Shown: piece after piece, positions 1 to 64,000 of the stretch
Position numbering within the stretch: the first letter of the stretch is position 1
How the letters are laid out: each line of letters starts with the position of its first letter
From: Flavobacteriaceae bacterium
GTDB taxonomy: Bacteria > Bacteroidota > Bacteroidia > Flavobacteriales > Flavobacteriaceae
Direction: 5' to 3'
DNA: 64,000 nucleotides
NCBI GenBank assembly: GCA_023257625.1
Contig: JALRBW010000006.1
Location: 1-64,000, forward strand
Notes under the pieces: model-generated
The model's input: the letters and a program-made list of their open reading frames with translations, nothing else
What the model was told of the DNA's origin: nothing
The model's database searches: none
Translations under genes and position numbers: made by a program

Positions 1-341
1 GAATGGAAACCAGCATCAGATAAAATTGGATTCCAGTGGGTTTTAAATTGATATTCAACTAAAGCTTCATTAAGAACAAAATCTAACAATGAATATGAAA
101 TTTGATCCTCTTCATTTAATAAACTATAATTGAGAGAATTGAGTTCATTTTTCAATGAATCACAAAATTGAGCATACTGTTCAAATCTTTCCTCTCTAAA
201 ATCCCCCAACGGAAATTCTTCATAATCCGAATGCTCATAACTTTCATAAGTTTTTATAATAGTTGATAGCTTATTATCTTCTGTTGGAGATTGACACATA
301 ATCCAAAAAAGGCTGCCAAAAGTGATTAAAAATTTAGTCAT
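1..341 (-). CDS. DUF885 family protein, N-terminal part (cut by window edge)
   Basis: The minus-strand reading frame opens with ATG at 341-339 and runs off the left edge, so only about 113 residues are visible. They begin with a short hydrophobic stretch (TKFLITFGSLFWIMC) that may be a lipoprotein or signal sequence. An acidic region follows, ending in SYSLLDFVLNEA and NPILSDAGFH. That arrangement resembles the N-terminus of secreted DUF885 proteins, many of which are predicted zinc-dependent peptidases; the catalytic HExxH part would lie outside the window. The start is 4 bases after the stop of the amidohydrolase at 346-1959, so the two are probably co-transcribed and may both act on peptides or acyl-amino acids. 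The family call is from recognition of the N-terminal pattern only. Confidence 0.6.
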   Translation of the reverse strand, partial: MTKFLITFGSLFWIMCQSPTEDNKLSTIIKTYESYEHSDYEEFPLGDFREERFEQYAQFCDSLKNELNSLNYSLLNEEDQISYSLLDFVLNEALVEYQFKTHWNPILSDAGFH

Positions 342-345
342 TATA

Positions 346-1959
346 TTAATTCATTTTGGTGACACCTGGGCCAGTTACAAAGACACCTGGGAAATTGTTT
401 GTATGCTCTCCATTTTCTAGTACTTGTGTACCATTAACCCACACATGTAGTATACCCTCTGCAAGTTGCAAAGGGTTTTCAAAAGTAGCCTTATCATTAA
501 CGGTTTCAGGATCAAAAATTACGATGTCAGCAAAATAACCTTCTTTTAGCAAACCACGGTCTGTAAGCCCTAAGTTTGAGGCAGGAAAACCACTTAATTT
601 TCGAACAGCTTCTTCTAATGAAATTAAATTTTCATCTCTACTGTATTTGCCCAAAACGCGTATAAAACTTCCGTAGGCACGGGGATGTGTGCGAAATCCT
701 TCTTCAGGATATGAATAGGTACCTGCGTCTGAACAAAAAGATATCCAGGGTAGTGCCACTTTTTTTCGAATATTTTCTTCACTCATACTGAAGTAAATGC
801 ATTGAATTCGACTATCGTCTTCAATTATTAAATCTATTATGGCTTCCTCTGGCAATTGCTTTCTCATTTTTGCAGCTTCTGCTATGGTCTTTCCTTGGTA
901 TTTTTCTGCCATTTCTGGGGTATTAAAACCTACCATTAAAATTTCCTCAGGGGGTTGCTGTTTTAATTCTTTTCTGATGTCTTCCAAAAGGCGTTTACGG
1001 GCAATAGGTTCTTGCATACGGTTAATCCAAGCTCTGTGTCCGCCTTCTTGAACCCAAGTGGGTATTACCCCCGTTAGCCCTGTAGAACTTGCAGGATAGG
1101 TATACATATCAGCAGTTATTTTTAACCCTTCCATTTGTGCTTTTTCTACCCGTAAAATGATACTATCTAATAAATGCCAGTTTGGTTTTCTAGAAGCTTT
1201 AAGATGATAGATTTCGGCAGGAAGATTTGCTTCTTTGGCAATGGTTATAAGTTCTTCTAATGCCTCTAAAACTCGATGATCTTCGTTACGCATGTGCGAA
1301 ATATACATACCACCATTTTCTCCTGCAATTTTGTTTAGTGCAATTAATTCTGCAGTATCTGCATAATCTCCAGGGGCATAAATTAATGATGAACCTATAC
1401 CCATCGCACCCTCTTCCATAGCAGTTTTTACTGTTTTTTGCATTTCAGAAAGTTCCTCAGGTGTTGCTTTTCGATTGGCATAACCAATATGGTTAATTCG
1501 AACTGTTGCTGCACCTAAAAAAGAAGCAATGTTGGTTGAAATTTTATTGTCTTCTAGTTTTTTCATGGCCTCTCCAAATGAAAAATATCCATTCTCCCCC
1601 TTAAGTCCAACAGGACCTGGTGAGGTTCCTTCGCCAAATACCTCTAGAGTAACTCCTTGTTTAAGATCGCTTAATGAGCGTCCATCCATCAATAAGGCTT
1701 CGTAACCCCAGCTTAACATGTTTATAAATCCAGGGGATACTGCTTTACCTTCAACGTCATGTTTTATATCAGCTTTAAATTGTTTTGGGGGCCCTACATA
1801 AAAAATTTTTTTTTCTTTAATAGCTATTGTCCCAATGTAAGAGGGATTGCCACTTCCATCGTAAATTCTTCCATTTTGAATAACAATATCACATTGTGGA
1901 AGCTCAGAACAATTAAAAAAATACAAAAAGGAAAAAATGAAAATGAACCCTCGAAACAT
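346..1959 (-). CDS. D-aminoacylase-like amidohydrolase lipoprotein with altered metal site
   Basis: This 537-residue protein has the layout of N-acyl-D-amino-acid deacylases, TIM-barrel amidohydrolases. A lipoprotein signal ends in FFNC (Cys17), so it is probably membrane anchored. Visible family elements are the opening strand DIVIQNGRIYDGSG, HMRNEDH and the IYHLKAS His in the barrel, and the C-terminal CSDAG, HPRAYGSFIRVLG and GYFADIVIFD segments. The usual metal-binding PGFIDxHxH is replaced by PGFINMLSW (residues 76-84), with Leu and Trp where the two His should be, and the usual GNCG loop reads GEGT. I recall flavobacterial relatives with this same PGFINMLSW form, so it may be a subfamily trait rather than decay; the frame is otherwise intact. 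The likely substrate is an N-acylated amino acid or dipeptide, but this is inferred. Confidence 0.8.
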   Translation of the reverse strand: MFRGFIFIFSFLYFFNCSELPQCDIVIQNGRIYDGSGNPSYIGTIAIKEKKIFYVGPPKQFKADIKHDVEGKAVSPGFINMLSWGYEALLMDGRSLSDLKQGVTLEVFGEGTSPGPVGLKGENGYFSFGEAMKKLEDNKISTNIASFLGAATVRINHIGYANRKATPEELSEMQKTVKTAMEEGAMGIGSSLIYAPGDYADTAELIALNKIAGENGGMYISHMRNEDHRVLEALEELITIAKEANLPAEIYHLKASRKPNWHLLDSIILRVEKAQMEGLKITADMYTYPASSTGLTGVIPTWVQEGGHRAWINRMQEPIARKRLLEDIRKELKQQPPEEILMVGFNTPEMAEKYQGKTIAEAAKMRKQLPEEAIIDLIIEDDSRIQCIYFSMSEENIRKKVALPWISFCSDAGTYSYPEEGFRTHPRAYGSFIRVLGKYSRDENLISLEEAVRKLSGFPASNLGLTDRGLLKEGYFADIVIFDPETVNDKATFENPLQLAEGILHVWVNGTQVLENGEHTNNFPGVFVTGPGVTKMN

Positions 1960-1996
1960 AATTAAATTTTATATCAAGGTACAAATTTGGATTAAA

Positions 1997-2746
1997 TCAA
2001 GTTTTTTTTCGATTTAAATCAAATAACTTAAATTTTATATCGTCAAGCCCTTCATCATCAAAAGGATATTCCATTTGATCTTGAATATTATAGAGGGAAA
2101 TTAAAATAAATTCACTTAAAATTACAATGAAAAAAGTAAGCCAATTAGGATTGTCAACGCCGATTTTATTTATGATAGTAGGGGTATACACTACAGGGAA
2201 AATATAAATAAATATCAAGCAGTAAGCCTTCAAACTAATTGGTGTTCGGTGTGAATGAATAGCAAAAAGATTGTCTGAACTTTCAATGACATCCTTTAAA
2301 AATCTAAAAATTTTATCTCGATTACCACCGCTAATTTTTTCAGGTCTTTTTTCGATAAAAGAATAAAGAGAATTCATTTTTTGATCAAATTCTGCTGTAT
2401 TATCTTCATCTGATGATTTTAGTTGAGCAAATAAGCTATCATTTATATCTGACATAAAAGAATTTACTTCCTTTTTTTCTTCTTCCTTTAATTTATCATT
2501 AAAAACAAGCAGATTTTGAACTGTTTTTAATGAAGCACTAAAGCGACTTAAATGCTCCATTGCTTTTTCTCTTCTTCTAAACGCACCACGAATTGTGAAT
2601 ACAAGTGGAAAAATGATCGCAATACTCATCAACGTTAGATCAATATTATATACCACTTTAAAATCATATGCAATAAAGGGAATTAAAAAAGAGAGACCTA
2701 AAGTTATGAAGGTCCTATAATTGATTATTATAAGGTATCTTGACAT
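1997..2746 (-). CDS. membrane protein, bestrophin-like
   Basis: The 249-residue product has two hydrophobic segments near the N-terminus (about residues 12-30 and 36-52). A charged cytoplasmic stretch rich in Lys/Glu follows (about 55-160). Two more hydrophobic segments lie at about 170-190 and 203-222. The tail (NIQDQMEYPFDDEGLDDI) recalls the post-membrane segment of bestrophin-like anion channels, where an acidic helix with an ENPF-type motif closes the channel domain. The protein is shorter than typical bacterial bestrophins and the resemblance is limited, so a channel role is only a suggestion. It is transcribed divergently from the secreted protein at 2789. Confidence 0.45.
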   Translation of the reverse strand: MSRYLIIINYRTFITLGLSFLIPFIAYDFKVVYNIDLTLMSIAIIFPLVFTIRGAFRRREKAMEHLSRFSASLKTVQNLLVFNDKLKEEEKKEVNSFMSDINDSLFAQLKSSDEDNTAEFDQKMNSLYSFIEKRPEKISGGNRDKIFRFLKDVIESSDNLFAIHSHRTPISLKAYCLIFIYIFPVVYTPTIINKIGVDNPNWLTFFIVILSEFILISLYNIQDQMEYPFDDEGLDDIKFKLFDLNRKKT

Positions 2747-2788
2747 AAGTGCAATTTCTTATATTTGAGTAAATTTATCTACTATATC

Positions 2789-3808
2789 ATGAAGAACCAA
2801 AGATTATTTCTTTTAATTTTTTTTATTTCTAATTTAGTTTTAGCCCAAAAGGCTCAGAAATCTGATTTACTTTTCGAAGAACAAACTCCACTTCAAATAA
2901 AATTAAATTACTCTAATAAAGACATGAATCGTAATACAGATGATTCTACATTTATTAAAACAGACATGGGTTATTTTCATAATGAAAAATGGTCTTCCAT
3001 TGAAGTTGATTTAAGGGCAAGAGGAAATTTTAGACGAAATGAATGTTATTTCCCTCCCATTAAAATGAAAATTAAAAAAGAACATTATAAAGAGACTCTT
3101 TTTGATGGAAACAAAACAATGAAGTTGGTATTACCATGTAAGTTAGAAAATGAAAATAATGACAATATTTTACAAGAATTCATAGCGTATAAAATATATG
3201 AAAAAATTTCTCCGTATCACTTTAAAACTAGACTTGTAGCTATTGATTTTACTGAACCTAATGGGAAAAATGAAAAGAAATTTCAATTAAAGGGATTTCT
3301 GATAGAAGATGATAAGCGAGTTGCGGAGCGACATGAAGGTAAAGTTTTTGAACGTTATATTCATCCCATGGCGATGGATCATTTAACATCAGTTCAAAAT
3401 GCTTTTTTTCAATATTTATTAGGGAATACAGATTTTTCTGTGGCTTACCAGCATAACGGTAAATTACTTTATATAGATAAAAAAATAATTCCTCTTCCCT
3501 ATGATTTTGATATGTCAGGCTGGGTTGACCCTAGCTATGCAACTGTAAATGAATCTTTAGGAATTAATTCGGTTAAAGATCGTGTTTACCGAGGATTTTC
3601 ACGTGACAGAATCTATTTCAATCAAGTTAGAAAGGAATTTTTAGATAAAAAAGAAGATTTGATTAATTTGGTTGCATCTTACTCCTCGCAATTTGAAAAT
3701 ACAAAGGAATTTGAATCAATACAAGATTTCATTGTATCATTCTATCAAGTGATTGAAGATGAAACTTCTTTTGAAAAAGAAATTGTAGCCAAGGCTCGAA
3801 CAAAATAA
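2789..3808 (+). CDS. secreted protein, CotH-kinase-like
   Basis: The start is placed at ATG 2789 rather than the upstream TTG at 2765, because it puts a classical signal peptide (KNQRLFLLIFFISNLVLAQ) at the N-terminus of a 339-residue protein. The mature part contains the segments RARGNFRRNECYFPPIKM, KLVLPCK, FFQYLLGNTDFS and LPYDFDMSGWV. This order of a positively charged strand, an NTD motif and a late D-F-D motif resembles the CotH/atypical-kinase fold seen in secreted Bacteroidota proteins. Substrate and activity are unknown. It ends directly against the convergent alkaline phosphatase gene, with no bases between the two stop codons. Confidence 0.5.
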   Translation: MKNQRLFLLIFFISNLVLAQKAQKSDLLFEEQTPLQIKLNYSNKDMNRNTDDSTFIKTDMGYFHNEKWSSIEVDLRARGNFRRNECYFPPIKMKIKKEHYKETLFDGNKTMKLVLPCKLENENNDNILQEFIAYKIYEKISPYHFKTRLVAIDFTEPNGKNEKKFQLKGFLIEDDKRVAERHEGKVFERYIHPMAMDHLTSVQNAFFQYLLGNTDFSVAYQHNGKLLYIDKKIIPLPYDFDMSGWVDPSYATVNESLGINSVKDRVYRGFSRDRIYFNQVRKEFLDKKEDLINLVASYSSQFENTKEFESIQDFIVSFYQVIEDETSFEKEIVAKARTK

Positions 3809-4858
3809 TTAAGGAGTAACTGCTTGCTTCATTTTATCGAAAATTGCAGTATTTTCATAGATACCCGAAAACAAATTTGAATGGGGTCCATAACTAAACA
3901 CGGGTACCATAGTACCTGAATGTCCTTTGGTGCTGAAAGTTCCCTTTACTCTTCCCTTACTAACATTTCCACCAATTAGACTAAGACCTCCAGTTTCATG
4001 ATCTGCAGTAACAATTACAAGGGTATTTCCATCCTTTTTTGCAAACTCTAGCACTTTTTTTATGGCTCTATCAAATTCTTGAAATTCTGACAGCATATAA
4101 TCTAAATTATTATCATGGCTTCCCCAATCGATTTGTGATCCTTCTATCATCATAAAAAAAGGAGAATTTTTTGAAGAAATTTTTTGAAGACTTATTTCAA
4201 CTAAAGATTCCAAACCAGGACTTCTTCCATTCGTTAAAGTCGGTGGCTCATCGGAATAGGTAAAGTATCCTATTTTATCAGACATTGATTTTTCAAATTC
4301 TTTTAAACTAGTTACAAATTCGTAACCTTTCATTTCCTTGAGTAAATTCCTACCATCTTCTCGACTCTCAAAATGTTTTTTACCCCCACCTATAAAGAGA
4401 TCTACATTATGTTCGCTAAGCTGAAGTGCAATATCTTGGTACTGACTTCTAGCGGGAACTTTCGCATAAAATGAAGCAGGTGTAGCATGAACAATACTTG
4501 AGGTAGCAAGTAGCGCTGTATAATACCCCATAGCATTACAATGCTCTAAAATACTCATTTGAGGAATGTTTTGACTATCGATGCCTAAAACTCCATTTAA
4601 CGTTTTGTATCCTGTTGCCATAGCAGTTCCGCTGGCTGCAGAGTCTGTAACAATTTGATCTGAAGAATATGTTTTGGACAACCCTACAAATTCAAATTCT
4701 TCAAGGGCAGTAGCATTATTATTTGCATACATTCCAGAACTAATTTGAGTAAGCCCCATACCGTCTCCAATCATCAAAATGATATTTGTATGTTTTTGAT
4801 TTTGACTATAACTGCTAAAAACTATTAAAAGTAAAAAATGTGAAAATTTAAGTCTCAT
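3809..4858 (-). CDS. alkaline phosphatase
   Basis: The protein (349 residues) starts with a signal peptide (RLKFSHFLLLIVFSSYS) and is presumably periplasmic, hydrolysing phosphate monoesters. The first metal ligand lies in IILMIGDGMG, the catalytic Ser in VTDSAASGTAMATG, further metal ligands in EGSQIDWGSHDN and TADHETGG, and the late His in TKGHSGTMVPVFSYGP. All core ligands of the PhoA family are therefore present. It is about 120 residues shorter than the E. coli enzyme, lacking surface insertions, which is common in Bacteroidota homologues. No Pho-box is recognisable upstream. It stands alone between a convergent and a divergent neighbour. Confidence 0.93.
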   Translation of the reverse strand: MRLKFSHFLLLIVFSSYSQNQKHTNIILMIGDGMGLTQISSGMYANNNATALEEFEFVGLSKTYSSDQIVTDSAASGTAMATGYKTLNGVLGIDSQNIPQMSILEHCNAMGYYTALLATSSIVHATPASFYAKVPARSQYQDIALQLSEHNVDLFIGGGKKHFESREDGRNLLKEMKGYEFVTSLKEFEKSMSDKIGYFTYSDEPPTLTNGRSPGLESLVEISLQKISSKNSPFFMMIEGSQIDWGSHDNNLDYMLSEFQEFDRAIKKVLEFAKKDGNTLVIVTADHETGGLSLIGGNVSKGRVKGTFSTKGHSGTMVPVFSYGPHSNLFSGIYENTAIFDKMKQAVTP

Positions 4859-4943
4859 AGAATTTAAAAAATAGAATCAAATATACAATTCCCAACCTCA
4901 TGATTTTCAATCTTAGCTCATTTTCTTTCTGTATTCAAATACG

Positions 4944-4951
4944 TACCTTTA
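4944..4951 (+). promoter_or_regulatory. candidate -7 box (TACCTTTA) for the polysaccharide locus
   Basis: TACCTTTA fits the Bacteroidota TAnnTTTG element with one change at the last base. It lies inside the longest frame of the Stealth gene and 17 bases before an in-frame TTG, which argues that translation starts at 4969. No convincing upstream TTTG is visible, so the assignment is tentative. Confidence 0.35.
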
Positions 4952-4968
4952 AACCTCAATTTAATGAA

Positions 4969-5961
4969 TTGAAAAATGTAAGTAACAAACCGATTGATAT
5001 AGTCATTGCTTGGGTAGATGGAGAGGATCCTGTGCTGAAAAAAAAGCGAATGAAATACCTTCAGAATTACCAGTCTAAAGGCGTTTCTGGAGCTGCCCCC
5101 ACGCGATTTCGTTCCTTAAAAGAAATCGAATATTGTGTTCTTTCCATCTTTAGATTTGCTCCTTTTGTTCGCAATGTATTTATCGTAACCGATCAACAAG
5201 ATCCCAAAGTTGATGCCGTTGTAAAAAACTATTTTCCAGACCGTTTAAAAGACATTAGAATTGTTGATCATCAAGAAATATTTGCAGATTTTGAAGCTTT
5301 TTTACCCACCTTCAACAGTATTTGTATAAGTAATATGATTTGGCGTATCAACGGATTAGCGGAACATTTTGTGTATTTCAATGATGATATTTTTTTAACA
5401 CAACCCATTCACCCTACAGACTGGTTTGAAGGTGATTTTCCTGTTTTAAGAGGCAAATGGGTAGCCAGCCCTTATGAGCGTTTACTTTGGGATTGGATAA
5501 AACAAAAAGCCATGCCCAAAAGGTACGCTTCCTTAACAGCTTCTTTTCAAGTAAATCAATGGCGCGCATCAGCAATGTTAGGCTTTAAGGGTATTTATTT
5601 TCGATCAGGGCACACCCCTCTTGCCTTAAAAAAAAGCACCTTAGCGCACTATTTTCATAACCATCCAGAAATTTTAAAAGAAAACATTTCCCATCGTTTT
5701 CGGCATTACAGTCAATTCAATACTGTGGCTTTGGCGAATCATTTGGAAATTCAAAAAGGGAATCCCATTCGGCGTTCCCCAAAAGCTCTCTATATTCAAC
5801 CACATAATCGAAAAGAAAACTATGTTGCCCGAAAAATGAAATTACTTGAGTCAGATTCAAAATATCTTTTTGTTTGCATTCAAAGTTTGGATTTAGCTAG
5901 GGAGTCCGTTCAAAAAAATACATTTTTGCTGCTAGACAGATTAATAAAACTCAAATCATGA
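4969..5961 (+). CDS. Stealth-family capsular polysaccharide phosphotransferase
   Basis: Stealth proteins transfer sugar-phosphate from a nucleotide sugar onto a growing cell-surface polysaccharide, making phosphodiester-linked polymers. Visible conserved regions are CR1 (PIDIVIAWVDGEDP), CR2 (RFRSLKEIEYCVLSIFRFAP followed by VRNVFIVTDQQ), and a downstream YFNDDIFLTQP metal/donor motif. A TTG start at 4969 gives 330 residues beginning just before CR1, as usual. The frame is open up to ATG 4900, which would add 23 unremarkable residues. The stop overlaps the start of the next gene by 4 bases (ATGA), so the two are translationally coupled. Confidence 0.85.
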   Translation: MKNVSNKPIDIVIAWVDGEDPVLKKKRMKYLQNYQSKGVSGAAPTRFRSLKEIEYCVLSIFRFAPFVRNVFIVTDQQDPKVDAVVKNYFPDRLKDIRIVDHQEIFADFEAFLPTFNSICISNMIWRINGLAEHFVYFNDDIFLTQPIHPTDWFEGDFPVLRGKWVASPYERLLWDWIKQKAMPKRYASLTASFQVNQWRASAMLGFKGIYFRSGHTPLALKKSTLAHYFHNHPEILKENISHRFRHYSQFNTVALANHLEIQKGNPIRRSPKALYIQPHNRKENYVARKMKLLESDSKYLFVCIQSLDLARESVQKNTFLLLDRLIKLKS

Positions 5962-6800
5962 ATCAAAAAGGAAATAAAATGGCCGTGATTTCCATGGCGC
6001 GGAATGCTCCTCATTTTGTTTCAAAATGGATTTCGTATTATGGTAGCCAATTCGGGTTTGAACATTTGTATTTGTTTCTCGATGGATTAGAGCAACCCTT
6101 ACCTGAAAATGCAGATCGAATTCATTGTTTTCAAATTCCACATAAACCCTTATCTCGAACACGTGGAGATAAGGAACGCGCAAAAAAAATCTCAACCTTT
6201 GCACATACGCTATTTGAAAAATACGATGGGGTAATTGCTCTTGATATTGATGAATTTTTAGTTGTCGATCCTAAAGTAAATATAACCCTACACGATTATC
6301 TAGTCAATCAAAAACAACACCCGTCCTTATCTGCTCTTGGGGTTGATGTTATTCAACATCCCAAAAATGAAAAACAAATCAATTGGGGAAAGCCTGTTTT
6401 ATCCCAACGCTCTTATGCATTATTGTCTGATAGATATACTAAACCTATAGTTGCTTTCCAGCCAGTCCAATGGGGAGCTGGATTTCATCGAATTAAAGGG
6501 AAAGACTTTACAATTGATTCCCATCTCTATCTCTTTCATTTAGGAGCAGCAGATTTATCCCTTTCTGAAAAAAAACTTCATGATCAAGAAATGGTTAAGG
6601 AAGGATGGAAAGGCCATTTAAAGCGAAGGGCAAAATCAGCTCAACAAATTCAACTCTTAGACCCTCAAGGCGAAGATCATATGAAACAGGCACAGCAATA
6701 TTTTTCAAAAAACAGAAAATGGTATGCTTGGAACAAACCCGCCCCTCTAAAAATCAATACTTTAATTGAAATTCCCAAACGTTTTAAAACAGTTCTGTAA
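5958..6800 (+). CDS. glycosyltransferase, GT2-like (Glyco_tranf_2_4 type)
   Basis: The 280-residue protein opens with AVISMARNAPHFVSKWISYY, typical of glycosyltransferases that begin with a 'news from an elsewhere-facing helix' nucleotide-binding strand. It continues with a donor-site DIDEF motif (VIALDIDEFLV, about residues 93-103). Later HRIKGKDF and LYLFHLGAAD match the C-terminal half of Glyco_tranf_2_4 proteins. It has no membrane segment and is probably cytoplasmic. It overlaps the Stealth gene by 4 bases, so it likely acts on the same surface glycan. Donor and acceptor cannot be told from sequence. Confidence 0.75.
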   Translation: MNQKGNKMAVISMARNAPHFVSKWISYYGSQFGFEHLYLFLDGLEQPLPENADRIHCFQIPHKPLSRTRGDKERAKKISTFAHTLFEKYDGVIALDIDEFLVVDPKVNITLHDYLVNQKQHPSLSALGVDVIQHPKNEKQINWGKPVLSQRSYALLSDRYTKPIVAFQPVQWGAGFHRIKGKDFTIDSHLYLFHLGAADLSLSEKKLHDQEMVKEGWKGHLKRRAKSAQQIQLLDPQGEDHMKQAQQYFSKNRKWYAWNKPAPLKINTLIEIPKRFKTVL

Positions 6801-6810
6801 ACATTCCATC

Positions 6811-6818
6811 TATCTTTG
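6811..6818 (+). promoter_or_regulatory. candidate -7 box (TATCTTTG)
   Basis: TATCTTTG is an exact match to TAnnTTTG. It sits 31 bases before the GTG start of the DegT aminotransferase, in the 49-base gap after the glycosyltransferase. It suggests a separate promoter for the aminotransferase in addition to read-through. A clear -33 TTTG is not seen. Confidence 0.4.
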
Positions 6819-6849
6819 TTTTGCTATTTAAAACCTAAATGTATTTGAC

Positions 6850-7986
6850 GTGAAAAAAATCCAAATGGTAGACTTGAAAGGGCAATACGATTTTATAAAA
6901 GATGAAATTGACCAAGCACTTGATGATGTTTTTCAAACGACGTCATTTATTAATGGCATTGCGGTTCAAGAGTTTCAATCGAATTTAGAACACTATTTGG
7001 GTGTAAAACACGTTATCCCTTGCGCAAACGGAACAGATGCTTTACAAATTGCATTAATGAGTTTATCCCTTTCTTCTGGTGATGAAGTCATAACACCAAA
7101 TTTCACCTTTGCTGCTACTGTTGAGGTTATTGCACTACTTAAATTAAAACCTATTTTAGTTGATGTTGACCCTAAAACATTTATGTTAAATGTTGATGAA
7201 GTAGAAAAAGCATTAACAGCTAAAACAAAAGTGATTTTACCCGTTCATTTGTTTGGTCAATGTGCCCCAATGGAATCACTTTTAGCTTTAGCTAAAAAAC
7301 ATAAAATCTATGTCTTAGAGGATAACGCGCAAGCTTTAGGAGCCGTTTATACACTTTCTAACGGTAAAAAAGCAAAAGCAGGTACTTTAGGTCATATAGG
7401 AGCTACTTCTTTTTTCCCTTCAAAAAATTTAGGTGCCTACGGAGATGGAGGGGCAATTTTTACAAATGATGATGATTTGGCACATCATCTAAGAGGAATT
7501 GTAAATCATGGAATGTACAAACGGTATCATCATGATGTTGTGGGTGTAAACTCTCGTTTAGATTCTTTTCAAGCAGCTGTTTTAAATGTGAAATTAAAAT
7601 ATTTAGATTTTTACAACGAAAAAAGAAAAACAGCAGCACTACACTACAATAAAGCATTTGCTCAATCGGATACTCTGATAACACCACACAGAGAAGGTGA
7701 ATGTGATAGCCATGTATATCACCAATATACATTACAGATTAAAAAAGGAAACCGAGATAAATTAGTGCAATATCTTGAAAATCAGGGAATACCTTGTGGT
7801 GTGTATTATCCCATTCCACTTCATCAACAAAAAGCTTACGCTGACCCATTAGTAGAAGATTCCAAATTCCCAAATACTATTCAATTATGTAAGGAGGTAA
7901 TTTCATTACCTATGCATACAGAATTAACTTTAGATCAAATTGAATTCATTTCAAAACAAATACTTTCTTTTGTCAATAATGTATAA
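6850..7986 (+). CDS. DegT/DnrJ/EryC1 sugar aminotransferase (WbpE-like)
   Basis: PLP-dependent aminotransferases of this family convert a keto nucleotide sugar to an amino sugar for surface glycans. The protein (378 residues, GTG start giving MKKIQMVDLKGQY) shows CANGTDALQIALM, FTFAATVEVIALLKLKP, VHLFGQCAPM and DNAQALGA. The PLP Lys is in TSFFPSKNLGAYGDGG, followed by VGVNSRLDSFQAA. The pattern is close to WbpE, the UDP-3-keto-GlcNAcA aminotransferase, as I remember it. It follows the Stealth and glycosyltransferase genes, so it probably supplies an amino sugar to the same polymer. The exact sugar is not certain. Confidence 0.88.
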   Translation: MKKIQMVDLKGQYDFIKDEIDQALDDVFQTTSFINGIAVQEFQSNLEHYLGVKHVIPCANGTDALQIALMSLSLSSGDEVITPNFTFAATVEVIALLKLKPILVDVDPKTFMLNVDEVEKALTAKTKVILPVHLFGQCAPMESLLALAKKHKIYVLEDNAQALGAVYTLSNGKKAKAGTLGHIGATSFFPSKNLGAYGDGGAIFTNDDDLAHHLRGIVNHGMYKRYHHDVVGVNSRLDSFQAAVLNVKLKYLDFYNEKRKTAALHYNKAFAQSDTLITPHREGECDSHVYHQYTLQIKKGNRDKLVQYLENQGIPCGVYYPIPLHQQKAYADPLVEDSKFPNTIQLCKEVISLPMHTELTLDQIEFISKQILSFVNNV

Positions 7987-8043
7987 TTCTTTTCTTTTAC
8001 ACTTCATCAATTACAACTATCTTCCTTTAATTAAAATTCGATC

Positions 8044-9324
8044 ATGAAAAAAAGTTTAATTGTTCTTATATTTCTTTGTCAAAATTTAATTTGGTCTCAA
8101 CAGACCTATATTCATTGTGGCCAGCTTTTTGATGCTCAAAAAGCAAAATTTTTGGGACCTCATACAATTGTTGTGAATGGAGAGACCATAGTGTCTGTTT
8201 CTCAAGGGTTTCAAAATCCGTCTTCATCTGAGGCAACCGTTATAGATCTCAAAACAAAAACTGTATATCCAGGTTTTATTGACTTGCATGTTCATATTGA
8301 GGGAGAATACACGCCAACACAGTACCTTAATAAATTTCAAGCAAATGACGCTGATATCGCTTTTGATGCAGCTAAAATTGCTTTACGCACACTGGAATCT
8401 GGGTTTACCACAGTTCGTGATATGGGAGGAAGCGGAGTTAATATTGCATTGAGAAATGCTATTAATAAGGGTAAAGTGCCAGGTCCTAGAATTTTCACAG
8501 CGGGAAAAGCAATTGGGACTACCGGAGGACATGCTGATCCAACCAATGGATTTAAAGCTACTATTCAAGGAGATCCAGGACCTAAAGAAGGTGTGATTAA
8601 TTCTGTTGATGATGCAAAAAAAGCGGTTCGTCAACGGTATAAGAATGGAGCAGATTGGATAAAAATTACTGCAACAGGAGGGGTATTAAGCGTAGCCAAA
8701 AATGGTCAAAATCCTCAATTCTCAGAAGAGGAAATTGCAGCTATTACGAGTACAGCAGCAGATTATGGCTTTAAGGTAGCAGCTCATGCTCATGGTGACG
8801 AAGGAATGTATCGTGCTGTTGCCAATGGGGTTACTACTATTGAGCATGGTACACTTATTGAAAAACGCACCATGGAATTAATGAAAGTGAAGAAAGCCTA
8901 TTTGGTGCCAACAATTTCCGCAGGAAAATTTGTAGCTGAAAATGCAAAAAATCCTGGTGCTTATCCTGAGATAATTGTACCCAAAGCCATTGCAATTGGG
9001 GCTCAAATTCAAGATACTTTTAAAAAGGCTTATGAGTTTGGTGTTCCTATCGCTTTTGGAACTGATGCCGGAGTTTTTCCTCATGGACAAAATGCAGGAG
9101 AATTTATATATATGAATGAAGCTGGCATGCCAATAACAGAAGCCTTACAACTTGCCACCTTAAAAAATGCTGAGATTCTTGACGAATCCAATCGATTAGG
9201 GCAATTAAAAAAAGGGTTTTTGGCAGACATCGTAGCCACCGATGAAAATGCAGAACAAAATGTAAAGACACTGCTAAATGTTACTTTCGTTATGAAAGGG
9301 GGTAAGATTTATAAAAACAATTAG
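8044..9324 (+). CDS. secreted metal-dependent amidohydrolase (Xaa-Pro dipeptidase/imidazolonepropionase-like)
   Basis: A signal peptide (KKSLIVLIFLCQNLIWSQ) precedes a complete amidohydrolase barrel; the whole protein has 426 residues. Metal ligands are visible: HxH in PGFIDLHVHIEG, the carbamylated-Lys region GADWIKITATGG, and His residues in AAHAHGDEGM and TTIEHGT. The late Asp is in AFGTDAGVFPHG, and GQLKKGFLADIVATD closes the small beta-sandwich domain. These features match secreted amidohydrolases annotated as prolidase or aryldialkylphosphatase-like, probably cleaving Xaa-Pro or N-acyl peptides in the periplasm. Unlike the amidohydrolase at 346-1959, its HxH is intact. Confidence 0.85.
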   Translation: MKKSLIVLIFLCQNLIWSQQTYIHCGQLFDAQKAKFLGPHTIVVNGETIVSVSQGFQNPSSSEATVIDLKTKTVYPGFIDLHVHIEGEYTPTQYLNKFQANDADIAFDAAKIALRTLESGFTTVRDMGGSGVNIALRNAINKGKVPGPRIFTAGKAIGTTGGHADPTNGFKATIQGDPGPKEGVINSVDDAKKAVRQRYKNGADWIKITATGGVLSVAKNGQNPQFSEEEIAAITSTAADYGFKVAAHAHGDEGMYRAVANGVTTIEHGTLIEKRTMELMKVKKAYLVPTISAGKFVAENAKNPGAYPEIIVPKAIAIGAQIQDTFKKAYEFGVPIAFGTDAGVFPHGQNAGEFIYMNEAGMPITEALQLATLKNAEILDESNRLGQLKKGFLADIVATDENAEQNVKTLLNVTFVMKGGKIYKNN

Positions 9325-9327
9325 AAA

Positions 9328-10206
9328 TTAAGCTCCAGAATCCGTTTCCATATCTCGATTAATTTTTTTTACCAAACCTTGCAATACTTTACCTGGGCCA
9401 ACCTCACTAAAATATGAAGCACCATCTGCAATCATGTTTTGAATGGTTTCAGTCCATCGCACGGGTGCTGTTAGTTGCGCTACTAAATTTTCTTTTAAAA
9501 CTTTAGTGTCGGAAGTGCCTTTTGCAGTTACATTTTGATATACATCGCATCGGGGTGATTGAAAAATAGTTTTTTCTATAGCTTTGGCTAATCTGGCTTT
9601 TGCAGGTTCCATTAGTGGAGAATGAAATGCTCCACCTACAGGAAGTAGTAAAGCTCTTCGTGCACCTGCATCTGAAAGAGCAATACAAGCCTGTTCAACA
9701 GAAGTTTGTTCTCCAGAAATAACCAATTGTCCAGGACAATTGTAATTGGCTGCAACAACAACACCTTCTATTGACCGGCAAATATTTTCAACGTTTTTAT
9801 CTTCTAATCCCAAAATTGCTGCCATAGCGCCTGGAGCTACGTTACAAGCATCTTGCATAGCTTGGGCTCTTTCAGCTACTAATAATAACCCATCTTCAAA
9901 ACGTAGTGCTCCAGCAGCAACCAGTGCAGAAAACTCACCTAAAGAATGACCAGCTACCATTTCAGGTGCAAATCGATTCCCCATGATTTCACTTAAAATG
10001 GTAGAGTGTAAAAATAGAGCGGGCTGGGTAACTCTAGTTTCTTTTAATGCTTCTGCATCTTCGCCAAACATAATATCGGTAATTCGAAATCCCAAAAGAG
10101 AATTTGCCGTTTCAAATCTTTCTTTTGCAAGAGAATTTAATTCGTAAAGTTCCTTTCCCATACCGGGAAACTGAGAGCCTTGACCTGGAAATATATAAGC
10201 TTTCAT
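9328..10206 (-). CDS. fabD: malonyl-CoA:ACP transacylase
   Basis: FabD loads malonyl groups from CoA onto acyl carrier protein for fatty acid elongation in the cytoplasm. The 292-residue protein contains the oxyanion Gln in FPGQGSQFPGMG (residues 6-17). The catalytic Ser is in GHSLGEFSAL (Ser88) and the catalytic His in GGAFHSPLM (His195). QNVTA and the closing EVGPGKVLQGLVKKI are also as in the family. Length is within the normal range. Its start overlaps the stop of folA by 4 bases, so the pair is translationally coupled, an arrangement outside the usual fab cluster. Confidence 0.95.
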   Translation of the reverse strand: MKAYIFPGQGSQFPGMGKELYELNSLAKERFETANSLLGFRITDIMFGEDAEALKETRVTQPALFLHSTILSEIMGNRFAPEMVAGHSLGEFSALVAAGALRFEDGLLLVAERAQAMQDACNVAPGAMAAILGLEDKNVENICRSIEGVVVAANYNCPGQLVISGEQTSVEQACIALSDAGARRALLLPVGGAFHSPLMEPAKARLAKAIEKTIFQSPRCDVYQNVTAKGTSDTKVLKENLVAQLTAPVRWTETIQNMIADGASYFSEVGPGKVLQGLVKKINRDMETDSGA

Positions 10207-10700
10207 TCCGTATTGTTTTTATAAGTTATATAAGAATAAGCATAGGGTTGGTCTTCTGAGGCAAGGTAATTTTCTTCTTGAACTACTTTCCATTGGTTTG
10301 GATTGAGATTTGGGAAAAAAGCATCAGCTTCAAAAGAAGCATGTACTCTAGTTAATTCTATTGTTTGAGCAATAGGAAGAAATAATTTATAGATTTCACC
10401 ACCACCAATTACAAAAGGTTGTGGGTCGTCTGCTGCTGCCTTTAGCGCATCTTCAATAGTATGGACAACAACAACTCCTTCGGCAGTATATTTAGGATTA
10501 TGAGTAAGAATTATATTTTTCCTATTAGGAAGAGCTTTGGGAATTGATTCAAATGTTTTTCTGCCCATTATAACCGCATGACCTTGAGTTAATCTTTTAA
10601 ATCGTTTTAAATCCTCAGGTATATACCAAATTAATTGATTGTCTTTACCCAATGCATGATTTTCAGATGCTGCTGCAATTAGTGTAATGTCTTTCTTCAT
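10203..10700 (-). CDS. folA: dihydrofolate reductase
   Basis: DHFR reduces dihydrofolate to tetrahydrofolate with NADPH and is needed to regenerate the cofactor oxidised by thymidylate synthase, whose gene lies about 1.1 kb away. The 165-residue protein begins ITLIAAASENHALGKDNQLIW. The catalytic acid and substrate helix are in IPEDLKRFKRLT, the NADPH site in AVIMGRKTFESIP, and the second dinucleotide loop in FVIGGGEIYKLFLP. All hallmarks of the chromosomal FolA family are present. It is the first gene of the folA-fabD pair. Confidence 0.95.
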   Translation of the reverse strand: MKKDITLIAAASENHALGKDNQLIWYIPEDLKRFKRLTQGHAVIMGRKTFESIPKALPNRKNIILTHNPKYTAEGVVVVHTIEDALKAAADDPQPFVIGGGEIYKLFLPIAQTIELTRVHASFEADAFFPNLNPNQWKVVQEENYLASEDQPYAYSYITYKNNTE

Positions 10701-10729
10701 AGGTTAGGGTAAAGTCAAAATAAGATAAT

Positions 10730-10737
10730 TACCTTTA
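10730..10737 (+). promoter_or_regulatory. candidate -7 box (TACCTTTA)
   Basis: TACCTTTA lies 27 bases before ATG 10765 in the short divergent gap between folA and the class V aminotransferase. It matches TAnnTTTG except for the final base. No clear -33 partner is visible. Confidence 0.35.
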
Positions 10738-10764
10738 AACAAAAATACACTTTCTTATTAACCC

Positions 10765-11796
10765 ATGCCTACTCCTACTTTTCCAGTTTTAAAAAATACA
10801 ACCTACTTAAATACAGCTTATGTTGGGCCAATGTCACAAGAACTTTTCGACTTTAGAAGGGAAGAAGAAGAAAAGTACTTACAATTGGGGAATAAATATA
10901 AAGTACAAGCATATAGTGCCCTTGATGAGACCCACAATGTACTAGCTGATTTTTTTGGTTTATCTGCGGATCATTGTTTTATAGTTTCCAATTTTTCTAG
11001 TGGTATTCGGTATATTATGCCTTTTCTGCCAAAAAAGTCAAAAGCACTTTATATAAATGAAGATTATCCATCTTTGTTAGATTCCTTTCTATCTCAAGGA
11101 ATTATTACAAAAGGAATTCCTTTAACAGAAACTATTGAGCAAGACTTGGACAATGAATTGTCTAAGACTCATTATGACTTACTCATTTTAAGTATTGTTC
11201 AATATACAAGTGGTATTTTAATTGATAGTGAATTTTTAAAACAAATAAAAAATCACTACCCAAACCTGATTATTATAGCTGATGGCACTCAATTTTTAGG
11301 AGCTCATTCATTTCAATTCAATGAGAGCCCTTTTGATATTGTTGTAGCTAGTGGATATAAATGGCTTTTAGCCGGTTTCGGAAATGGGGTTTTGATGGTA
11401 TCAGAGGTCTTCTTATCAAAGTTTAATGTTACTTCTTCAAAACTTAAAGAAATTATTTTTCAAGGTCATTTTAATATTTTGGCTGTTTCAAGCTTAAAAT
11501 TTGCTGTAGAACAGCTTCGATCTAATAATTTTAATAATTTAATGCTTAAAAAAAAGAGGCTTTCAAATTATGCTAGAGAAGCACTGCAAGAAATAAATTA
11601 TTTAGATAAGAGAGTAAAAAAGCGAAAAGAACACAGTAGTATATATTTGCTTAACGGCACATCTTCACTGTATCAACATTTAGTAAATTCAAACATTAGC
11701 TGTGTTCAGCGTGGTACAGGTGTTCGGGTATCATTCCATTATTTTAATACCACAGAAGAGGTGGATATTTTATGTAGCGCTTTGAGGTCCTTTTAA
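10765..11796 (+). CDS. class V aminotransferase-fold PLP enzyme
   Basis: The protein (343 residues) carries fold-type I class V features. The N-terminal [14 protein letters not shown] is the substrate-entry segment. YTSGILID and [11 protein letters not shown] supply the PLP-pyridine Asp, and [15 protein letters not shown] contains the Schiff-base Lys. The C-terminal [18 protein letters not shown] closes the small domain. Relatives include cysteine desulfurase-like and kynureninase-like proteins, but no catalytic Cys loop of NifS/SufS type is seen, so the reaction is not assigned. It is transcribed divergently from folA and overlaps the end of thyA by 4 bases. Confidence 0.8.
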
Positions 11797-12617
11797 ATTG
11801 CAACTTTTCCTTTGATTAAGGGATGCGGATCATAATTTATTAATGTAAAGTCCTCATACTTAAAATCAAAAAGAGATTTAATGAGAGGATTAAGTATCAT
11901 TTTTGGAAGAGGTTTAGGTTCTCTTAAAAGTTGTTCTTTAACTTGTTCAAAATGATTTGTGTAAATATGTACATCACCAAAAGAATGTATAAATTCACCA
12001 GGTTCTAAATCACATATTTGTGCAATCATTAACGTTAATAATGCGTAAGAGGCAATATTAAAAGGAACACCTAAAAATACATCAGCACTTCGTTGATACA
12101 ATTGACAAGAAAGTTTTCTATCCGCAACATAAAATTGAAAAAAAGCGTGGCAAGGTGGAAGAGCTGCTTTATTATTGGCAACATTTTCTGCAAACGAAAC
12201 GGCTGTATTTGGCATTACACTTGGATTCCACGCAGAAACTAACATTCTTCTACTATCAGGATTGGTTTTTAGTGATTGAATTACCTCTTTAATTTGATCA
12301 ATACCTTCGTTATTCCAATTGCGCCATTGGTGTCCATATACAGGTCCAAGATCACCATTTTCATCTGCCCATTCATTCCATATTCGCACCCCATTTTCTT
12401 GAAGGTAGGTAATATTAGTATCTCCTTTTATAAACCACAATAATTCATGAATCACAGATTTCACATGGATTTTTTTAGTGGTCACTAAGGGAAACCCTTG
12501 GCTGAGATCAAATCGCATTTGATGACCAAAAAGACTTTTTGTACCGGTACCTGTTCTATCAGTTTTTTCAATCCCATGTGAAAGGATGTGCTCCAATAAA
12601 TCTAAATATTGCTTCAC
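11793..12617 (-). CDS. thyA: thymidylate synthase
   Basis: ThyA methylates dUMP to dTMP with methylene-tetrahydrofolate, releasing dihydrofolate. The sequence shows [21 protein letters not shown] and [10 protein letters not shown], then [13 protein letters not shown] and the catalytic Cys in [12 protein letters not shown] (about Cys156). [18 protein letters not shown] and the late HIYTNH are also present. A stretch of about ten residues around [12 protein letters not shown], just before the active-site Cys, is extra compared with the E. coli enzyme. The frame is open up to TTG 12647. The GTG at 12617 is preferred because it yields the classical [12 protein letters not shown] start (274 residues) and a promoter-like box lies between the two. 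Confidence 0.95.
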
Positions 12618-12632
12618 GATTTCTATTTTATT

Positions 12633-12640
12633 CAAAAATA
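12633..12640 (-). promoter_or_regulatory. candidate thyA -7 box (TATTTTTG)
   Basis: On the minus strand TATTTTTG is an exact TAnnTTTG match lying 15 bases before the GTG chosen for thyA and downstream of the alternative TTG start. This supports the shorter thyA reading. The -33 element is weak. Confidence 0.45.
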
Positions 12641-12661
12641 GATTCAATCAGTAAGATTTAA

Positions 12662-12681
12662 AACCTTTACGAAAAAAGGTT
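12662..12681 (-). terminator. weak hairpin after the DUF151 gene
   Basis: AACCTTT and AAAGGTT form a 7-bp hairpin with a 6-base loop, followed on the minus strand by TTTTAAA. It sits between the bifunctional nuclease gene and thyA, so it could end the former's transcript. The U-run is short and confidence is low. Confidence 0.35.
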
Positions 12682-12705
12682 ATTAAAAAAAATTAACAAC
12701 AGGAT

Positions 12706-13320
12706 TTATTCAGAGCGTTTTGAGAGTTCATCACGAACGCGTGCGGCCTTTTCATAATTTTCTTGAGCAACTAAAGTCTGAAGTAATTTTTTGAGTTTTG
12801 CAATGGATAGTTTTTTGATGTCTTCTTCCATTTCAGATAAGCGATTTTGCTCTGCAACAAAATTTTGAATCCAGTTATCTTCAGAAAACTTCTTAACTCC
12901 TGTGGCAGTTGAACTTGAAAAACCGGCTTTTTTTAGTATTGAATCATAGGTAAAAATAGGAGCATCATATCTTAAGGCCAAAGCAATAGCATCAGATGTT
13001 CGAGAATCAATAATTTCTTCAATCTTATCGCGTTCGCAAATCAAGCTGGCAAAAAAAACTCCGTCAACCAATTTGTGAATAATGACTTGTTTTACGTAAA
13101 TAGAAAACCGATCCGCAAAATTTTTGAACAAATCATGAGTAAGTGGCCTACTTGGTTTTACTTCATGTTCAAGAGCAATGGCTATGGACTGCGCCTCAAA
13201 CCCGCCAATGATGATTGGAAGCTTTCGATCTCCTTTGATCTCACTTAAAATTAAGGCGTATGCACCAGTTTGCGTTTCACTAAATGAGATTCCTTTTACG
13301 TTAAGTTGTATTAATTTCAT
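12706..13320 (-). CDS. bifunctional nuclease family (DUF151) protein with UVR motif
   Basis: Residues 1-130 show the BFN/DUF151 core: LPIIIGGFEAQSIAIALE, RPLTHDLFKNF and a repeat ending SRTSDAIALALRYDAPIF. A linker leads to a C-terminal UVR-type helical hairpin (LKKLLQTLVAQENYEKAARVRDEL, about 168-200) of the kind that mediates UvrB/UvrC or ClpC contacts. BFN proteins have been reported as RNase/DNase in plants, and their bacterial role is unsettled. Total length 204 residues is usual for Bacteroidota. No partner gene is adjacent that would narrow the role. Confidence 0.85.
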   Translation of the reverse strand: MKLIQLNVKGISFSETQTGAYALILSEIKGDRKLPIIIGGFEAQSIAIALEHEVKPSRPLTHDLFKNFADRFSIYVKQVIIHKLVDGVFFASLICERDKIEEIIDSRTSDAIALALRYDAPIFTYDSILKKAGFSSSTATGVKKFSEDNWIQNFVAEQNRLSEMEEDIKKLSIAKLKKLLQTLVAQENYEKAARVRDELSKRSE

Positions 13321-13430
13321 TTGTTATAGCTCGACTAATTTTCGCGTATTAAAATCCAAAATGAAAGTTTGGATTTTAGCAACGTTCAATATCCTGCTTT
13401 ATTGGGCTAAATTAATATATAATTATTGAT

Positions 13431-13438
13431 TAAATTTG
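13431..13438 (+). promoter_or_regulatory. candidate pdhB -7 box (TAAATTTG)
   Basis: TAAATTTG matches TAnnTTTG exactly and lies 20 bases before the pdhB ATG. The nearest upstream TTG is too far (about 26 bases) for the usual spacing, so only the -7 part is supported. Confidence 0.45.
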
Positions 13439-13458
13439 CGCCTCAATGATTTTAATAC

Positions 13459-14442
13459 ATGAAAACCATACAATTTAGAGAAGCCATTGCAGAAGCAATG
13501 ACCGAAGAAATGCGTCGAGACCCTTCAATTTATCTTATGGGGGAAGAAGTGGCAGAATATAACGGGGCTTATAAGGCTTCTAAAGGAATGCTTGATGAGT
13601 TTGGACCTAAACGTGTTATTGATACACCTATTTCAGAATTGGGATTTGCCGGAATTGGCGTAGGTTCTACAATGACAGGAAACAGACCCATAATTGAGTT
13701 TATGACATTCAATTTTGCCTTGGTTGGGATTGATCAAATTATAAATAATGCTGCTAAAATTAGACAGATGTCTGGAGGCCAATTTCCTTGTCCTATTGTG
13801 TTTAGAGGCCCAACAGGGTCTGCGGGGCAGTTAGCCGCTACACATTCTCAGGCTTTTGAAAGTTGGTATGCCAATTGCCCTGGATTAAAAGTGATTGTTC
13901 CATCAAATCCATATGATGCTAAAGGACTATTAAAAGCTGCAATTCGCGATGATGATCCGGTAATTTTTATGGAGTCTGAACAAATGTATGGAGACAAAGG
14001 TGAAGTCCCTGAAGGCGAATATACCTTACCCATTGGAGTTGCAGATATCAAGCGACAAGGAACTTCTGTAACTTTAGTTTCCTTTGGAAAAATTTTAAAA
14101 GAAGCCCTAAAAGCAGCAGAAACCTTAGCTAAAGAAAAAATTGAATGTGAAGTAATTGATTTACGAACCATTCGACCTTTAGATTATCAAACCATTTTTG
14201 AATCTGTTAAAAAAACAAACCGATTGGTTATTCTTGAGGAATCATGGCCTTTTGGAAATATTTCCACAGAAATTACTTATCAGGTTCAAAATCAAATCTT
14301 TGATTATTTAGACGCACCCATCGAAAAAATTAATACGGCTGACACGCCTGCTCCTTATTCACCAGTATTGCTTAATGAGTGGTTACCTAATGAAGCAGAT
14401 GTTATTAAAGCCGTAAAAAAAGTATTATATCATAATCAATAA
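13459..14442 (+). CDS. pdhB: pyruvate dehydrogenase E1 component, beta subunit
   Basis: The E1 beta subunit forms the thiamine-diphosphate active site with the alpha subunit and decarboxylates pyruvate toward acetyl-CoA. The 327-residue sequence shows FREAIAEAMTEEMRRDP, MGEEVAEYNGAYKAS, TPISELGFAGIGVG with the ThDP-activating Glu, and GPTGSAGQLAATHSQ. VPSNPYDAKGLLKAAIRDDDPV, the transketolase C-terminal DLRTIRPLD and EESWPFG follow. Genes for E1 alpha and the E2 acyltransferase are not adjacent; a detached pdhB is, as I recall, common in Flavobacteriia. Branched-chain 2-oxoacid dehydrogenase beta is a close alternative, but the sequence pattern favours pyruvate. Confidence 0.92.
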   Translation: MKTIQFREAIAEAMTEEMRRDPSIYLMGEEVAEYNGAYKASKGMLDEFGPKRVIDTPISELGFAGIGVGSTMTGNRPIIEFMTFNFALVGIDQIINNAAKIRQMSGGQFPCPIVFRGPTGSAGQLAATHSQAFESWYANCPGLKVIVPSNPYDAKGLLKAAIRDDDPVIFMESEQMYGDKGEVPEGEYTLPIGVADIKRQGTSVTLVSFGKILKEALKAAETLAKEKIECEVIDLRTIRPLDYQTIFESVKKTNRLVILEESWPFGNISTEITYQVQNQIFDYLDAPIEKINTADTPAPYSPVLLNEWLPNEADVIKAVKKVLYHNQ

Positions 14443-14465
14443 ATACCAAATATGAATTAAAAATC

Positions 14466-14499
14466 TGATAATCAAAATATTAAATGCTGTTGATTGTCA
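14466..14499. other. inverted repeat between pdhB and hppA
   Basis: TGATAATCAA and TTGATTGTCA form a 10-bp stem with one G-U pair around a 14-base loop. No T-run follows, and the right arm ends two bases before the hppA -33 element. It could be a weak end signal for pdhB or an operator for hppA; nothing in the sequence decides between them. Confidence 0.35.
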
Positions 14500-14501
14500 A
14501 T

Positions 14502-14531
14502 TTTGTAATCAGGTTGGTTTTATTACTTTTA
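14502..14531 (+). promoter_or_regulatory. hppA promoter (TTTG-N18-TACTTTTA)
   Basis: TTTG at 14502-14505 is followed after 18 bases by TACTTTTA at 14524-14531. This is the Bacteroidota sigma-A form apart from the last base of the -7 box. The hppA ATG is 26 bases downstream. Confidence 0.6.
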
Positions 14532-14557
14532 CCGTCTCATTTTAACAAACAAATTAC

Positions 14558-16888
14558 ATGGAATTAGTTATACATTTTTTACCCGCTTTTGGAATCTTAG
14601 CACTTATTTTTGTATGGATTAAAAATACTTGGATATCTAAACAAGAAGTTGGGAATGAAAAGATGGCTCGTATTGCAAAAAATATTGCTGAGGGAGCAAT
14701 GTCTTTCTTAAAAGCAGAATATAAAATTCTCTCTATTTTCGTTTTATCTGTAGCTGTTTTACTTTATTTCAAAGGCAGTAATGAGGTTGGCTCTCATGGA
14801 ATGGTAGCCTTATCCTTTTTTGTAGGAGCGATATGCTCTGCTTTAGCTGGCTTTATTGGAATGAGAGTAGCTACAAAAGCTAACGTTCGAACAACACAAG
14901 CAGCTAGAACTTCACTTGGCAAAGCCCTAGAAGTAGCTTTTACAGGGGGCTCTGTCATGGGTCTTGGTGTAGTTGGATTAGGCGTTTTAGGACTCAGTGG
15001 ATTATTCGCCTTATATCAAATGATTTGGCCAGGGTCAGAAAATCTTGAAATGGTTTTAAACGTATTAACTGGTTTTTCTATGGGGGCTTCATCAATTGCC
15101 CTTTTTGCTCGTGTGGGAGGAGGTATTTACACAAAGGCAGCCGATGTTGGAGCTGACTTAGTTGGTAAAGTTGAAGCTGGAATTCCAGAAGACCATCCTT
15201 TAAATCCTGCAACTATAGCTGATAATGTAGGAGACAATGTAGGAGATGTAGCTGGAATGGGAGCTGATTTATTTGAATCTTACGTAGGATCAATTATTGG
15301 GGCTATGGTTCTAGGAGCATTCATTATTACTCCAGATTTTAATGGTTTAGGAGCAGTATATTTACCACTTGTTCTAGCAGCGGTAGGAATTATTATGTCT
15401 ATAGTTGGAACCTTCTTTGTAAGAGTAAAAGAGGGAGGAAACCCTCAAACTGCCTTGAATATCGGAGAATTTGGATCTGCTGGCCTTATGGTAATTGCTT
15501 CATATTTCGTTATTGAAACTATGATTCCAGAAGCTGTAGAAGGGTTACCCTTTGGATCTCTAGGAATTTTCTTAGCTACTTTGGCTGGCCTTATTGCTGG
15601 CTTAGGGGTAGGAAAAATTACAGAATACTATACAGGAACAGGAACAAAACCAGTAAAATCTATAGTTGCGCAATCTGAAACAGGTGCGGCAACTAACATT
15701 ATTGCTGGTTTAGGAGTTGGAATGATGTCTACTATGATTCCAATATTGTTAATTGCTGCTGCAATTTTAGTTTCCCATCATTTTGCTGGTCTGTATGGTA
15801 TTGCGATAGCAGCTGTTGGAATGCTTGCAAATACTGGAATCCAACTTGCAGTTGATGCCTACGGTCCAATTTCTGATAATGCCGGAGGAATAGCAGAGAT
15901 GGCTGAATTACCCAATGAAGTACGTGAACGTACGGATACATTAGATGCGGTTGGAAACACTACGGCTGCCATTGGAAAAGGATTCGCAATAGCTTCTGCT
16001 GCGTTAACAGCTTTAGCTTTATTTTCAGCATTCATGCAAGTAGCTAATGTTAATAGTATTGATGTTTCACAACCAAAAATTATGGCTGGATTGCTCATAG
16101 GGGGTATGCTACCATTCGTTTTTTCAGCACTGTCAATGAATGCTGTAGGACGTGCAGCTATGGCTATGATTGAAGAAGTTCGTCGCCAGTTTAAAGACAT
16201 CCCTCAATTAAAAGCTGCTCTTGAAGTAATGCGCAAATACAATGCTGATATGTCAAAAGCCAGTGCAAAAGACCGTGAAATTTTCGATGCTGCTGATGGA
16301 TATGCGGATTATGAAAAATGTGTCGAAATTTCCACGAAGGCATCAATTAAAGAAATGATTTTACCTGGGCTACTTGCAATTGCAGTGCCCGTTGCTATTG
16401 GATTCATAGGTGGAGCAGAAATGTTAGGGGGACTTTTAGCAGGAGTAACTACATGTGGTGTTTTAATGGCTATTTTTCAATCTAATGCTGGAGGCGCTTG
16501 GGATAACGCAAAAAAAATGATTGAGGCTGATGGAAGAAAAGGAACTGATGCACATAAAGCTTCAGTAGTAGGTGACACAGTAGGGGATCCGTTTAAAGAT
16601 ACCTCAGGTCCATCTTTAAATATTTTACTTAAATTAATGTCCGTTGTAGCTTTAGTTATTGCGCCTAGTGTTGCAATGCAAGACGATGCTGTTGAAGCCT
16701 ATTTAAAAGCTCAATGGAATGAAGATACTATTGAAATGGTAGTTCCTTCTGAGGACGGTACTGAAATAATCAAGGCTAACAGTATGAGTGAGTCAGAACA
16801 TAATATGAATCAAATTGAAGTGACAATTTCACATAATGACACCTCTAAATCTGTTTCAACACCTGAACTTCACGTTCACAAAGAATAA
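14558..16888 (+). CDS. hppA: membrane-bound K+-dependent pyrophosphatase
   Basis: This 776-residue polytopic protein hydrolyses pyrophosphate and pumps H+ or Na+ across the inner membrane. The substrate loops are plain: [20 protein letters not shown] and [20 protein letters not shown] early on, and [33 protein letters not shown] near the C-terminus. [10 protein letters not shown] at residues 466-475 has Ala470 and Gly473 where K+-independent enzymes have Lys and Thr, so this is the K+-dependent type; whether it moves Na+ or H+ is not read here. An acidic, His-containing tail of about 60 residues (after VAMQDD) extends beyond the last membrane segment. It has its own promoter and a strong terminator. 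Confidence 0.95.
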
Positions 16889-16905
16889 ATAAAATAATTT
16901 TAAAC

Positions 16906-16936
16906 AAAAAAGGTCAACAACAGCTGACCTTTTTTT
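16906..16936. terminator. bidirectional terminator between hppA and deoxynucleoside kinase
   Basis: AAAAAAGGTCA (16906-16916) pairs perfectly with TGACCTTTTTT (16925-16935) around an 8-base loop. The A-run on one side and T-run on the other make it a Rho-independent terminator readable in both directions. It lies between the convergent stops of hppA and the kinase gene. Confidence 0.85.
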
Positions 16937-17549
16937 ATTTCATATATGCTAGCGCTTTGTCTATTGTGGCAATAACCACTTTTAAGTCTTCAGGGCGTTC
17001 AACAAAATCTAAATTGTCTACATCAATAATTATCATTTTGTCTTTATCATAAGTACTAATCCAGGCTTCGTAACGTTCGTTGAGTCGACTTAAATATTCT
17101 ATACTAATACTATTTTCATAATCTCTTCCCCGCTTGTGAATTTTATTTACGAGGTTTGGAATGCTACTGCGTAAATAAATAAGGAGATCAGGCCCTTTTA
17201 TTAAAGACTCCAACAATTCAAATAATGATTTATAATTTTTAAAATCACGTTGATTCATCAATCCCATTGCATTCAAATTGGGTGCAAAAATATAAGCATC
17301 CTCATAAATAGTACGATCTTGAACTATAGTATTTTTTTGGTCTTTGAAGGATAAAAGCTGGTCAAACCGGCTTTTCAAAAAGTAGATTTGAAGATTAAAT
17401 GACCATCGTTCCATATGATTGTAAAAATCATCTAAATAGGGGTTATCAATCACATCTTCAAAATGAGCTTCCCAACCGTATTGTTTTGCCAACAGTTCTG
17501 TTAAACTAGTTTTTCCGGCACCTATGTTTCCTGCTATGGCAATGTGCAT
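16935..17549 (-). CDS. deoxynucleoside kinase (deoxyadenosine/deoxyguanosine kinase type)
   Basis: Deoxynucleoside kinases phosphorylate salvaged deoxynucleosides to monophosphates. The P-loop is GNIGAGKTSL (residues 7-16). HFEDVIDNPYLDDFY contains the substrate Glu, QDRTIYEDAYIFA the DRS-like motif, and IYLRSSIPNLVNKIHKRGRDYE the Arg-rich LID. At 204 residues it matches bacterial dGK/dAK proteins. The base specificity is not determinable by eye. Transcription runs toward hppA and ends at the shared terminator. Confidence 0.88.
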   Translation of the reverse strand: MHIAIAGNIGAGKTSLTELLAKQYGWEAHFEDVIDNPYLDDFYNHMERWSFNLQIYFLKSRFDQLLSFKDQKNTIVQDRTIYEDAYIFAPNLNAMGLMNQRDFKNYKSLFELLESLIKGPDLLIYLRSSIPNLVNKIHKRGRDYENSISIEYLSRLNERYEAWISTYDKDKMIIIDVDNLDFVERPEDLKVVIATIDKALAYMK

Positions 17550-17680
17550 ACTTTTGTTTAAATAAATTTATCTCGCAAAATAACCCCTTTTTTTCAAAGC
17601 AAAAAGGAACTACTTTCAAAAATTAGTAAAATTTGAGAATTGATTTTATCATATATTTTCTCCAAAAAATAAATTTAAAT

Positions 17681-17710
17681 TTTGTGGTATTTAAAAATAT
17701 TATACATTTG
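17681..17710 (+). promoter_or_regulatory. met operon promoter (TTTG-N18-TACATTTG)
   Basis: TTTG (17681-17684) and TACATTTG (17703-17710) are 18 bases apart and both match the Bacteroidota consensus exactly. The start of transcription would fall a few bases before the riboswitch candidate at 17722, so the leader would begin almost directly with the RNA switch. Confidence 0.7.
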
Positions 17711-17721
17711 CCTTGTTAAAC

Positions 17722-17771
17722 GAGGAAGGATTTGACTGATTGCAACCTCTATAAAAAACTGCTAAACCAGT
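17722..17771 (+). promoter_or_regulatory. SAM-II-type riboswitch candidate upstream of metK
   Basis: The leader matches the SAM-II (metA-motif) layout in order. P1 5' arm GAGG (17722-17725) is followed by the conserved loop GATTTG (17729-17734), P2 5' arm ACTG (17735-17738) and ATTGCA (17739-17744). P1 3' arm CCTC (17746-17749), an A-rich joining strand, GCTAAA (17761-17766) and P2 3' arm CAGT (17768-17771) complete it. The two helices interleave as an H-type pseudoknot. SAM-II riboswitches are known from Alphaproteobacteria and Bacteroidota upstream of methionine genes, and this one precedes metK and seven further methionine-cycle genes. P1 is only 4 bp with a 3-base bulge before GATTTG, so a SAM-V-like or divergent member is possible. 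Confidence 0.72.
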
Positions 17772-17804
17772 GTTGCTTTGGTAACGCATTGTTAAAATCC
17801 TTCC
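17724..17804 (+). promoter_or_regulatory. alternative helix / expression platform of the met leader
   Basis: GGAAGGATTT (17724-17733) is perfectly complementary to AAATCCTTCC (17795-17804), a 10-bp helix. Its 5' arm contains part of P1 and the conserved GATTT loop of the riboswitch candidate, so this helix and the SAM-bound pseudoknot exclude each other. The 3' arm ends 15 bases before the metK ATG, and no terminator follows. Regulation would therefore more likely act on translation or RNA stability; this is inference. Confidence 0.5.
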
Positions 17805-17819
17805 ATTAAGCAACTTAAA

Positions 17820-19079
17820 ATGTCATATTTTTTTACCTCAGAATCAGTTAGTGAAGGGCATCCAGATAAAATTGCTGATCAAATTAGTGACGCCCTTTTA
17901 GATCATTTTTTAGCCTTTGATCCAGAAAGTAAAGTAGCCTGTGAAACCTTAGTTACCACTGGACAAGTAATTTTAGCTGGTGAAGTTAAAAGTGGGACTT
18001 ACCTCGATGTTCAATCCATAGCACGCGACACAATTAATAAAATTGGATATACCAGAGGAGCTTATCAATTTAGTGGTGATTCTTGTGGTGTCATTTCTCT
18101 TATTCACGAACAATCACAAGATATAAACCGTGGAGTTGATCGTGAAAAAAAAGAAGCTCAAGGGGCAGGAGATCAGGGCATCATGTTTGGTTATGCAACA
18201 ACGGAAACAGAATCATATATTCCTTTGGCACTAGATCTTTCTCATAAAATATTAATTGAATTGGCAGCCTTAAGAAGAGAAAACAAACAGATTTCTTACT
18301 TACGACCCGATGCAAAATCACAAGTTACTATTGAGTATGATGACAAACATCAACCTTTGCGAATTGATACTATAGTAGTTTCAACACAACATGATGATTT
18401 TGATTCAGATGAAAAAGCCATGTTAGCAAAAATAAAAACAGATATAATTTCTGTCTTAATTCCTAGGGTAATCAAAAAATGTACACCTCAAGTTCAGCAA
18501 CTTTTTGGAAATGATATTACGTATCATGTGAATCCTACAGGAAAATTTGTTATTGGTGGTCCCCATGGGGACACTGGTTTAACAGGACGAAAAATTATTG
18601 TTGACACTTATGGCGGAAAAGGAGCCCATGGAGGAGGAGCTTTTAGTGGTAAAGATCCAAGCAAAGTAGATCGAAGTGCTGCATATGCTGCACGCCATAT
18701 GGCAAAAAATCTAGTAGCTGCTGGTGTGGCTAATGAAATTTTAGTACAGTTAAGCTATGCTATTGGGGTGGTAGAGCCAACCTCTATTAATATAAACACT
18801 TTTGGAACAGCAAAAGTAAACCTGTCAGACGAAGCAATAGCACAAATTGCAAAAACCCTATTTGATATGCGTCCTTATGCAATTGAACAGCGGTTAAAGC
18901 TTCGAAACCCAATGTATTTTGAAACGGCTTCTTATGGACATATGGGGCGCGAGCCTCTTACAATAACCAAAACGTTCGAGTCTCCCTATAACGGAAAAGT
19001 TGTGAAGGAAGTAGCACTTTTCACTTGGGAAAATTTAGATTATGTAGAAACCATTAAAAAATCATTTAAATTATCATGA
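17820..19079 (+). CDS. metK: S-adenosylmethionine synthetase
   Basis: MetK makes S-adenosylmethionine from ATP and methionine. The 419-residue protein shows [20 protein letters not shown] at the N-terminus, [15 protein letters not shown], and the active-site region [41 protein letters not shown] is the phosphate-binding loop. All signature elements are intact and length is normal apart from a modest insertion region around [20 protein letters not shown]. It is the first gene after the riboswitch candidate, and its stop overlaps the metY start by 4 bases (ATGA). Placing metK inside the regulated operon means SAM would repress its own synthesis. Confidence 0.97.
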
Positions 19080-20347
19080 GTACACAACTCGCAACTAAAG
19101 CCTTACACGCAGGGCACAATGCCCAAAACACTCAAGGAACTCAGGCCGTTCCAATTTATCAAACCACCTCGTATGTATTTTCTAGTTCAGACCATGCAGC
19201 GAATTTATTTTCACTCGCTGAATCAGGCTATATTTATACCCGTTTAAACAACCCTACTAATGATGTGCTAGAGCAACGTTTAGCAGCTTTAGAAGGGGGT
19301 GTAGCAGCTGTAGCAACAGCTTCGGGAACCGCAGCAATAGCAACCACCTTAATGGTGATTTTAAAAACAGGAGATCACATTGTAGCTTCTAATAGTTTAT
19401 ATGGCGGAACCTATAATTTATTGGCCAATACCCTACCTCGATTTGGAATTACCACAACGTTTGTTGATCCAGACCAACCCGAAAATTTTTCAAAAGCCCT
19501 TAAAAAAAATACTCGTGCCTTTTTTGCTGAATCATTAGGCAATCCTAAATTGGATGTGTTAGATCTAAAGAAAATTGCACAACATGCCCAAAAGGCAAAA
19601 GTGCCATTTATTGTGGACAATACTGTAGCCAGTCCAGCACTTTTAAATCCAATTGAACACGGAGCTAACATTGTAATACATTCATTAACTAAATACCTAA
19701 CTGGAAATGGAACTTCACTAGGCGGTGTAATTATTGACGCTGGAACATTTGATTGGGGGAATGGTAATTTTCCAGAATTTACAGAGCCTAATCCAAGTTA
19801 CCACGGATTAAATTACCACGAATCCCTAGGGGCTATTGCTTTTATTGCTAAAGTGAGAATTGAGGGACTCCGTGATTTGGGAAGTGCCCCTAGTCCTTTT
19901 AATAGTTTTCAAACTATTCAAGGCATAGAAACTCTTGAAATACGGATGAAAAGACATTCAGAAAACGCTTTGAAACTTGCGGCATGGTTATCAACTCATA
20001 AAGAGGTGGCATGGGTAAACTATCCAGGATTAAAAACCTCAAAATACAATAGCTTAGCCCAAAAGTATTTACCAAAGGGACAAAGTGGAATTGTTACTTT
20101 TGGTTTGAAAAAAGGATATGAAGGAGCTAAAAAAGTAGCAGATAGCACCCAACTTTTTGCACTCCTTGCTAATATAGGGGATACGAAATCTTTAATAATA
20201 CATCCTGCGAGTACCACCCATCAACAATTAGATGAGGCAACTCAATTAACAACTGGTGTAACTCAAGATTTGATTCGACTTTCAGTAGGATTAGAAGATA
20301 TAAATGATTTAATTGCTGATTTAGAAACAGCTTTTTCAAGTCTTTAA
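19076..20347 (+). CDS. metY: O-acetylhomoserine sulfhydrylase (aminocarboxypropyltransferase)
   Basis: MetY joins O-acetylhomoserine and sulfide to give homocysteine. The protein (423 residues) begins with TKALHAGHN and has the PLP-phosphate segment [51 protein letters not shown], and the Schiff-base Lys in [16 protein letters not shown]. The C-terminal [18 protein letters not shown] and [18 protein letters not shown] are the family signature. The length of about 420 separates it from the shorter MetZ/MetB type that is also encoded in this operon. It overlaps metK by 4 bases and is followed by metX, whose product supplies its substrate. Confidence 0.95.
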
Positions 20348-20358
20348 CATCTCTTTAG

Positions 20359-21336
20359 ATGGATTCGGTTCAAACCCTTATCATCAATACTTTTACCACT
20401 CACACTGGTGCGAAGCACACCGCATTCAAATTGTACTATCAACTTTTTGGATGTCCGTTAGGTTCTGCACCAGTGGTGATGGTTAATCATTCACTTACTG
20501 GAAATGCAGATGTAGCTGGCCCTAAAGGTTGGTGGAAAGCCATTGTAGGTCCTAACAAAACAATTGACACAAACCAATACACTATCATCGCCTTTAATAT
20601 ACCAGGAAATGGAACCCATAATCAAACTCTTTCTAACCCAGAAGATTTTCATGCCGGAGATGTAGCAGATCTTTTTTTAAAAGGTTTAACTCTACTAGGG
20701 ATTGATTCATTATACGCTTTGATTGGTGGTTCTATTGGTGGAGGTATTGCTTGGGAAATGGCAGCTAAAGCGCCCAATTTAATGCGTCATCTTATTCCTG
20801 TAGCAGCAGATTGGAAAGCAAACGACTGGATAATTGCCAATACTTTTTTGCAAAAAAGGATTTTAGAGCATTCTAAAAAACCGTTAGAAGATGCCCGAAT
20901 ACACGCAATGCTCACTTATCGATCTCCTCAATCTTTTGATCAACGTTTTGGGCGAACTAAAAACGAAGAGTTGGGAATTTACAATATTGAAAGTTGGCTG
21001 ATTCATCATGGTCAAAAATTAGCTAATCGATTTTCATTAGAAGCCTATACTTTAGTAAACCATTTATTAGCCAGTATAAATATTGAAAGAAATGGTCAAT
21101 CTGCCCTTGAATTAATTAAAAATATAAAGGCAGATATTCATCTTATCGCTATTGATAGTGATCTTTTTTTCACTCCTAATGAAGATCGAAAAACCTATAC
21201 CCTTATACAACCATTCAAGAAAAATATTACTTACCATGAAATCACCTCTATTCATGGACACGATGCGTTTTTGATTGAAAATGAAGGAGTATCCCGAATT
21301 TTTACTCCTATTTTTACTAAGAAAAATAAGAAATGA
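20359..21336 (+). CDS. metX: homoserine O-acetyltransferase-like alpha/beta hydrolase
   Basis: The 325-residue protein has the MetX alpha/beta-hydrolase order. VMVNHSLTGNADVAG precedes KGWWKAIVGPNKTIDTNQY, and the nucleophile elbow is GGSIGGGIAWEMA. TYRSPQSFDQRFGR lies in the lid, IDSDLFFTPNEDRK carries the Asp, and IHGHDAFLIEN carries the His. It is shorter than classic MetX, and the usual LGGCxGSTGP loop is replaced by IPGNGTHNQTL. Position between metY and metZ supports a role in activating homoserine with acetyl-CoA. Its stop overlaps the osmC start by 4 bases. Confidence 0.85.
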   Translation: MDSVQTLIINTFTTHTGAKHTAFKLYYQLFGCPLGSAPVVMVNHSLTGNADVAGPKGWWKAIVGPNKTIDTNQYTIIAFNIPGNGTHNQTLSNPEDFHAGDVADLFLKGLTLLGIDSLYALIGGSIGGGIAWEMAAKAPNLMRHLIPVAADWKANDWIIANTFLQKRILEHSKKPLEDARIHAMLTYRSPQSFDQRFGRTKNEELGIYNIESWLIHHGQKLANRFSLEAYTLVNHLLASINIERNGQSALELIKNIKADIHLIAIDSDLFFTPNEDRKTYTLIQPFKKNITYHEITSIHGHDAFLIENEGVSRIFTPIFTKKNKK

Positions 21337-21761
21337 TGGAAATACAACTAGAACGAATTAATTCGGATTATCTATTTGAGGTAACTAATTCAAATGGTCA
21401 CAAAGTGCTTTTAGATAACAAATCTAAAACAGAAGGTGTGGTTCAAGGCGTGAGTCCAATGGAACTTTTATTGATGGGATTAGCTGGTTGTAGTGGTATT
21501 GATATTGTAGCTATTTTAAACAAACAAAAAATAAATCCTCAGTCTTTAAAAATGAAAGTAAAAGGGCATCGCCATGCGGGTGAAATACCTTCTTTATTCC
21601 ATGAAATAGACATTGAAATTTTTTTGGAAGGTGATATAGCACCAGAAAAAGCAAAACGAGCGGCTCAGTTATCATATGATAAATATTGTTCCGTTTCCAA
21701 AACACTAGAAGCAACTGCAACTATTCGTCATACAGTATTCGTAAACGGAAAAGAAGTATGA
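21333..21761 (+). CDS. OsmC family redox protein
   Basis: OsmC-fold proteins are small thiol peroxidases or related redox proteins. The two conserved Cys are visible in LLMGLAGCSGIDIVAIL and SYDKYCSVSKTLEATATI, and the length (142 residues) is typical. It is fused into the methionine operon by 4-base overlaps on both sides (metX before, metZ after), so its production is tied to homocysteine synthesis. A role in handling sulfur or oxidised thiols is a reasonable inference. I recall OsmC genes in flavobacterial met operons, but the function there is not established to my knowledge. Confidence 0.85.
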   Translation: MMEIQLERINSDYLFEVTNSNGHKVLLDNKSKTEGVVQGVSPMELLLMGLAGCSGIDIVAILNKQKINPQSLKMKVKGHRHAGEIPSLFHEIDIEIFLEGDIAPEKAKRAAQLSYDKYCSVSKTLEATATIRHTVFVNGKEV

Positions 21762-22927
21762 AAAAGGATAAGTTTGAAACAAAAGCAATTCGCAATCAAA
21801 TAGAACGTTCTCAATATGGTGAACATTCCACTCCAATGTATTTAACCTCAAGTTTTATTTTTGATGACGCTGAGGACATGCGCGCATCTTTTGCAGAAGA
21901 AAAACACCGTAATATTTATAGTCGGTTTTCCAACCCGAATACTTCGGAGTTTATTAATAAAGTGGCGCAGATGGAAGGCGCCGAAGATGGCGTTGCTTTT
22001 GCAACAGGTATGGGAGCTATTTTCGCCACTTTTGCTACATTTTTGAATGCCGGTGATCACGTGCTTTCTGTACGGGCGGTTTTTGGATCTACCCATACCC
22101 TTTTTACTAAATATTTTCCGAAATGGAACATTAGTTCCACCTATTTTAACGCAACAGAAATAGACAACTTAGCGCCTTTGATTCAACCTACTACAAAATG
22201 TATTTATGTTGAATCACCCACAAATCCTGGTCTTGATATAGTAGACCTGGAACGTTTGGGACAATTCGCCAAGGCACATCAATTACTTTTTATTGTAGAC
22301 AATTGTTTTGCTACACCCTATTTACAACAACCCATAGCCTTCGGAGCCGATTTAGTTATCCATTCCGCCACCAAATTGATAGATGGACAGGGAAGAGTAC
22401 TTGGGGGTATTACCGTAGGAAAAAAAGAACTTATACGAGAGCTTTACCTGTTTGCCAGAAATACAGGAGCTTCTTTGTCTCCCTTTAATGCATGGGTACT
22501 ATCAAAAAGTTTAGAAACCCTTTCTTTACGTGTAGATCGACATTGCGAAAATGCCCTTTTTATTGCTAAAAAAGTTGAAGCACACCCCCGAATTAATTGG
22601 GTGAAATATCCGTTTTTATCCACTCATCCACAATATGAACTGGCTAAAAAACAAATGAAAGCAGGAGGCAATATTATTGCCTTTGAAGTTGAAGGTGGTT
22701 TAGAAGCAGGGCAGCGGTTTATTAATGCAATACGTTTATGCTCTTTATCTTCAAACCTAGGGGATTCAAGAACCATTATTACGCATCCAGCAACAACTAC
22801 ACACAGTAAACTAGATGAATCCGATCAATTAGCAGTAGGGATTACAAATGGCATGATTCGTCTTTCAGTTGGATTGGAACATCCAACAGATATATGGGCT
22901 GATATTGAAAATGCGTTAAAATCCTGA
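21758..22927 (+). CDS. metZ: O-succinyl/O-acetylhomoserine sulfhydrylase or cystathionine gamma-synthase
   Basis: This second trans-sulfuration PLP enzyme has 389 residues from ATG 21758; the frame is open to 21686, but that extension lies inside the osmC gene. It shows KAIRNQIERSQYGEHSTPMYLTSSF (read as two adjoining motifs), IYSRFSNPNTSEF, VFGSTHTLF, and VDNCFATPYLQQP. The Schiff-base Lys is in HSATKLIDGQGRVLGG, and NLGDSRTIITHPATTTHSKL and [16 protein letters not shown] close it. The shorter length and sequence fit MetZ-type proteins more than MetY. With MetY present, one may use sulfide and the other cysteine, or they may be redundant; sequence alone does not decide. The start overlaps osmC by 4 bases. 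Confidence 0.85.
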   Translation: MKKDKFETKAIRNQIERSQYGEHSTPMYLTSSFIFDDAEDMRASFAEEKHRNIYSRFSNPNTSEFINKVAQMEGAEDGVAFATGMGAIFATFATFLNAGDHVLSVRAVFGSTHTLFTKYFPKWNISSTYFNATEIDNLAPLIQPTTKCIYVESPTNPGLDIVDLERLGQFAKAHQLLFIVDNCFATPYLQQPIAFGADLVIHSATKLIDGQGRVLGGITVGKKELIRELYLFARNTGASLSPFNAWVLSKSLETLSLRVDRHCENALFIAKKVEAHPRINWVKYPFLSTHPQYELAKKQMKAGGNIIAFEVEGGLEAGQRFINAIRLCSLSSNLGDSRTIITHPATTTHSKLDESDQLAVGITNGMIRLSVGLEHPTDIWADIENALKS

Positions 22928-22931
22928 TTGA

Positions 22932-23939
22932 ATGATTGAAGCACTTCTAAAAGAACGAATTTTAATCTTAGATGGAGCTATGGGCACCATGATTCAAAAG
23001 GAATCTTTGGAAGAGGCTGATTTTAGGGGTGAACGCTTTAAAGACCATCCGTGTTCACTTAAGGGGAATAACGACTTATTGTCTTTAACACGTCCTGACT
23101 TGATTAAAAATATTCACAGGGCTTATTTAGAAGCTGGAGCTGATATCATAGAAACTAATACATTTTCATCTACTCGTGTTGGGATGTCCGATTATCAAAT
23201 GGAATATTTAGCCTATGAGCTCAATCATGTCAGTGCTCAAATTGCAGTTGAAGTAGCCAAAGAAATTTCATTAAAAACACCGAACAAGCCCCGTTTTGTT
23301 GCAGGGTCTATTGGGCCAACAAATAAAACGGCAAGCATGTCCCCTGATGTAAACGATCCAGGTTATCGCGCTATTCATTTTGATGAATTAGTTGATCAAT
23401 ACACCGAACAAGTTGATGGGTTGCTAGAGGGTGGTGTAGATTTACTTTTAGTGGAAACTATTTTTGATACACTTAATGCTAAAGCGGCCCTATTCGCAAT
23501 TGAATCAGTAAAAGAAAAAAGAAAATGTAGTATACCAGTAATGGTAAGTGGAACAATTACCGATGCCAGTGGGCGTACTTTATCTGGGCAAACGGTGGAA
23601 GCATTTCGCATTTCTTTAAGTCACATGTCCTTACTTAGTATAGGATTCAATTGTGCCCTTGGAGCAGATCAATTATTACCTTACGTAAAACGTCTTTCAA
23701 ACCAAAGTCAATCTTATATTTCAGCACATCCAAATGCTGGGTTGCCCAATGCCTTTGGAGCATACGATCAAAGTCCAGAAGAAATGAAAACGTTGATTAC
23801 TTCTTACTTAGAACAGGGTGTAGTTAATATCATTGGAGGGTGTTGCGGTACAACCCCAGAACATATTAAAGCTATTGCTGAATTAGCACAAAACTACCCA
23901 CCAAGAACCTTTAAAATTAATCTTGATGAAGTTTCCTAA
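22932..23939 (+). CDS. metH: methionine synthase, homocysteine-binding module (split MetH, N-terminal part)
   Basis: This 335-residue protein corresponds to the first domain of cobalamin-dependent methionine synthase. It shows [31 protein letters not shown] and [15 protein letters not shown], then [19 protein letters not shown]. The zinc/homocysteine ligands are GFNCALGAD (Cys at about 238) and [16 protein letters not shown]. It stops with a normal TAA after the domain, and the next gene encodes the remaining domains with a 14-base overlap, so methionine synthase is made as two polypeptides. Split MetH is known in Bacteroidota; no sign of a recent frameshift is visible, since the second gene has its own ATG. 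Confidence 0.93.
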
Positions 23940-26610
23940 GCGCAGGCCTTTACAGCTTTCGGGATTGGAACCCTTGGTAATTACTGAGAGTACAAATTTT
24001 GTTAATATAGGTGAACGCACTAATGTGACAGGATCACGGAAATTTTTAAAACTAATTCAAAACGAACAATTTGATGAAGCTCTAGAAATTGCAAGAGAAC
24101 AGGTCTTGGGTGGGGCTCAGATAATTGACATCAACATGGACGAGGGTATGATTGATGGAGTGAAAGCCATGACCACTTTCTTAAATCTAGTGGCGGCAGA
24201 ACCCGATATTTCACGAGTTCCTGTAATGATAGACAGTTCTAAATGGGACATTATTGAAGCCGGTTTAAAAGTAGTACAAGGCAAGTGTATTGTAAATTCT
24301 ATAAGCTTAAAAGAAGGGAAAGATAATTTTATAGCCCAAGCAAAAACAATTAAAAAATATGGTGCAGCTGTTATTGTTATGGCTTTTGATGAACATGGAC
24401 AGGCAGACACCTTAGAGCGTCGAATTGAAATATGCAAAAGGTCATACGAGCTGTTGGTTCAGCAAGCTAATTTTCCTCCTGAGGACATCATTTTTGACCC
24501 CAATATTTTTCCTGTAGCTACTGGAATGGATGAACACAAAAAAAATGCACTTGATTTTTTTAAAGCCACACAATGGATTCGAGAAAATTTACCGCATGCC
24601 AGCGTAAGTGGTGGGGTAAGTAATGTCTCTTTTTCCTTTCGAGGTAATAATGCTGTTCGAGAGGCAATGCATTCCTCTTTTCTATATCATGCCATTCGGC
24701 ATGGAATGAATATGGGAATAGTGAATCCAACCTTACTTGAAGTATATGATGAGGTTCCTAAAGAATTAATGACCTATGTTGAAGATGTCCTCTTAAATCG
24801 CAAAGAAGATGCCACCGAACGGCTTTTAGACTATGCTGAAAATTTAGTATCCGATTCTAAATCAACAAAAAATAAAACCGATGGGTGGCGTGAATACGAC
24901 TTAAAAGGACGTATTAACCACGCATTGATTAAAGGAATTGACAAGTACATTGTAGAAGATGTTGAAGAAGCAAGATTGCAATTTTCTCGACCGATTCAAG
25001 TTATAGAAGGGCCCTTAATGGAGGGAATGAATGTAGTCGGAGATTTGTTTGGCGAGGGTAAAATGTTTTTGCCTCAAGTGGTTAAATCTGCTCGGGTTAT
25101 GAAAAAAGCCGTAGCCTATTTACAACCTTTTATTGAAGCAGAAAAGACTACCGGTACACGGAGTTCAGGAAAAGTTTTGATGGCTACTGTAAAGGGAGAT
25201 GTACATGATATTGGTAAAAATATTGTGAGTGTGGTTTTGGCATGTAATAACTATGAAATTGTGGATTTGGGAGTGATGGTTCCCCCAGAAGTTATTATCA
25301 AACGAGCGGTTGAAGAAAAAGTAGACGTGATAGGACTGTCCGGGTTAATTACCCCCTCCCTTGATGAAATGGTTTTTGTAACCCAGGAATTAGCGCGACA
25401 AAAAATTTCAATTCCTGTTTTGATAGGGGGGGCAACTACTTCAAAAGCTCATACTGCAGTAAAAATTGCTTCTGTTACCAATTCACCTGTAATACATGTT
25501 AATGATGCTTCAAGGGCCGTTGGCGTAGTGGGAAATTTATTACAAAGTGAAAAGCGCGAACCTTACGTTTTAAAAATTAGAGAAGAATATGAAGCCTTTA
25601 AGATTAAATTTTTGTCAAGATCAACCTCAAAAGAATATGTCTCTATTGATATCGCTCGAAGTCAAAAATTAAAACTTGACTGGGAATCATTTACACCCAT
25701 AAAACCAAAAAAGTTAGGTTTTCATACTCTAGAAGTGACTATAGAAACACTTGTGCCTTACATTGACTGGAGTCCCTTTTTTAGATCATGGGATTTGCAT
25801 GGAAAATATCCAGAGTTACTCTCAGATACAATTATTGGAACACAAGCACAAAACTTGTTTGATGATGCCCAAGAAATGTTGAAAAAAATTACTGAAGAAA
25901 AGTGGCTAAAGGCAAAAGGGCGGTATGGGCTATTCCCTGTAAATGCTGATGGCGACGATATTGAAACCTATAGTGATGAAACACGTAAAAACCTAAGTGC
26001 ACGTTGGGTAACCCTTCGCCAGCAATTGAAAAAAACAGCAGGGCAACCCTATCGGGCTTTAGCCGACTATATTGCCCCAAAAGAGCAAGGATACACTGAC
26101 TATATGGGGGCCTTTTGTGTAACAACAGGCTTTGGTGTGGAAGAAAGGGCAAAAGCCTTTGAAAAAGAAAACGACGATTACAACTCCATTCTTTTAAAAG
26201 CCCTTGCCGATCGATTAGCAGAGGCCTTTGCCGAATATTTACACTTTAAAATAAGAACGGATTTTTGGGGTTATGCTCCAGAAGAAACATTGAGCAATGA
26301 AGATTTAATTAAGGAAAATTATTTAGGAATTCGGCCGGCTCCAGGTTACCCCGCATGTCCTGATCATTTAGAAAAAAATACTATTTGGGAATTGTTACAA
26401 GTTGAGCAAACCATTGGTGTAACCCTTACAGAAAGTCTTGCTATGTGGCCTGCTTCATCTGTTTCAGGTTATTATTTTGCACATCCCGAAGCACGGTATT
26501 TTGGATTGGGAAAAATTAAAAACGATCAATTGGCGTCGTATGCAAAACGAAGAAATTGTAGTATTTCTGATGCCAAAAAATGGTTACGCCCTAATTTAGC
26601 AGAGGAATAA
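23926..26610 (+). CDS. metH: methionine synthase, folate-, B12- and activation-domain subunit (split MetH, C-terminal part)
   Basis: Domain order is pterin binding ([18 protein letters not shown] near the start, [15 protein letters not shown]), helical cap, and cobalamin binding with the lower-axial His in [15 protein letters not shown] (about His427). [12 protein letters not shown] and [15 protein letters not shown], then the SAM-dependent reactivation domain follow ([32 protein letters not shown]). The product has 894 residues from ATG 23926; the in-frame TTG one codon earlier is less likely. It overlaps the preceding homocysteine-binding subunit by 14 bases, which favours coupled synthesis. 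Activity requires cobalamin, and no B12 riboswitch is seen in this operon. Confidence 0.94.
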
Positions 26611-26616
26611 AAGGAT

Positions 26617-27573
26617 ATGAAAGTTACGGAACACATTAACAAGGCAAAAGGTGAAACTCAATTTACCTTAGAAATTTTACCCCCCCTAAAAGGACAAAGC
26701 ATACATGATTTATATGCTGTTTTAGATGAATTGTCAGAATTTAATCCTCCTTTCGTAGATGTAACCTATCACCGGGAAGAATTTGAATATAAGCCTGTTG
26801 GGAATGGATTACTTCAACAACGTACTATCCGAAAAAGACCGGGCACGGTTGGAATATGTGCGGCCATTCAAAATAAATACAAAATAGACGCCATTCCTCA
26901 TATTTTATGTGGAGGTTTTTCAAAAGAAGACACTGAAAATTTATTAATTGATCTAGACTTTTTGGAAATTGATAATGTTGTGGCTTTGCGAGGTGATGCA
27001 GTAAAAAATGAAACTTATTTCACCCCCCATCAATACGGTCACAGTTATGCAAGTGAATTAGTTGCTCAAATTGCTGCTATGAACCGAGGAGAATATCTTG
27101 ATAAAGAGTTACAACAACCCCATGCTACAAATTTTTGTATTGGAGTGTCAGGATATCCCGAAAAACATATGGAAGCTCCAAGTCTTGAAAGTGATTTTCA
27201 TTTTTTAAAAGAAAAAATAAAGTCAGGGGCTGAATATGTAGTTACACAGATGTTTTTTGACAACAAAAAATACTTTGAGTTTGTTCGCAAATTACGTAAC
27301 GCTGGAATTAAGGTTCCAGTTATCCCTGGTTTAAAGCCTTTATCAACACTTAAGCAACTAAATACGATACCTCATCGTTTTCATGTTGATTTACCTGAAG
27401 AGCTAATTAAAGCCGTTATAAAATGTAAAAACAATACTGAAGTGAAACTTGTAGGTATTGAATGGTGTATTCAGCAAAGTAAAGAGTTAAAGGCAGCTGG
27501 AGTTCCTTTTTTACATTATTATTCAATGAGTAAATCGGACAATATTAAAGCAGTAGCTTCTCAAGTATTTTGA
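26617..27573 (+). CDS. metF: 5,10-methylenetetrahydrofolate reductase
   Basis: MetF reduces methylene-THF to methyl-THF, the methyl donor for the MetH pair encoded just upstream. The 318-residue TIM-barrel protein shows FTLEILPPLKGQS with the catalytic Glu, FVDVTYHREEFEYK, and LDFLEIDNVVALRGDA. HSYASELVAQIAAMNRGEY, ATNFCIGVSGYPEKHMEAP, and VTQMFFDNKKYFEFV with VPVIPGLKPL are also present. It is the last gene of the methionine operon, 6 bases after metH(C). Its end overlaps the convergent gldA gene by 13 bases, and no terminator hairpin is seen. Confidence 0.96.
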   Translation: MKVTEHINKAKGETQFTLEILPPLKGQSIHDLYAVLDELSEFNPPFVDVTYHREEFEYKPVGNGLLQQRTIRKRPGTVGICAAIQNKYKIDAIPHILCGGFSKEDTENLLIDLDFLEIDNVVALRGDAVKNETYFTPHQYGHSYASELVAQIAAMNRGEYLDKELQQPHATNFCIGVSGYPEKHMEAPSLESDFHFLKEKIKSGAEYVVTQMFFDNKKYFEFVRKLRNAGIKVPVIPGLKPLSTLKQLNTIPHRFHVDLPEELIKAVIKCKNNTEVKLVGIEWCIQQSKELKAAGVPFLHYYSMSKSDNIKAVASQVF

Positions 27574-28463
27574 TTGGTTAATTCTTGAAAAAGTGTTTCT
27601 AGCCCTTTATTTTTAATTTGTAGGTTTAGAATTTTTAATCCATTATCGTAAGCAAAATCAAATATAGCAGGGCGTATGTCTTGGGTGCCCTTGATGTATA
27701 ATTCATAATCAAATTCATGGATATTAATTACTTTTTTGACATGTGAAATTCGACATAAAGCCTCTGTCTCTACGCGGTAATCAAAGCTCACCTCAATAAT
27801 ATTTTCTTCATTTTTTTGCAGTTCATTTATCGGTTTGTCTAAAACAATTTTACCATAATTAATAATCACGATTCGATCACAAAGGGCTTCAACTTCTTGT
27901 AAGATATGAGTGGATAATAATACCGTTTTTTCTTTGGCCAAGTGACGAATAAGTTTGCGAATTTCTATAAGCTGGTTAGGGTCTAACCCTGTAGTGGGTT
28001 CATCTAAAATGATAACTTTAGGATTATGGAGTATAGCTGCAGCTATACCAAGCCTTTGCTTATATCCTTTAGAAAGTATTTTAATAGTATCTGTTTGACG
28101 TTCTGATAATCCAGTTTGCGTTAATACTTCAGCTACAGGAGGTGACTTCATTTGATATAGTTCTGCCACAAAATGCAAATATTCAATTACTCGCATATCG
28201 TTATACAGTGGATTTTGTTCACTTAAATAGCCAATTTCCTTTTGGATTTGATGAAGTTCCTTTTTTAAATCCTTTTCAAAAAAAGAAACCTTTCCTTCCC
28301 ATTGTGTATAATATCCAGTTAGAATTTTCATCAAGGTAGATTTTCCTGCTCCATTAGGTCCTAAAAGTCCAACCACCTCACCCTTTTTTAAAGAAAGGGA
28401 AACATTGTTTAAGGCTTGAACCTTACCATAGCGTTTACTTACATTTTCAATGACTATTCCCAT
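27561..28463 (-). CDS. gldA: ABC transporter ATP-binding protein, GldA-like
   Basis: GldA is the ATPase of the GldA-GldF-GldG ABC transporter needed for gliding motility in many Flavobacteriia. The 300-residue protein has Walker A GPNGAGKST (residues 34-42), Q-loop region YLSEQNPLYNDM, signature LSKGYKQRLGIAAA, and Walker B VIILDEPTTGLDPNQL. The H-loop is LSTHILQEVEALC, followed by a C-terminal domain of about 90 residues. The EQNPLY and DPNQLIEIR wording is characteristic of GldA as I know it. The gldF and gldG genes are not adjacent. It overlaps the upstream EamA gene by 17 bases. Another ABC-2 export ATPase is the alternative. Confidence 0.78.
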   Translation of the reverse strand: MGIVIENVSKRYGKVQALNNVSLSLKKGEVVGLLGPNGAGKSTLMKILTGYYTQWEGKVSFFEKDLKKELHQIQKEIGYLSEQNPLYNDMRVIEYLHFVAELYQMKSPPVAEVLTQTGLSERQTDTIKILSKGYKQRLGIAAAILHNPKVIILDEPTTGLDPNQLIEIRKLIRHLAKEKTVLLSTHILQEVEALCDRIVIINYGKIVLDKPINELQKNEENIIEVSFDYRVETEALCRISHVKKVINIHEFDYELYIKGTQDIRPAIFDFAYDNGLKILNLQIKNKGLETLFQELTNQNT

Positions 28464-29364
28464 TCTTTTTTTGCTTTAAAGATAAGGTATTCATAAGTTT
28501 TGAATTTCTTTGAATTCTCTTGCTTTCTAATACTACGGTAAGAATAATTAATGCGCCCCCAAAAACACTTTTTATGGTGGGAATTTCTCCTAAAAAGAGC
28601 ATACCTAGTACAACACCAAAAAGGGGTTGAACGCTACTCATAATGCTAACAGTACTGATGCTAAAATGAGGAAAGCTACTTAAAAATAGGGTGTGTCCAA
28701 TTGCTGTAGTAGCAATGCCCAAAAGAAAAAGATAGGGTAAATTAGAACTTATATTTTCATCTGGGAATAGCCATAAAACGGGAAATAAAAACACGATTAT
28801 TATAACCATTTGATATAGCATTTGCATGGATCCGTGAGCCATATCAGAATGGGCTTTTAATAGAAGATTACGAAGAGCATAGGTTACCGAAGAAAATATT
28901 CCCATTAAAAGACCTTGAGTGGCTTTATTGCCCATGTCAAAAACAGGAACTAAAAAGTAAATCCCAAGAAGAATCATCAATCCAAATAAAAGGTGAATCC
29001 GTTGAAGTTTTACAGGAAGAAATAAGGGTTCTAAAAAAACAGTTAGTATAGGGTAGGTAAAAAGCGAGAGCATTCCAATGGTAATTGAACTCCACTGTAA
29101 AGCATAAAAATAGGTAACCCAATGCAGCCCCATAAATAAACCGCTTACTAAGAGAGCAACCCCATGCTTATTCCATGAAAGTTTAAAACTATATTTTTTA
29201 ATACTACAGTAAATGGTCAAAACCCCAAGAGCTATAAGAGATCTGTACCAAATACTTAGTGGGGGACTTAGGGAGATGTAACGCCCCAAAGGACCAGAGG
29301 TACTCACAAATAACATACCTAAATTGAGCAATAGAATATAATAAAATTGTGAGCGTTCCTTCAA
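28447..29364 (-). CDS. EamA/DMT-family permease
   Basis: The 305-residue protein has about ten hydrophobic segments arranged as two repeats of five, the EamA design of drug/metabolite exporters. Characteristic pieces are PLSIWYRSLIALGVL in the first repeat and GLLMGIFSSVTYALRNLLLK opening the second, with SSVQPLFGVVLGMLFLGE near the end. Substrates of such proteins are usually metabolites or amino acids and cannot be assigned here. The last 17 bases overlap the gldA start, which implies a common transcript, although a functional link is not obvious. Confidence 0.88.
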   Translation of the reverse strand: MKERSQFYYILLLNLGMLFVSTSGPLGRYISLSPPLSIWYRSLIALGVLTIYCSIKKYSFKLSWNKHGVALLVSGLFMGLHWVTYFYALQWSSITIGMLSLFTYPILTVFLEPLFLPVKLQRIHLLFGLMILLGIYFLVPVFDMGNKATQGLLMGIFSSVTYALRNLLLKAHSDMAHGSMQMLYQMVIIIVFLFPVLWLFPDENISSNLPYLFLLGIATTAIGHTLFLSSFPHFSISTVSIMSSVQPLFGVVLGMLFLGEIPTIKSVFGGALIILTVVLESKRIQRNSKLMNTLSLKQKKNGNSH

Positions 29365-29373
29365 AGGGATTTT

Positions 29374-30522
29374 TTAAAGTATTAAATGACTAAAAAGTAA
29401 AATAGTGAGCATCCCCCAAAGTGTTCCAGTAGCCATGCTAAGAACGGCCAAAATAATTGCGTGAGGCATCCATTTTTTTTCATAGGCAGCAGTAACAGCT
29501 GGAGCCGTAGCAATACCGCCAACATTTGCCATACTGGCAATGGGAACCCAGGCCGAATTTACCCCTAGCGCCTTTGCCACAAAAAGCATAAAGATAAAAT
29601 GACTAATAAGCCATATTATTAAAAATCCTAAAAAAGCAAAATCAAATTGGATCAATTTAATTTTTAATTTTAATCCTAAAACGGCCATAACAATTAGGAT
29701 TAACAAGCTTCCTAACTTAAGAACAAAAGAAAAATTCCATTGCTTGAGTGCATTACTGTAAAATAGTCCTATACCTGACAAAACTAAAATTTGAATTATT
29801 AATTCAGAAATAAAGAAGGAGACACAAGCAACACTTGCTATTAAAAGTAAAAAGACTAATAATGGATTCATTTTCTGTTCTGATTCAGGAGGTATTACTT
29901 CTGGGGGAGAAAAGGCATTTATACCCATAACACGGTTTATGAAATTACTTTTTTTAATGCCTTGAAACATTAATAAAGTCCACAAATTCACCAAAATATT
30001 ATCTACAACCAATAAGGTTAAAAAAACACCTTCAGGACAAGCCACCAACTCCTTTAATACGAGCTGGCTTGTACTTCCGCCAATCCAACTGCCTACAATT
30101 GGGGGAATCCCTTTCCAAAATTCTGCTTCAATCAGAGTATTTTGAACAAAAAAAGAATCTTGCAAAAAGAAAATCAAGACAATTGGGAATAAGGCAATCC
30201 AAAAGGAACCTGAGAGGAATACAAGAATCGGTTTCCATCCAATAGCTCGTAATTGACCTAAAGACATACTACTCATTACTGCAACAATAGCAAAGGGAAT
30301 AAATACGTTTCTACTTATCGTATGTATAGCATCAGTAGAGTAATCTTTTTGTATAATTCCTGAAGCTATAGCTGGTAAAAGATATGCTAATAAAATGGCG
30401 GGAATCCAGTTCAAAAACCGATTGATTAGCCTATGTTGTGAATGCTCAATAAGCCTTATTAATAAAACAGAAAGAAGTACAATTAATCCAGGTACCAGCA
30501 CTACCAATTTTTTAAAATTCAA
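29374..30522 (-). CDS. DUF819 family integral membrane protein
   Basis: The product (382 residues) is hydrophobic throughout, with about eleven membrane segments, and contains the family segments IPPIVGSWIGGSTSQLVLKE and VVDNILVNLWTLLMF. The C-terminal SMANVGGIATAPAVTAAYEKKW contains the Gly-rich loop with an NxGG motif. DUF819 proteins resemble ion/organic-acid transporters but have no settled substrate. The first codon is TTG at 30522; a TATATTTA box at 30525-30532 directly upstream leaves room for a start a few codons further in (TTG 30507 or GTG 30501). It precedes the EamA gene by 9 bases. Confidence 0.82.
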   Translation of the reverse strand: MNFKKLVVLVPGLIVLLSVLLIRLIEHSQHRLINRFLNWIPAILLAYLLPAIASGIIQKDYSTDAIHTISRNVFIPFAIVAVMSSMSLGQLRAIGWKPILVFLSGSFWIALFPIVLIFFLQDSFFVQNTLIEAEFWKGIPPIVGSWIGGSTSQLVLKELVACPEGVFLTLLVVDNILVNLWTLLMFQGIKKSNFINRVMGINAFSPPEVIPPESEQKMNPLLVFLLLIASVACVSFFISELIIQILVLSGIGLFYSNALKQWNFSFVLKLGSLLILIVMAVLGLKLKIKLIQFDFAFLGFLIIWLISHFIFMLFVAKALGVNSAWVPIASMANVGGIATAPAVTAAYEKKWMPHAIILAVLSMATGTLWGMLTILLFSHLIL

Positions 30523-30570
30523 ACTAAATATAGTTTTAATTTATGAGTAATTTGATCTTTTAAAATATCC

Positions 30571-30598
30571 CCTTGTTTCTATTCAAAACAAGGAATAG
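30571..30598. repeat. interleaved inverted repeats upstream of the DUF819 and pheA promoters
   Basis: CCTTGTTT (30571-30578) pairs with AAACAAGG (30586-30593), and CTATTC in its loop (30579-30584) pairs with GAATAG (30593-30598). As RNA this is a pseudoknot topology; as DNA it is a compact double dyad. It lies in the divergent gap, upstream of both promoters rather than inside the pheA leader, so a protein-binding site is the more likely reading. Confidence 0.4.
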
Positions 30599-30641
30599 TT
30601 TGAACTATATAATGGGATTAATTAAAAAAAGTTCTTAAAAA

Positions 30642-30672
30642 TTTGTTTTTGAAAAAAGCTATACTACTTTTG
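30642..30672 (+). promoter_or_regulatory. aromatic operon promoter (TTTG-N19-TACTTTTG)
   Basis: TTTG (30642-30645), a 19-base spacer and TACTTTTG (30665-30672) match the Bacteroidota promoter exactly. The transcript would start only about 10 bases before the leader peptide ATG at 30689, as expected for a ribosome-controlled attenuator. Confidence 0.7.
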
Positions 30673-30688
30673 TTTGGATTTTAGAAAT

Positions 30689-30757
30689 ATGAATACAACC
30701 TTCTTTTATTACACTAACTTTTATTACTTCTATACAGAAGCAGGAAGGACTTTGTAG
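30689..30757 (+). CDS. Phe/Tyr leader peptide of the pheA operon
   Basis: This 22-codon frame (ATG 30689, TAG 30755-30757) reads MNTTFFYYTNFYYFYTEAGR then TL. Nine of the eleven codons at 30701-30733 are Phe or Tyr (four Phe, five Tyr). Such density next to a terminator and directly before prephenate dehydratase is the hallmark of an attenuation leader, like the E. coli pheA leader. When charged tRNA-Phe or tRNA-Tyr is scarce, ribosomes should stall in this run. The stop codon overlaps the 5' arm of the antiterminator, so an unstalled ribosome would mask it. Confidence 0.85.
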   Translation: MNTTFFYYTNFYYFYTEAGRTL

Positions 30758-30789
30758 TATTAGAATTATATAGATATACAAAAAGTCCT
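30746..30789 (+). promoter_or_regulatory. antiterminator hairpin of the pheA attenuator
   Basis: AGGACTTTGTA (30746-30756) pairs with TACAAAAAGTCCT (30777-30789) as 11 bp with a two-A bulge. The 3' arm is most of the terminator's 5' arm, so the two structures exclude each other. CCTTC (30699-30703), at the first Phe codon, can pair with GAAGG (30744-30748) and would block the antiterminator unless covered by a stalled ribosome. Pairings are exact in the sequence; the mechanism is inferred by analogy with trp/phe attenuators. Confidence 0.75.
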
Positions 30790-30810
30790 GATTTTCGGGA
30801 CTTTTTTTTT
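30780..30810 (+). terminator. attenuator terminator before pheA
   Basis: AAAAAGTCCTGA (30780-30791) and TCGGGACTTTTT (30795-30806) form a 12-bp stem with one G-U pair and a 3-base loop, ending in nine consecutive T. It lies entirely between the leader peptide and the pheA ATG at 30819, so it can only serve as an attenuator of the operon. Confidence 0.9.
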
Positions 30811-30818
30811 GAATTAAA

Positions 30819-31652
30819 ATGGAAACAAAAATTAAAGTAGCCATACAAGGGATTAAAGGTTCTTTTCACCATGTAGTTACTCTTCGATTGTTTGGAGATG
30901 AGGTTGAAATTTATCCATGTGAAACTTTTGATGAAACCGTAAAGGCGGTAGTAGATGAAAAGGTTCCCTTTGCAGTAATGGCATTAGAAAATTCAATTGC
31001 AGGCTCTATTATTCCTAATTATGCACTAATTGATCAAAATAACCTTCGAATTGTTGGTGAATATGGTCTAAGCATACACCATAACTTAATGGCCATACCA
31101 GGGCAGCATATTGAAAATCTTACTGAGGTACGTTCACATCCAATGGCACTCTTGCAATGCAAATCCTTTTTTAAACAATATCCCCATATTCGATTAGTAG
31201 AAGCCGAAGACACAGCTGATGAAGCTAGAATAATTTCAGAAGAAAATTGCCTTGGAAGGGGAGCTATAGCCAGTCAAGAAGCAGCAGATCTTTTTGGATT
31301 ATCAATATTGGCATCTTCTATTCAAACCATAAAAAATAACGTGACCCGTTTTGTTGTAGTACAAAATGAAAAAGCAGTGAAGCCTTCAAAACAGATAAAT
31401 AAAGCTGCTTTAAAATTTATTTTAGATCACAAGCGAGGTAGTTTAGCTGCAGTGCTAAATGTAATGAGTGATTGTCAATTGAATTTAACTAAAATTCAGT
31501 CATTACCCGTAATCGAAACTCCAGGGAAATATTCTTTTTTTGTGGATGTTACTTTTGATGAATTTGAATATTATAAAAAAGCACGTAAACTGATTGAAAT
31601 TATGGCTACACAGTTTAAAATTTTAGGAGAATATAATCAACATCTAAGATGA
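30819..31652 (+). CDS. pheA: prephenate dehydratase
   Basis: PheA converts prephenate to phenylpyruvate, the last dedicated step before transamination to phenylalanine. The 277-residue protein shows KVAIQGIKGSFHHVVTLRLF, FAVMALENSIAGSIIPNY and EVRSHPMALLQCKSFF, with GAIASQEAADLFGL and the catalytic NNVTRFVV. A C-terminal ACT domain follows, with KRGSLAAVLNVMSDCQLNLTKIQSLP (two adjoining motifs), so feedback by phenylalanine is likely. No chorismate mutase domain is attached; that activity is supplied by the fusion at 33673. It begins 9 bases after the attenuator and overlaps the next gene by 4 bases. Confidence 0.96.
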   Translation: METKIKVAIQGIKGSFHHVVTLRLFGDEVEIYPCETFDETVKAVVDEKVPFAVMALENSIAGSIIPNYALIDQNNLRIVGEYGLSIHHNLMAIPGQHIENLTEVRSHPMALLQCKSFFKQYPHIRLVEAEDTADEARIISEENCLGRGAIASQEAADLFGLSILASSIQTIKNNVTRFVVVQNEKAVKPSKQINKAALKFILDHKRGSLAAVLNVMSDCQLNLTKIQSLPVIETPGKYSFFVDVTFDEFEYYKKARKLIEIMATQFKILGEYNQHLR

Positions 31653-32797
31653 AAATAGCACACCGATTACAAAGTGTTCAAGAATACTATTTTTCACGAA
31701 AGCTGAGAGAAGTGGCTAGTTTGATTCAAGCGGGACACCCGATTATAAACATGGGAATAGGGAGTCCAGATTTACCCCCGCATCCTTCTGTTATTGAGGC
31801 TTTACACAATGCAACATCACATCCCAAAGCCCATATGTATCAGAGTTATCAGGGACTACTAGAGTTACGTCAAGCTATGGCAGATTTCTATCATTCACAT
31901 TATGAGGTTAATCTTGAGCCCCAATCCGAAATTCTACCTTTAATGGGATCTAAAGAAGGGATTATGCATATTTCAATGGCATTTTTAAATCCTGGAGATC
32001 AAGTGCTTGTCCCTAATCCAGGGTATCCAACCTATGCTTCAGTTACTCGATTACTTGAAGCGGAACCTGTTTTTTACGATTTGAAAGAAAGCCAAAATTG
32101 GCAACCCGATTTTACTGCTTTAGACGCCTTAGACACATCTAAAGTTAAATTAATGTGGATCAATTATCCGCACATGCCTACAGGAACTGAAGCACTTTCA
32201 TTAACTTTTGATCGATTAATAGAGTGGGCTAAGCAACGGTCTATTTTACTAGTAAATGACAATCCTTATAGTTTTGTTTTAACTGAAAAACCAAAGAGTT
32301 TATTGTCACGTCCTGGGGCTTTAGAAGTATCATTGGAGTTGAATTCATTGAGCAAATCATCAAATTTAGCAGGTTGGCGAGTGGGCATGTTGTGTGGGAA
32401 AGAAACCTTTTTGCAATCTGTTTTGAAGGTCAAAAGCAATATGGACTCGGGCATGTTTTTCGGAATTCAAAAAGGAGCAATTGCAGCTTTAAAGGCCTCA
32501 ACAGATTGGTATACAAATTTGAACACAATCTACTCTATACGCAGAAAAGCAGTAGAAAAATTGGCAAAGTCACTAGGAGCTACCTATAATCCAAAACAAG
32601 TGGGATTGTTTTTATGGGCTAGGTTACCACAAACTTCTAATGATGCAGAAACCTTCATTGACAAGCTTTTGCATGAAAAACATCTTTTTATTACACCAGG
32701 TACTATTTTTGGAAGTCAAGGTGAAGGATACATTCGTTTTTCTTTATGTGTGCCAGAAGAAACAATTTTGGAGGCAATTAAAAGAATTGAATCATGA
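31649..32797 (+). CDS. class I/II aminotransferase, probably aromatic amino acid/prephenate
   Basis: Fold-type I aminotransferase of 382 residues: NMGIGSPDLPPHPSVIEAL, YQSYQGLLELRQAMADFY, LVPNPGYPTYASV, INYPHMPTGT, and the PLP Lys in LNSLSKSSNLAGWRVGM. The C-terminal YIRFSLCVPEETILEA carries the substrate-carboxylate Arg. Its place between pheA and tyrA, with 4-base overlaps to both, indicates the final transamination to phenylalanine and tyrosine. A use of prephenate to form arogenate cannot be excluded. Confidence 0.88.
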   Translation: MKIAHRLQSVQEYYFSRKLREVASLIQAGHPIINMGIGSPDLPPHPSVIEALHNATSHPKAHMYQSYQGLLELRQAMADFYHSHYEVNLEPQSEILPLMGSKEGIMHISMAFLNPGDQVLVPNPGYPTYASVTRLLEAEPVFYDLKESQNWQPDFTALDALDTSKVKLMWINYPHMPTGTEALSLTFDRLIEWAKQRSILLVNDNPYSFVLTEKPKSLLSRPGALEVSLELNSLSKSSNLAGWRVGMLCGKETFLQSVLKVKSNMDSGMFFGIQKGAIAALKASTDWYTNLNTIYSIRRKAVEKLAKSLGATYNPKQVGLFLWARLPQTSNDAETFIDKLLHEKHLFITPGTIFGSQGEGYIRFSLCVPEETILEAIKRIES

Positions 32798-33666
32798 ATA
32801 TAGGAATAATTGGTTTAGGATTAATTGGCGGATCAATGGCTTTGGCATCAAAAAAATATACTGTTGGGTGTCGTTGTTATGGACGCGATATAAATCCAAC
32901 TCATATAAAGCAAGCAATAGCTTTAGGAATAATTGAGGAAGAATTAACAGATGTTAATTTACCTCACATGGATGTGGTCATACTTGCCGTTCCTGTAGAT
33001 ATTGCTATAGATTTAGCAGTACCACTTCTTGATATCATAAATGATAATGCACTATTGATAGATGTTGGGTCAACTAAAGGTAGTATTTGTGAACGTGTTG
33101 CTTTACATCCAAAACGAAATCAATTTTTGGCTACTCACCCTATAGCAGGTACTGAGTTTTCAGGACCTTCAGCAGCTTATGCGGAGTTGTTTTTGGGGCA
33201 AACACAAATTTTATGCGAAACCTCTTTATCGCGTCCAGATTTAATGGAATGGGCAATACAATGGTTCAGATCTATGTCTATGCGAATTAAAGAAATGGAT
33301 CCAAAAGAACATGATCAACATATAGCCTATGTTTCACACCTTTCGCACGTGTCATCTTTTATGTTAGGAAAAACCGTTATGGAAAAAGAAAAAGACGAAC
33401 ATGCTATTTTTGATATGGCAGGCAGCGGATTTGCCTCTACCGTTCGTCTAGCAAAAAGTTCACCCTCTATGTGGACTCCTATTTTTAAACAAAACCGAGA
33501 AAATTTATTGGAAGTACTTACGGAATATATTGAAAACCTGAGTGCTTTTAAAAATGACTTAGAACAACATGACTATAATAAGTTATACCAAACCATGCTA
33601 GAAACTAATGCTATAAGGGCCATTCTAGCAGGTATTAATCAAAATAATACAAAAAATAATAATTAA
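32794..33666 (+). CDS. tyrA: prephenate dehydrogenase
   Basis: TyrA oxidatively decarboxylates prephenate to 4-hydroxyphenylpyruvate. The Rossmann motif GIIGLGLIGGSMALA is at residues 3-17, followed by LLIDVGSTKGSI, the catalytic-His segment FLATHPIAGTEFSGPSAA, and MDPKEHDQHIAYVSHLSHV in the helical dimerisation domain. At 290 residues there is no ACT or chorismate mutase domain. It is translationally coupled to the aminotransferase by a 4-base overlap. Confidence 0.95.
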   Translation: MNIGIIGLGLIGGSMALASKKYTVGCRCYGRDINPTHIKQAIALGIIEEELTDVNLPHMDVVILAVPVDIAIDLAVPLLDIINDNALLIDVGSTKGSICERVALHPKRNQFLATHPIAGTEFSGPSAAYAELFLGQTQILCETSLSRPDLMEWAIQWFRSMSMRIKEMDPKEHDQHIAYVSHLSHVSSFMLGKTVMEKEKDEHAIFDMAGSGFASTVRLAKSSPSMWTPIFKQNRENLLEVLTEYIENLSAFKNDLEQHDYNKLYQTMLETNAIRAILAGINQNNTKNNN

Positions 33667-33672
33667 GAACTT

Positions 33673-34755
33673 ATGGAAAATAAAAAAGAAATGCGCCAAT
33701 GGCTTGACAATTTTGGATTAGATCATCCTTTAGTAATTGCTGGACCCTGTAGCGCAGAAACAGAAGATCAAGTGTTAAAAATTGCACATGAATTAAAAGA
33801 TACAGACGTCACTGTATATCGAGCGGGTATTTGGAAACCAAGAACCCGTCCAGGCATGTTTGAAGGGGTTGGAGCAATAGGTTTAGGATGGCTTAAAAAA
33901 GTAAAAGAACAAACAGGTTTACTGACAGCAACAGAAGTAGCAAATAAAGACCATGTTCAATTAGCTTTAGAAAATGATGTGGATATATTATGGATTGGAG
34001 CTCGTTCTACAGTAAGTCCTTTCATTATGCAAGAAATTGCCGATGCATTAGAAGGAACAGATAAAATAGTTTTGGTAAAAAACCCAGTAAATCCAGATTT
34101 GGCTTTATGGCTTGGTGGGGTTGAACGTTTATATACAGCAAATATTAAAAAACTAGGTCTAATTCATAGAGGATTTTCAACTTATGAAAAATCAAAATAT
34201 CGAAACATACCCGAATGGCAGATAGCTATTGAAGTAAAAAATAAATTTCCAGATCTCCCTATGATCTGTGACCCTTCTCATATTGGAGGAAAGCGAGATT
34301 TAATTTTTGACATCTCTCAATCTGCATTAGATTTAAATTTTGATGGATTAATGATTGAAACCCATTGGGATCCTGATAATGCATGGAGTGATGCAGCTCA
34401 GCAAGTAACACCTAAACGTTTAATTGAAATTATGCGTGATTTAAAAGTACGTAAAATTACCACTGAAGAGCAGGCTTATCAAAATGAGTTAAGTGTGCTT
34501 CGATCTCAAATTGATGTCGCAGACCAAAATCTTTTGGATGTTTTAGGGAAAAGAATGAAAGTAGCCGAACAAATTGGCGCTCTTAAAAGAGCAAACAATG
34601 TAGCGGTTCTTCAAAATAAACGTTGGAACGAAATTTTAGGGAGTATGATTTTGGAAGGTCAAGACAGAGGACTTTCTGAAGAATTTATTTTACGAGTTTT
34701 CAAAGCTATTCACCAAGAGTCAATCAACAAACAAGAGAAAATTTTAAAAGCGTAA
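33673..34755 (+). CDS. bifunctional DAHP synthase / chorismate mutase
   Basis: The first about 260 residues are a type I-beta DAHP synthase, condensing PEP and erythrose-4-phosphate: VIAGPCSAETEDQVLKIA, YRAGIWKPRTRPGMFEGVG, VLVKNPVNPDLALWLGG, and MICDPSHIGGKRD. Residues about 270-360 form an AroQ chorismate mutase: LRSQIDVADQNLLDVLGKRM, VAEQIGALKRANNVAVLQ and ILRVFKAIHQESI. This domain order, with a C-terminal mutase, is known in Bacteroidota; the mutase can sense chorismate or prephenate and inhibit the synthase. It therefore provides both entry to the shikimate pathway and the chorismate-to-prephenate step used by pheA and tyrA in the same operon. Confidence 0.94.
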   Translation: MENKKEMRQWLDNFGLDHPLVIAGPCSAETEDQVLKIAHELKDTDVTVYRAGIWKPRTRPGMFEGVGAIGLGWLKKVKEQTGLLTATEVANKDHVQLALENDVDILWIGARSTVSPFIMQEIADALEGTDKIVLVKNPVNPDLALWLGGVERLYTANIKKLGLIHRGFSTYEKSKYRNIPEWQIAIEVKNKFPDLPMICDPSHIGGKRDLIFDISQSALDLNFDGLMIETHWDPDNAWSDAAQQVTPKRLIEIMRDLKVRKITTEEQAYQNELSVLRSQIDVADQNLLDVLGKRMKVAEQIGALKRANNVAVLQNKRWNEILGSMILEGQDRGLSEEFILRVFKAIHQESINKQEKILKA

Positions 34756-34775
34756 TTTTAAATCTTAGTCAAAAG

Positions 34776-35357
34776 ATGGATGGACTTCACCTGATGCGAG
34801 AGGCTAGGAGCATATTACAGCCCTTTTGGTTGATTTCTATAGGTGTGTGTTTGGTTTATGCTATTGTTTTGGGTGGTCCACCAGAACTAAACAGTTATGG
34901 TGAGGTGTTAAGTCTACTTTTAGCTGGTCCTCTTAACCTAGGTTTATCAATATATTTTTTGAAAATTGTAAATTCTGAGCCACTAGGCATAGAAAACATC
35001 GTGAATGGTTTTCGACCATTGCTTCAGGTGCTTTTGCTTTATTTTGTTTCTACAATTCTGATTGTTTTAGGACTCATACTATTTATAATACCAGGAATTA
35101 TTCTTTCAATGGGTTTTTCTATGTCCTATTTCATTATGGCAGAACATCAAGATATTACTTTTGCAGAGGCGCTTCAACAAAGTTGGGATTTAACCCAAAA
35201 TCATAAAATGGAATTATTCCTCTTAAACCTTAGATTTATTCCCTGGTATATTTTAGGTATATTGTGTTTATTAGTGGGAGTTTTTATTGTAATGCCATGG
35301 CATCAATCCACATTAGCTTTGTTTTATAAAAAATTAAAAGTAAATGAGAATTTGTAA
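34776..35357 (+). CDS. DUF975 family membrane protein
   Basis: A 193-residue integral membrane protein with four to five hydrophobic segments. It contains LMREARSILQPFWLISIG at the start, LLAGPLNLGLSIYFLKI, and the family segment LFIIPGIILSMGFSMSYFIMAE (two adjoining parts), followed by ALQQSWDLTQNHKMELFLL. DUF975 has no known function. It follows the DAHP synthase gene by 20 bases and ends at the operon terminator, so it is probably co-transcribed with aromatic biosynthesis. A transport role is speculative. Confidence 0.82.
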   Translation: MDGLHLMREARSILQPFWLISIGVCLVYAIVLGGPPELNSYGEVLSLLLAGPLNLGLSIYFLKIVNSEPLGIENIVNGFRPLLQVLLLYFVSTILIVLGLILFIIPGIILSMGFSMSYFIMAEHQDITFAEALQQSWDLTQNHKMELFLLNLRFIPWYILGILCLLVGVFIVMPWHQSTLALFYKKLKVNENL

Positions 35358-35387
35358 AAAAAAATCCGCTCAAAGGCGGATTTTTTT
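35358..35387 (+). terminator. terminator of the aromatic operon
   Basis: AAAAAAATCCGC (35358-35369) and GCGGATTTTTTT (35376-35387) pair perfectly around a 6-base loop, with flanking A- and T-runs. It sits between the DUF975 stop and the convergent aspartate aminotransferase stop and can serve both strands. Confidence 0.9.
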
Positions 35388-35394
35388 GAATATT

Positions 35395-36579
35395 CTATTT
35401 TAGAATAGATGCGATTCGTTTGACAGCTTCTCTAATTTCATCTACTGAGGCAGCATAAGAAATTCGAATACAATTTTCATTTCCAAAAGCTTCTCCTGAT
35501 ACCGTGGCAACATGCGCTTTCTCTAAAAGGAACATAGAAAAATCTGAAGCGTTTGAAATGGTTTTCCCATGTAGTGTTTTTCCTATGTAGAAGGAGATAT
35601 CTGGAAAAACATAAAACGCACCTTTAGGGTGGTTTAAAATAAATCCAGGAATAGCAGAAAGGAGCTCGATTATCATTTCTCTCCGTTTTGCAAATTCATC
35701 AACCATGTATTGAATCTTACTCACTGGTGCTTCTAAGGCAGCAATTGTTGCCATTTGTGCTATACAGTTTGCCCCACTTGTAATTTGACCTTGCATTTTA
35801 TTACAGGCTTTAGCAATCCATTCAGGAGCACCTATATACCCAATTCTCCAGCCTGTCATTGCAAAAGCTTTAGCTACACCATTTACTGTAATAGTTCTAT
35901 GGGTCATTTCAGTTATTGAGGCAAAACTAAAATGAGGTACACCGTAGTTAATGTGTTCGTAAATCTCATCTGATAGGATAAAAATATCTGGATATTTTTC
36001 TAACACTTTGGCCAGAGCTCTATATTCATCCTCAGTATAAACAGTACCACTGGGGTTGTTGGGAGAGTTGAACATTACTAATTTCGTTTTTGAAGTAATC
36101 GCTGACTCTAGTTGTTCAGGAGTAATTTTAAAGTCGGTTTCTATAGAAGATGGGATGATAATACTTTTTGCCTCTGCAAGTGTAGCAATGGCAGAATAGC
36201 TTACCCAATATGGAGCGGGTAATAAAACTTCATCACCAGGGTTAAGTAATACCATACAAACATTTGCAATAGATTGCTTTGCTCCAGTTGATACCACAAT
36301 CTGTGAAGGAGTATAATTTAAACCGTTATCACGTTTAAACTTTAGGCAAATGGCCTCTTTTAAATCAAGGTATCCATCAACCGGACTGTATGAATTATAA
36401 TTATCTTTTACAGCTTGAATGGCTGCCTCTTTAATAAATTCTGGAGTATTAAAGTCAGGTTCTCCAAGACTCAACCCGATCACATCAATGCCTTGATTTC
36501 TTAATTCTCTTGCTTTGGCAGCCATAGCCAAAGTTTCAGAAACAGGTAAACTGTTTATTCGTGTAGAAAGGTAATCCAT
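35395..36579 (-). CDS. aspartate aminotransferase (class I, I-gamma type)
   Basis: The protein (394 residues) has LSLGEPDFNTPEFIKEAAIQ, YSPVDGYLDLKEAI, STGAKQSIANVCMVLLNPGD, FNSPNNPSGTVY and ILSDEIYEHINYG. The PLP Lys is in VNGVAKAFAMTGWRIGYIG, with the terminal Arg segment ENCIRISYAAS. This is the pattern of Thermus-type aspartate (or aspartate/prephenate) aminotransferases. It converges on the aromatic operon and shares its terminator but is not part of it. Prephenate activity is possible given the neighbourhood but not shown. Confidence 0.92.
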   Translation of the reverse strand: MDYLSTRINSLPVSETLAMAAKARELRNQGIDVIGLSLGEPDFNTPEFIKEAAIQAVKDNYNSYSPVDGYLDLKEAICLKFKRDNGLNYTPSQIVVSTGAKQSIANVCMVLLNPGDEVLLPAPYWVSYSAIATLAEAKSIIIPSSIETDFKITPEQLESAITSKTKLVMFNSPNNPSGTVYTEDEYRALAKVLEKYPDIFILSDEIYEHINYGVPHFSFASITEMTHRTITVNGVAKAFAMTGWRIGYIGAPEWIAKACNKMQGQITSGANCIAQMATIAALEAPVSKIQYMVDEFAKRREMIIELLSAIPGFILNHPKGAFYVFPDISFYIGKTLHGKTISNASDFSMFLLEKAHVATVSGEAFGNENCIRISYAASVDEIREAVKRIASILK

Positions 36580-36586
36580 AAATAAT

Positions 36587-37681
36587 CTAAGCGGGTTGTG
36601 CCCCCATCTGTTTTAAAAATTTAAAATGCGAAAATAAGGCACTTCGCGTAGTTTTGTACTCATTGTAGGGTAAATTAAATTCTTTTGCAGTTTTTCTTAC
36701 AATTGAACCTATTTTAGTGTAGTGAATATGGCTTATATGGGGGAAAATATGATGCTCAATTTGATGATTTAAACCTCCAGTAAACCAATTCATAATTTTG
36801 TTTTTTGTGGCAAAGTTCACAGTAGTTTTTAATTGATGAATAGCCCATGTGTTTTTCATTGTACCGCTCTTGTGTGCTTCATGCATTTCTGCATCTTCCA
36901 CAACATGAGCTAATTGAAATATTAGACTTAAAATTATTCCAGCTGTGTAATGCATGGCCACAAACCCAATGAGTACTGTCCACCACGGAGCATCTATAAA
37001 TAAAATGGGAAGTACTATCCAAATAGAAAAATATATGATCTTAGTTAGAAAAAGACCGGTCCATTGTAAGCTCGGACGTTTACTGTTTAAATAGGAAAGT
37101 TTTCTTTTAGTGTAACGCTTCATTTGTTGAAAATCTGCAAAAAGAGCCCAATTTAGAGTTAAAAGGCCGTATAGAAAAACAGAATAATAGTGTTGAAATT
37201 TGTGATGGGGAAACCATTCAGAATGTTTTGAAAAACGAAGCACGCGCCCAGCCTCTAAATCTTCATCATGCCCGTGAATATTAGTATAAGTATGATGAAG
37301 AATATTGTGTTGTACTTTCCAATTGAATACGTTTCCTGCTAATATATAAATACTGCTTCCCATAAATTTATTTATCCAAGGATGCTTTGAAAAGGAGCCG
37401 TGATTACCATCATGCATAACATTCATTCCCACACCAGCCATTCCAATTCCCATTACAATACAAAGCAACAGTTTAATCCATAGATTAAAGGATAAGGTTA
37501 ATACCATTGCGTAAGGAGCTACAAGAAGAGAAAACATGAATATAGTTTTCACATAGAGTTTCCAGTTTCCAGTTTTAGGAATTTTATTTTCTTTAAAGTA
37601 ATGATTAACGCGTTGGTTTAATGTTTTAAAAAAATCTTGTGTGTCTTTACGAGAAAAACGAAGGCTTTGTGTAGCTTGCAT
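36587..37681 (-). CDS. membrane fatty acid (acyl-lipid/acyl-CoA) desaturase
   Basis: Membrane di-iron desaturase of 364 residues with the three His boxes: HDGNHGS, HNILHHTYTNIHGHD, and HQIEHHIFPHISHIHY. Four membrane segments surround them (for example IFMFSLLVAPYAMVLTLSF and LCIVMGIGMAGVGMNVM). The HQIEHH third box without an N-terminal cytochrome b5 is typical of linoleoyl-CoA-desaturase-like front-end enzymes in Bacteroidota. ATG 37681 is chosen over the open frame to 37762, because the extension would run through the divergent rsmG start. It likely adjusts membrane lipid unsaturation. Confidence 0.92.
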   Translation of the reverse strand: MQATQSLRFSRKDTQDFFKTLNQRVNHYFKENKIPKTGNWKLYVKTIFMFSLLVAPYAMVLTLSFNLWIKLLLCIVMGIGMAGVGMNVMHDGNHGSFSKHPWINKFMGSSIYILAGNVFNWKVQHNILHHTYTNIHGHDEDLEAGRVLRFSKHSEWFPHHKFQHYYSVFLYGLLTLNWALFADFQQMKRYTKRKLSYLNSKRPSLQWTGLFLTKIIYFSIWIVLPILFIDAPWWTVLIGFVAMHYTAGIILSLIFQLAHVVEDAEMHEAHKSGTMKNTWAIHQLKTTVNFATKNKIMNWFTGGLNHQIEHHIFPHISHIHYTKIGSIVRKTAKEFNLPYNEYKTTRSALFSHFKFLKQMGAQPA

Positions 37682-37745
37682 AGATACGATTAGTAAATGT
37701 AAAAATAAATAAAAATAGTTTAGTAAAACCCTTGAATTAATAAAC

Positions 37746-38363
37746 GTGGAAGAAATTCTCACCTACTTTCCTGAACTTAGTGAAAAACAGCAGCATCAGT
37801 TTAAAGTTTTAGAAAGCTTGTATAAAGAATGGAATCAAAAAATAAACGTTATTTCCCGAAAGGATATAAATCATTTTTATGAGCGGCATGTATTGCATTC
37901 CCTTGGTATTGCGAAAATCATTTCTTTTTTGCCGGAAAGTAAAATATTAGATGTAGGAACAGGGGGTGGTTTTCCAGGAATACCCTTGGCAATACTTTTT
38001 CCAAACACCCACTTTTATTTAATCGATAGTATCGGAAAAAAAATAAAAGTAGTTGAAGAAATTGTCCTTTCGTTGGGTTTAAAAAATGTGACAGCACTTC
38101 ATATTAGGGCAGAAGAATTTTCTAATTCGGTTGACTTTGTAGTAAGTAGAGCAGTTACTCGAATGGTAACTTTTGTACCTTGGGTAGAAGGTAAAATTTC
38201 AAAAAACAGTAAGCATAGTATTAAAAATGGTATTTTGTATTTAAAGGGAGGAGATTTATCTGAGGAATTAATTTCTTTTCCAAAAGCCAATCTTCACTCA
38301 CTTTCCAAGTATTTTAAAAACTATTTTTTTGAAACTAAAAGTGTAGTTCACATCCCACTATAA
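37746..38363 (+). CDS. rsmG: 16S rRNA (guanine527-N7)-methyltransferase
   Basis: RsmG methylates G527 of 16S rRNA using SAM. The GTG start gives MEEILTYFPELSEKQQHQF, the usual RsmG opening, followed by LYKEWNQKINVISRKD and FYERHVLHSLGIAK. The SAM motif is ILDVGTGGGFPGIPLAILFP, and DFVVSRAVTRM is further along. The 205-residue length is normal. It is divergent from the desaturase with 64 bases between the starts. Confidence 0.95.
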   Translation: MEEILTYFPELSEKQQHQFKVLESLYKEWNQKINVISRKDINHFYERHVLHSLGIAKIISFLPESKILDVGTGGGFPGIPLAILFPNTHFYLIDSIGKKIKVVEEIVLSLGLKNVTALHIRAEEFSNSVDFVVSRAVTRMVTFVPWVEGKISKNSKHSIKNGILYLKGGDLSEELISFPKANLHSLSKYFKNYFFETKSVVHIPL

Positions 38364-38378
38364 TTTGTGATAAAAGCC

Positions 38379-40007
38379 CTAAGATTTTAAAAAGGGATAT
38401 CGATAATCTTTGGCTGGTATAAAAGTTTCTTTTATAAGACGAGGAGAAACCCAACGCATGAGGTTGGCTGCCGATCCTGCTTTATCATTTGTGCCTGAAG
38501 CTCTGGCGCCGCCAAAAGGTTGTTGACCTACGACAGCTCCCGTAGGCTTATCATTGATGTAAAAATTACCGGCACTATTTTCTAATGCCTGTAACGCTTC
38601 TTCTATGGCATAACGGTCATTTGAATATACTGCTCCAGTTAAGGCATATTCAGAGGTTTGGTCAATTAATGTTAAAGTGTTTTTCCAATCAGAGTCATCA
38701 AAAACAAAAAGTGTGGCTACTGGACCAAATAATTCTTTTTCCATAGTGAAATATTTGGGATTTGTTGTTATTACTACAGTGGGCTCAATGAAATACCCTT
38801 TTTGATCATTGTAAGTTCCTCCAATCAAAATCTCTGCATCACTATCTTTTTTCACTTGTTCAATGGCATTAACTAGACGGTCAAACGAACCTTTGTGGAT
38901 AACTGCAGTAACAAAATTTTCGAAATTAGCCGGTGATCCCATGGAAATGCTTTCTAGGTCTTGCTTTACGAAATTGATAATTTCTTGTGCAATTGATTTA
39001 GGTAAATAAATACGTGAAGCCGCTGAGCATTTTTGCCCCTGAAATTCAAAGGCTCCACGTACAATTCCTGTAGCCACTTCTCTTGGAGAAGCTGAAGGAT
39101 GTGCTACAATAAAATCTTTACCACCAGTTTCTCCAACTATTCGCGGATAGGTTTTATACTTTTGGATATTTGCTCCAATTTTAGCCCAGATTCCTTTAAA
39201 AATATCCGTAGAACCTGTAAAATGGATTCCAGAAAAATCAGGACTTTCAAGTATCGTATCCGTAATCATTACAGGATCACCAAAAACCATATTTATTACA
39301 CCATCTGGTAGCCCGGCCTCTCTAAATATTTCCATTATTACTTGCGCAGAATAGATTTGATGGTCACTTGGTTTCCAAACTACAGTATTTCCCATCATGG
39401 CTACAGAAGCACATAAATTTCCTGCAATTGCAGTAAAATTGAAAGGGCTAATTGCATAAATAAAACCCTCTAAGGGTCTGTAGCTGATTCGGTTCCAAAT
39501 TCCAGGACTACTTTCGGGTTGGTTTTCATAAATTTCTTGCATGAAATATACGTTGAAACGAAGAAAATCTATCAGTTCACAGGCGGCATCAATTTCAGCT
39601 TGGTGAATTGTTTTTGATTGAGCCAACATAGTAGCCGCATTTATTTTTGCTCTATATGGACCTGCAATTAACTCAGCTGCACGTAAGAAAATTGCAGCTC
39701 TAGAAGTCCACTCTAATTGACTCCATTTTTCACGGGCGTTTAGGGCCGCTGAAATAGCAGCATTGATATGTTTTTTTTCAGCTTTATGGTAGAGGCCAAT
39801 CTTATGTTGATGGTCATGAGGCGGTTGAAGGGTTTCAGTATTTTCTGTTTTAATATCTTGGTTTCCAATACGCATAGGTACTTCTATGGTTTGATTAAAA
39901 AGGATATTGTAGGTATCAAGAACCGCTTTTCTTTCGCTGCTATTGGGCAAATAATCTAAAACGGGTTCGTTGATAGGATAAGGAACATTAAAAACACTGT
40001 TTGCCAT
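38379..40007 (-). CDS. pruA: L-glutamate gamma-semialdehyde dehydrogenase (1-pyrroline-5-carboxylate dehydrogenase)
   Basis: This aldehyde dehydrogenase oxidises glutamate semialdehyde, from proline catabolism, to glutamate with NAD+. Visible elements are FNFTAIAGNLCASVAMMGNT, VVWKPSD, GIHFTGSTDIFKGIW, the catalytic Glu in VGETGGKDFIVAH, the catalytic Cys in FEFQGQKCSAASRIY, and the C-terminal QQPFGGARASGTNDKAG. ATG 40007 (542 residues, MANSVFNVPYPINEPV) fits the family N-terminus better than ATG 40034, which adds nine residues. No proline dehydrogenase domain or gene is adjacent. Confidence 0.95.
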   Translation of the reverse strand: MANSVFNVPYPINEPVLDYLPNSSERKAVLDTYNILFNQTIEVPMRIGNQDIKTENTETLQPPHDHQHKIGLYHKAEKKHINAAISAALNAREKWSQLEWTSRAAIFLRAAELIAGPYRAKINAATMLAQSKTIHQAEIDAACELIDFLRFNVYFMQEIYENQPESSPGIWNRISYRPLEGFIYAISPFNFTAIAGNLCASVAMMGNTVVWKPSDHQIYSAQVIMEIFREAGLPDGVINMVFGDPVMITDTILESPDFSGIHFTGSTDIFKGIWAKIGANIQKYKTYPRIVGETGGKDFIVAHPSASPREVATGIVRGAFEFQGQKCSAASRIYLPKSIAQEIINFVKQDLESISMGSPANFENFVTAVIHKGSFDRLVNAIEQVKKDSDAEILIGGTYNDQKGYFIEPTVVITTNPKYFTMEKELFGPVATLFVFDDSDWKNTLTLIDQTSEYALTGAVYSNDRYAIEEALQALENSAGNFYINDKPTGAVVGQQPFGGARASGTNDKAGSAANLMRWVSPRLIKETFIPAKDYRYPFLKS

Positions 40008-40066
40008 TACTTCTTTTGGAGTAAAAATATTCAATTAGAAATTAACAGCAACAAAAATTTTAAAGC

Positions 40067-40453
40067 TTAATTCAAAATGTGAGGAACACTAAGTTTAAAA
40101 CTGGGAATATCCACTTGAAATTTACGTGCAGATGAAAAATTAATCATGATATAGGTGCCAGACATTGCACCCATTGGAGACGTAATTAAACAGCCAGATT
40201 GATAGGTGTGAATTTCTCCTGGTTTTAATACAGGCTTTTGACCAACTACACCATCTCCATTTACATATTGAGGGCGATTAAATGATTCAAGAATTTTCCA
40301 ATGTCGAGAAAGCAATTGGACGACGTCTTTACTTTGATTTTCGATAGTAATGAAATATAAAAAAGCGTGATGCGGAAGCTGGTTTTTTAAAAAACTACCC
40401 TCAAACCTAGATTGCACTGAGATTTTAATTCCTTTTGTAATTTGTTGTATCAC
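40067..40453 (-). CDS. apaG: ApaG domain protein
   Basis: ApaG proteins are small fibronectin-type beta-sandwich proteins linked to Co2+/Mg2+ homeostasis in enterobacteria. The 128-residue sequence shows VQSRFEGSF, FLYFITIENQSKDVVQLLSRHW, and VVGQKPVLKPGEIHTYQSGC. PMGAMSGTYIMI supplies the conserved Gly-rich turn. Length matches the family. It precedes pruA in the same direction with a gap of 59 bases and lies next to the T9SS plug gene; its cellular role here is unclear. Confidence 0.93.
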   Translation of the reverse strand: MIQQITKGIKISVQSRFEGSFLKNQLPHHAFLYFITIENQSKDVVQLLSRHWKILESFNRPQYVNGDGVVGQKPVLKPGEIHTYQSGCLITSPMGAMSGTYIMINFSSARKFQVDIPSFKLSVPHILN

Positions 40454-40524
40454 ACCTAATTATTCCAAATAAAATATATGAAAATAAAGATAATAAAAAA
40501 GAACCATATAGACCAAAAGCTAAA

Positions 40525-41778
40525 TTAGTTCTTTAATTCAAATGAATTAGCAACTCCCACACCCACTAAAGCATCAAACTGAGTACCAATAGCACGGTAA
40601 TATACGAGTACTAAATAATTGTTTTCTGTTAACGCAAAACTCCCGCTAATCTCGTTTTTATAGAGTCCTCCTTCTTTTTTAACCACATATTTATAATTGT
40701 AGAAGCCTTGTTTTAATAAAATTACACTTTCATATAGTCCTAAAGCAGGATTAAAGTACATGGCATTGTATTCACTTAATTGATAATTGTTAAATCCCCC
40801 ATACACGTAGATCTGATCATTTTCTAGGTTGAAATTTGAAGCTAAACTAAAATATACCAAACTGTAATCCGCTTCTATGTCAGAGTCACCTGGCCTCATA
40901 ATATTTCGTATTTCAAATGCACCATTTATGTCTGGAGCAAAGCTGTATTCTGACATACTGCGGGGTATATCTACCTTGAGATAGGTTTCATATAAGTCTT
41001 TTTTTTGGGTAAAAGTTATGTTCGAACTGGTAACCCTAAGGTCTTTACTGTCAAAGAAAAAATATTCATTTCCCCCTTCGAATTGTGCAGGATATTCATA
41101 TCGATATTCTAAAGAGGCTCCCTGATAATATTGAGGGGTTAGTCCTGTGATTTTTGAATCCCATTGATCGTTTTGTAAAAGGGTTACAAATATATTTTTA
41201 TCTGGATTTCTAAATGTTTCCATTTGGGGCGTGATCTTAAAATGTATTGATTGATGGGTATAAAAGCGATCTAAATTTTGAGGTCTATAAACTGCAACTT
41301 GAACAGTAGCAGAAGGTTCATATATACAAAATCTTCGTGAAAAAGCTAAGGTATCATCAGCCGTATAAATTTCTAGCATATAGTTTCCAGATATTTTAAA
41401 TTGTACATTTTCATTAGGTATTGCTAGAGTGAAGTGAGTGTAAGATTGGAGAGTATTGAATGAAGTACGGTAATTATCAATTCGTAGGTTATCAAATCCA
41501 TCTAAAAACTCATTTTGAAATAACGAAGAAGGGGTCCAATCCCAATTAAAATGTTTAATTCGATAATAATAATCAGATTCGTCTCCAAGTAAATCATCAA
41601 ATTCTAAGGTCATTATTTCACCTACAGAAACCACAGGAAAATTTCGTAAAGTTTCCTTTCCATAAAACTGAATGGTTTTAATATGATCTGGAGGATAATG
41701 TTCTAATACCTCTTGTCCAAAAATTTTAAATAAGAAAGTTTCGAGTACTAGAAGCGATAATAAAAGGTAAATTTTCAT
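40525..41778 (-). CDS. type IX secretion system plug protein (DUF5103)
   Basis: The 417-residue protein has a signal peptide (KIYLLLSLLVLETFLFKIFG) and the DUF5103 beta-rich layout: VSVGEIMTLEFDDLLGDESD, YYRIKHFNWDWTPSSL, EFLDGFDNLRI and IYVYGGFNNYQLSEYN. The C-terminal LLKQGFYNYKYVV belongs to the last domain. In Flavobacterium johnsoniae a protein of this family plugs the periplasmic opening of the SprA translocon. Gene order apaG, plug, nqrA matches, as I recall, other flavobacteria. It is divergent from the nqr operon across 170 bases. Confidence 0.85.
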   Translation of the reverse strand: MKIYLLLSLLVLETFLFKIFGQEVLEHYPPDHIKTIQFYGKETLRNFPVVSVGEIMTLEFDDLLGDESDYYYRIKHFNWDWTPSSLFQNEFLDGFDNLRIDNYRTSFNTLQSYTHFTLAIPNENVQFKISGNYMLEIYTADDTLAFSRRFCIYEPSATVQVAVYRPQNLDRFYTHQSIHFKITPQMETFRNPDKNIFVTLLQNDQWDSKITGLTPQYYQGASLEYRYEYPAQFEGGNEYFFFDSKDLRVTSSNITFTQKKDLYETYLKVDIPRSMSEYSFAPDINGAFEIRNIMRPGDSDIEADYSLVYFSLASNFNLENDQIYVYGGFNNYQLSEYNAMYFNPALGLYESVILLKQGFYNYKYVVKKEGGLYKNEISGSFALTENNYLVLVYYRAIGTQFDALVGVGVANSFELKN

Positions 41779-41915
41779 GCCCAGTAAATGTAATCGTTCC
41801 GTTTTTGTTTACCAAATTGCAGATATATTAGCGAAAAGGTTAAACAGTTATTTAGAAAGAATATAAATAAAGATTTTTCCTCTTTAATTACCACTGCTAA
41901 AAGGGTGTTTATTTA

Positions 41916-41923
41916 TAAATTTG
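41916..41923 (+). promoter_or_regulatory. candidate nqr operon -7 box (TAAATTTG)
   Basis: TAAATTTG matches TAnnTTTG exactly and lies 25 bases before the nqrA ATG. Upstream at the right distance only a CTG is seen, so the -33 element is weak. Confidence 0.45.
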
Positions 41924-41948
41924 CACCGTTTTAGAACGAATCAACTTA

Positions 41949-43304
41949 ATGAAACTAATTAAAGCAATTCAAACGCGACGAGGTGCCCAACTCAAGCTAA
42001 ATGGAGCTGCTGAAAAAGCACTAAGCACAGCCCCACCTTCAAGCACTTTTGCCCTTAATCCCGATGATTTTTTTGGACTTACGCCAAAATTGAGCGTCAA
42101 AGAGGGTGATACAGTTAAAAAGGGATCACCTTTATTTTTTGATAAAAAAAATCCAGAAATAATAGTGGTTTCCCCTATTGCTGGTAGTGTAGAACAAATA
42201 CATCGTGGTCCAAAACGAAAAATTGAATCTATTATTATTAAAGCCTCTTCTAATCAAGGAGTAATAAAATGGACTATCGACGAAGAAAAACGGGATTCGA
42301 ATTACCTCAAAAAAATGCTTTTGCAAGGGGGTTTATGGCCTTTTATACAACAAAGACCATATGGCATTATAGCTAACCCTGCTGATACTCCAAAAGCTAT
42401 ATTCGTTTCTACATTTCCTACATCGCCGTTAGCTATAGATTATGATTTTACTTTACAATATGATCAAGAAGATTTTCAAAACGGGATTGACATTTTAAAT
42501 AACTTAGTTGACACCCCTATTAACCTAGGGGTGAGTAAATCTTCTCCTGGGTTTTTTGAAAAAATTCAACATGTAAATCATTATAGTATATCAGGTCCTC
42601 ACCCCGCTGGAAATGTAAGTTTACACATTCAAGAAATAAGCCCGATAAATTCTGGCGATCGAATTTGGACAGTAAACCCTGAAGATGTAGTGAACATAGG
42701 CCGGTTTTTCAAAACGGGTGAATTTTCAGGACAAAGAACTATTGCTGTTTGTGGCAATGGTATTCGCCAACCTAAATACTTTGTCACCTCTTTAGGAGTA
42801 GAATTGGCACCTCTCTTAGAAAACGTAGGTTTGGTTCATGAAAATGTTCGAATTATTAATGGTGATATTTTAACTGGTAATAAAGTTTCAGTTAAAGGAC
42901 ATTTAGGCTATTTCAACACTCTAGTAACGGTAATACCTGAGGGAAATCATTACAGAATGTTGGGTTGGCTTCCTTTTAAAGATAATGGAATATTAAGCTT
43001 ATCAAATACCTCTTTTTCACGACTTTTTGGAAGAAAAGGGTTTGATGTAGATACTAACCTCAATGGTGAAGAACGCGCAATGGTTGTTACAGGCGAAATG
43101 GAAAAAGTATTTCCCTTTGATATTTATCCCATGCAATTGCTTAAAGCATGTTTAGTTGAAAACATTGAAAAAATGGAAGCGTTAGGTATTTATGAAGTTG
43201 TACCTGAAGATTTTGGTTTAATAGATTATGCTAATACTTCGAAAATTGAGTCACAAGAGATTATTCGTAAAGGAATTGAATTAATGATAAAAGAAGTTGG
43301 ATAA
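41949..43304 (+). CDS. nqrA: Na+-translocating NADH:quinone reductase subunit A
   Basis: NqrA is the peripheral cytoplasmic subunit of the sodium-pumping NADH:quinone oxidoreductase. The 451-residue sequence begins IKAIQTRRGAQLKLNGAAE and has FGLTPKLSVKEGDTVKKG and VSPIAGSVEQIHRGPKRKIE. NGDILTGNKVSVKGHLGYF and MVVTGEMEKVFPFDIYPMQL complete the barrel-sandwich and soluble-ligand-binding layout. It is the first of six collinear nqr genes, with 8 bases to nqrB. Confidence 0.96.
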   Translation: MKLIKAIQTRRGAQLKLNGAAEKALSTAPPSSTFALNPDDFFGLTPKLSVKEGDTVKKGSPLFFDKKNPEIIVVSPIAGSVEQIHRGPKRKIESIIIKASSNQGVIKWTIDEEKRDSNYLKKMLLQGGLWPFIQQRPYGIIANPADTPKAIFVSTFPTSPLAIDYDFTLQYDQEDFQNGIDILNNLVDTPINLGVSKSSPGFFEKIQHVNHYSISGPHPAGNVSLHIQEISPINSGDRIWTVNPEDVVNIGRFFKTGEFSGQRTIAVCGNGIRQPKYFVTSLGVELAPLLENVGLVHENVRIINGDILTGNKVSVKGHLGYFNTLVTVIPEGNHYRMLGWLPFKDNGILSLSNTSFSRLFGRKGFDVDTNLNGEERAMVVTGEMEKVFPFDIYPMQLLKACLVENIEKMEALGIYEVVPEDFGLIDYANTSKIESQEIIRKGIELMIKEVG

Positions 43305-43312
43305 TAAAAACT

Positions 43313-44473
43313 ATGAAAGCTTTAAGAAATAAATTAGATCAATTAAGAAAACCTTTTGAAAAAGGACAAAAACTAGAAAAATTTGCACCGGCTTTTGGTG
43401 CTTTTGAAACTTTTTTATTTGTCCCTAATCATACAACAAAAAAAGGGGCTCACATTCGTGATGCAGTAGATTTAAAAAGAACGATGGTTACTGTAATCAT
43501 TGCTTTATTACCTGCATTATTATATGGAATATACAATACAGGATACCAATATTACATTCAAACGGGTTCTCCATTTACTTTCTTAGACGCCTTTATTCAC
43601 GGCGCTTGGAAGGTTTTCCCCATGATTATTGTTTCCTATGTTGTAGGACTTTCTATTGAATTTGGTTTTGCCGTTTACCGTGGCCACGAAGTGAACGAAG
43701 GGTATTTAGTTACCGGACTTTTGATACCGATGATTATGCCAATTGATATACCCTTATGGATGGTGGGGATATCCACTGCGTTTGCAGTTTTAATTGCAAA
43801 AGAAGCCTTTGGAGGAACAGGTATGAATATTTTAAACCCTGCTTTAACAGCACGTGCATTTGCTTTTTTTGCCTATCCTACCTATATGTCAGGAAATAAA
43901 GTATGGGTTTCTGAAGCTTCCACTGTAGATGGTATTTCAGGAGAAACTATTCTAGGTAATCTTGCCGCTGGAAATGAAGTGAGCTATTCTTTTATGGATA
44001 TGTTTCAAGGAGCTATTCCGGGTTCAATTGCAGAAACATCAGCACTGTGGGTGGGCGTCGGAGCATTAATACTCATATTGACGGGCATAGGGAGTTGGAG
44101 AATAATGGTTGGAGGAATACTCGGAGCTGCCCTTATGGGACTTTTATTTAACCTTTGGGGTGCTAATACATTAATGAGTTTTTCTTGGATAAATCATTTG
44201 GTTGTTGGTGGATTTGCTTTTGGAATTGTTTTCATGGCAACAGATCCAGTAACTGCAGCTCAAACCAATAAAGGAAAATGGATATATGGAATTCTTGTAG
44301 GTATATTCTGTATCATTATACGGGTATTTAATCCAGCTTATCCTGAAGGGGTTATGTTAGCCATTCTTTTAATGAATGTTTTTGCTCCTACCATAGATCA
44401 TTATGTAGTAAACGGAAACATCAAAAAGAGACAAAAACGCTGGGCTATAGCACAAAATCTTAAAACAGCATAA
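43313..44473 (+). CDS. nqrB: Na+-translocating NADH:quinone reductase subunit B
   Basis: NqrB is a polytopic subunit with a covalently bound FMN and part of the sodium path. It has a soluble N-terminus (RKPFEKGQKLEKFAPAF), RTMVTVIIALLPALLYGIYN, and VLIAKEAFGGTGMNILNPAL before the last membrane segments. The flavinylation segment reads VDGISGETILGNL, with Thr212 as the expected FMN acceptor; the usual Ala before that Thr is Glu211. AGFAFGIVFM-like wording (VVGGFAFGIVFMATDPVTAA) and MNVFAPTIDHYVV end the protein. Flavin attachment would depend on the ApbE encoded at 48260. Confidence 0.96.
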   Translation: MKALRNKLDQLRKPFEKGQKLEKFAPAFGAFETFLFVPNHTTKKGAHIRDAVDLKRTMVTVIIALLPALLYGIYNTGYQYYIQTGSPFTFLDAFIHGAWKVFPMIIVSYVVGLSIEFGFAVYRGHEVNEGYLVTGLLIPMIMPIDIPLWMVGISTAFAVLIAKEAFGGTGMNILNPALTARAFAFFAYPTYMSGNKVWVSEASTVDGISGETILGNLAAGNEVSYSFMDMFQGAIPGSIAETSALWVGVGALILILTGIGSWRIMVGGILGAALMGLLFNLWGANTLMSFSWINHLVVGGFAFGIVFMATDPVTAAQTNKGKWIYGILVGIFCIIIRVFNPAYPEGVMLAILLMNVFAPTIDHYVVNGNIKKRQKRWAIAQNLKTA

Positions 44474-44474
44474 T

Positions 44475-45203
44475 ATGAATCGGGACAGTAACGCATACAC
44501 CTTTTTATTCGCAACCTTAATGGTATTGGTTGTTGCTTCTGCACTTGCTTTTACAGCCACTTCGTTAAAAGACTTACAAGCTGCGAATGTGCGTAAAGAA
44601 AAAATGCAAAATATTTTAGCCACCATTGGAATAGAAACTGATAGAGAACAAGCAGAAGAAATGTATAATAAATACATAACAGCCGCCCTTTCTTTGACTT
44701 CTTCTGGTGCTGTTGATGCCGATGTTAATGCTTTTGAAATTAACCTAAACAACGAATTGAAAAAACCTGTCGATCAACAACGTTTTCCTGTATATGAAGC
44801 AAATGTTGATGGTGCTAAATTTTATGTGGTACCTCTTCGTGGAGCAGGGCTTTGGAATGCCATTTGGGGCTACATTGCCTTAAAAGAGGATAAAAATACA
44901 ATACAGGGTGCTGTTTTTGATCATGTTGGAGAAACTGCAGGTCTCGGAGCTGAAATTACTCAGCAATGGTTTCAAGATCGCTTTAAAGATGAAAAAGTAT
45001 TTAATGAAGCTGGCGAATTAGTAGGAATAACCGTTTCTAAAACTAACAACGATCCAAAAGACACCGATAAGAATGATCATGAAGTAGATGCAATTTCTGG
45101 AGCAACTATAACCGGAGATGGAGTGACTAATATGATCTTAGAGCGTTTGACGCATTACATACCTTATTTAAAATCAGATACTGCTATAGCAGCTATTGAC
45201 TAA
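44475..45203 (+). CDS. nqrC: Na+-translocating NADH:quinone reductase subunit C
   Basis: NqrC has one N-terminal membrane anchor (TFLFATLMVLVVASALAFTA) and a periplasmic FMN-binding domain. The flavinylation motif is DAISGATITGDGVTNM with Thr211 in SGAT. GLWNAIWGYIALKEDKNTI and ETAGLGAEITQQWFQDRF are family segments. The 242-residue length is typical. It starts 1 base after the nqrB stop. Confidence 0.95.
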   Translation: MNRDSNAYTFLFATLMVLVVASALAFTATSLKDLQAANVRKEKMQNILATIGIETDREQAEEMYNKYITAALSLTSSGAVDADVNAFEINLNNELKKPVDQQRFPVYEANVDGAKFYVVPLRGAGLWNAIWGYIALKEDKNTIQGAVFDHVGETAGLGAEITQQWFQDRFKDEKVFNEAGELVGITVSKTNNDPKDTDKNDHEVDAISGATITGDGVTNMILERLTHYIPYLKSDTAIAAID

Positions 45204-45205
45204 AC

Positions 45206-45901
45206 ATGGAAGAAAACAAAAAAACAACCGAAATAAAACCAACGGTTCTTTTTGTCAACAAAGAACGAGAACCACTGTTTTCAAAAAAGAATCGAAAATT
45301 ATTGTCTGATCCAATGGATGATAATAACCCAATTACCGTTCAAGTTCTGGGTATTTGTTCTGCATTAGCAATTACTGTTCAGTTAAAGCCTGCTATTGTA
45401 ATGAGCATCTCGGTTATGGCTGTTATGGCTGCCAGTAACGTGATTATTTCCTTATTGCGTGATTTAATTCCAAACCGAATACGTATTATCGTTCAATTGG
45501 TAGTGGTTGCCTCAATGGTAATTTTAGTAGATCAAGTACTTCGTGCTTATGCCTACGATGTAAGTAAAGAACTGTCCATATTTATTGGATTAATTATAAC
45601 CAACTGTATTGTAATGGGTAGATTAGAAGCCTTTGCCTTAGGGAATGGCGTTTGGAAATCCTTTCTAGACGGAATAGGAAATGCTGCAGGATATGGTTTT
45701 ATTCTTATACTTGTTGCTTTTTTTAGAGAACTTTTAGGGTCAGGAAAGTTATTTGGTTTTCAAGTAATTCCAGATGCAATTTATTCGTTGGGGTACGTAA
45801 ATAACGGACTTATGTTACTTTCCCCTATGGCACTAATAACTGTCGGAATAATCATTTGGATTCAACGATCTCGTAACCGAACATTAATAGAAAAAAATTA
45901 A
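45206..45901 (+). CDS. nqrD: Na+-translocating NADH:quinone reductase subunit D
   Basis: NqrD is a six-helix membrane subunit related to RnfE, forming with NqrE the pair that binds an intramembrane iron site. Visible are LSDPMDDNNPITVQVLGICS, NVIISLLRDLIPNRIRI, GLIITNCIVMGRLEAFALGN, and ALGNGVWKSFLDGIGNAAGY with the conserved Cys. A charged N-terminal extension of about 30 residues precedes the first helix. It is 2 bases after nqrC. Confidence 0.95.
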   Translation: MEENKKTTEIKPTVLFVNKEREPLFSKKNRKLLSDPMDDNNPITVQVLGICSALAITVQLKPAIVMSISVMAVMAASNVIISLLRDLIPNRIRIIVQLVVVASMVILVDQVLRAYAYDVSKELSIFIGLIITNCIVMGRLEAFALGNGVWKSFLDGIGNAAGYGFILILVAFFRELLGSGKLFGFQVIPDAIYSLGYVNNGLMLLSPMALITVGIIIWIQRSRNRTLIEKN

Positions 45902-45910
45902 AAACCTAAG

Positions 45911-46528
45911 ATGGAAGCCTATTTAAATTTATTTGTAAAGAGCATCTTTATTGAAAACATGATTTTTGCCTACTTCTTAGGGATGTGTTCTTATTTAGCT
46001 GTTTCTAAAACGGTCAAAACTGCTGTTGGATTGGGTCTTGCAGTCATCTTTGTGTTGGCAATTACGGTACCCATCAACTTTTTACTTGACACCTATTTGT
46101 TGCGTCCGGGGGCTTTATCTTGGATGGGTGCTGATTATGCATCATTAGATTTAAGCTTTTTGAGTTTTATAATGTTTATAGCTGTTATTGCATCAATGGT
46201 GCAACTTGTAGAAATGGTTGTTGAAAAATTTGCCCCTGCTTTGTACGGCGCTTTAGGGATTTTCTTACCTCTAATTGCGGTAAACTGTGCCATTTTAGGA
46301 GGCTCTTTATTCATGCAACAAAAAGACTTTTCAGGAGTTGCTGAATCTGCAGTCTATGGATTTGGATCTGGAATAGGTTGGTTATTAGCCATACTTGCTA
46401 TTGCTGCCATTAGAGAAAAAATTAGCTATTCTAATGTACCTGCTCCTCTTCGTGGTTTAGGGATTACCTTTATTATCACAGGATTAATGGCATTAGGTTT
46501 TATGAGTTTTATGGGAATTAAATTATAA
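45911..46528 (+). CDS. nqrE: Na+-translocating NADH:quinone reductase subunit E
   Basis: NqrE is the inverted partner of NqrD, with six hydrophobic segments in 205 residues. It shows [58 protein letters not shown] with the conserved Cys, and [20 protein letters not shown] near the end. All are standard NqrE elements. The gap to nqrD is 9 bases. Confidence 0.96.
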
Positions 46529-46536
46529 TATTTGGT

Positions 46537-47832
46537 ATGGATTATTCAGTTGTTTTAGCCAGTGTAATAGTTTTTTTAATTATCACCTTTTTATTAGTTG
46601 GGATGCTATTGGGTGCCAAAGCCAAACTTCTTCCTTCGGGACCCGTTTCACTCTTAATTAATGGGGACAATAAAGTAGAAGTTTCCTCAGGAGGTACACT
46701 TTTGGGGACCTTAGGAAATAATAAAATATTTTTACCCTCAGCCTGCGGGGGAGGAGGAACCTGCATTCAATGTAAATGTCAAGTTATTGAAGGAGGAGGC
46801 GAAATATTGCCTACAGAAGCTCCTCATTTTTCCAGAAAAGAAATTGCTGAAGGATGGCGATTAGGTTGCCAAGTGAAAGTAAAACAAGACATGGTAATTC
46901 AAGTTCCAGAAGAAGTTTTTGGAATTAAAAAATATGAAGCCACTGTGGTACGCAACTGGAATGTGGCCTCTTTTATCAAAGAATTTGTAGTAGAAATTCC
47001 AGAAGAAATGGATTACAAAGCAGGAGGATACATTCAAATTGAGATTCCTCCCTGCGAAATAAAATACGATGATATCGATATTTCTGCTCACCCAGAAGAA
47101 CACCCAGGTGAACCTGATAAATTTAAATTAGAGTGGGATAAGTTTGCCCTTTGGCCCCTAGTGATGAAAAATACGGAGACGGTTGAACGCGCCTATTCTA
47201 TGGCTTCTTTCCCCGCAGAAGGAAAAGAAATTATGTTGAACGTCCGAATTGCAACCCCTCCTTTTGACCGTGCAAAAAACGGTTGGATGGATGTAAATCC
47301 GGGGGTGGCATCATCTTATATTTTTTCAAAAAAACCAGGAGACAAGGTCATCATTTCTGGTCCTTATGGTGAGTTTTTTATTAATGAGTCTGACGCTGAA
47401 ATGCTTTATGTAGGAGGAGGAGCCGGAATGGCCCCAATGCGCTCTCATTTGTACGAATTGTTTAGAACTTTAAAAACGGGTCGCAATGTCACCTTTTGGT
47501 ATGGAGGGCGTTCTAAAAGAGAACTTTTCTATATTGACCATTTTAGAGCGCTAGAAAAAGATTTTCCGAATTTTAAATTCTTTATAGCCTTATCAGAACC
47601 CCTACCTGAAGACAATTGGAAAGAGAAGACAAGTCTTGACGCTGAAGGCGACGGATTTACTGGATTTGTACATCAAGTGGTTATTGATCAATACCTGTCA
47701 AATCATGACGCTCCAGAAGATATTGAAGTTTATTTCTGTGGGCCTCCTTTAATGAACCAAGCTGTAGAACGTATGGCAGAAGATTTTGGGGTACCTCCTG
47801 AAAATGTACGTTTTGATGACTTTGGTGGATAA
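46537..47832 (+). CDS. nqrF: Na+-translocating NADH:quinone reductase subunit F
   Basis: NqrF takes electrons from NADH. After one N-terminal helix ([20 protein letters not shown]), a 2Fe-2S ferredoxin domain carries Cys ligands in [20 protein letters not shown] and [10 protein letters not shown]. The FAD domain has [13 protein letters not shown] and [20 protein letters not shown], and the NADH domain has [32 protein letters not shown] and [13 protein letters not shown]. It ends in DDFGG as usual. It is the last nqr gene and is followed by a terminator. Confidence 0.97.
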
Positions 47833-47836
47833 TACT

Positions 47837-47861
47837 AAAAGAGGCCTTGCGCCTCTTTTTT
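47837..47861 (+). terminator. terminator after nqrF
   Basis: AAAAGAGGC (47837-47845) and GCCTCTTTT (47851-47859) form a 9-bp stem with a 5-base loop, followed by a T-run. It begins directly after the nqrF stop and separates the nqr genes from the downstream small gene and apbE. Confidence 0.85.
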
Positions 47862-47922
47862 ACTTTTTATGCTCTCCCAATCTTTTTTAAAACCTATAAG
47901 ATATGTTTATTATAATACTGCT

Positions 47923-48282
47923 ATGAGTACTTTAAGTAAACAAGACATACACCAACTGGCTATGCAAGAAGTTGGAGAATACCTTGAAGCAGAAGGCTAT
48001 GAATTTTTAGCCATAAATTCACAACCCAAGCGTACACCTCAATTTGTGTGTGTGAAAGAAAAACAATTGTTTTTTGTTGTGGTAAAAGGCTGTTTGTATC
48101 CCGATTCTCCAAAAGCCTATGACCAGGAATATATGGAAAAGGTAAAATCACACGCTCAAAAAAATAAGGCCCAGCTTTTGTTTGGCGGGGTGGGATTTGC
48201 TCACGCAAATGAATATGCGCTTCCGCTAACTAAAAATGACCCCTATGTGGTTAACTTCAATGGACTTGAACAAATTAAGTAG
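47923..48282 (+). CDS. small conserved protein between nqrF and apbE
   Basis: The 119-residue product (from ATG 47923; the frame is open upstream to 47869) is soluble with no signal peptide. It shows DIHQLAMQEVGEYLEAEGYE, RTPQFVCVKEKQLFFVVVKG, and HAQKNKAQLLFGGVGFAHA. The strand-helix alternation is reminiscent of restriction-endonuclease-like folds, but I do not assign one. A small gene in this position next to nqrF is familiar from other Bacteroidota, where databases sometimes label it an NQR subunit F fragment; it has no NqrF domain. It overlaps apbE by 23 bases, so it may assist NQR assembly; that is inference. Confidence 0.7.
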   Translation: MSTLSKQDIHQLAMQEVGEYLEAEGYEFLAINSQPKRTPQFVCVKEKQLFFVVVKGCLYPDSPKAYDQEYMEKVKSHAQKNKAQLLFGGVGFAHANEYALPLTKNDPYVVNFNGLEQIK

Positions 48283-49270
48283 ACTTTTTTTCTTGGTTTT
48301 TCTTCTTGTAGGTTGTACGCGTGATCCTCAACCCGTTCAACGTATTCAAGGTCTTGCCCTGGGCACTTCCTATTCCATTCAGTATGCATCGGAAACCCTT
48401 AAAGCAGAAGTGTTTGAAAAAACGGTTGATTCTCTTTTCGATGTTTTAAATCAATCCTTATCTACCTACCTGCCCAATTCAGACATTTCAAAAATTAATC
48501 GAGGAGACAGCACGCTTGTTGTGGATGAACATTTTGAAAAAGTATACAATGCAGCCTCTTGGGTATGGGAACTTACGGAAGGATATTTTGACCCTACCGT
48601 AGGAGCTTTAGTAAATGCGTATGGTTTTGGACCCGGAAAACCCATTACCAATTTAAGTGACTCACAAAGAGATAGTTTGATGCTTTTTACCGGATGGGAT
48701 AAAACCGAATTAACGCCTCAAAAAACCATCATTAAAAAGCATCCCCATCTTTATTTTGATTTTAACGCTTTAGCAAAAGGGTATGTTGTAGATGTAATTG
48801 CCAATGCCCTACGCGCAAAAAATTGCTACTCTTTTCTAGTGGAGATTGGAGGAGAAATTGTAGCTCAAGGCAAAAGTCCAAATTCTGGAAACTATTGGAA
48901 AATAGCAATTGACGACCCTCAACAACAAGAGGAAAGAAAATTCATTCAAGTTTTAACCCTTCAAAATCAAGCCATAGCCACTTCAGGGAACTACAGAAAA
49001 TATAATGTTGACCCAACAACAGGGAAACGAACAGCACATTCAATTAATCCTAAAACCGGACTAGCCTTTCCTACTGCTGTATTGAGTGCTTCTGTAGTAG
49101 CTCCTGACTGTATGACTGCAGATGCCCTTGCCACCGCTTTGATGGTAATGCCTTTAGAAAAATCAAGAGAGATGCTTGACCAGCTTGAGGGGATAGAGGG
49201 GTATTGGATTATTTCAGATGATGAGGGTAAGCTTCAAGAAGTATTTACTAGCGGATTTCCTAGAGAGTAG
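48260..49270 (+). CDS. apbE: FAD:protein FMN transferase lipoprotein
   Basis: ApbE moves FMN from FAD onto Thr residues of periplasm-facing proteins such as NqrB and NqrC. ATG 48260 gives a lipoprotein signal ending LLVGC. The domain shows GLALGTSYSIQYAS, EGYFDPTVGALVNAYGFGPG, YFDFNALAKGYVVDVIANAL, FLVEIGGEIVAQG, TSGNYRKYNVD and HSINPKTGLAF. The Mg2+ region is APDCMTADALATALMVM. Length (336 residues) is normal. Its position behind nqrA-F, whose products contain two flavinylation sites, explains its role. It converges on the methyltransferase gene with an 11-base overlap. Confidence 0.95.
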   Translation: MDLNKLSRLFFLVFLLVGCTRDPQPVQRIQGLALGTSYSIQYASETLKAEVFEKTVDSLFDVLNQSLSTYLPNSDISKINRGDSTLVVDEHFEKVYNAASWVWELTEGYFDPTVGALVNAYGFGPGKPITNLSDSQRDSLMLFTGWDKTELTPQKTIIKKHPHLYFDFNALAKGYVVDVIANALRAKNCYSFLVEIGGEIVAQGKSPNSGNYWKIAIDDPQQQEERKFIQVLTLQNQAIATSGNYRKYNVDPTTGKRTAHSINPKTGLAFPTAVLSASVVAPDCMTADALATALMVMPLEKSREMLDQLEGIEGYWIISDDEGKLQEVFTSGFPRE

Positions 49271-50030
49271 GTGATTGTTTTTTTATCCCTACCGGAATTT
49301 TTTCAGTAACAAAAAGGCCGTAACGTTCAATTTCGTCGGGGGATAAGTGCGTTAAAAAATCAACGGCATGGGCAACAAAACCCGCCTTTTCTAATCGTTG
49401 ATAATAATCGGTTCCATAAATCCGTACATGATCGTATTGTCCAAAAATTTGGGTACGTTCCTTATTGTCGGTAATGGAATTGTCTTCAAAGGTTGTAGTC
49501 CGGGATTCATCTAATGGGACTTGTGCAATTAAAGTTCCTCCTTTTTTCAATACCCTATAAAGCTCTTTCATCGCTTTATGATCGTCAGGAATATGCTCTA
49601 AAACATGATTGCAAAAAATTAAATCGTACTGTTCGTTTTTAAACGGAAGGGAACAAATGTCTGCTTTAATATCTGCAAGCGGTGAGTGGAGGTCTGTTGT
49701 GGTATACGACCAATTTTTAAGGGCTTTAAATTTTGTATAAAACACCTGTTCTGGGGCAATGTGCAATACATTTAGCGATTGATTGAGAAAGTCAGTTTCT
49801 CGGGATAAATACAACCATAGCAGACGATGGCGTTCTAAAGAAAGGGTTCCCGGACAAAGAGCATTTTGTCGAATTTTTTGGTAGCCATAGGGCAAAAATG
49901 TGCGGTAGTGACTCCCGTCAATCGGATCGGTAAACCGATTGCCCTTATACCAAAGTTTTAATAAGGGGCGAAGGTACACGCTAAGTTTTATCAATAAAGG
50001 ACGAGGAAAAAGGTGTAAGACCCTTTTCAT
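49260..50030 (-). CDS. class I SAM-dependent methyltransferase
   Basis: Rossmann methyltransferase of 256 residues. NVLHIAPEQVFYTKFK occupies the position of motif I, and TTDLHSPLADIKADICSLPF supplies the acidic motif II and III. YDLIFCNHVLEHIPDDHKAM and ELYRVLKKGGTLIAQVPLD are the motif IV-V segment of UbiE/Methyltransf_11 enzymes. The glycine-rich motif I is degenerate (IAPE rather than GxGxG). The Arg-rich N-terminus (LFPRPLLIKLSVYLRPLLK) suggests membrane or RNA contact. The substrate is unknown. It overlaps map by 4 bases in a map-first transcript. Confidence 0.85.
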   Translation of the reverse strand: MKRVLHLFPRPLLIKLSVYLRPLLKLWYKGNRFTDPIDGSHYRTFLPYGYQKIRQNALCPGTLSLERHRLLWLYLSRETDFLNQSLNVLHIAPEQVFYTKFKALKNWSYTTTDLHSPLADIKADICSLPFKNEQYDLIFCNHVLEHIPDDHKAMKELYRVLKKGGTLIAQVPLDESRTTTFEDNSITDNKERTQIFGQYDHVRIYGTDYYQRLEKAGFVAHAVDFLTHLSPDEIERYGLFVTEKIPVGIKKQSPTL

Positions 50031-50851
50031 AAAATAATGGTTTTTTTCCGATATAAAACCTCTTCGTCGCTTTCAATTCCTAGGGCCTTATAAATGTATT
50101 CGAAAGTAGAAAGCAATTCGGGTTTTCCATCAATTAAGGCTACGTTGTGTTCAAAATGAGCAGAGGGCTTTCCATCGGCGGTTAAGATGGTCCAGCCATC
50201 TTTGAGTTGTTTAATGCGGTGTGTGCCTTGATTCACCATAGGCTCTATGGCCAATACCATACCATCAACAAATTTTTTTCCTCTTCCTCTCTTTCCATAG
50301 TTGGGCACTTCTGGACCTTCATGCATTTCTCTACCCAATCCGTGTCCCACTAATTCGCGTACCATTCCAAAACCTTCTTTTTCACAATGGGCTTGTATGG
50401 CATACCCTAAATCACCTAAACGGTTTCCAGCACAAAACATGGCAATCCCTTTATAAAGCGATTCCTTAGTAATGTTTAATAATTTTTGAGTTTCTTTTTC
50501 AATTTCACCAACGGCAAAGGTATAGGCGTGATCACCATAAAATCCATTTTTATAAGCACCACAATCAATAGAAATAATGTCGCCCTCTTCCAATGGGGTG
50601 TTATTGGGAATACCATGTACTACTTGTGCATTTGGGCTCATACACAGGGTATTCGGGAAATCATACAGTCCTAAAAAACCAGGTTCAGCATTATGATCAC
50701 GGATGAATGCTTCTGCCAATCGATCTAATTCAAGGGTAGTTACCCCGGGTTTTATTTCGGCAGCAAGCATTCCTAATGTTTTCGAAACAATTAGGGCACT
50801 TTCTCGGATACATTCTATTTCCTCTTGATTTTTTAAATAGATAGCCCCCAT
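50027..50851 (-). CDS. map: methionine aminopeptidase, type I
   Basis: Map removes the initiator methionine from nascent proteins. The 274-residue protein from ATG 50851 starts MGAIYLKNQEEIECIRESA. Metal ligands are visible: DCGAYKNGFYGDHAYTF (two Asp), GHGLGREMHEGPEVPNYG (His), IEPMVNQG (Glu), and FEHNVALIDG with the last ligand Glu. VVHGIPNN holds the catalytic His. The frame is open to 50941, but that extension would read through the end of the neighbouring thioredoxin-like gene. The C-terminal tail is about 20 residues longer than the E. coli enzyme. Confidence 0.96.
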   Translation of the reverse strand: MGAIYLKNQEEIECIRESALIVSKTLGMLAAEIKPGVTTLELDRLAEAFIRDHNAEPGFLGLYDFPNTLCMSPNAQVVHGIPNNTPLEEGDIISIDCGAYKNGFYGDHAYTFAVGEIEKETQKLLNITKESLYKGIAMFCAGNRLGDLGYAIQAHCEKEGFGMVRELVGHGLGREMHEGPEVPNYGKRGRGKKFVDGMVLAIEPMVNQGTHRIKQLKDGWTILTADGKPSAHFEHNVALIDGKPELLSTFEYIYKALGIESDEEVLYRKKTIIL

Positions 50852-50852
50852 A

Positions 50853-51413
50853 TTAAAAATCAGAGTAGGCGTTTTGGTAGGGCTCTTTTTTAAGAATCTT
50901 GGAAATGTCTTGTAGGAGTGTTTCAACCGGAAGTTCCACAAATCGATTGTTTTCTAATCCATTTTCATAAAATATCAATGTGGGGATATTTATGATTCCG
51001 TATTCTTTTTCATAGCCAGACGGACTATCTTTATTTTCTGTAAGCCCATACATTTCTATACGATCATTGGATACCTCTAGGGCATCAAGTATTTTAAACA
51101 TACCCCCTAATTCACGTTGTGTGTCACCACACCATGTGCCAAGAAAAAGTTTAAAAGTGAGGTTTTTGGCTAGTGGCCGATGTTCTTTAATCCACTCCTC
51201 TGACAATTGAAGGAAATCATATTCGGGTTGAAACCAGGACATGAATTCTTCCGTATCTAAATTGGCTCGATTCATAGGGCCAATTACAACCGTTTCTCCT
51301 TCTTCCCCAATTAAGGTTTCAACTGCTAAAGGAATAAGTTTCTCGGTTTTTAATGTTGAGGTGCAGTTAAGTAACATTAAACTTAAAAGTGCAATGGTAA
51401 ATTTTTTATTCAT
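50853..51413 (-). CDS. thioredoxin-like lipoprotein with single active-site Cys
   Basis: The 186-residue protein has a lipoprotein signal (KKFTIALLSLMLLNC). A thioredoxin fold follows in the second half: LTFKLFLGTWCGDTQRELGG, MYGLTENKDS, and the cis-Pro segment IINIPTLIFYENG. The usual CxxC is WCGDT here, so the resolving Cys is missing and it cannot act as a normal dithiol oxidoreductase; monothiol or binding roles are possible. It lies between gpmI and map with a 4-base overlap to gpmI and one base before map, so the genes form one transcript. Confidence 0.8.
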   Translation of the reverse strand: MNKKFTIALLSLMLLNCTSTLKTEKLIPLAVETLIGEEGETVVIGPMNRANLDTEEFMSWFQPEYDFLQLSEEWIKEHRPLAKNLTFKLFLGTWCGDTQRELGGMFKILDALEVSNDRIEMYGLTENKDSPSGYEKEYGIINIPTLIFYENGLENNRFVELPVETLLQDISKILKKEPYQNAYSDF

Positions 51414-52936
51414 GGTTTTATAAGTAATGAGTGTTGAGTCATTGTTTTGGGAGGTTCAATTTTCATTAAATCTAATAGAGTTGGTGCAATATCTCCTAAA
51501 ATACCAGACTTTATTTTCTTGTGTTCTCCATCTACTAAAATCAGTGGAACAGGATTAGTAGTATGTGCAGTGTTGGGGCTACCATCAGGGTTTATCATGG
51601 TTTCACAATTCCCATGATCTGCAAGAACTAATATGGCATAGTGATGCTCAAGAGCCGCTTCTATAACATCTTTAGCACATTGATCAACCGTTTCGCAGGC
51701 CTTTACAGCAGCATATAAATCACCAGTGTGGCCAACCATATCTGGATTGGCAAAGTTTAGACATATAAAATCAGGAGTAGCTTCATTTATTTTAGTTACT
51801 ATGGCATCTCGGATATCAAAGGCGCTCATTTCTGGTTTTAAATCGTAAGTGGCTACTTTAGGAGAGGGACATAAGATTCGCTCTTCTCCTTCAAAAGGAA
51901 TTTCTCTACCACCATTAAAGAAAAAAGTGACATGGGGATATTTTTCTGTTTCTGCAATACGAACTTGAGTTTTTCCAGCTTTTGAAAGCACTTCTCCAAG
52001 TGTATTTTCTAAATTGTCTTTATCAAAAATTACATGAACTTTTTCAAAAGAATCATCGTAATTGGTTAAGGTAACATAGTAAAAAGAAAACGGAAACATA
52101 TCGAATTCAGGAAAGGCTTTTTGGGTAAGCACTTGAGTTAATTCCCTCCCTCTGTCAGTTCTGAAATTAAAAAATATTACTACGTCATCTGCTTCTAATT
52201 TAGATATTGCGTTACCAGAAGTATCGGCTTTAAAAAGAGGCTTAATAAATTCATCGGTAACACCCTCTTTATAACTTTGGGCTAAGCTAACTTCAAAATT
52301 TTGAGTAGGTGTTCCTTTGCCATGTATTAATAGGTCATAAGCTAATTTAACACGTTCCCAGCGCTGGTCTCGATCCATTGCATAATATCGCCCTATTAGC
52401 GATGCCAATTCTCCTCCTGTATGTTTTAGGGTTGTTTCAAGTTCTGATACAAACCCTATGCCCGATTGGGGATCAACGTCACGTCCGTCTGTAAACCCAT
52501 GAACAAAAACATGTGGAAGTTGATATTCAGCAATAAGTGAAAGTAACCCTTTTAAATGGTTAATGTGCGAATGGACTCCACCATCAGATAACAATCCTAA
52601 AAGATGTACTTTTTTTCCTTCTTTTTGGGCAAATTTAAGAGCTTCTGTAAGTACTTTTTCCTCACGTAAACGATTGTGTGTAACAGCTAAATTTATTTTT
52701 GCTAAATCTTGATAAACGATTCGCCCTGCACCTAAATTCATATGGCCAACCTCACTGTTACCCATCTGTCCTTCAGGTAGCCCTACATGCTTTCCGTCTG
52801 TGCGAAGTGTAGCATGGGAATATTTTGTGTATAGAGAATCGATATAGGGTGTATGGGCAATATCAACCGCAGAAACGGTTTTGTCGGGGGCCATTCCCCA
52901 ACCGTCGAGAATCATGAGTAGGGTCTTTTGAGACAT
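51410..52936 (-). CDS. gpmI: 2,3-bisphosphoglycerate-independent phosphoglycerate mutase
   Basis: GpmI interconverts 3- and 2-phosphoglycerate in glycolysis using Mn2+. The 508-residue protein shows LLMILDGWGMAPD with the first metal Asp and the phospho-Ser in GQMGNSEVGHMNLGAGRIVY. HVFVHGFTDGRDVDP, IGRYYAMDRDQRWERV, FFNFRTDRGRELTQ and FANPDMVGHTGD follow, with VLADHGNCETM and TNPVPLILV near the C-terminus. All metal ligands are in place. It is first in a run with the thioredoxin-like gene, map and the methyltransferase. Confidence 0.97.
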   Translation of the reverse strand: MSQKTLLMILDGWGMAPDKTVSAVDIAHTPYIDSLYTKYSHATLRTDGKHVGLPEGQMGNSEVGHMNLGAGRIVYQDLAKINLAVTHNRLREEKVLTEALKFAQKEGKKVHLLGLLSDGGVHSHINHLKGLLSLIAEYQLPHVFVHGFTDGRDVDPQSGIGFVSELETTLKHTGGELASLIGRYYAMDRDQRWERVKLAYDLLIHGKGTPTQNFEVSLAQSYKEGVTDEFIKPLFKADTSGNAISKLEADDVVIFFNFRTDRGRELTQVLTQKAFPEFDMFPFSFYYVTLTNYDDSFEKVHVIFDKDNLENTLGEVLSKAGKTQVRIAETEKYPHVTFFFNGGREIPFEGEERILCPSPKVATYDLKPEMSAFDIRDAIVTKINEATPDFICLNFANPDMVGHTGDLYAAVKACETVDQCAKDVIEAALEHHYAILVLADHGNCETMINPDGSPNTAHTTNPVPLILVDGEHKKIKSGILGDIAPTLLDLMKIEPPKTMTQHSLLIKP

Positions 52937-52950
52937 GTATTATTTTTTTG

Positions 52951-52958
52951 CAAAGATA
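52951..52958 (-). promoter_or_regulatory. candidate gpmI -7 box (TATCTTTG)
   Basis: On the minus strand TATCTTTG matches TAnnTTTG exactly and lies 14 bases before the gpmI ATG, in the divergent gap shared with rsgA. The -33 element is not clear. Confidence 0.45.
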
Positions 52959-53027
52959 CAAAATTAGTAGGTGAAGCCTGGGAGGGGAGGAGCTGAAAAA
53001 AAAGCTGTTTCTTTGTAAATAAAACAC

Positions 53028-53951
53028 TTGAACAAAGGTCTTGTTTACCGTTCCACTGGAAGCCGATGTACTGTAAAGTCGGCAGATACTTTTTATGAAT
53101 GCCGTATAAAAGGCAAACTCAGGCTTCAGGGCATAAAAAGCACTAATCCCGTAGCTGTGGGCGATGTAGTGGAGTTTGAAACAGATAAAATCCATCCAAA
53201 TGAAGGGAATATAGTGTCGGTAGAAGAGCGCAAAAATTACATTGTCCGCAAATCGGTTAATTTGTCAAAACAAACCCACATCATTGCCTCTAATATTGAC
53301 CAAGTATTTTTATTAGTAACCCTATTTCAACCCCCTACTTTTCCCGCTTTTATAGATCGCTTTTTGGTAACAGCTGAAGCCTATCACATCCCAGCCATTG
53401 TTGTTTTTAACAAGATTGATACCTACGATTCAACCGAACTTGTTGCGTTGGAACACTTACAAAAAGTGTATTCCGATATCGGTTATGAAACCTTTACAAT
53501 TTCAGCAAAATCAGGGCAAGACATCGAGAAAATAAAACAGAAAATGAAAGGTAAGGTGAGTATGTTTGCAGGGCATAGTGGAGTCGGAAAATCAACCTTA
53601 ATCAATTCAATTGCCCCTCATTTACAATTAAAAACTTCGCCGTTATCTTCCCACCACAATCAAGGAACCCATACCACAACTTTTGCGGAAATGTTTGATT
53701 TAGACCAGGCCATTCAAATTATTGATACTCCTGGAATTAAGGGATTTGGAGTCGTCGACATGACAAAAGATGAAATTAGCGGTTATTTTCCTGAATTTAA
53801 AAAAATTCAAGGGCAGTGTAAATTTCACAATTGCATGCATTTAAACGAGCCACAGTGTGCTGTTTTGGAAGGAGTAACTAAAGGCACAATTGCGGAATCG
53901 AGGTATATAAGTTATGTTCAATTATTAGAAGAGGATTCGCTTTACAGATAG
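53028..53951 (+). CDS. rsgA: ribosome small-subunit-dependent GTPase A
   Basis: RsgA is a circularly permuted GTPase in 30S maturation. An OB domain (YRSTGSRCTVKS, YECRIKGKLRLQGIKSTNPV, AVGDVVEFE) comes first. The GTPase motifs then appear in permuted order: VVFNKIDTYD (G4), FTISAKSGQ (G5), FAGHSGVGKSTLINSI (G1) and IIDTPGIKGFG (G3). A C-terminal zinc knuckle, CKFHNCMHLNEPQC, ends it. No ATG precedes the OB domain, so the TTG at 53028 is the start; it gives the usual N-terminus and 307 residues. The gene is divergent from gpmI and 3 bases before dtd. Confidence 0.95.
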   Translation: MNKGLVYRSTGSRCTVKSADTFYECRIKGKLRLQGIKSTNPVAVGDVVEFETDKIHPNEGNIVSVEERKNYIVRKSVNLSKQTHIIASNIDQVFLLVTLFQPPTFPAFIDRFLVTAEAYHIPAIVVFNKIDTYDSTELVALEHLQKVYSDIGYETFTISAKSGQDIEKIKQKMKGKVSMFAGHSGVGKSTLINSIAPHLQLKTSPLSSHHNQGTHTTTFAEMFDLDQAIQIIDTPGIKGFGVVDMTKDEISGYFPEFKKIQGQCKFHNCMHLNEPQCAVLEGVTKGTIAESRYISYVQLLEEDSLYR

Positions 53952-53954
53952 GAT

Positions 53955-54407
53955 ATGCGTGTAGTAATTCAACGAGTACAAAAAGCCGATGTTACCATAA
54001 ATGGACAAGAAAAGCGTGCTATTGGACAGGGTTTGGTGGTATTGCTTGGAATTGAAAGTGCAGACGATAAAACAGATGTGGAATGGTTGGTGAATAAAGT
54101 TGTCAACCTTAGAATTTTTAATGATGCTGCTGGTGTAATGAATCTTTCGTTGTTAGACATTAAAGGAGCGCTCATGGTTGTAAGTCAGTTTACGTTGATG
54201 GCAGCCACCAAAAAAGGGAATCGACCTTCCTACATTCGAGCTGCAAATCATGAACATGCAGTGCCCTTATACAATTATTTTTTGAGCTTGGCTCAACAGC
54301 AAATGGATTCAAAAGTAATATCGGGAACCTTTGCAGCAGACATGCAGGTTGCTTTAATTAATGACGGCCCAGTAACTATTCAAATTGATTCCAAAAATAG
54401 GGAGTAA
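53955..54407 (+). CDS. dtd: D-aminoacyl-tRNA deacylase
   Basis: Dtd hydrolyses D-aminoacyl-tRNAs and mischarged glycyl-tRNA-Ala. The 150-residue protein begins RVVIQRVQKADVTING and has LVVLLGIESADDKTDVEWLV. The active-site segments are VVSQFTLMAATKKGNRPSYI and FAADMQVALINDGPVTIQID, the latter corresponding to the conserved NxGP motif with its cis-Pro. It follows rsgA by 3 bases and is probably co-transcribed. Confidence 0.96.
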   Translation: MRVVIQRVQKADVTINGQEKRAIGQGLVVLLGIESADDKTDVEWLVNKVVNLRIFNDAAGVMNLSLLDIKGALMVVSQFTLMAATKKGNRPSYIRAANHEHAVPLYNYFLSLAQQQMDSKVISGTFAADMQVALINDGPVTIQIDSKNRE

Positions 54408-54416
54408 ATAATAGTG

Positions 54417-55424
54417 TTAAATAATGTTTACTTCAGGTTCAAGGGTAATATCAAATTTGTTTTTTATTTCACTTTGTATATGTTTTGATAACTGAAGAAT
54501 TTCAATTCCAGTCGCTTTTCCATAATTCACAATCACCAAAGCTTGTTTATCATGCACACCAACAGATCCGATACGGTAGCCCTTTAATCCCGCTTTTTCA
54601 ATAAGCCAACCAGCAGGAATTTTGACTTGAGCGGGATTTATAATGTAATGTGGAACTTCAGGATACTGGTTTTGCAATATTGTAAATTGAGCATTTGTAA
54701 GTTCTGGATTTTTAAAAAAGCTACCACTGTTTCCAAGAGTTTTGGGGTCAGGTAATTTTGATTTACGAATTGCAATAACAGCCTCTGCAACACTTTGAAT
54801 AGTTTTGGGTTTGGCCTCCATTACTTGTTCAATTGCTCCATAGGAACATTCGAGAGAATGAGGCATTTTATGTAACTTAAAAGTTACTTGTGTTATGATG
54901 TGTTGGTCTTTTAATTGTGTTTTAAAAATAGAAGTTCGGTAACCAAATTGACATTCTTTATTTGAAAATTCATGCCTTTGTAAAGACTTGCGATTTAGGG
55001 TTTGGCATGATTCAACCACAGCGTTTAATTCTACGCCGTATGCTCCAATATTTTGAATAGGTGCTGCTCCCACACTCCCGGGAATTAAAGCTAAATTTTC
55101 AATTCCTCCTAAATTATTATTGAGCGCCCAAAGTACAAAATCATGCCAAACCTCTCCAGATTGTACGGTTACTATAGCATGTTTTTTATTTTCAGACTGT
55201 ATGGCAATTCCTTTTGATGAAAGTAACACTGTAATGCCATCAAAATCATGAGTAAGTAGAATATTACTTCCACCCCCTAACAGGAGAGTAGGGGTATTTT
55301 TAAATTGGGTTAATACCTCAATTAATTCCCTATTCGAACAAACCCTAGCAAAGTACTTGCTCTTGGCTTCAATGCCAAAAGTATTGTAAGGAAGTAATGA
55401 AACATTTTCTTCAATCTTGAGCAT
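54417..55424 (-). CDS. murB: UDP-N-acetylenolpyruvoylglucosamine reductase
   Basis: MurB reduces UDP-GlcNAc-enolpyruvate to UDP-MurNAc with NADPH and FAD for peptidoglycan. The 335-residue, type I protein shows YNTFGIEAKSKYFARV, the FAD motif TLLLGGGSNILLTHDFDG, and ENLALIPGSVGAAPIQNIGA. The catalytic Ser is in LGNSGSFFKNPEL, and the C-terminal Glu region is ITLEPEVNII. It begins 3 bases from the upstream aminotransferase stop, so they share a transcript. Confidence 0.96.
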   Translation of the reverse strand: MLKIEENVSLLPYNTFGIEAKSKYFARVCSNRELIEVLTQFKNTPTLLLGGGSNILLTHDFDGITVLLSSKGIAIQSENKKHAIVTVQSGEVWHDFVLWALNNNLGGIENLALIPGSVGAAPIQNIGAYGVELNAVVESCQTLNRKSLQRHEFSNKECQFGYRTSIFKTQLKDQHIITQVTFKLHKMPHSLECSYGAIEQVMEAKPKTIQSVAEAVIAIRKSKLPDPKTLGNSGSFFKNPELTNAQFTILQNQYPEVPHYIINPAQVKIPAGWLIEKAGLKGYRIGSVGVHDKQALVIVNYGKATGIEILQLSKHIQSEIKNKFDITLEPEVNII

Positions 55425-55427
55425 GTT

Positions 55428-56627
55428 TCAAGATACAAATTTCTTGTAGGCTTGTAATGCTTTTTCTAAAATTCTAGCCGCACGGATTAGCTTTTCAGAA
55501 TCTAAAATAAAAGCTATTCGAACTTCATTTAATCCCACACCAAGAGTAGAATAAAATCCTTTGGCAGGAGCTAACATGACTGTTTGATTTTGATCATGAA
55601 AATTAGTAAGTAAGAATTTTGAAAAATCTTCTGCATCTTCAACGGGTAATTTAACGATGCAATAAAAAGCACCCATGGGATGTGAAACAACTACCTCTGG
55701 GATCTTTTCTAATTCCTCAATAAGAACTTTTCTTCGTTTACCATATTCTGCAATAACCCCTTTAAGATAAGAATCGGGTGCATCTAAGGCTGCCTCGCTA
55801 GCTACTAGTGCTAAAGTAGGGGGTGACAATCGTAGATGAGCAAATTTTAATACATTTTCAATAAATGATTTATTCTTTGAAACTACACATCCCACGCGTG
55901 CACCACATAAACTGTAGCGTTTGGAAACAGAATCAATCATTATTGTATGATTTGAACCTTGGGGGTGTCTTAATACTGAATAGTGCGGATTTCCTTCATG
56001 TATAAATTCACGATAAACTTCATCAACAATTAAAAAAATATCATGTTCAATGGCAAGTTCACAAAGTGTATTTATTTCTTGCTCACTGTAAACATATCCT
56101 GTAGGATTACTGGGGTTACATAAAAGAATAGCTTTGGTTTTGGCAGTAATTTTTTCACTGATATTGTCTAAAGAGGGAAGCTGGAATTGAGTGTCAAATT
56201 CTGAAATTACTGGAACTACATTAACACTCGAAGCGCTGGCAAACCCGTTATAATTTGCATAAAAAGGCTCAGGGATTATAATTTCATCACCTGCATCACA
56301 AATCACGTTAAGTGTGAAGGTTAACGCTTCACTTGCCCCCGTTGTAACTAAAATATCATCAGCAGAAACCTCAATTTGGTGTTTTTTATAGTAATTAGAT
56401 AATTTTTGACGGTAGCTCAACGTGCCTTGAGAAGGACCATAAGGTAGGAGGGAAAGGTCAAAAGACTTAACGGCAGCTATAGCATTTGAAGGTGATGGAA
56501 TATCGGGTTGACCTATATTGAGATGCAATACTTCAATTCCATTTCTTTTGGCTTGATCGGAGTAGGACACCAATTTTCTTATCGGTGAAGTTGGTAAATT
56601 AGTGCCTTTATTTGATAATTGTGGCAT
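55428..56627 (-). CDS. class I/II pyridoxal-phosphate aminotransferase
   Basis: The 399-residue protein has HLNIGQPDIPSPSNAIAAV, YGPSQGTLSYRQKLSNYY, TTGASEALTFTLNVICDAGD, CNPSNPTGYVYSEQE and VDEVYREFIHEG. The PLP Lys is in IDSVSKRYSLCGARVGCVV, and the terminal Arg is in GLNEVRIAFILD. It belongs to the aspartate/alanine aminotransferase group; the substrate is not clear. It is the third class I/II aminotransferase in this window. It lies upstream of murB on the same strand. Confidence 0.88.
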   Translation of the reverse strand: MPQLSNKGTNLPTSPIRKLVSYSDQAKRNGIEVLHLNIGQPDIPSPSNAIAAVKSFDLSLLPYGPSQGTLSYRQKLSNYYKKHQIEVSADDILVTTGASEALTFTLNVICDAGDEIIIPEPFYANYNGFASASSVNVVPVISEFDTQFQLPSLDNISEKITAKTKAILLCNPSNPTGYVYSEQEINTLCELAIEHDIFLIVDEVYREFIHEGNPHYSVLRHPQGSNHTIMIDSVSKRYSLCGARVGCVVSKNKSFIENVLKFAHLRLSPPTLALVASEAALDAPDSYLKGVIAEYGKRRKVLIEELEKIPEVVVSHPMGAFYCIVKLPVEDAEDFSKFLLTNFHDQNQTVMLAPAKGFYSTLGVGLNEVRIAFILDSEKLIRAARILEKALQAYKKFVS

Positions 56628-56737
56628 TTTTGCAATGAAAACGCAAAAGTGCTAAAAATAATTTAGCTAATTTGGTTGTTTACACTCCTTTTTTTAAATT
56701 TTTTTTAGAATTGAAAAAATTAGGATATGAAATTAAA

Positions 56738-57124
56738 TTATTGAGGGGGAAGCACTGTACCTCTTAGCTTTAATGCTGTAATAGAATCTCCTTCAACATT
56801 TGTAGTTACTGTAATTGTTTTACGAAATGGACCAGTACGTTTTGTATCATAATGAATAACAATTTCTCCTTTTTCTCCGGGTGCTATTGGAGCTTCGGGT
56901 TTTTTAGGGACTGTGCATCCACAAGTTGATTGCACATTTTCAATCACTAAGTCAGAAGTTCCGGTATTTGTAAAAATAAAACTTCTAGAACCCTCACTTC
57001 CATTCTCAATAATGCCATAATCTATGGTTGTTGCTTCAAATGAAATAAGTGGCCCATTCTGTTGTGCTTTTGTAGTACTGACAAACAAAAAAATGATAAT
57101 TCCTAAGTAGCGTTTTGCATTCAT
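56738..57124 (-). CDS. secreted DUF1573 domain protein
   Basis: A signal peptide (YLGIIIFLFVSTTKAQ) precedes one Ig-like DUF1573 domain in 128 residues: FEATTIDYGIIENGSEGSRS, FTNTGTSDLVIENVQSTCGC, and IAPGEKGEIVIHYDTK with TGPFRKTITVTTN. The STCGC pair of Cys is the family hallmark. Such proteins are very common and secreted in Bacteroidota, with no assigned activity. It is divergent from valS. Confidence 0.9.
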   Translation of the reverse strand: MNAKRYLGIIIFLFVSTTKAQQNGPLISFEATTIDYGIIENGSEGSRSFIFTNTGTSDLVIENVQSTCGCTVPKKPEAPIAPGEKGEIVIHYDTKRTGPFRKTITVTTNVEGDSITALKLRGTVLPPQ

Positions 57125-57202
57125 AAGTTTTAGATTTGATGATTAAAAATAATAATTTCTTTCAAATCATTAACTCAATTTTTATTATCCCTTAAGGGTT
57201 GC

Positions 57203-57210
57203 TACTTTTG
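57203..57210 (+). promoter_or_regulatory. valS -7 box (TACTTTTG)
   Basis: TACTTTTG matches TAnnTTTG exactly and lies 27 bases before ATG 57238. It falls inside the longer open frame that begins at 57199, which supports the downstream ATG as the real start. Confidence 0.55.
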
Positions 57211-57237
57211 TCATCTAATATTAGTTGTTACAACGCT

Positions 57238-59868
57238 ATGGAAATTCCCTCCAAGTTTGACGCTCAAAAGGTAGAAGAAAAGTGGTATCGGTATTGGTTA
57301 GAACATGCTTTTTTTAAGTCAGTTCCAGATCATCGAGAATCTTACACTATAGTTATTCCTCCTCCCAATGTAACTGGAGTTTTACATATGGGTCACATGC
57401 TTAACAATACCCTTCAAGACATAATTATAAGACGGGCAAGAATGCTTGGTTATAATGCCTGTTGGGTGCCGGGGACTGATCATGCTTCAATTGCCACAGA
57501 GGCTAAAGTGGTTGCTAAATTAAAAGCTCAGGGAATTGAAAAGAATACACTCACAAGAGAAGATTTTCTAAAATATGCATGGGAATGGACAGATGAATAT
57601 GGTGGGGTAATCTTAGAACAATTAAAAAAATTAGGGTGTAGCTGTGATTGGGATCGTACCAAATTTACTTTAGATCCTGAATTATCAGAATCTGTAATAA
57701 ATGTATTTGTTTCTTTATATGAAAAAGGCCTTATTTACAGAGGGTACCGAATGGTAAATTGGGATCCAGAGGCTCAAACTACACTTTCAGACGAGGAAGT
57801 AATTTTCGAAGAAAAAGAGGGTCGTCTCTACCATATTGCCTATTCTGTTGTAGGAAGCAATGATAAAGTTGTTATTGCTACAACTAGACCAGAAACTTTA
57901 TTGGGTGATACCGCAATATGTATACATCCAGAAGACAAAAGATATACTCATTTAAAAGGAAAGCAAGTTAAAGTTCCTATTGCTGAGCGAACAATACCAA
58001 TTATTGAAGATGACTATGTTGCAATGGACTTTGGTACGGGCTGCTTAAAAGTTACCCCTGCTCATGATTTTAATGATAAGGTACTTGGCGAAAAACACCA
58101 TTTAGATATAATAGATATTTTTAATCCCGATGGTACCTTAAATACATTTGGTTTAGAGTACGAAGGCCTAGATCGGTTTGTAGCAAGAAAAAAAATAGTT
58201 AAAGCATTAGAAGATCAAGGATTGCTTTTAAAAATAGAAAATCATATTCATAAAGTTGGCACTTCAGAACGTACAAGAGCTGTTATAGAACCTAGATTAT
58301 CAGATCAATGGTTTTTAAAAATGGAAGCACTTGCTGCCCCTGCTTTAAACGCAGTCTTACATTCAGATGAAATAGAATTAGTTCCAGAAAAATTTAAAAA
58401 TACTTACCGGCATTGGATGGAAAATATTCGCGATTGGAACATTTCTCGTCAATTGTGGTGGGGTCATAGAATTCCTGCCTACTATTTCGGTCAAGGTACG
58501 AACGATTATGTAGTAGCAATTACGTTAAAAGATGCCCTTGAAAAGGCAAAATTAAAAAGTGGTAAAGATGATCTTACAATAAGGGATTTACATCAGGATG
58601 AAGATGTATTAGATACGTGGTTTTCTTCTTGGCTTTGGCCCATTTCTGTTTTTGACGGAATAAGAAACCCTAACAATAAAGAAATTAATTATTACTATCC
58701 TACTCAAGATTTAGTGACTGGCCCTGATATTTTATTCTTTTGGGTTGCAAGAATGATAATGGCGGGCTATGCCTTTAGACAAGAACGACCCTTCCAAAAG
58801 GTTTATTTAACAGGTCTAGTTAGAGATAATAAAGGACGTAAAATGTCCAAACAATTAGGGAATTCACCAGATGCTTTAGGTTTGATTGAGGAATTTGGAG
58901 CAGATGCTGTTCGGGTAGGATTAATGTTGAGCTCAGCTGCAGGTAATGATTTGTTGTTTGAAGAAAGTTTATGTCAACAGGGCAAAAATTTTGCAAATAA
59001 AATATGGAATGCTTACCGATTGATAAATGGATGGGAAGTTGATTCAAAAATATCCTCTGATCATGCATCTCAAGAAGCTTTAGATTGGTATGAACACTAT
59101 TTTCAAAAAACCCTAAAGTGGGTAGATGATAATTTTGATAAATACCGAATTTCAGATGCCTTAATGTCTATTTATAAATTAGTTTGGGAAGACTTTTGCT
59201 CTTGGACACTTGAGTTGGTAAAACCCGCTTATGGGAAGCCCATAGATGAAGTAACTCACCAACGCATTGTAGCGCTTTTTGAAAACAACTTACGTATACT
59301 TCATCCTTTTATGCCCTTTTTAACAGAAGAGTTATGGCACTTTATCAAACCACGATCTCCCAAAGAAGCCTTGACCATAACCCATTGGCCTAAAATTACT
59401 CATTTTGATATGTCTCTATTAAATCAATTTGAAAATATGCAAGAAATTGTAGGCGGGATACGTAATTTTAGAAAAGAGAATAACCTCTCTCCAAAAATAA
59501 AAATTGAGGTTTATGTTGCCAATTCTATTCTACCTTTAGCCTTTGAGGCATCTTTAAAAAAATTAGGTGGAGTAAGTCAAGTAGTGTATTCAAAAGTAGG
59601 AACAGGAGTTAAAGGAGGTACTTTCAGAGTTAATGCCTTAGAGTTTTTTATACCTTTAAATCAAGAAGAAAACCCCGAAGGAGAACGTCAAAAACTTGAA
59701 GAAGAATTAAAATACACTCGTGGTTTTTTAACTTCTGTTGAAAGTAAGCTTTCAAATGAACGCTTTGTTGCCAATGCTCCAGACCAAGTAATTGCTATCG
59801 AGCGAAAAAAAGCAGCTGATGCACAGGCTAAAATAATACTAATAGAAAAGCGTTTGTCAGAACTTTAG
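57238..59868 (+). CDS. valS: valyl-tRNA synthetase
   Basis: ValS charges tRNA-Val. From ATG 57238 it has 876 residues: IPSKFDAQKVEEKWYRYW, the HIGH-type motif PPNVTGVLHMGHMLNN, and GTDHASIATEAKVVAKL. The editing domain has ATTRPETLLGDTAI and MDFGTGCLKVTPAHDFND, and the second catalytic half LDTWFSSWLWPISVF. The KMSKS loop is written RKMSKQLGNSPDALG; Gln in place of the last Ser is, as I recall, common in this lineage. The C-terminal helical coiled coil (GERQKLEEELKYTRGFLTSV to the end) is complete. The last 4 bases overlap psd. Confidence 0.97.
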   Translation: MEIPSKFDAQKVEEKWYRYWLEHAFFKSVPDHRESYTIVIPPPNVTGVLHMGHMLNNTLQDIIIRRARMLGYNACWVPGTDHASIATEAKVVAKLKAQGIEKNTLTREDFLKYAWEWTDEYGGVILEQLKKLGCSCDWDRTKFTLDPELSESVINVFVSLYEKGLIYRGYRMVNWDPEAQTTLSDEEVIFEEKEGRLYHIAYSVVGSNDKVVIATTRPETLLGDTAICIHPEDKRYTHLKGKQVKVPIAERTIPIIEDDYVAMDFGTGCLKVTPAHDFNDKVLGEKHHLDIIDIFNPDGTLNTFGLEYEGLDRFVARKKIVKALEDQGLLLKIENHIHKVGTSERTRAVIEPRLSDQWFLKMEALAAPALNAVLHSDEIELVPEKFKNTYRHWMENIRDWNISRQLWWGHRIPAYYFGQGTNDYVVAITLKDALEKAKLKSGKDDLTIRDLHQDEDVLDTWFSSWLWPISVFDGIRNPNNKEINYYYPTQDLVTGPDILFFWVARMIMAGYAFRQERPFQKVYLTGLVRDNKGRKMSKQLGNSPDALGLIEEFGADAVRVGLMLSSAAGNDLLFEESLCQQGKNFANKIWNAYRLINGWEVDSKISSDHASQEALDWYEHYFQKTLKWVDDNFDKYRISDALMSIYKLVWEDFCSWTLELVKPAYGKPIDEVTHQRIVALFENNLRILHPFMPFLTEELWHFIKPRSPKEALTITHWPKITHFDMSLLNQFENMQEIVGGIRNFRKENNLSPKIKIEVYVANSILPLAFEASLKKLGGVSQVVYSKVGTGVKGGTFRVNALEFFIPLNQEENPEGERQKLEEELKYTRGFLTSVESKLSNERFVANAPDQVIAIERKKAADAQAKIILIEKRLSEL

Positions 59869-60521
59869 CCTTTATGGGCAATAGACTGAATGCCGCCTTT
59901 TACCATTTGATTAAGTTGAATATCTAAGGGTGTTTCTAAGGGCAAAAACAGATCTACCCGAGAGCCAAATTTAATAAATCCGGCATCTTTACCTTGCTCA
60001 GCTTGATCGCCAACTTCCGCATAATTTACAATGCGACGTGCTACAGCCCCAGCAATCTGTCTATATAAAATGTCACCAAAAGATTTTGTATTTACTACTA
60101 TAGTTGTTCTTTCGTTTAGTTCTGATGATTTAGGATGCCAAGCTACTAGATATTTTCCTGGATGGTATTTGCTATATACTACTTTTCCACTAACAGGGAA
60201 TCGTGTAACATGAACATTCAAGGGTGACATAAATATTGAAACCTGTAACCTTTTATCGTTAAAATATTCTTTCTCATATACTTCTTCTATAATGACTACT
60301 TTGCCATCTACAGGAGCAATAATTTGTGTATCATTTTTTGGGGTTATTCGTTTTGGATTTCTAAAAAACTGAAGAACTAAAACAAAAGCAACTAAACTCA
60401 ATAATTGAATACCCCATTTTAAAAAGGAGATAGAAGCAAATTGATACTCTGCAATAAGAACCAAAACAGCAACAATTAAAAAAGTATGCAGAATAATTTG
60501 ATGACCCTCTTTATGAAACAT
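59865..60521 (-). CDS. psd: phosphatidylserine decarboxylase family protein
   Basis: Psd makes phosphatidylethanolamine from phosphatidylserine and matures by self-cleavage to a pyruvoyl group. The short form (218 residues) has two N-terminal hydrophobic segments and ITPKNDTQIIAPVDGKVVII. IFMSPLNVHVTRFPVSGKVV and YHPGKYLVAWHPKSSELNER follow, with the cleavage site in FIKFGSRVDLFLPLE (between Gly and Ser). All expected elements are present for the bacterial short Psd. It overlaps cdsA by 11 bases, placing two phospholipid steps in one transcript. Confidence 0.94.
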   Translation of the reverse strand: MFHKEGHQIILHTFLIVAVLVLIAEYQFASISFLKWGIQLLSLVAFVLVLQFFRNPKRITPKNDTQIIAPVDGKVVIIEEVYEKEYFNDKRLQVSIFMSPLNVHVTRFPVSGKVVYSKYHPGKYLVAWHPKSSELNERTTIVVNTKSFGDILYRQIAGAVARRIVNYAEVGDQAEQGKDAGFIKFGSRVDLFLPLETPLDIQLNQMVKGGIQSIAHKG

Positions 60522-61314
60522 ATTTTACAAGTATGAAAAACAAATATACATAAGGGGCTGTAAAAAGGACGCTATCCATTCGATCATAAAATCCTCCATG
60601 TCCAGGCAATAAAGAACCACTGTCTTTAAGATGGGCTTGACGTTTAAACTGAGATTCAATCAAGTCACCAAGGGTGGCAGCTTTAATAATTAAAATTGCT
60701 AAAAGGATAAAAACCCAAAGCGGGTACTCCGATTGATAATTAGCAATTAATAAACAAATAAGCATACAGGCCAAAGCACCTCCTAGAAAACCTTCCCATG
60801 TTTTTTTTGGAGATACATTTGGGAGCAATAATTTTTTACCCCAACGTTTACCTATTAAATATGCAAAACTATTGTTTGTCCAAATTAATAAATACATTAA
60901 AAGTGTTATTCCCATGGGAATTGCATTTTCAATTGAATAGGTAGCCACTATGAAAAAGGCTGAACTCATTAAATAAAAATAGGTCAGTCCGCTTTTTTGA
61001 ATGGGGCCTAGAGGGAAAGGTTTCTTAATTGCAATGAGTATAGCTAAATAACTATTAACGCCTAAGGTTAAAAAAAGCAAACTAGTTGTAATTGTAGGAT
61101 GTAAAGTATATGTGAACAATTGATAATAAAGAAGAAATAAAAAAATTACTGGAATTGGACTTAAATACTTTTGCATTCGTTGAAATTCAAACATAGCCAA
61201 TGATGAAAAAATGAATAGAACACAAAAAAATCCAATTTTTGTATATAATCCTGTACCTAAAAGAATTGAGACATATAGAATGCCTGAAATTCCTCTTTTA
61301 TATATTTCCTTCAA
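60511..61314 (-). CDS. cdsA: phosphatidate cytidylyltransferase
   Basis: CdsA makes CDP-diacylglycerol, the precursor of phosphatidylserine and other phospholipids. The 267-residue protein has about eight membrane segments. The C-terminal signature is clear: SFAYLIGKRWGKKLL, NVSPKKTWEGFLGGALACM, GDLIESQFKRQAHLKDSGSL and LPGHGGFYDRMDSVLFTAP (Asp-rich metal site). It precedes psd on the same strand with an 11-base overlap. Confidence 0.95.
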   Translation of the reverse strand: MKEIYKRGISGILYVSILLGTGLYTKIGFFCVLFIFSSLAMFEFQRMQKYLSPIPVIFLFLLYYQLFTYTLHPTITTSLLFLTLGVNSYLAILIAIKKPFPLGPIQKSGLTYFYLMSSAFFIVATYSIENAIPMGITLLMYLLIWTNNSFAYLIGKRWGKKLLLPNVSPKKTWEGFLGGALACMLICLLIANYQSEYPLWVFILLAILIIKAATLGDLIESQFKRQAHLKDSGSLLPGHGGFYDRMDSVLFTAPYVYLFFILVKYVS

Positions 61315-61515
61315 ACGTTACCATTTTCAATTTCATCAATAAACAAAAAATCAAAACCTATTTATGATCTTAAAGTTTTCAATTTCTGAAGTTTCTTTAC
61401 ACATTACAACTAATTCAACTCTAGTGTAAAAGCGTTAAAATTCAAATTTGGATATATAAAGAAATTCATTAAAGGTCCTATTAAATACTTTAAATGAATG
61501 GCAATTTTCATGTAT

Positions 61516-62118
61516 TTAAAACACCAATACGTCTTCTAATAACAAATATATATTTTTTGCACTTGAATTTAAGTTCTCTATGTCATTTTCATCTTCCTCA
61601 CTTAATTTTGTTCTAAGTGTGGTAATATTAGTAGGTATATTTTTGTGGTATTTATTTTTCAACGCGGTCATCCCTTGGCTAATATCATTTACCAGTTGTT
61701 CAATTTTTGCTAAAATTATAATGGTATTTGGGAGTTCAGAAAGTTTATAATGTTTAATCTGATGTTCACTTAGCAAAATTTTTCCTGTATTACTTATTAA
61801 ATGTTCACAAGAAATTAAGGCAGCATTAAATGCATTCAAATTTCCAGATGTTTTTCCTACATATGTGCTATTAAATCTCTCAGAAAGTAATTTATCAAGA
61901 GAAACAACAGAGTCATAATTCCAGTTGTTTTCTTCACATATATTGTCAAAATTAGCAACAACAAGGGGTAATGCATCGCAATATAAAAAGTGGCCTCCTT
62001 TTGAAGTAAAATTTTTCGCAAAAACAATATCAATCGGATCTTCTTCTGGTGGTAGATAAGGACTTCTTTCAGGAAGTTTTGATGACTTTTTTCCAAAAAA
62101 TTTGTCCCACATTGTCAT
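61516..62118 (-). CDS. LUD-domain (LutC/YkgG-like) protein
   Basis: The protein has 200 residues from ATG 62118; ATG 62112 (MWDKFFGKK) is an equally good start. After a charged N-terminus it shows DIVFAKNFTSKGGHFLYCDA, NLNAFNAALISCEHLISNTG, and LPNTIIILAKIEQLVNDISQ (a LUD-fold core). LutC proteins of lactate-utilisation operons share the fold, but no LutA or LutB is nearby. In flavobacteria this gene regularly sits between ftsH and cdsA, so a membrane or protein-quality link is more likely than lactate oxidation. It starts 2 bases after the ftsH stop and is followed by a gap of about 200 bases with no gene. Confidence 0.72.
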   Translation of the reverse strand: MTMWDKFFGKKSSKLPERSPYLPPEEDPIDIVFAKNFTSKGGHFLYCDALPLVVANFDNICEENNWNYDSVVSLDKLLSERFNSTYVGKTSGNLNAFNAALISCEHLISNTGKILLSEHQIKHYKLSELPNTIIILAKIEQLVNDISQGMTALKNKYHKNIPTNITTLRTKLSEEDENDIENLNSSAKNIYLLLEDVLVF

Positions 62119-62120
62119 TA

Positions 62121-64000
62121 TCAATCACTTGTTTTTGTCTTTTTTGCAGCTACTATTTTTTCATCATTAGTTTGATAAGGTCTTTTGCCCAGTATTTGTT
62201 CTAAATCATCTTTAAAAATAACCTCTTTTTCTAAAAGACGATCTGCTAAAAGCATTAATTTTTCTTTTGATGTTTTTAAAATATCAATGGCTCTTTTGTA
62301 TTGGTTTTCTATGATTTGAGAAATTTCATGATCAATTTTTTGTGCTGTATTTTCTGAATAAGGTTTTGTAAAGTTATATTCTGATTGACCAGTAGAGTCA
62401 TAATAAGTTATATTACCAATTGCGTCATTTAGACCGTAAACAGAAACCATTGCTTTAGCTTGTCGGGTTACTTTTTCTAAATCACTTAATGCACCTGTTG
62501 AAATTTTATTGAACACAACTTTTTCAGCGGCTCTTCCTCCAAGGGTAGCACACATTTCATCTAACATTTGTTCAGTTCTCACAATTTGGCGCTCTTCAGG
62601 CAAATACCATGCGGCTCCTAATGATTGGCCTCGAGGAACAATAGTTACTTTTACTAATGGTGCAGCATGTTCTAGTAACCAACTTACAATTGCGTGGCCT
62701 GCTTCATGAATGGCAATAGTTTTCTTTTCCTCAGGAGTAATAATTTTATTTTTCTTTTCTAACCCACCTACAATACGATCTACAGCATTTAGGAAGTCTT
62801 GTTTACCTACCGTTTTTTTATTTTTTCGCGCGGCAATTAGCGCAGCTTCATTACACACATTCGCTATGTCTGCTCCAGAAAATCCAGGGGTTTGTCTGGC
62901 AAGAAAATCGATGTCAATGGTTTTTATCACTTTAATGGGATTAAGGTGAACCTTAAAAATTTCTCTTCGTTCATTTAAGTCAGGTAAATCCACATAAATT
63001 TGACGGTCAAATCGTCCGGCGCGCATCAAGGCTTTATCTAACACATCGGCACGATTGGTTGCAGCAATTACAATCACGTTGGTATTTGTGCCAAAACCAT
63101 CCATTTCTGTCAATAATTGATTAAGTGTATTTTCACGTTCATCATTAGAGCCCGTAATATTACTTTTACCACGTGCTCTTCCAATTGCATCAATTTCATC
63201 AATAAAAATGATGGCGGGTGATTTGTCTTTTGCTTGTTTGAAAAGATCCCTAACACGTGATGCTCCGACACCAACAAACATTTCAACAAAATCTGAACCT
63301 GATAAAGAGAAAAAAGGAACTTTAGCCTCTCCAGCTACAGCTTTAGCTAATAGCGTTTTTCCAGTACCAGGAGGCCCTACTAAAAGGGCTCCTTTGGGAA
63401 TTTTTCCGCCTAATACTGTATATTTTTTTGGATTTTTTAGAAAGTCAACAATTTCTTGAATTTCTTCCTTAGCACCTTCTAATCCAGCAACATCATTAAA
63501 ATTAACTTTTACATCGGTGTTTTTATCAAACAGTTTAGCTTTTGACTTGCCAATGTTGAAAATCTGACCACCAGCACCACTGGCGCCACCCCCAGACATT
63601 CTGCGCATTAAAAAAATCCATACTCCAATAATTATTATGATGGGTAAAAATCCAATTAGGGCATCCATCCATCGATTTTCAACGGTTACAAATTCTAGTC
63701 GGAAATTAACTCCTTCCCGACGTGCTTGTTCTAATTTTTCTTCAAATAATTCTAAACTTCCCACTTCAAATTGATAGTGAGGACCAGCAGTGTTTTCTTG
63801 TCCTAGAAAATTGGTTGAACGCACCGTCTTGTGCTCACTTTTTTCAAGGGCTTCGGGAGTAAGGGTTACCCGTACACTACTCTTGTTTCGTATTACAATA
63901 ACCTCACTGACATCACCAGCGTTAAGAAATTTTTCAAAATTGGAAATATTTGTTTTGCTAGCCGTTTGCCAATTGCTATTTCCTCCAAATAGACTCATAC
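62121..64000 (-). CDS. ftsH: ATP-dependent zinc metalloprotease FtsH (start outside window)
   Basis: FtsH is a membrane-anchored AAA+ protease that degrades misfolded membrane proteins and regulators. The frame runs open to the right edge. The ATG at 63998 is internal, because the first membrane helix that precedes this region in flavobacterial FtsH is missing. Visible are the periplasmic domain, the second membrane helix ([20 protein letters not shown]), Walker [15 protein letters not shown], Walker [16 protein letters not shown], and the second-region-of-homology [20 protein letters not shown]. The zinc site is [16 protein letters not shown], with a C-terminal helical domain. It is first in the order ftsH-LUD-cdsA-psd. 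Confidence 0.96.

Follow-up and report, generated by a model that had tools for sequence, protein, structure and literature searches.

A candidate Phe/Tyr leader-peptide attenuator ahead of a flavobacterial pheA operon, with competing RNA arms that covary across the family

Positioned immediately 5' of the pheA operon of a marine flavobacterium is a short locus with the look of an attenuator, and the question it raises is how this operon is controlled and by which amino acids. The DNA analyzed, referred to here as the window, is a stretch of 64,000 nucleotides. On the basis of the anatomy of the locus, its conservation, the covariation of its arms, its geometry and the content of the operon, the leader is very probably a ribosome-mediated transcription attenuator.

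The operon lies on the plus strand and begins with pheA, encoding prephenate dehydratase (30819-31652; PF00800 above cut-off), followed by a class I/II aminotransferase (31649-32797; PF00155), tyrA, encoding prephenate dehydrogenase (32794-33666; NF006307 above cut-off), and a DAHP synthase - chorismate mutase fusion (33673-34755; PF00793 and PF01817). Judging from these profile matches, the leader precedes its cognate biosynthetic operon. The upstream gene (29374-30522) is divergent from the operon, and the attenuator hairpin is therefore not its terminator. Two terminator-like sites were found in 901 nt, versus 0.3 expected: that of the attenuator and a minus-strand hairpin at 30569-30595. 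The latter, just 5' of the divergent gene (DUF819), might have arisen by chance.

All of the elements of the leader are on the plus strand. The promoter is of the Bacteroidota type, with a -33 element, TTTG, at 30642-30645 and, 19 nt after it, a -7 element, TACTTTTG, at 30665-30672. The latter fits TAnnTTTG, the -7 consensus reported for Flavobacterium psychrophilum at -12 to -5 (PMC9723704). From this placement transcription would start near 30677. The promoter is absent from the list produced by an E. coli-type sigma-70 scan of the locus, as expected because it is of another type. The leader peptide frame, MNTTFFYYTNFYYFYTEAGRTL, is 22 codons long and runs from the ATG at 30689 to the TAG at 30755-30757. 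Its control codons, nine Phe/Tyr in eleven (residues 5-15, 30701-30733), constitute region I, which also pairs with region II. The 5' arm of the antiterminator, region II, is AGGACTTT at 30746-30753, as assigned from inverted repeats, conservation and covariation. Region III, at 30780-30791, is the shared arm: it is the 5' arm of the terminator, and its segment 30782-30789 pairs with region II. Inverted repeats and a terminator scan place region IV, the terminator 3' arm, at 30795-30806; the same scan and the sequence give a tract of nine T at 30802-30810. The terminator stem contains 12 pairs, including one G-U, closed by a 3-nt loop. A consensus promoter, a 22-codon leader with nine Phe/Tyr codons in eleven and a 12-bp terminator with nine T had all been described in the initial annotation, and each is borne out by direct reading. 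Two details need correction. The antiterminator does share an arm with the terminator, but rather than 11 bp it has 8 perfect pairs, and to reach 11 a 2-nt bulge must be bridged to gain three more. The stop codon, said to lie on the 5' arm of the antiterminator, falls right where that arm ends on its 3' side. Compared with 200 shuffles, the leader folds better in every case (z -4.4). An Rfam scan of the window gave nothing at the gathering threshold for the attenuator, in a collection that includes leader, T-box and Flavo-1 models. The only qualifying match was a SAM-II riboswitch (72 bits, 17716-17775) 5' of metK and an O-acetylhomoserine sulfhydrylase gene, with a metX-like gene, below its cut-off, also downstream.

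Conservation was examined in 149 genomes of the family, approximately one per genus, 130 of which yielded PheA; the 130 upstream regions comprise those of 129 relatives and the window. An alignment of pheA upstream regions across the family had been proposed in the initial annotation, with attention to compensatory changes, and both expectations held: leader and terminator are kept in 125/130, the U-tailed hairpins being counted without a shuffle control, and the shared arm covaries with both of its partners. Leader and terminator are absent from five family members (G013, G080, G035, G023 and G127). A frame with at least six aromatic residues per eleven is present in 126/130 regions. Six Phe/Tyr in eleven is not rare, being reached by 464 of 2600 dinucleotide shuffles, but the excess becomes steep with stringency: at least seven in 121/130 regions versus 90/2600 shuffles, at least eight in 87/130 versus 13/2600, and nine in 29/130 versus 0/2600. 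On the reverse strand, seven in eleven was found in 2/130 regions and eight in 0/130. The loci have common ancestry, and counts across them are thus not independent. The pattern is genuine and well outside what chance would yield. Searched as TANNTTWG in the 75 nt preceding the leader, the -7 motif occurs in 115/123 cases versus 297/2460 mononucleotide shuffles; of those 115 leaders, 87 carry TTG 20-27 nt upstream of the box, a count with no control. The start codon is ATG in 123 of the 124 called leaders. Leader lengths range from 18 to 34 codons, and sequence varies while aromatic content is kept. One locus, L145, whose leader is visible but was miscalled by the script, was left out of the 124-locus covariation and geometry analyses; L145 and L159, the latter cut by a contig end, were left out of the 123-leader promoter and Trp counts. 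L067 was kept even though its aligned PheA start shows a stop, and L365 was left out of the scanned loci.

Within the genus of the window, leader and terminator were seen by eye in 15 of 15 loci. A covariance model matched 33/37 genomes of the genus, the window included, and of the four without a match three also gave no PheA. In the window genome the attenuator site was the only match at E values up to 0.01, under strict filters by which 64 of 2826 candidates were scored.

The competing arms change together. Across 124 loci region III falls into the classes GTCTC (69), GTCCC (26), GTCCT (15) and others (14), and region II follows. When each region II was scored against its own region III, the sum was 2211.5, whereas 2000 permutations of partners gave 1800 (sd 29) and never more than 1887.5. 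Tested one locus at a time against shuffles, 94/125 antiterminators pass at the 5% level and 48 exceed all 100 shuffles. In an alignment of the 124 sequences anchored at the last aromatic codon, the best core antiterminator pair, at window positions 30747/30788, is A-T in 66 loci, G-C in 53 and G-T in 5. The same region III column partners with region IV as C-G in 53, T-A in 37 and T-G in 34. Both partners change with the region III column, which thus tracks two partners at once. In the antiterminator, near-universal pairing is limited to five core pairs (standard in 116-124 of 124); of the flanking pairs, the one immediately outward is standard in 94/124 loci and the one immediately inward in roughly half of them. 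A smaller alignment, consisting of the window and a random 44 of 122 sequences, was also scored. For the terminator, 98.8% of its cells pair, all 500 shuffles are exceeded on five of five measures, and 7/9 pairs are changed on both sides, a number equaled by 0/500 shuffles. For the antiterminator, 71.6% of cells pair, and pairing and covariation score exceed all shuffles and slid versions, but its doubly changed pairs were matched by 40/500 shuffles and exceeded by one slid version. This weakness is apparently due to rows that are out of register. The argument for the antiterminator rests on the anchored 124-locus alignment and on the alignment-free permutation. The locus thus displays a mutually exclusive antiterminator (II:III) and terminator (III:IV) with a common arm, a feature that is weaker on the 45 sequences.

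The placement of region II relative to the reading frame is constrained as well. Its core starts 12-18 nt past the first nucleotide of the last aromatic codon in 112/124 loci, and exactly at 13 or 14 nt in 97/124. A ribosome with a codon in its A site extends approximately 12 nt further downstream. Region II would accordingly begin just past the leading edge of a ribosome stalled at the last aromatic codon. The core also lies within -18 to +12 of the stop codon in 119/124 loci, and in these a ribosome with the stop codon in its A site would cover region II. On geometry, with an assumed footprint size, a stalled ribosome would leave region II free in 112/124 loci and a ribosome at the stop codon would cover it in 119/124. 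Regions I and II pair with a probability above 0.5 in 113/124 loci versus 310/620 shuffled heads, a modest excess. The value for the window is 0.67, indicative of a protector hairpin, and thus the ribosome-free state should favor termination as well. In a thermodynamic comparison, the mean free energies of the terminator and the antiterminator segment are about equal (-13.3 and -13.7 kcal/mol, respectively). Such near-equal stability is what a switch requires.

Taken together, these features suggest a mechanism in which termination itself, ribosome stalling, the coupling of ribosome to polymerase and the response to each amino acid are all predicted steps. RNA polymerase would initiate near 30677, and a ribosome would start on the leader without Shine-Dalgarno pairing. 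When charged Phe- or Tyr-tRNA is scarce (in many relatives perhaps Trp-tRNA too), the ribosome would stall in the aromatic run with its leading edge halted just short of region II. Regions II and III could then pair, no terminator would form, and transcription would proceed through pheA, tyrA and the DAHP synthase gene. With adequate charging, the ribosome would reach the stop codon and cover region II, allowing III and IV to form the terminator, with transcription ending near 30810. If the leader were not translated at all, I:II pairing would again favor termination.

Which amino acids the leader senses is less clear-cut. The initial annotation argued that Phe/Tyr control fits an operon carrying pheA and tyrA; that is supported, and it is amended here to a perhaps wider control, given that Trp is found in two of every three leaders and that, in most of 80 genomes checked, no DAHP synthase seems to be encoded outside the operon. 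An in-frame TGG at or before the last aromatic codon is present in 82/123 leaders, versus 402/2974 stop-free shuffles, those with an in-frame stop having been left out. The leaders contain 83 TGG triplets in the reading frame, as compared with 0 and 3 in the two alternative frames. Their distance upstream of the last aromatic codon varies, being 4-5 or 9-10 codons in 72/82. The leader may therefore gauge all three aromatics, or its Trp codons may be no sensors at all, with control restricted to Phe and Tyr, and TGG retained for RNA pairing or by descent. The latter is a reading to which we assign lesser but real weight. In its favor, the window leader has no Trp codon, 42/124 leaders are without Trp, the 15 same-genus leaders inspected by eye lack it except for L343, in which TGG is downstream of the aromatic run, and trpE has a separate Trp leader. 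Retention for pairing or by descent fits less well with the bias toward a single frame, the excess over shuffles and the differing distances of TGG from the last aromatic codon.

The supply of DAHP synthase bears on the same choice. In the window genome, which is 91% complete, the fusion gene of the pheA operon is the sole PF00793 match, and no PF01474 match was found. PF00793 was also searched in a sample of 80 genomes, namely all 42 with a Trp-less leader and a random 38 of the 83 with a Trp-containing one. One match was found in 7 genomes, two in 69 and three in 4. Among the matches listed, the single match is on the pheA contig, within ∼2.9 kb downstream of the start of pheA, in 7/7 genomes (that of the window included). 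Of the PF00793 matches of ∼275-300 residues that were scanned, those in G032, G126, G061 and G081 are KdsA, the Pfam family being common to both enzymes; that in G047 proved to be a genuine second DAHP synthase. The class II enzyme was found in 0/80 genomes. In most of the 80 genomes the only DAHP synthase thus appears to be that of the pheA operon. All of the aromatic amino acids in these genomes appear to depend on the operon, and Trp codons therefore have a reason to be there, which falls short of proving sensing. A second DAHP synthase as the explanation for the Trp codons was considered and set aside: the class II enzyme is lacking in the 80 genomes, and PF00793 counts are mostly alike with and without Trp. 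The number of DAHP synthases therefore does not account for the Trp codons, and the same equality of counts is a further point for their not being sensors.

The attenuation mechanism itself must be weighed against readings in which the ribosome does not time termination. Transcription might outrun translation, in which case the leader would act not on termination but afterwards, by affecting how the mRNA is translated or how stable it is. This we regard as improbable. Coupling is unproven beyond a few model species and, according to a review, not yet known for other bacteria (PMC10931766), yet the U-tailed hairpin recurs in 125/130 regions with covarying arms, an arrangement that would be hard to explain if control were purely post-transcriptional. 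Marginally less probable again is a ribosome-independent switch, in which a protein or ligand on the leader RNA controls the terminator and the frame is incidental. Many operons are indeed controlled by protein or ligand binding to leader RNA, and the locus is a conserved, structured RNA ahead of a biosynthetic operon. An incidental frame, however, would hardly keep its aromatic content while sequence and length (18-34 codons) vary, nor would region II be tied within a few nucleotides to the last aromatic codon, and the locus has no Rfam family match at gathering. That the leader is instead a functional small aromatic-rich protein is very improbable indeed, for despite the conserved short frame, its nearly invariant ATG and its promoter motif, what is kept is mainly aromatic content and the distance to region II, whereas order, length and tail vary. 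Ribosome-mediated attenuation thus seems about as certain as anatomy and evolution, read from sequence, permit.

By eye, the leader was seen in, among others, Flavobacterium gelidilacus, Winogradskyella ludwigii, Zhouia amylolytica, Tamlana haliotis and one Maribacter; 26 of the 80 named loci were inspected in this manner. It extends outside the family as well. In other families of the class, leader and terminator are present in 20/23 pheA upstream regions, and the three regions without a leader all belong to one genus (G222, G255 and G336). In G222 and G255 the operon is rearranged, with DAHP synthase first instead of pheA, and the model locates an aromatic leader immediately ahead of the DAHP synthase gene, at a distance of ∼3.5-3.7 kb upstream from pheA. 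G336 gave no match in the class-wide model search. In five further families of the order that yielded PheA, inspection by eye showed a clear leader in two (L355 and L357), an ambiguous one in another (L358) and none in the remaining two. Most regions from other classes of the phylum are without the attenuator: leader and terminator were found in 4/16 regions; a second set, to which no terminator scan was applied, gave 0/14, with two 6/11 frames ending 316 and 446 nt before pheA. The class-wide model search returned matches in 20/149 genomes. Of 13 matched loci inspected, L398, L406 and L408 are without an aromatic frame of 6/11, and the matches L400 and L411 resemble the ends of ordinary coding frames. 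The search is known both to miss leaders and to return false matches, and its tally was therefore not used for spread. Two adjacent leader-model matches in one genome (G395:C25:18791-18896 and 18931-19033) possibly represent a duplicated attenuator.

Other leader candidates were encountered. In the genome of the window (G000), a His-containing frame, MKFKTTHQHHFYSDSNEL, and a terminator precede hisG on C72 (L299), with a region partly complementary to the 5' arm of that terminator; similar frames were seen by eye in genomes of the same genus. Before trpE, on C47 (L325), there is a Trp leader frame, MNRTVIFLNFWWNTENF, with a terminator. By eye, the 5' arm of this terminator is not the partner of a TCGTG that follows the leader; that sequence could instead pair with the loop and the 3' arm. 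The Phe/Tyr model also found a frame, MIFNTSIITTIIITTGINQRG, with a terminator (L412, G226:C2), similar in kind to the E. coli thr leader; the downstream gene is presumably an aspartate kinase, to judge from the motif at its start. In G364, an Ile/Leu/Val-rich frame, MRVNNVILSIIILLCQL, followed by a U-tailed hairpin precedes ilvD (L444) and is possibly a branched-chain leader. No clear ilvD leaders were found in the upstream regions of the window's own genus.

At its broadest, the reading would be that a single peptide combines information on how fully the tRNAs for Phe, Tyr and Trp are charged and thereby controls the enzyme with which the shikimate pathway begins, and that the class-wide spread, paralleled by the His, Trp and Thr/Ile leaders, reflects a tight, promoter-proximal coupling of transcription and translation that is ancestral in the class. 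We consider this to have an even chance of being correct. If true, the sensing of three aromatics would take place in a phylum without Shine-Dalgarno pairing. According to a review, transcription-translation coupling is known for few species, and Bacteroidota initiate without Shine-Dalgarno pairing (PMC10931766). For a ribosome-timed attenuator kept family-wide to work, the ribosome must already control how the RNA folds in its first ∼130 nt; coupling thus becomes a question for reporter assays, and through the attenuator it can be tested directly in such a phylum.

The attenuator is not wholly new, because a transcriptome study of F. psychrophilum published in 2021 reported clues for leader-peptide attenuation upstream of amino-acid operons together with conserved 5' elements of pheA and hisG, present in other genera and without Rfam hits (PMC9723704). 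The statement in the initial annotation that a dual Phe/Tyr leader is little described in this lineage was thus right only in part. The pheA element of that study, structured and present in other Flavobacteriaceae, is very likely identical to the element of the window; the section devoted to it does not name the codons, arms and covariation that are given here. Among papers, mainly openly licensed, on leader-peptide attenuation in the phylum or family, it was the sole direct precedent found. Elsewhere, leader-like frames in Bacteroides are mentioned in PMC7366714, a 2010 comparative survey of attenuation that may cover Bacteroidota is cited in PMC4833913, and pheA, thr and ilvGMEDA are listed among known attenuators in PMC1183508. 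The logic of the attenuator is that of the textbook and was foreshadowed in print. What is added is the wide spread, the three-way covariation, the footprint geometry and the possible sensing of three aromatics.

The closest known system is the pheA attenuator of E. coli and Salmonella, which acts at the same step, prephenate dehydratase, and combines leader codons, an antiterminator and a terminator according to the same principle. The E. coli leader contains Phe codons only and controls pheA alone. Here, in contrast, Phe, Tyr and often Trp codons precede an operon that includes tyrA and DAHP synthase, and the leader belongs to a phylum without Shine-Dalgarno pairing (PMC10931766). No aromatic multi-amino-acid counterpart was found in the literature, where the three aromatics were looked for jointly only in a Bacteroid context. 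The nearest parallels are the thr and ilvGMEDA leaders of E. coli, in which one leader senses several amino acids, as the flavobacterial leader probably does for a different set of amino acids and in a different lineage.
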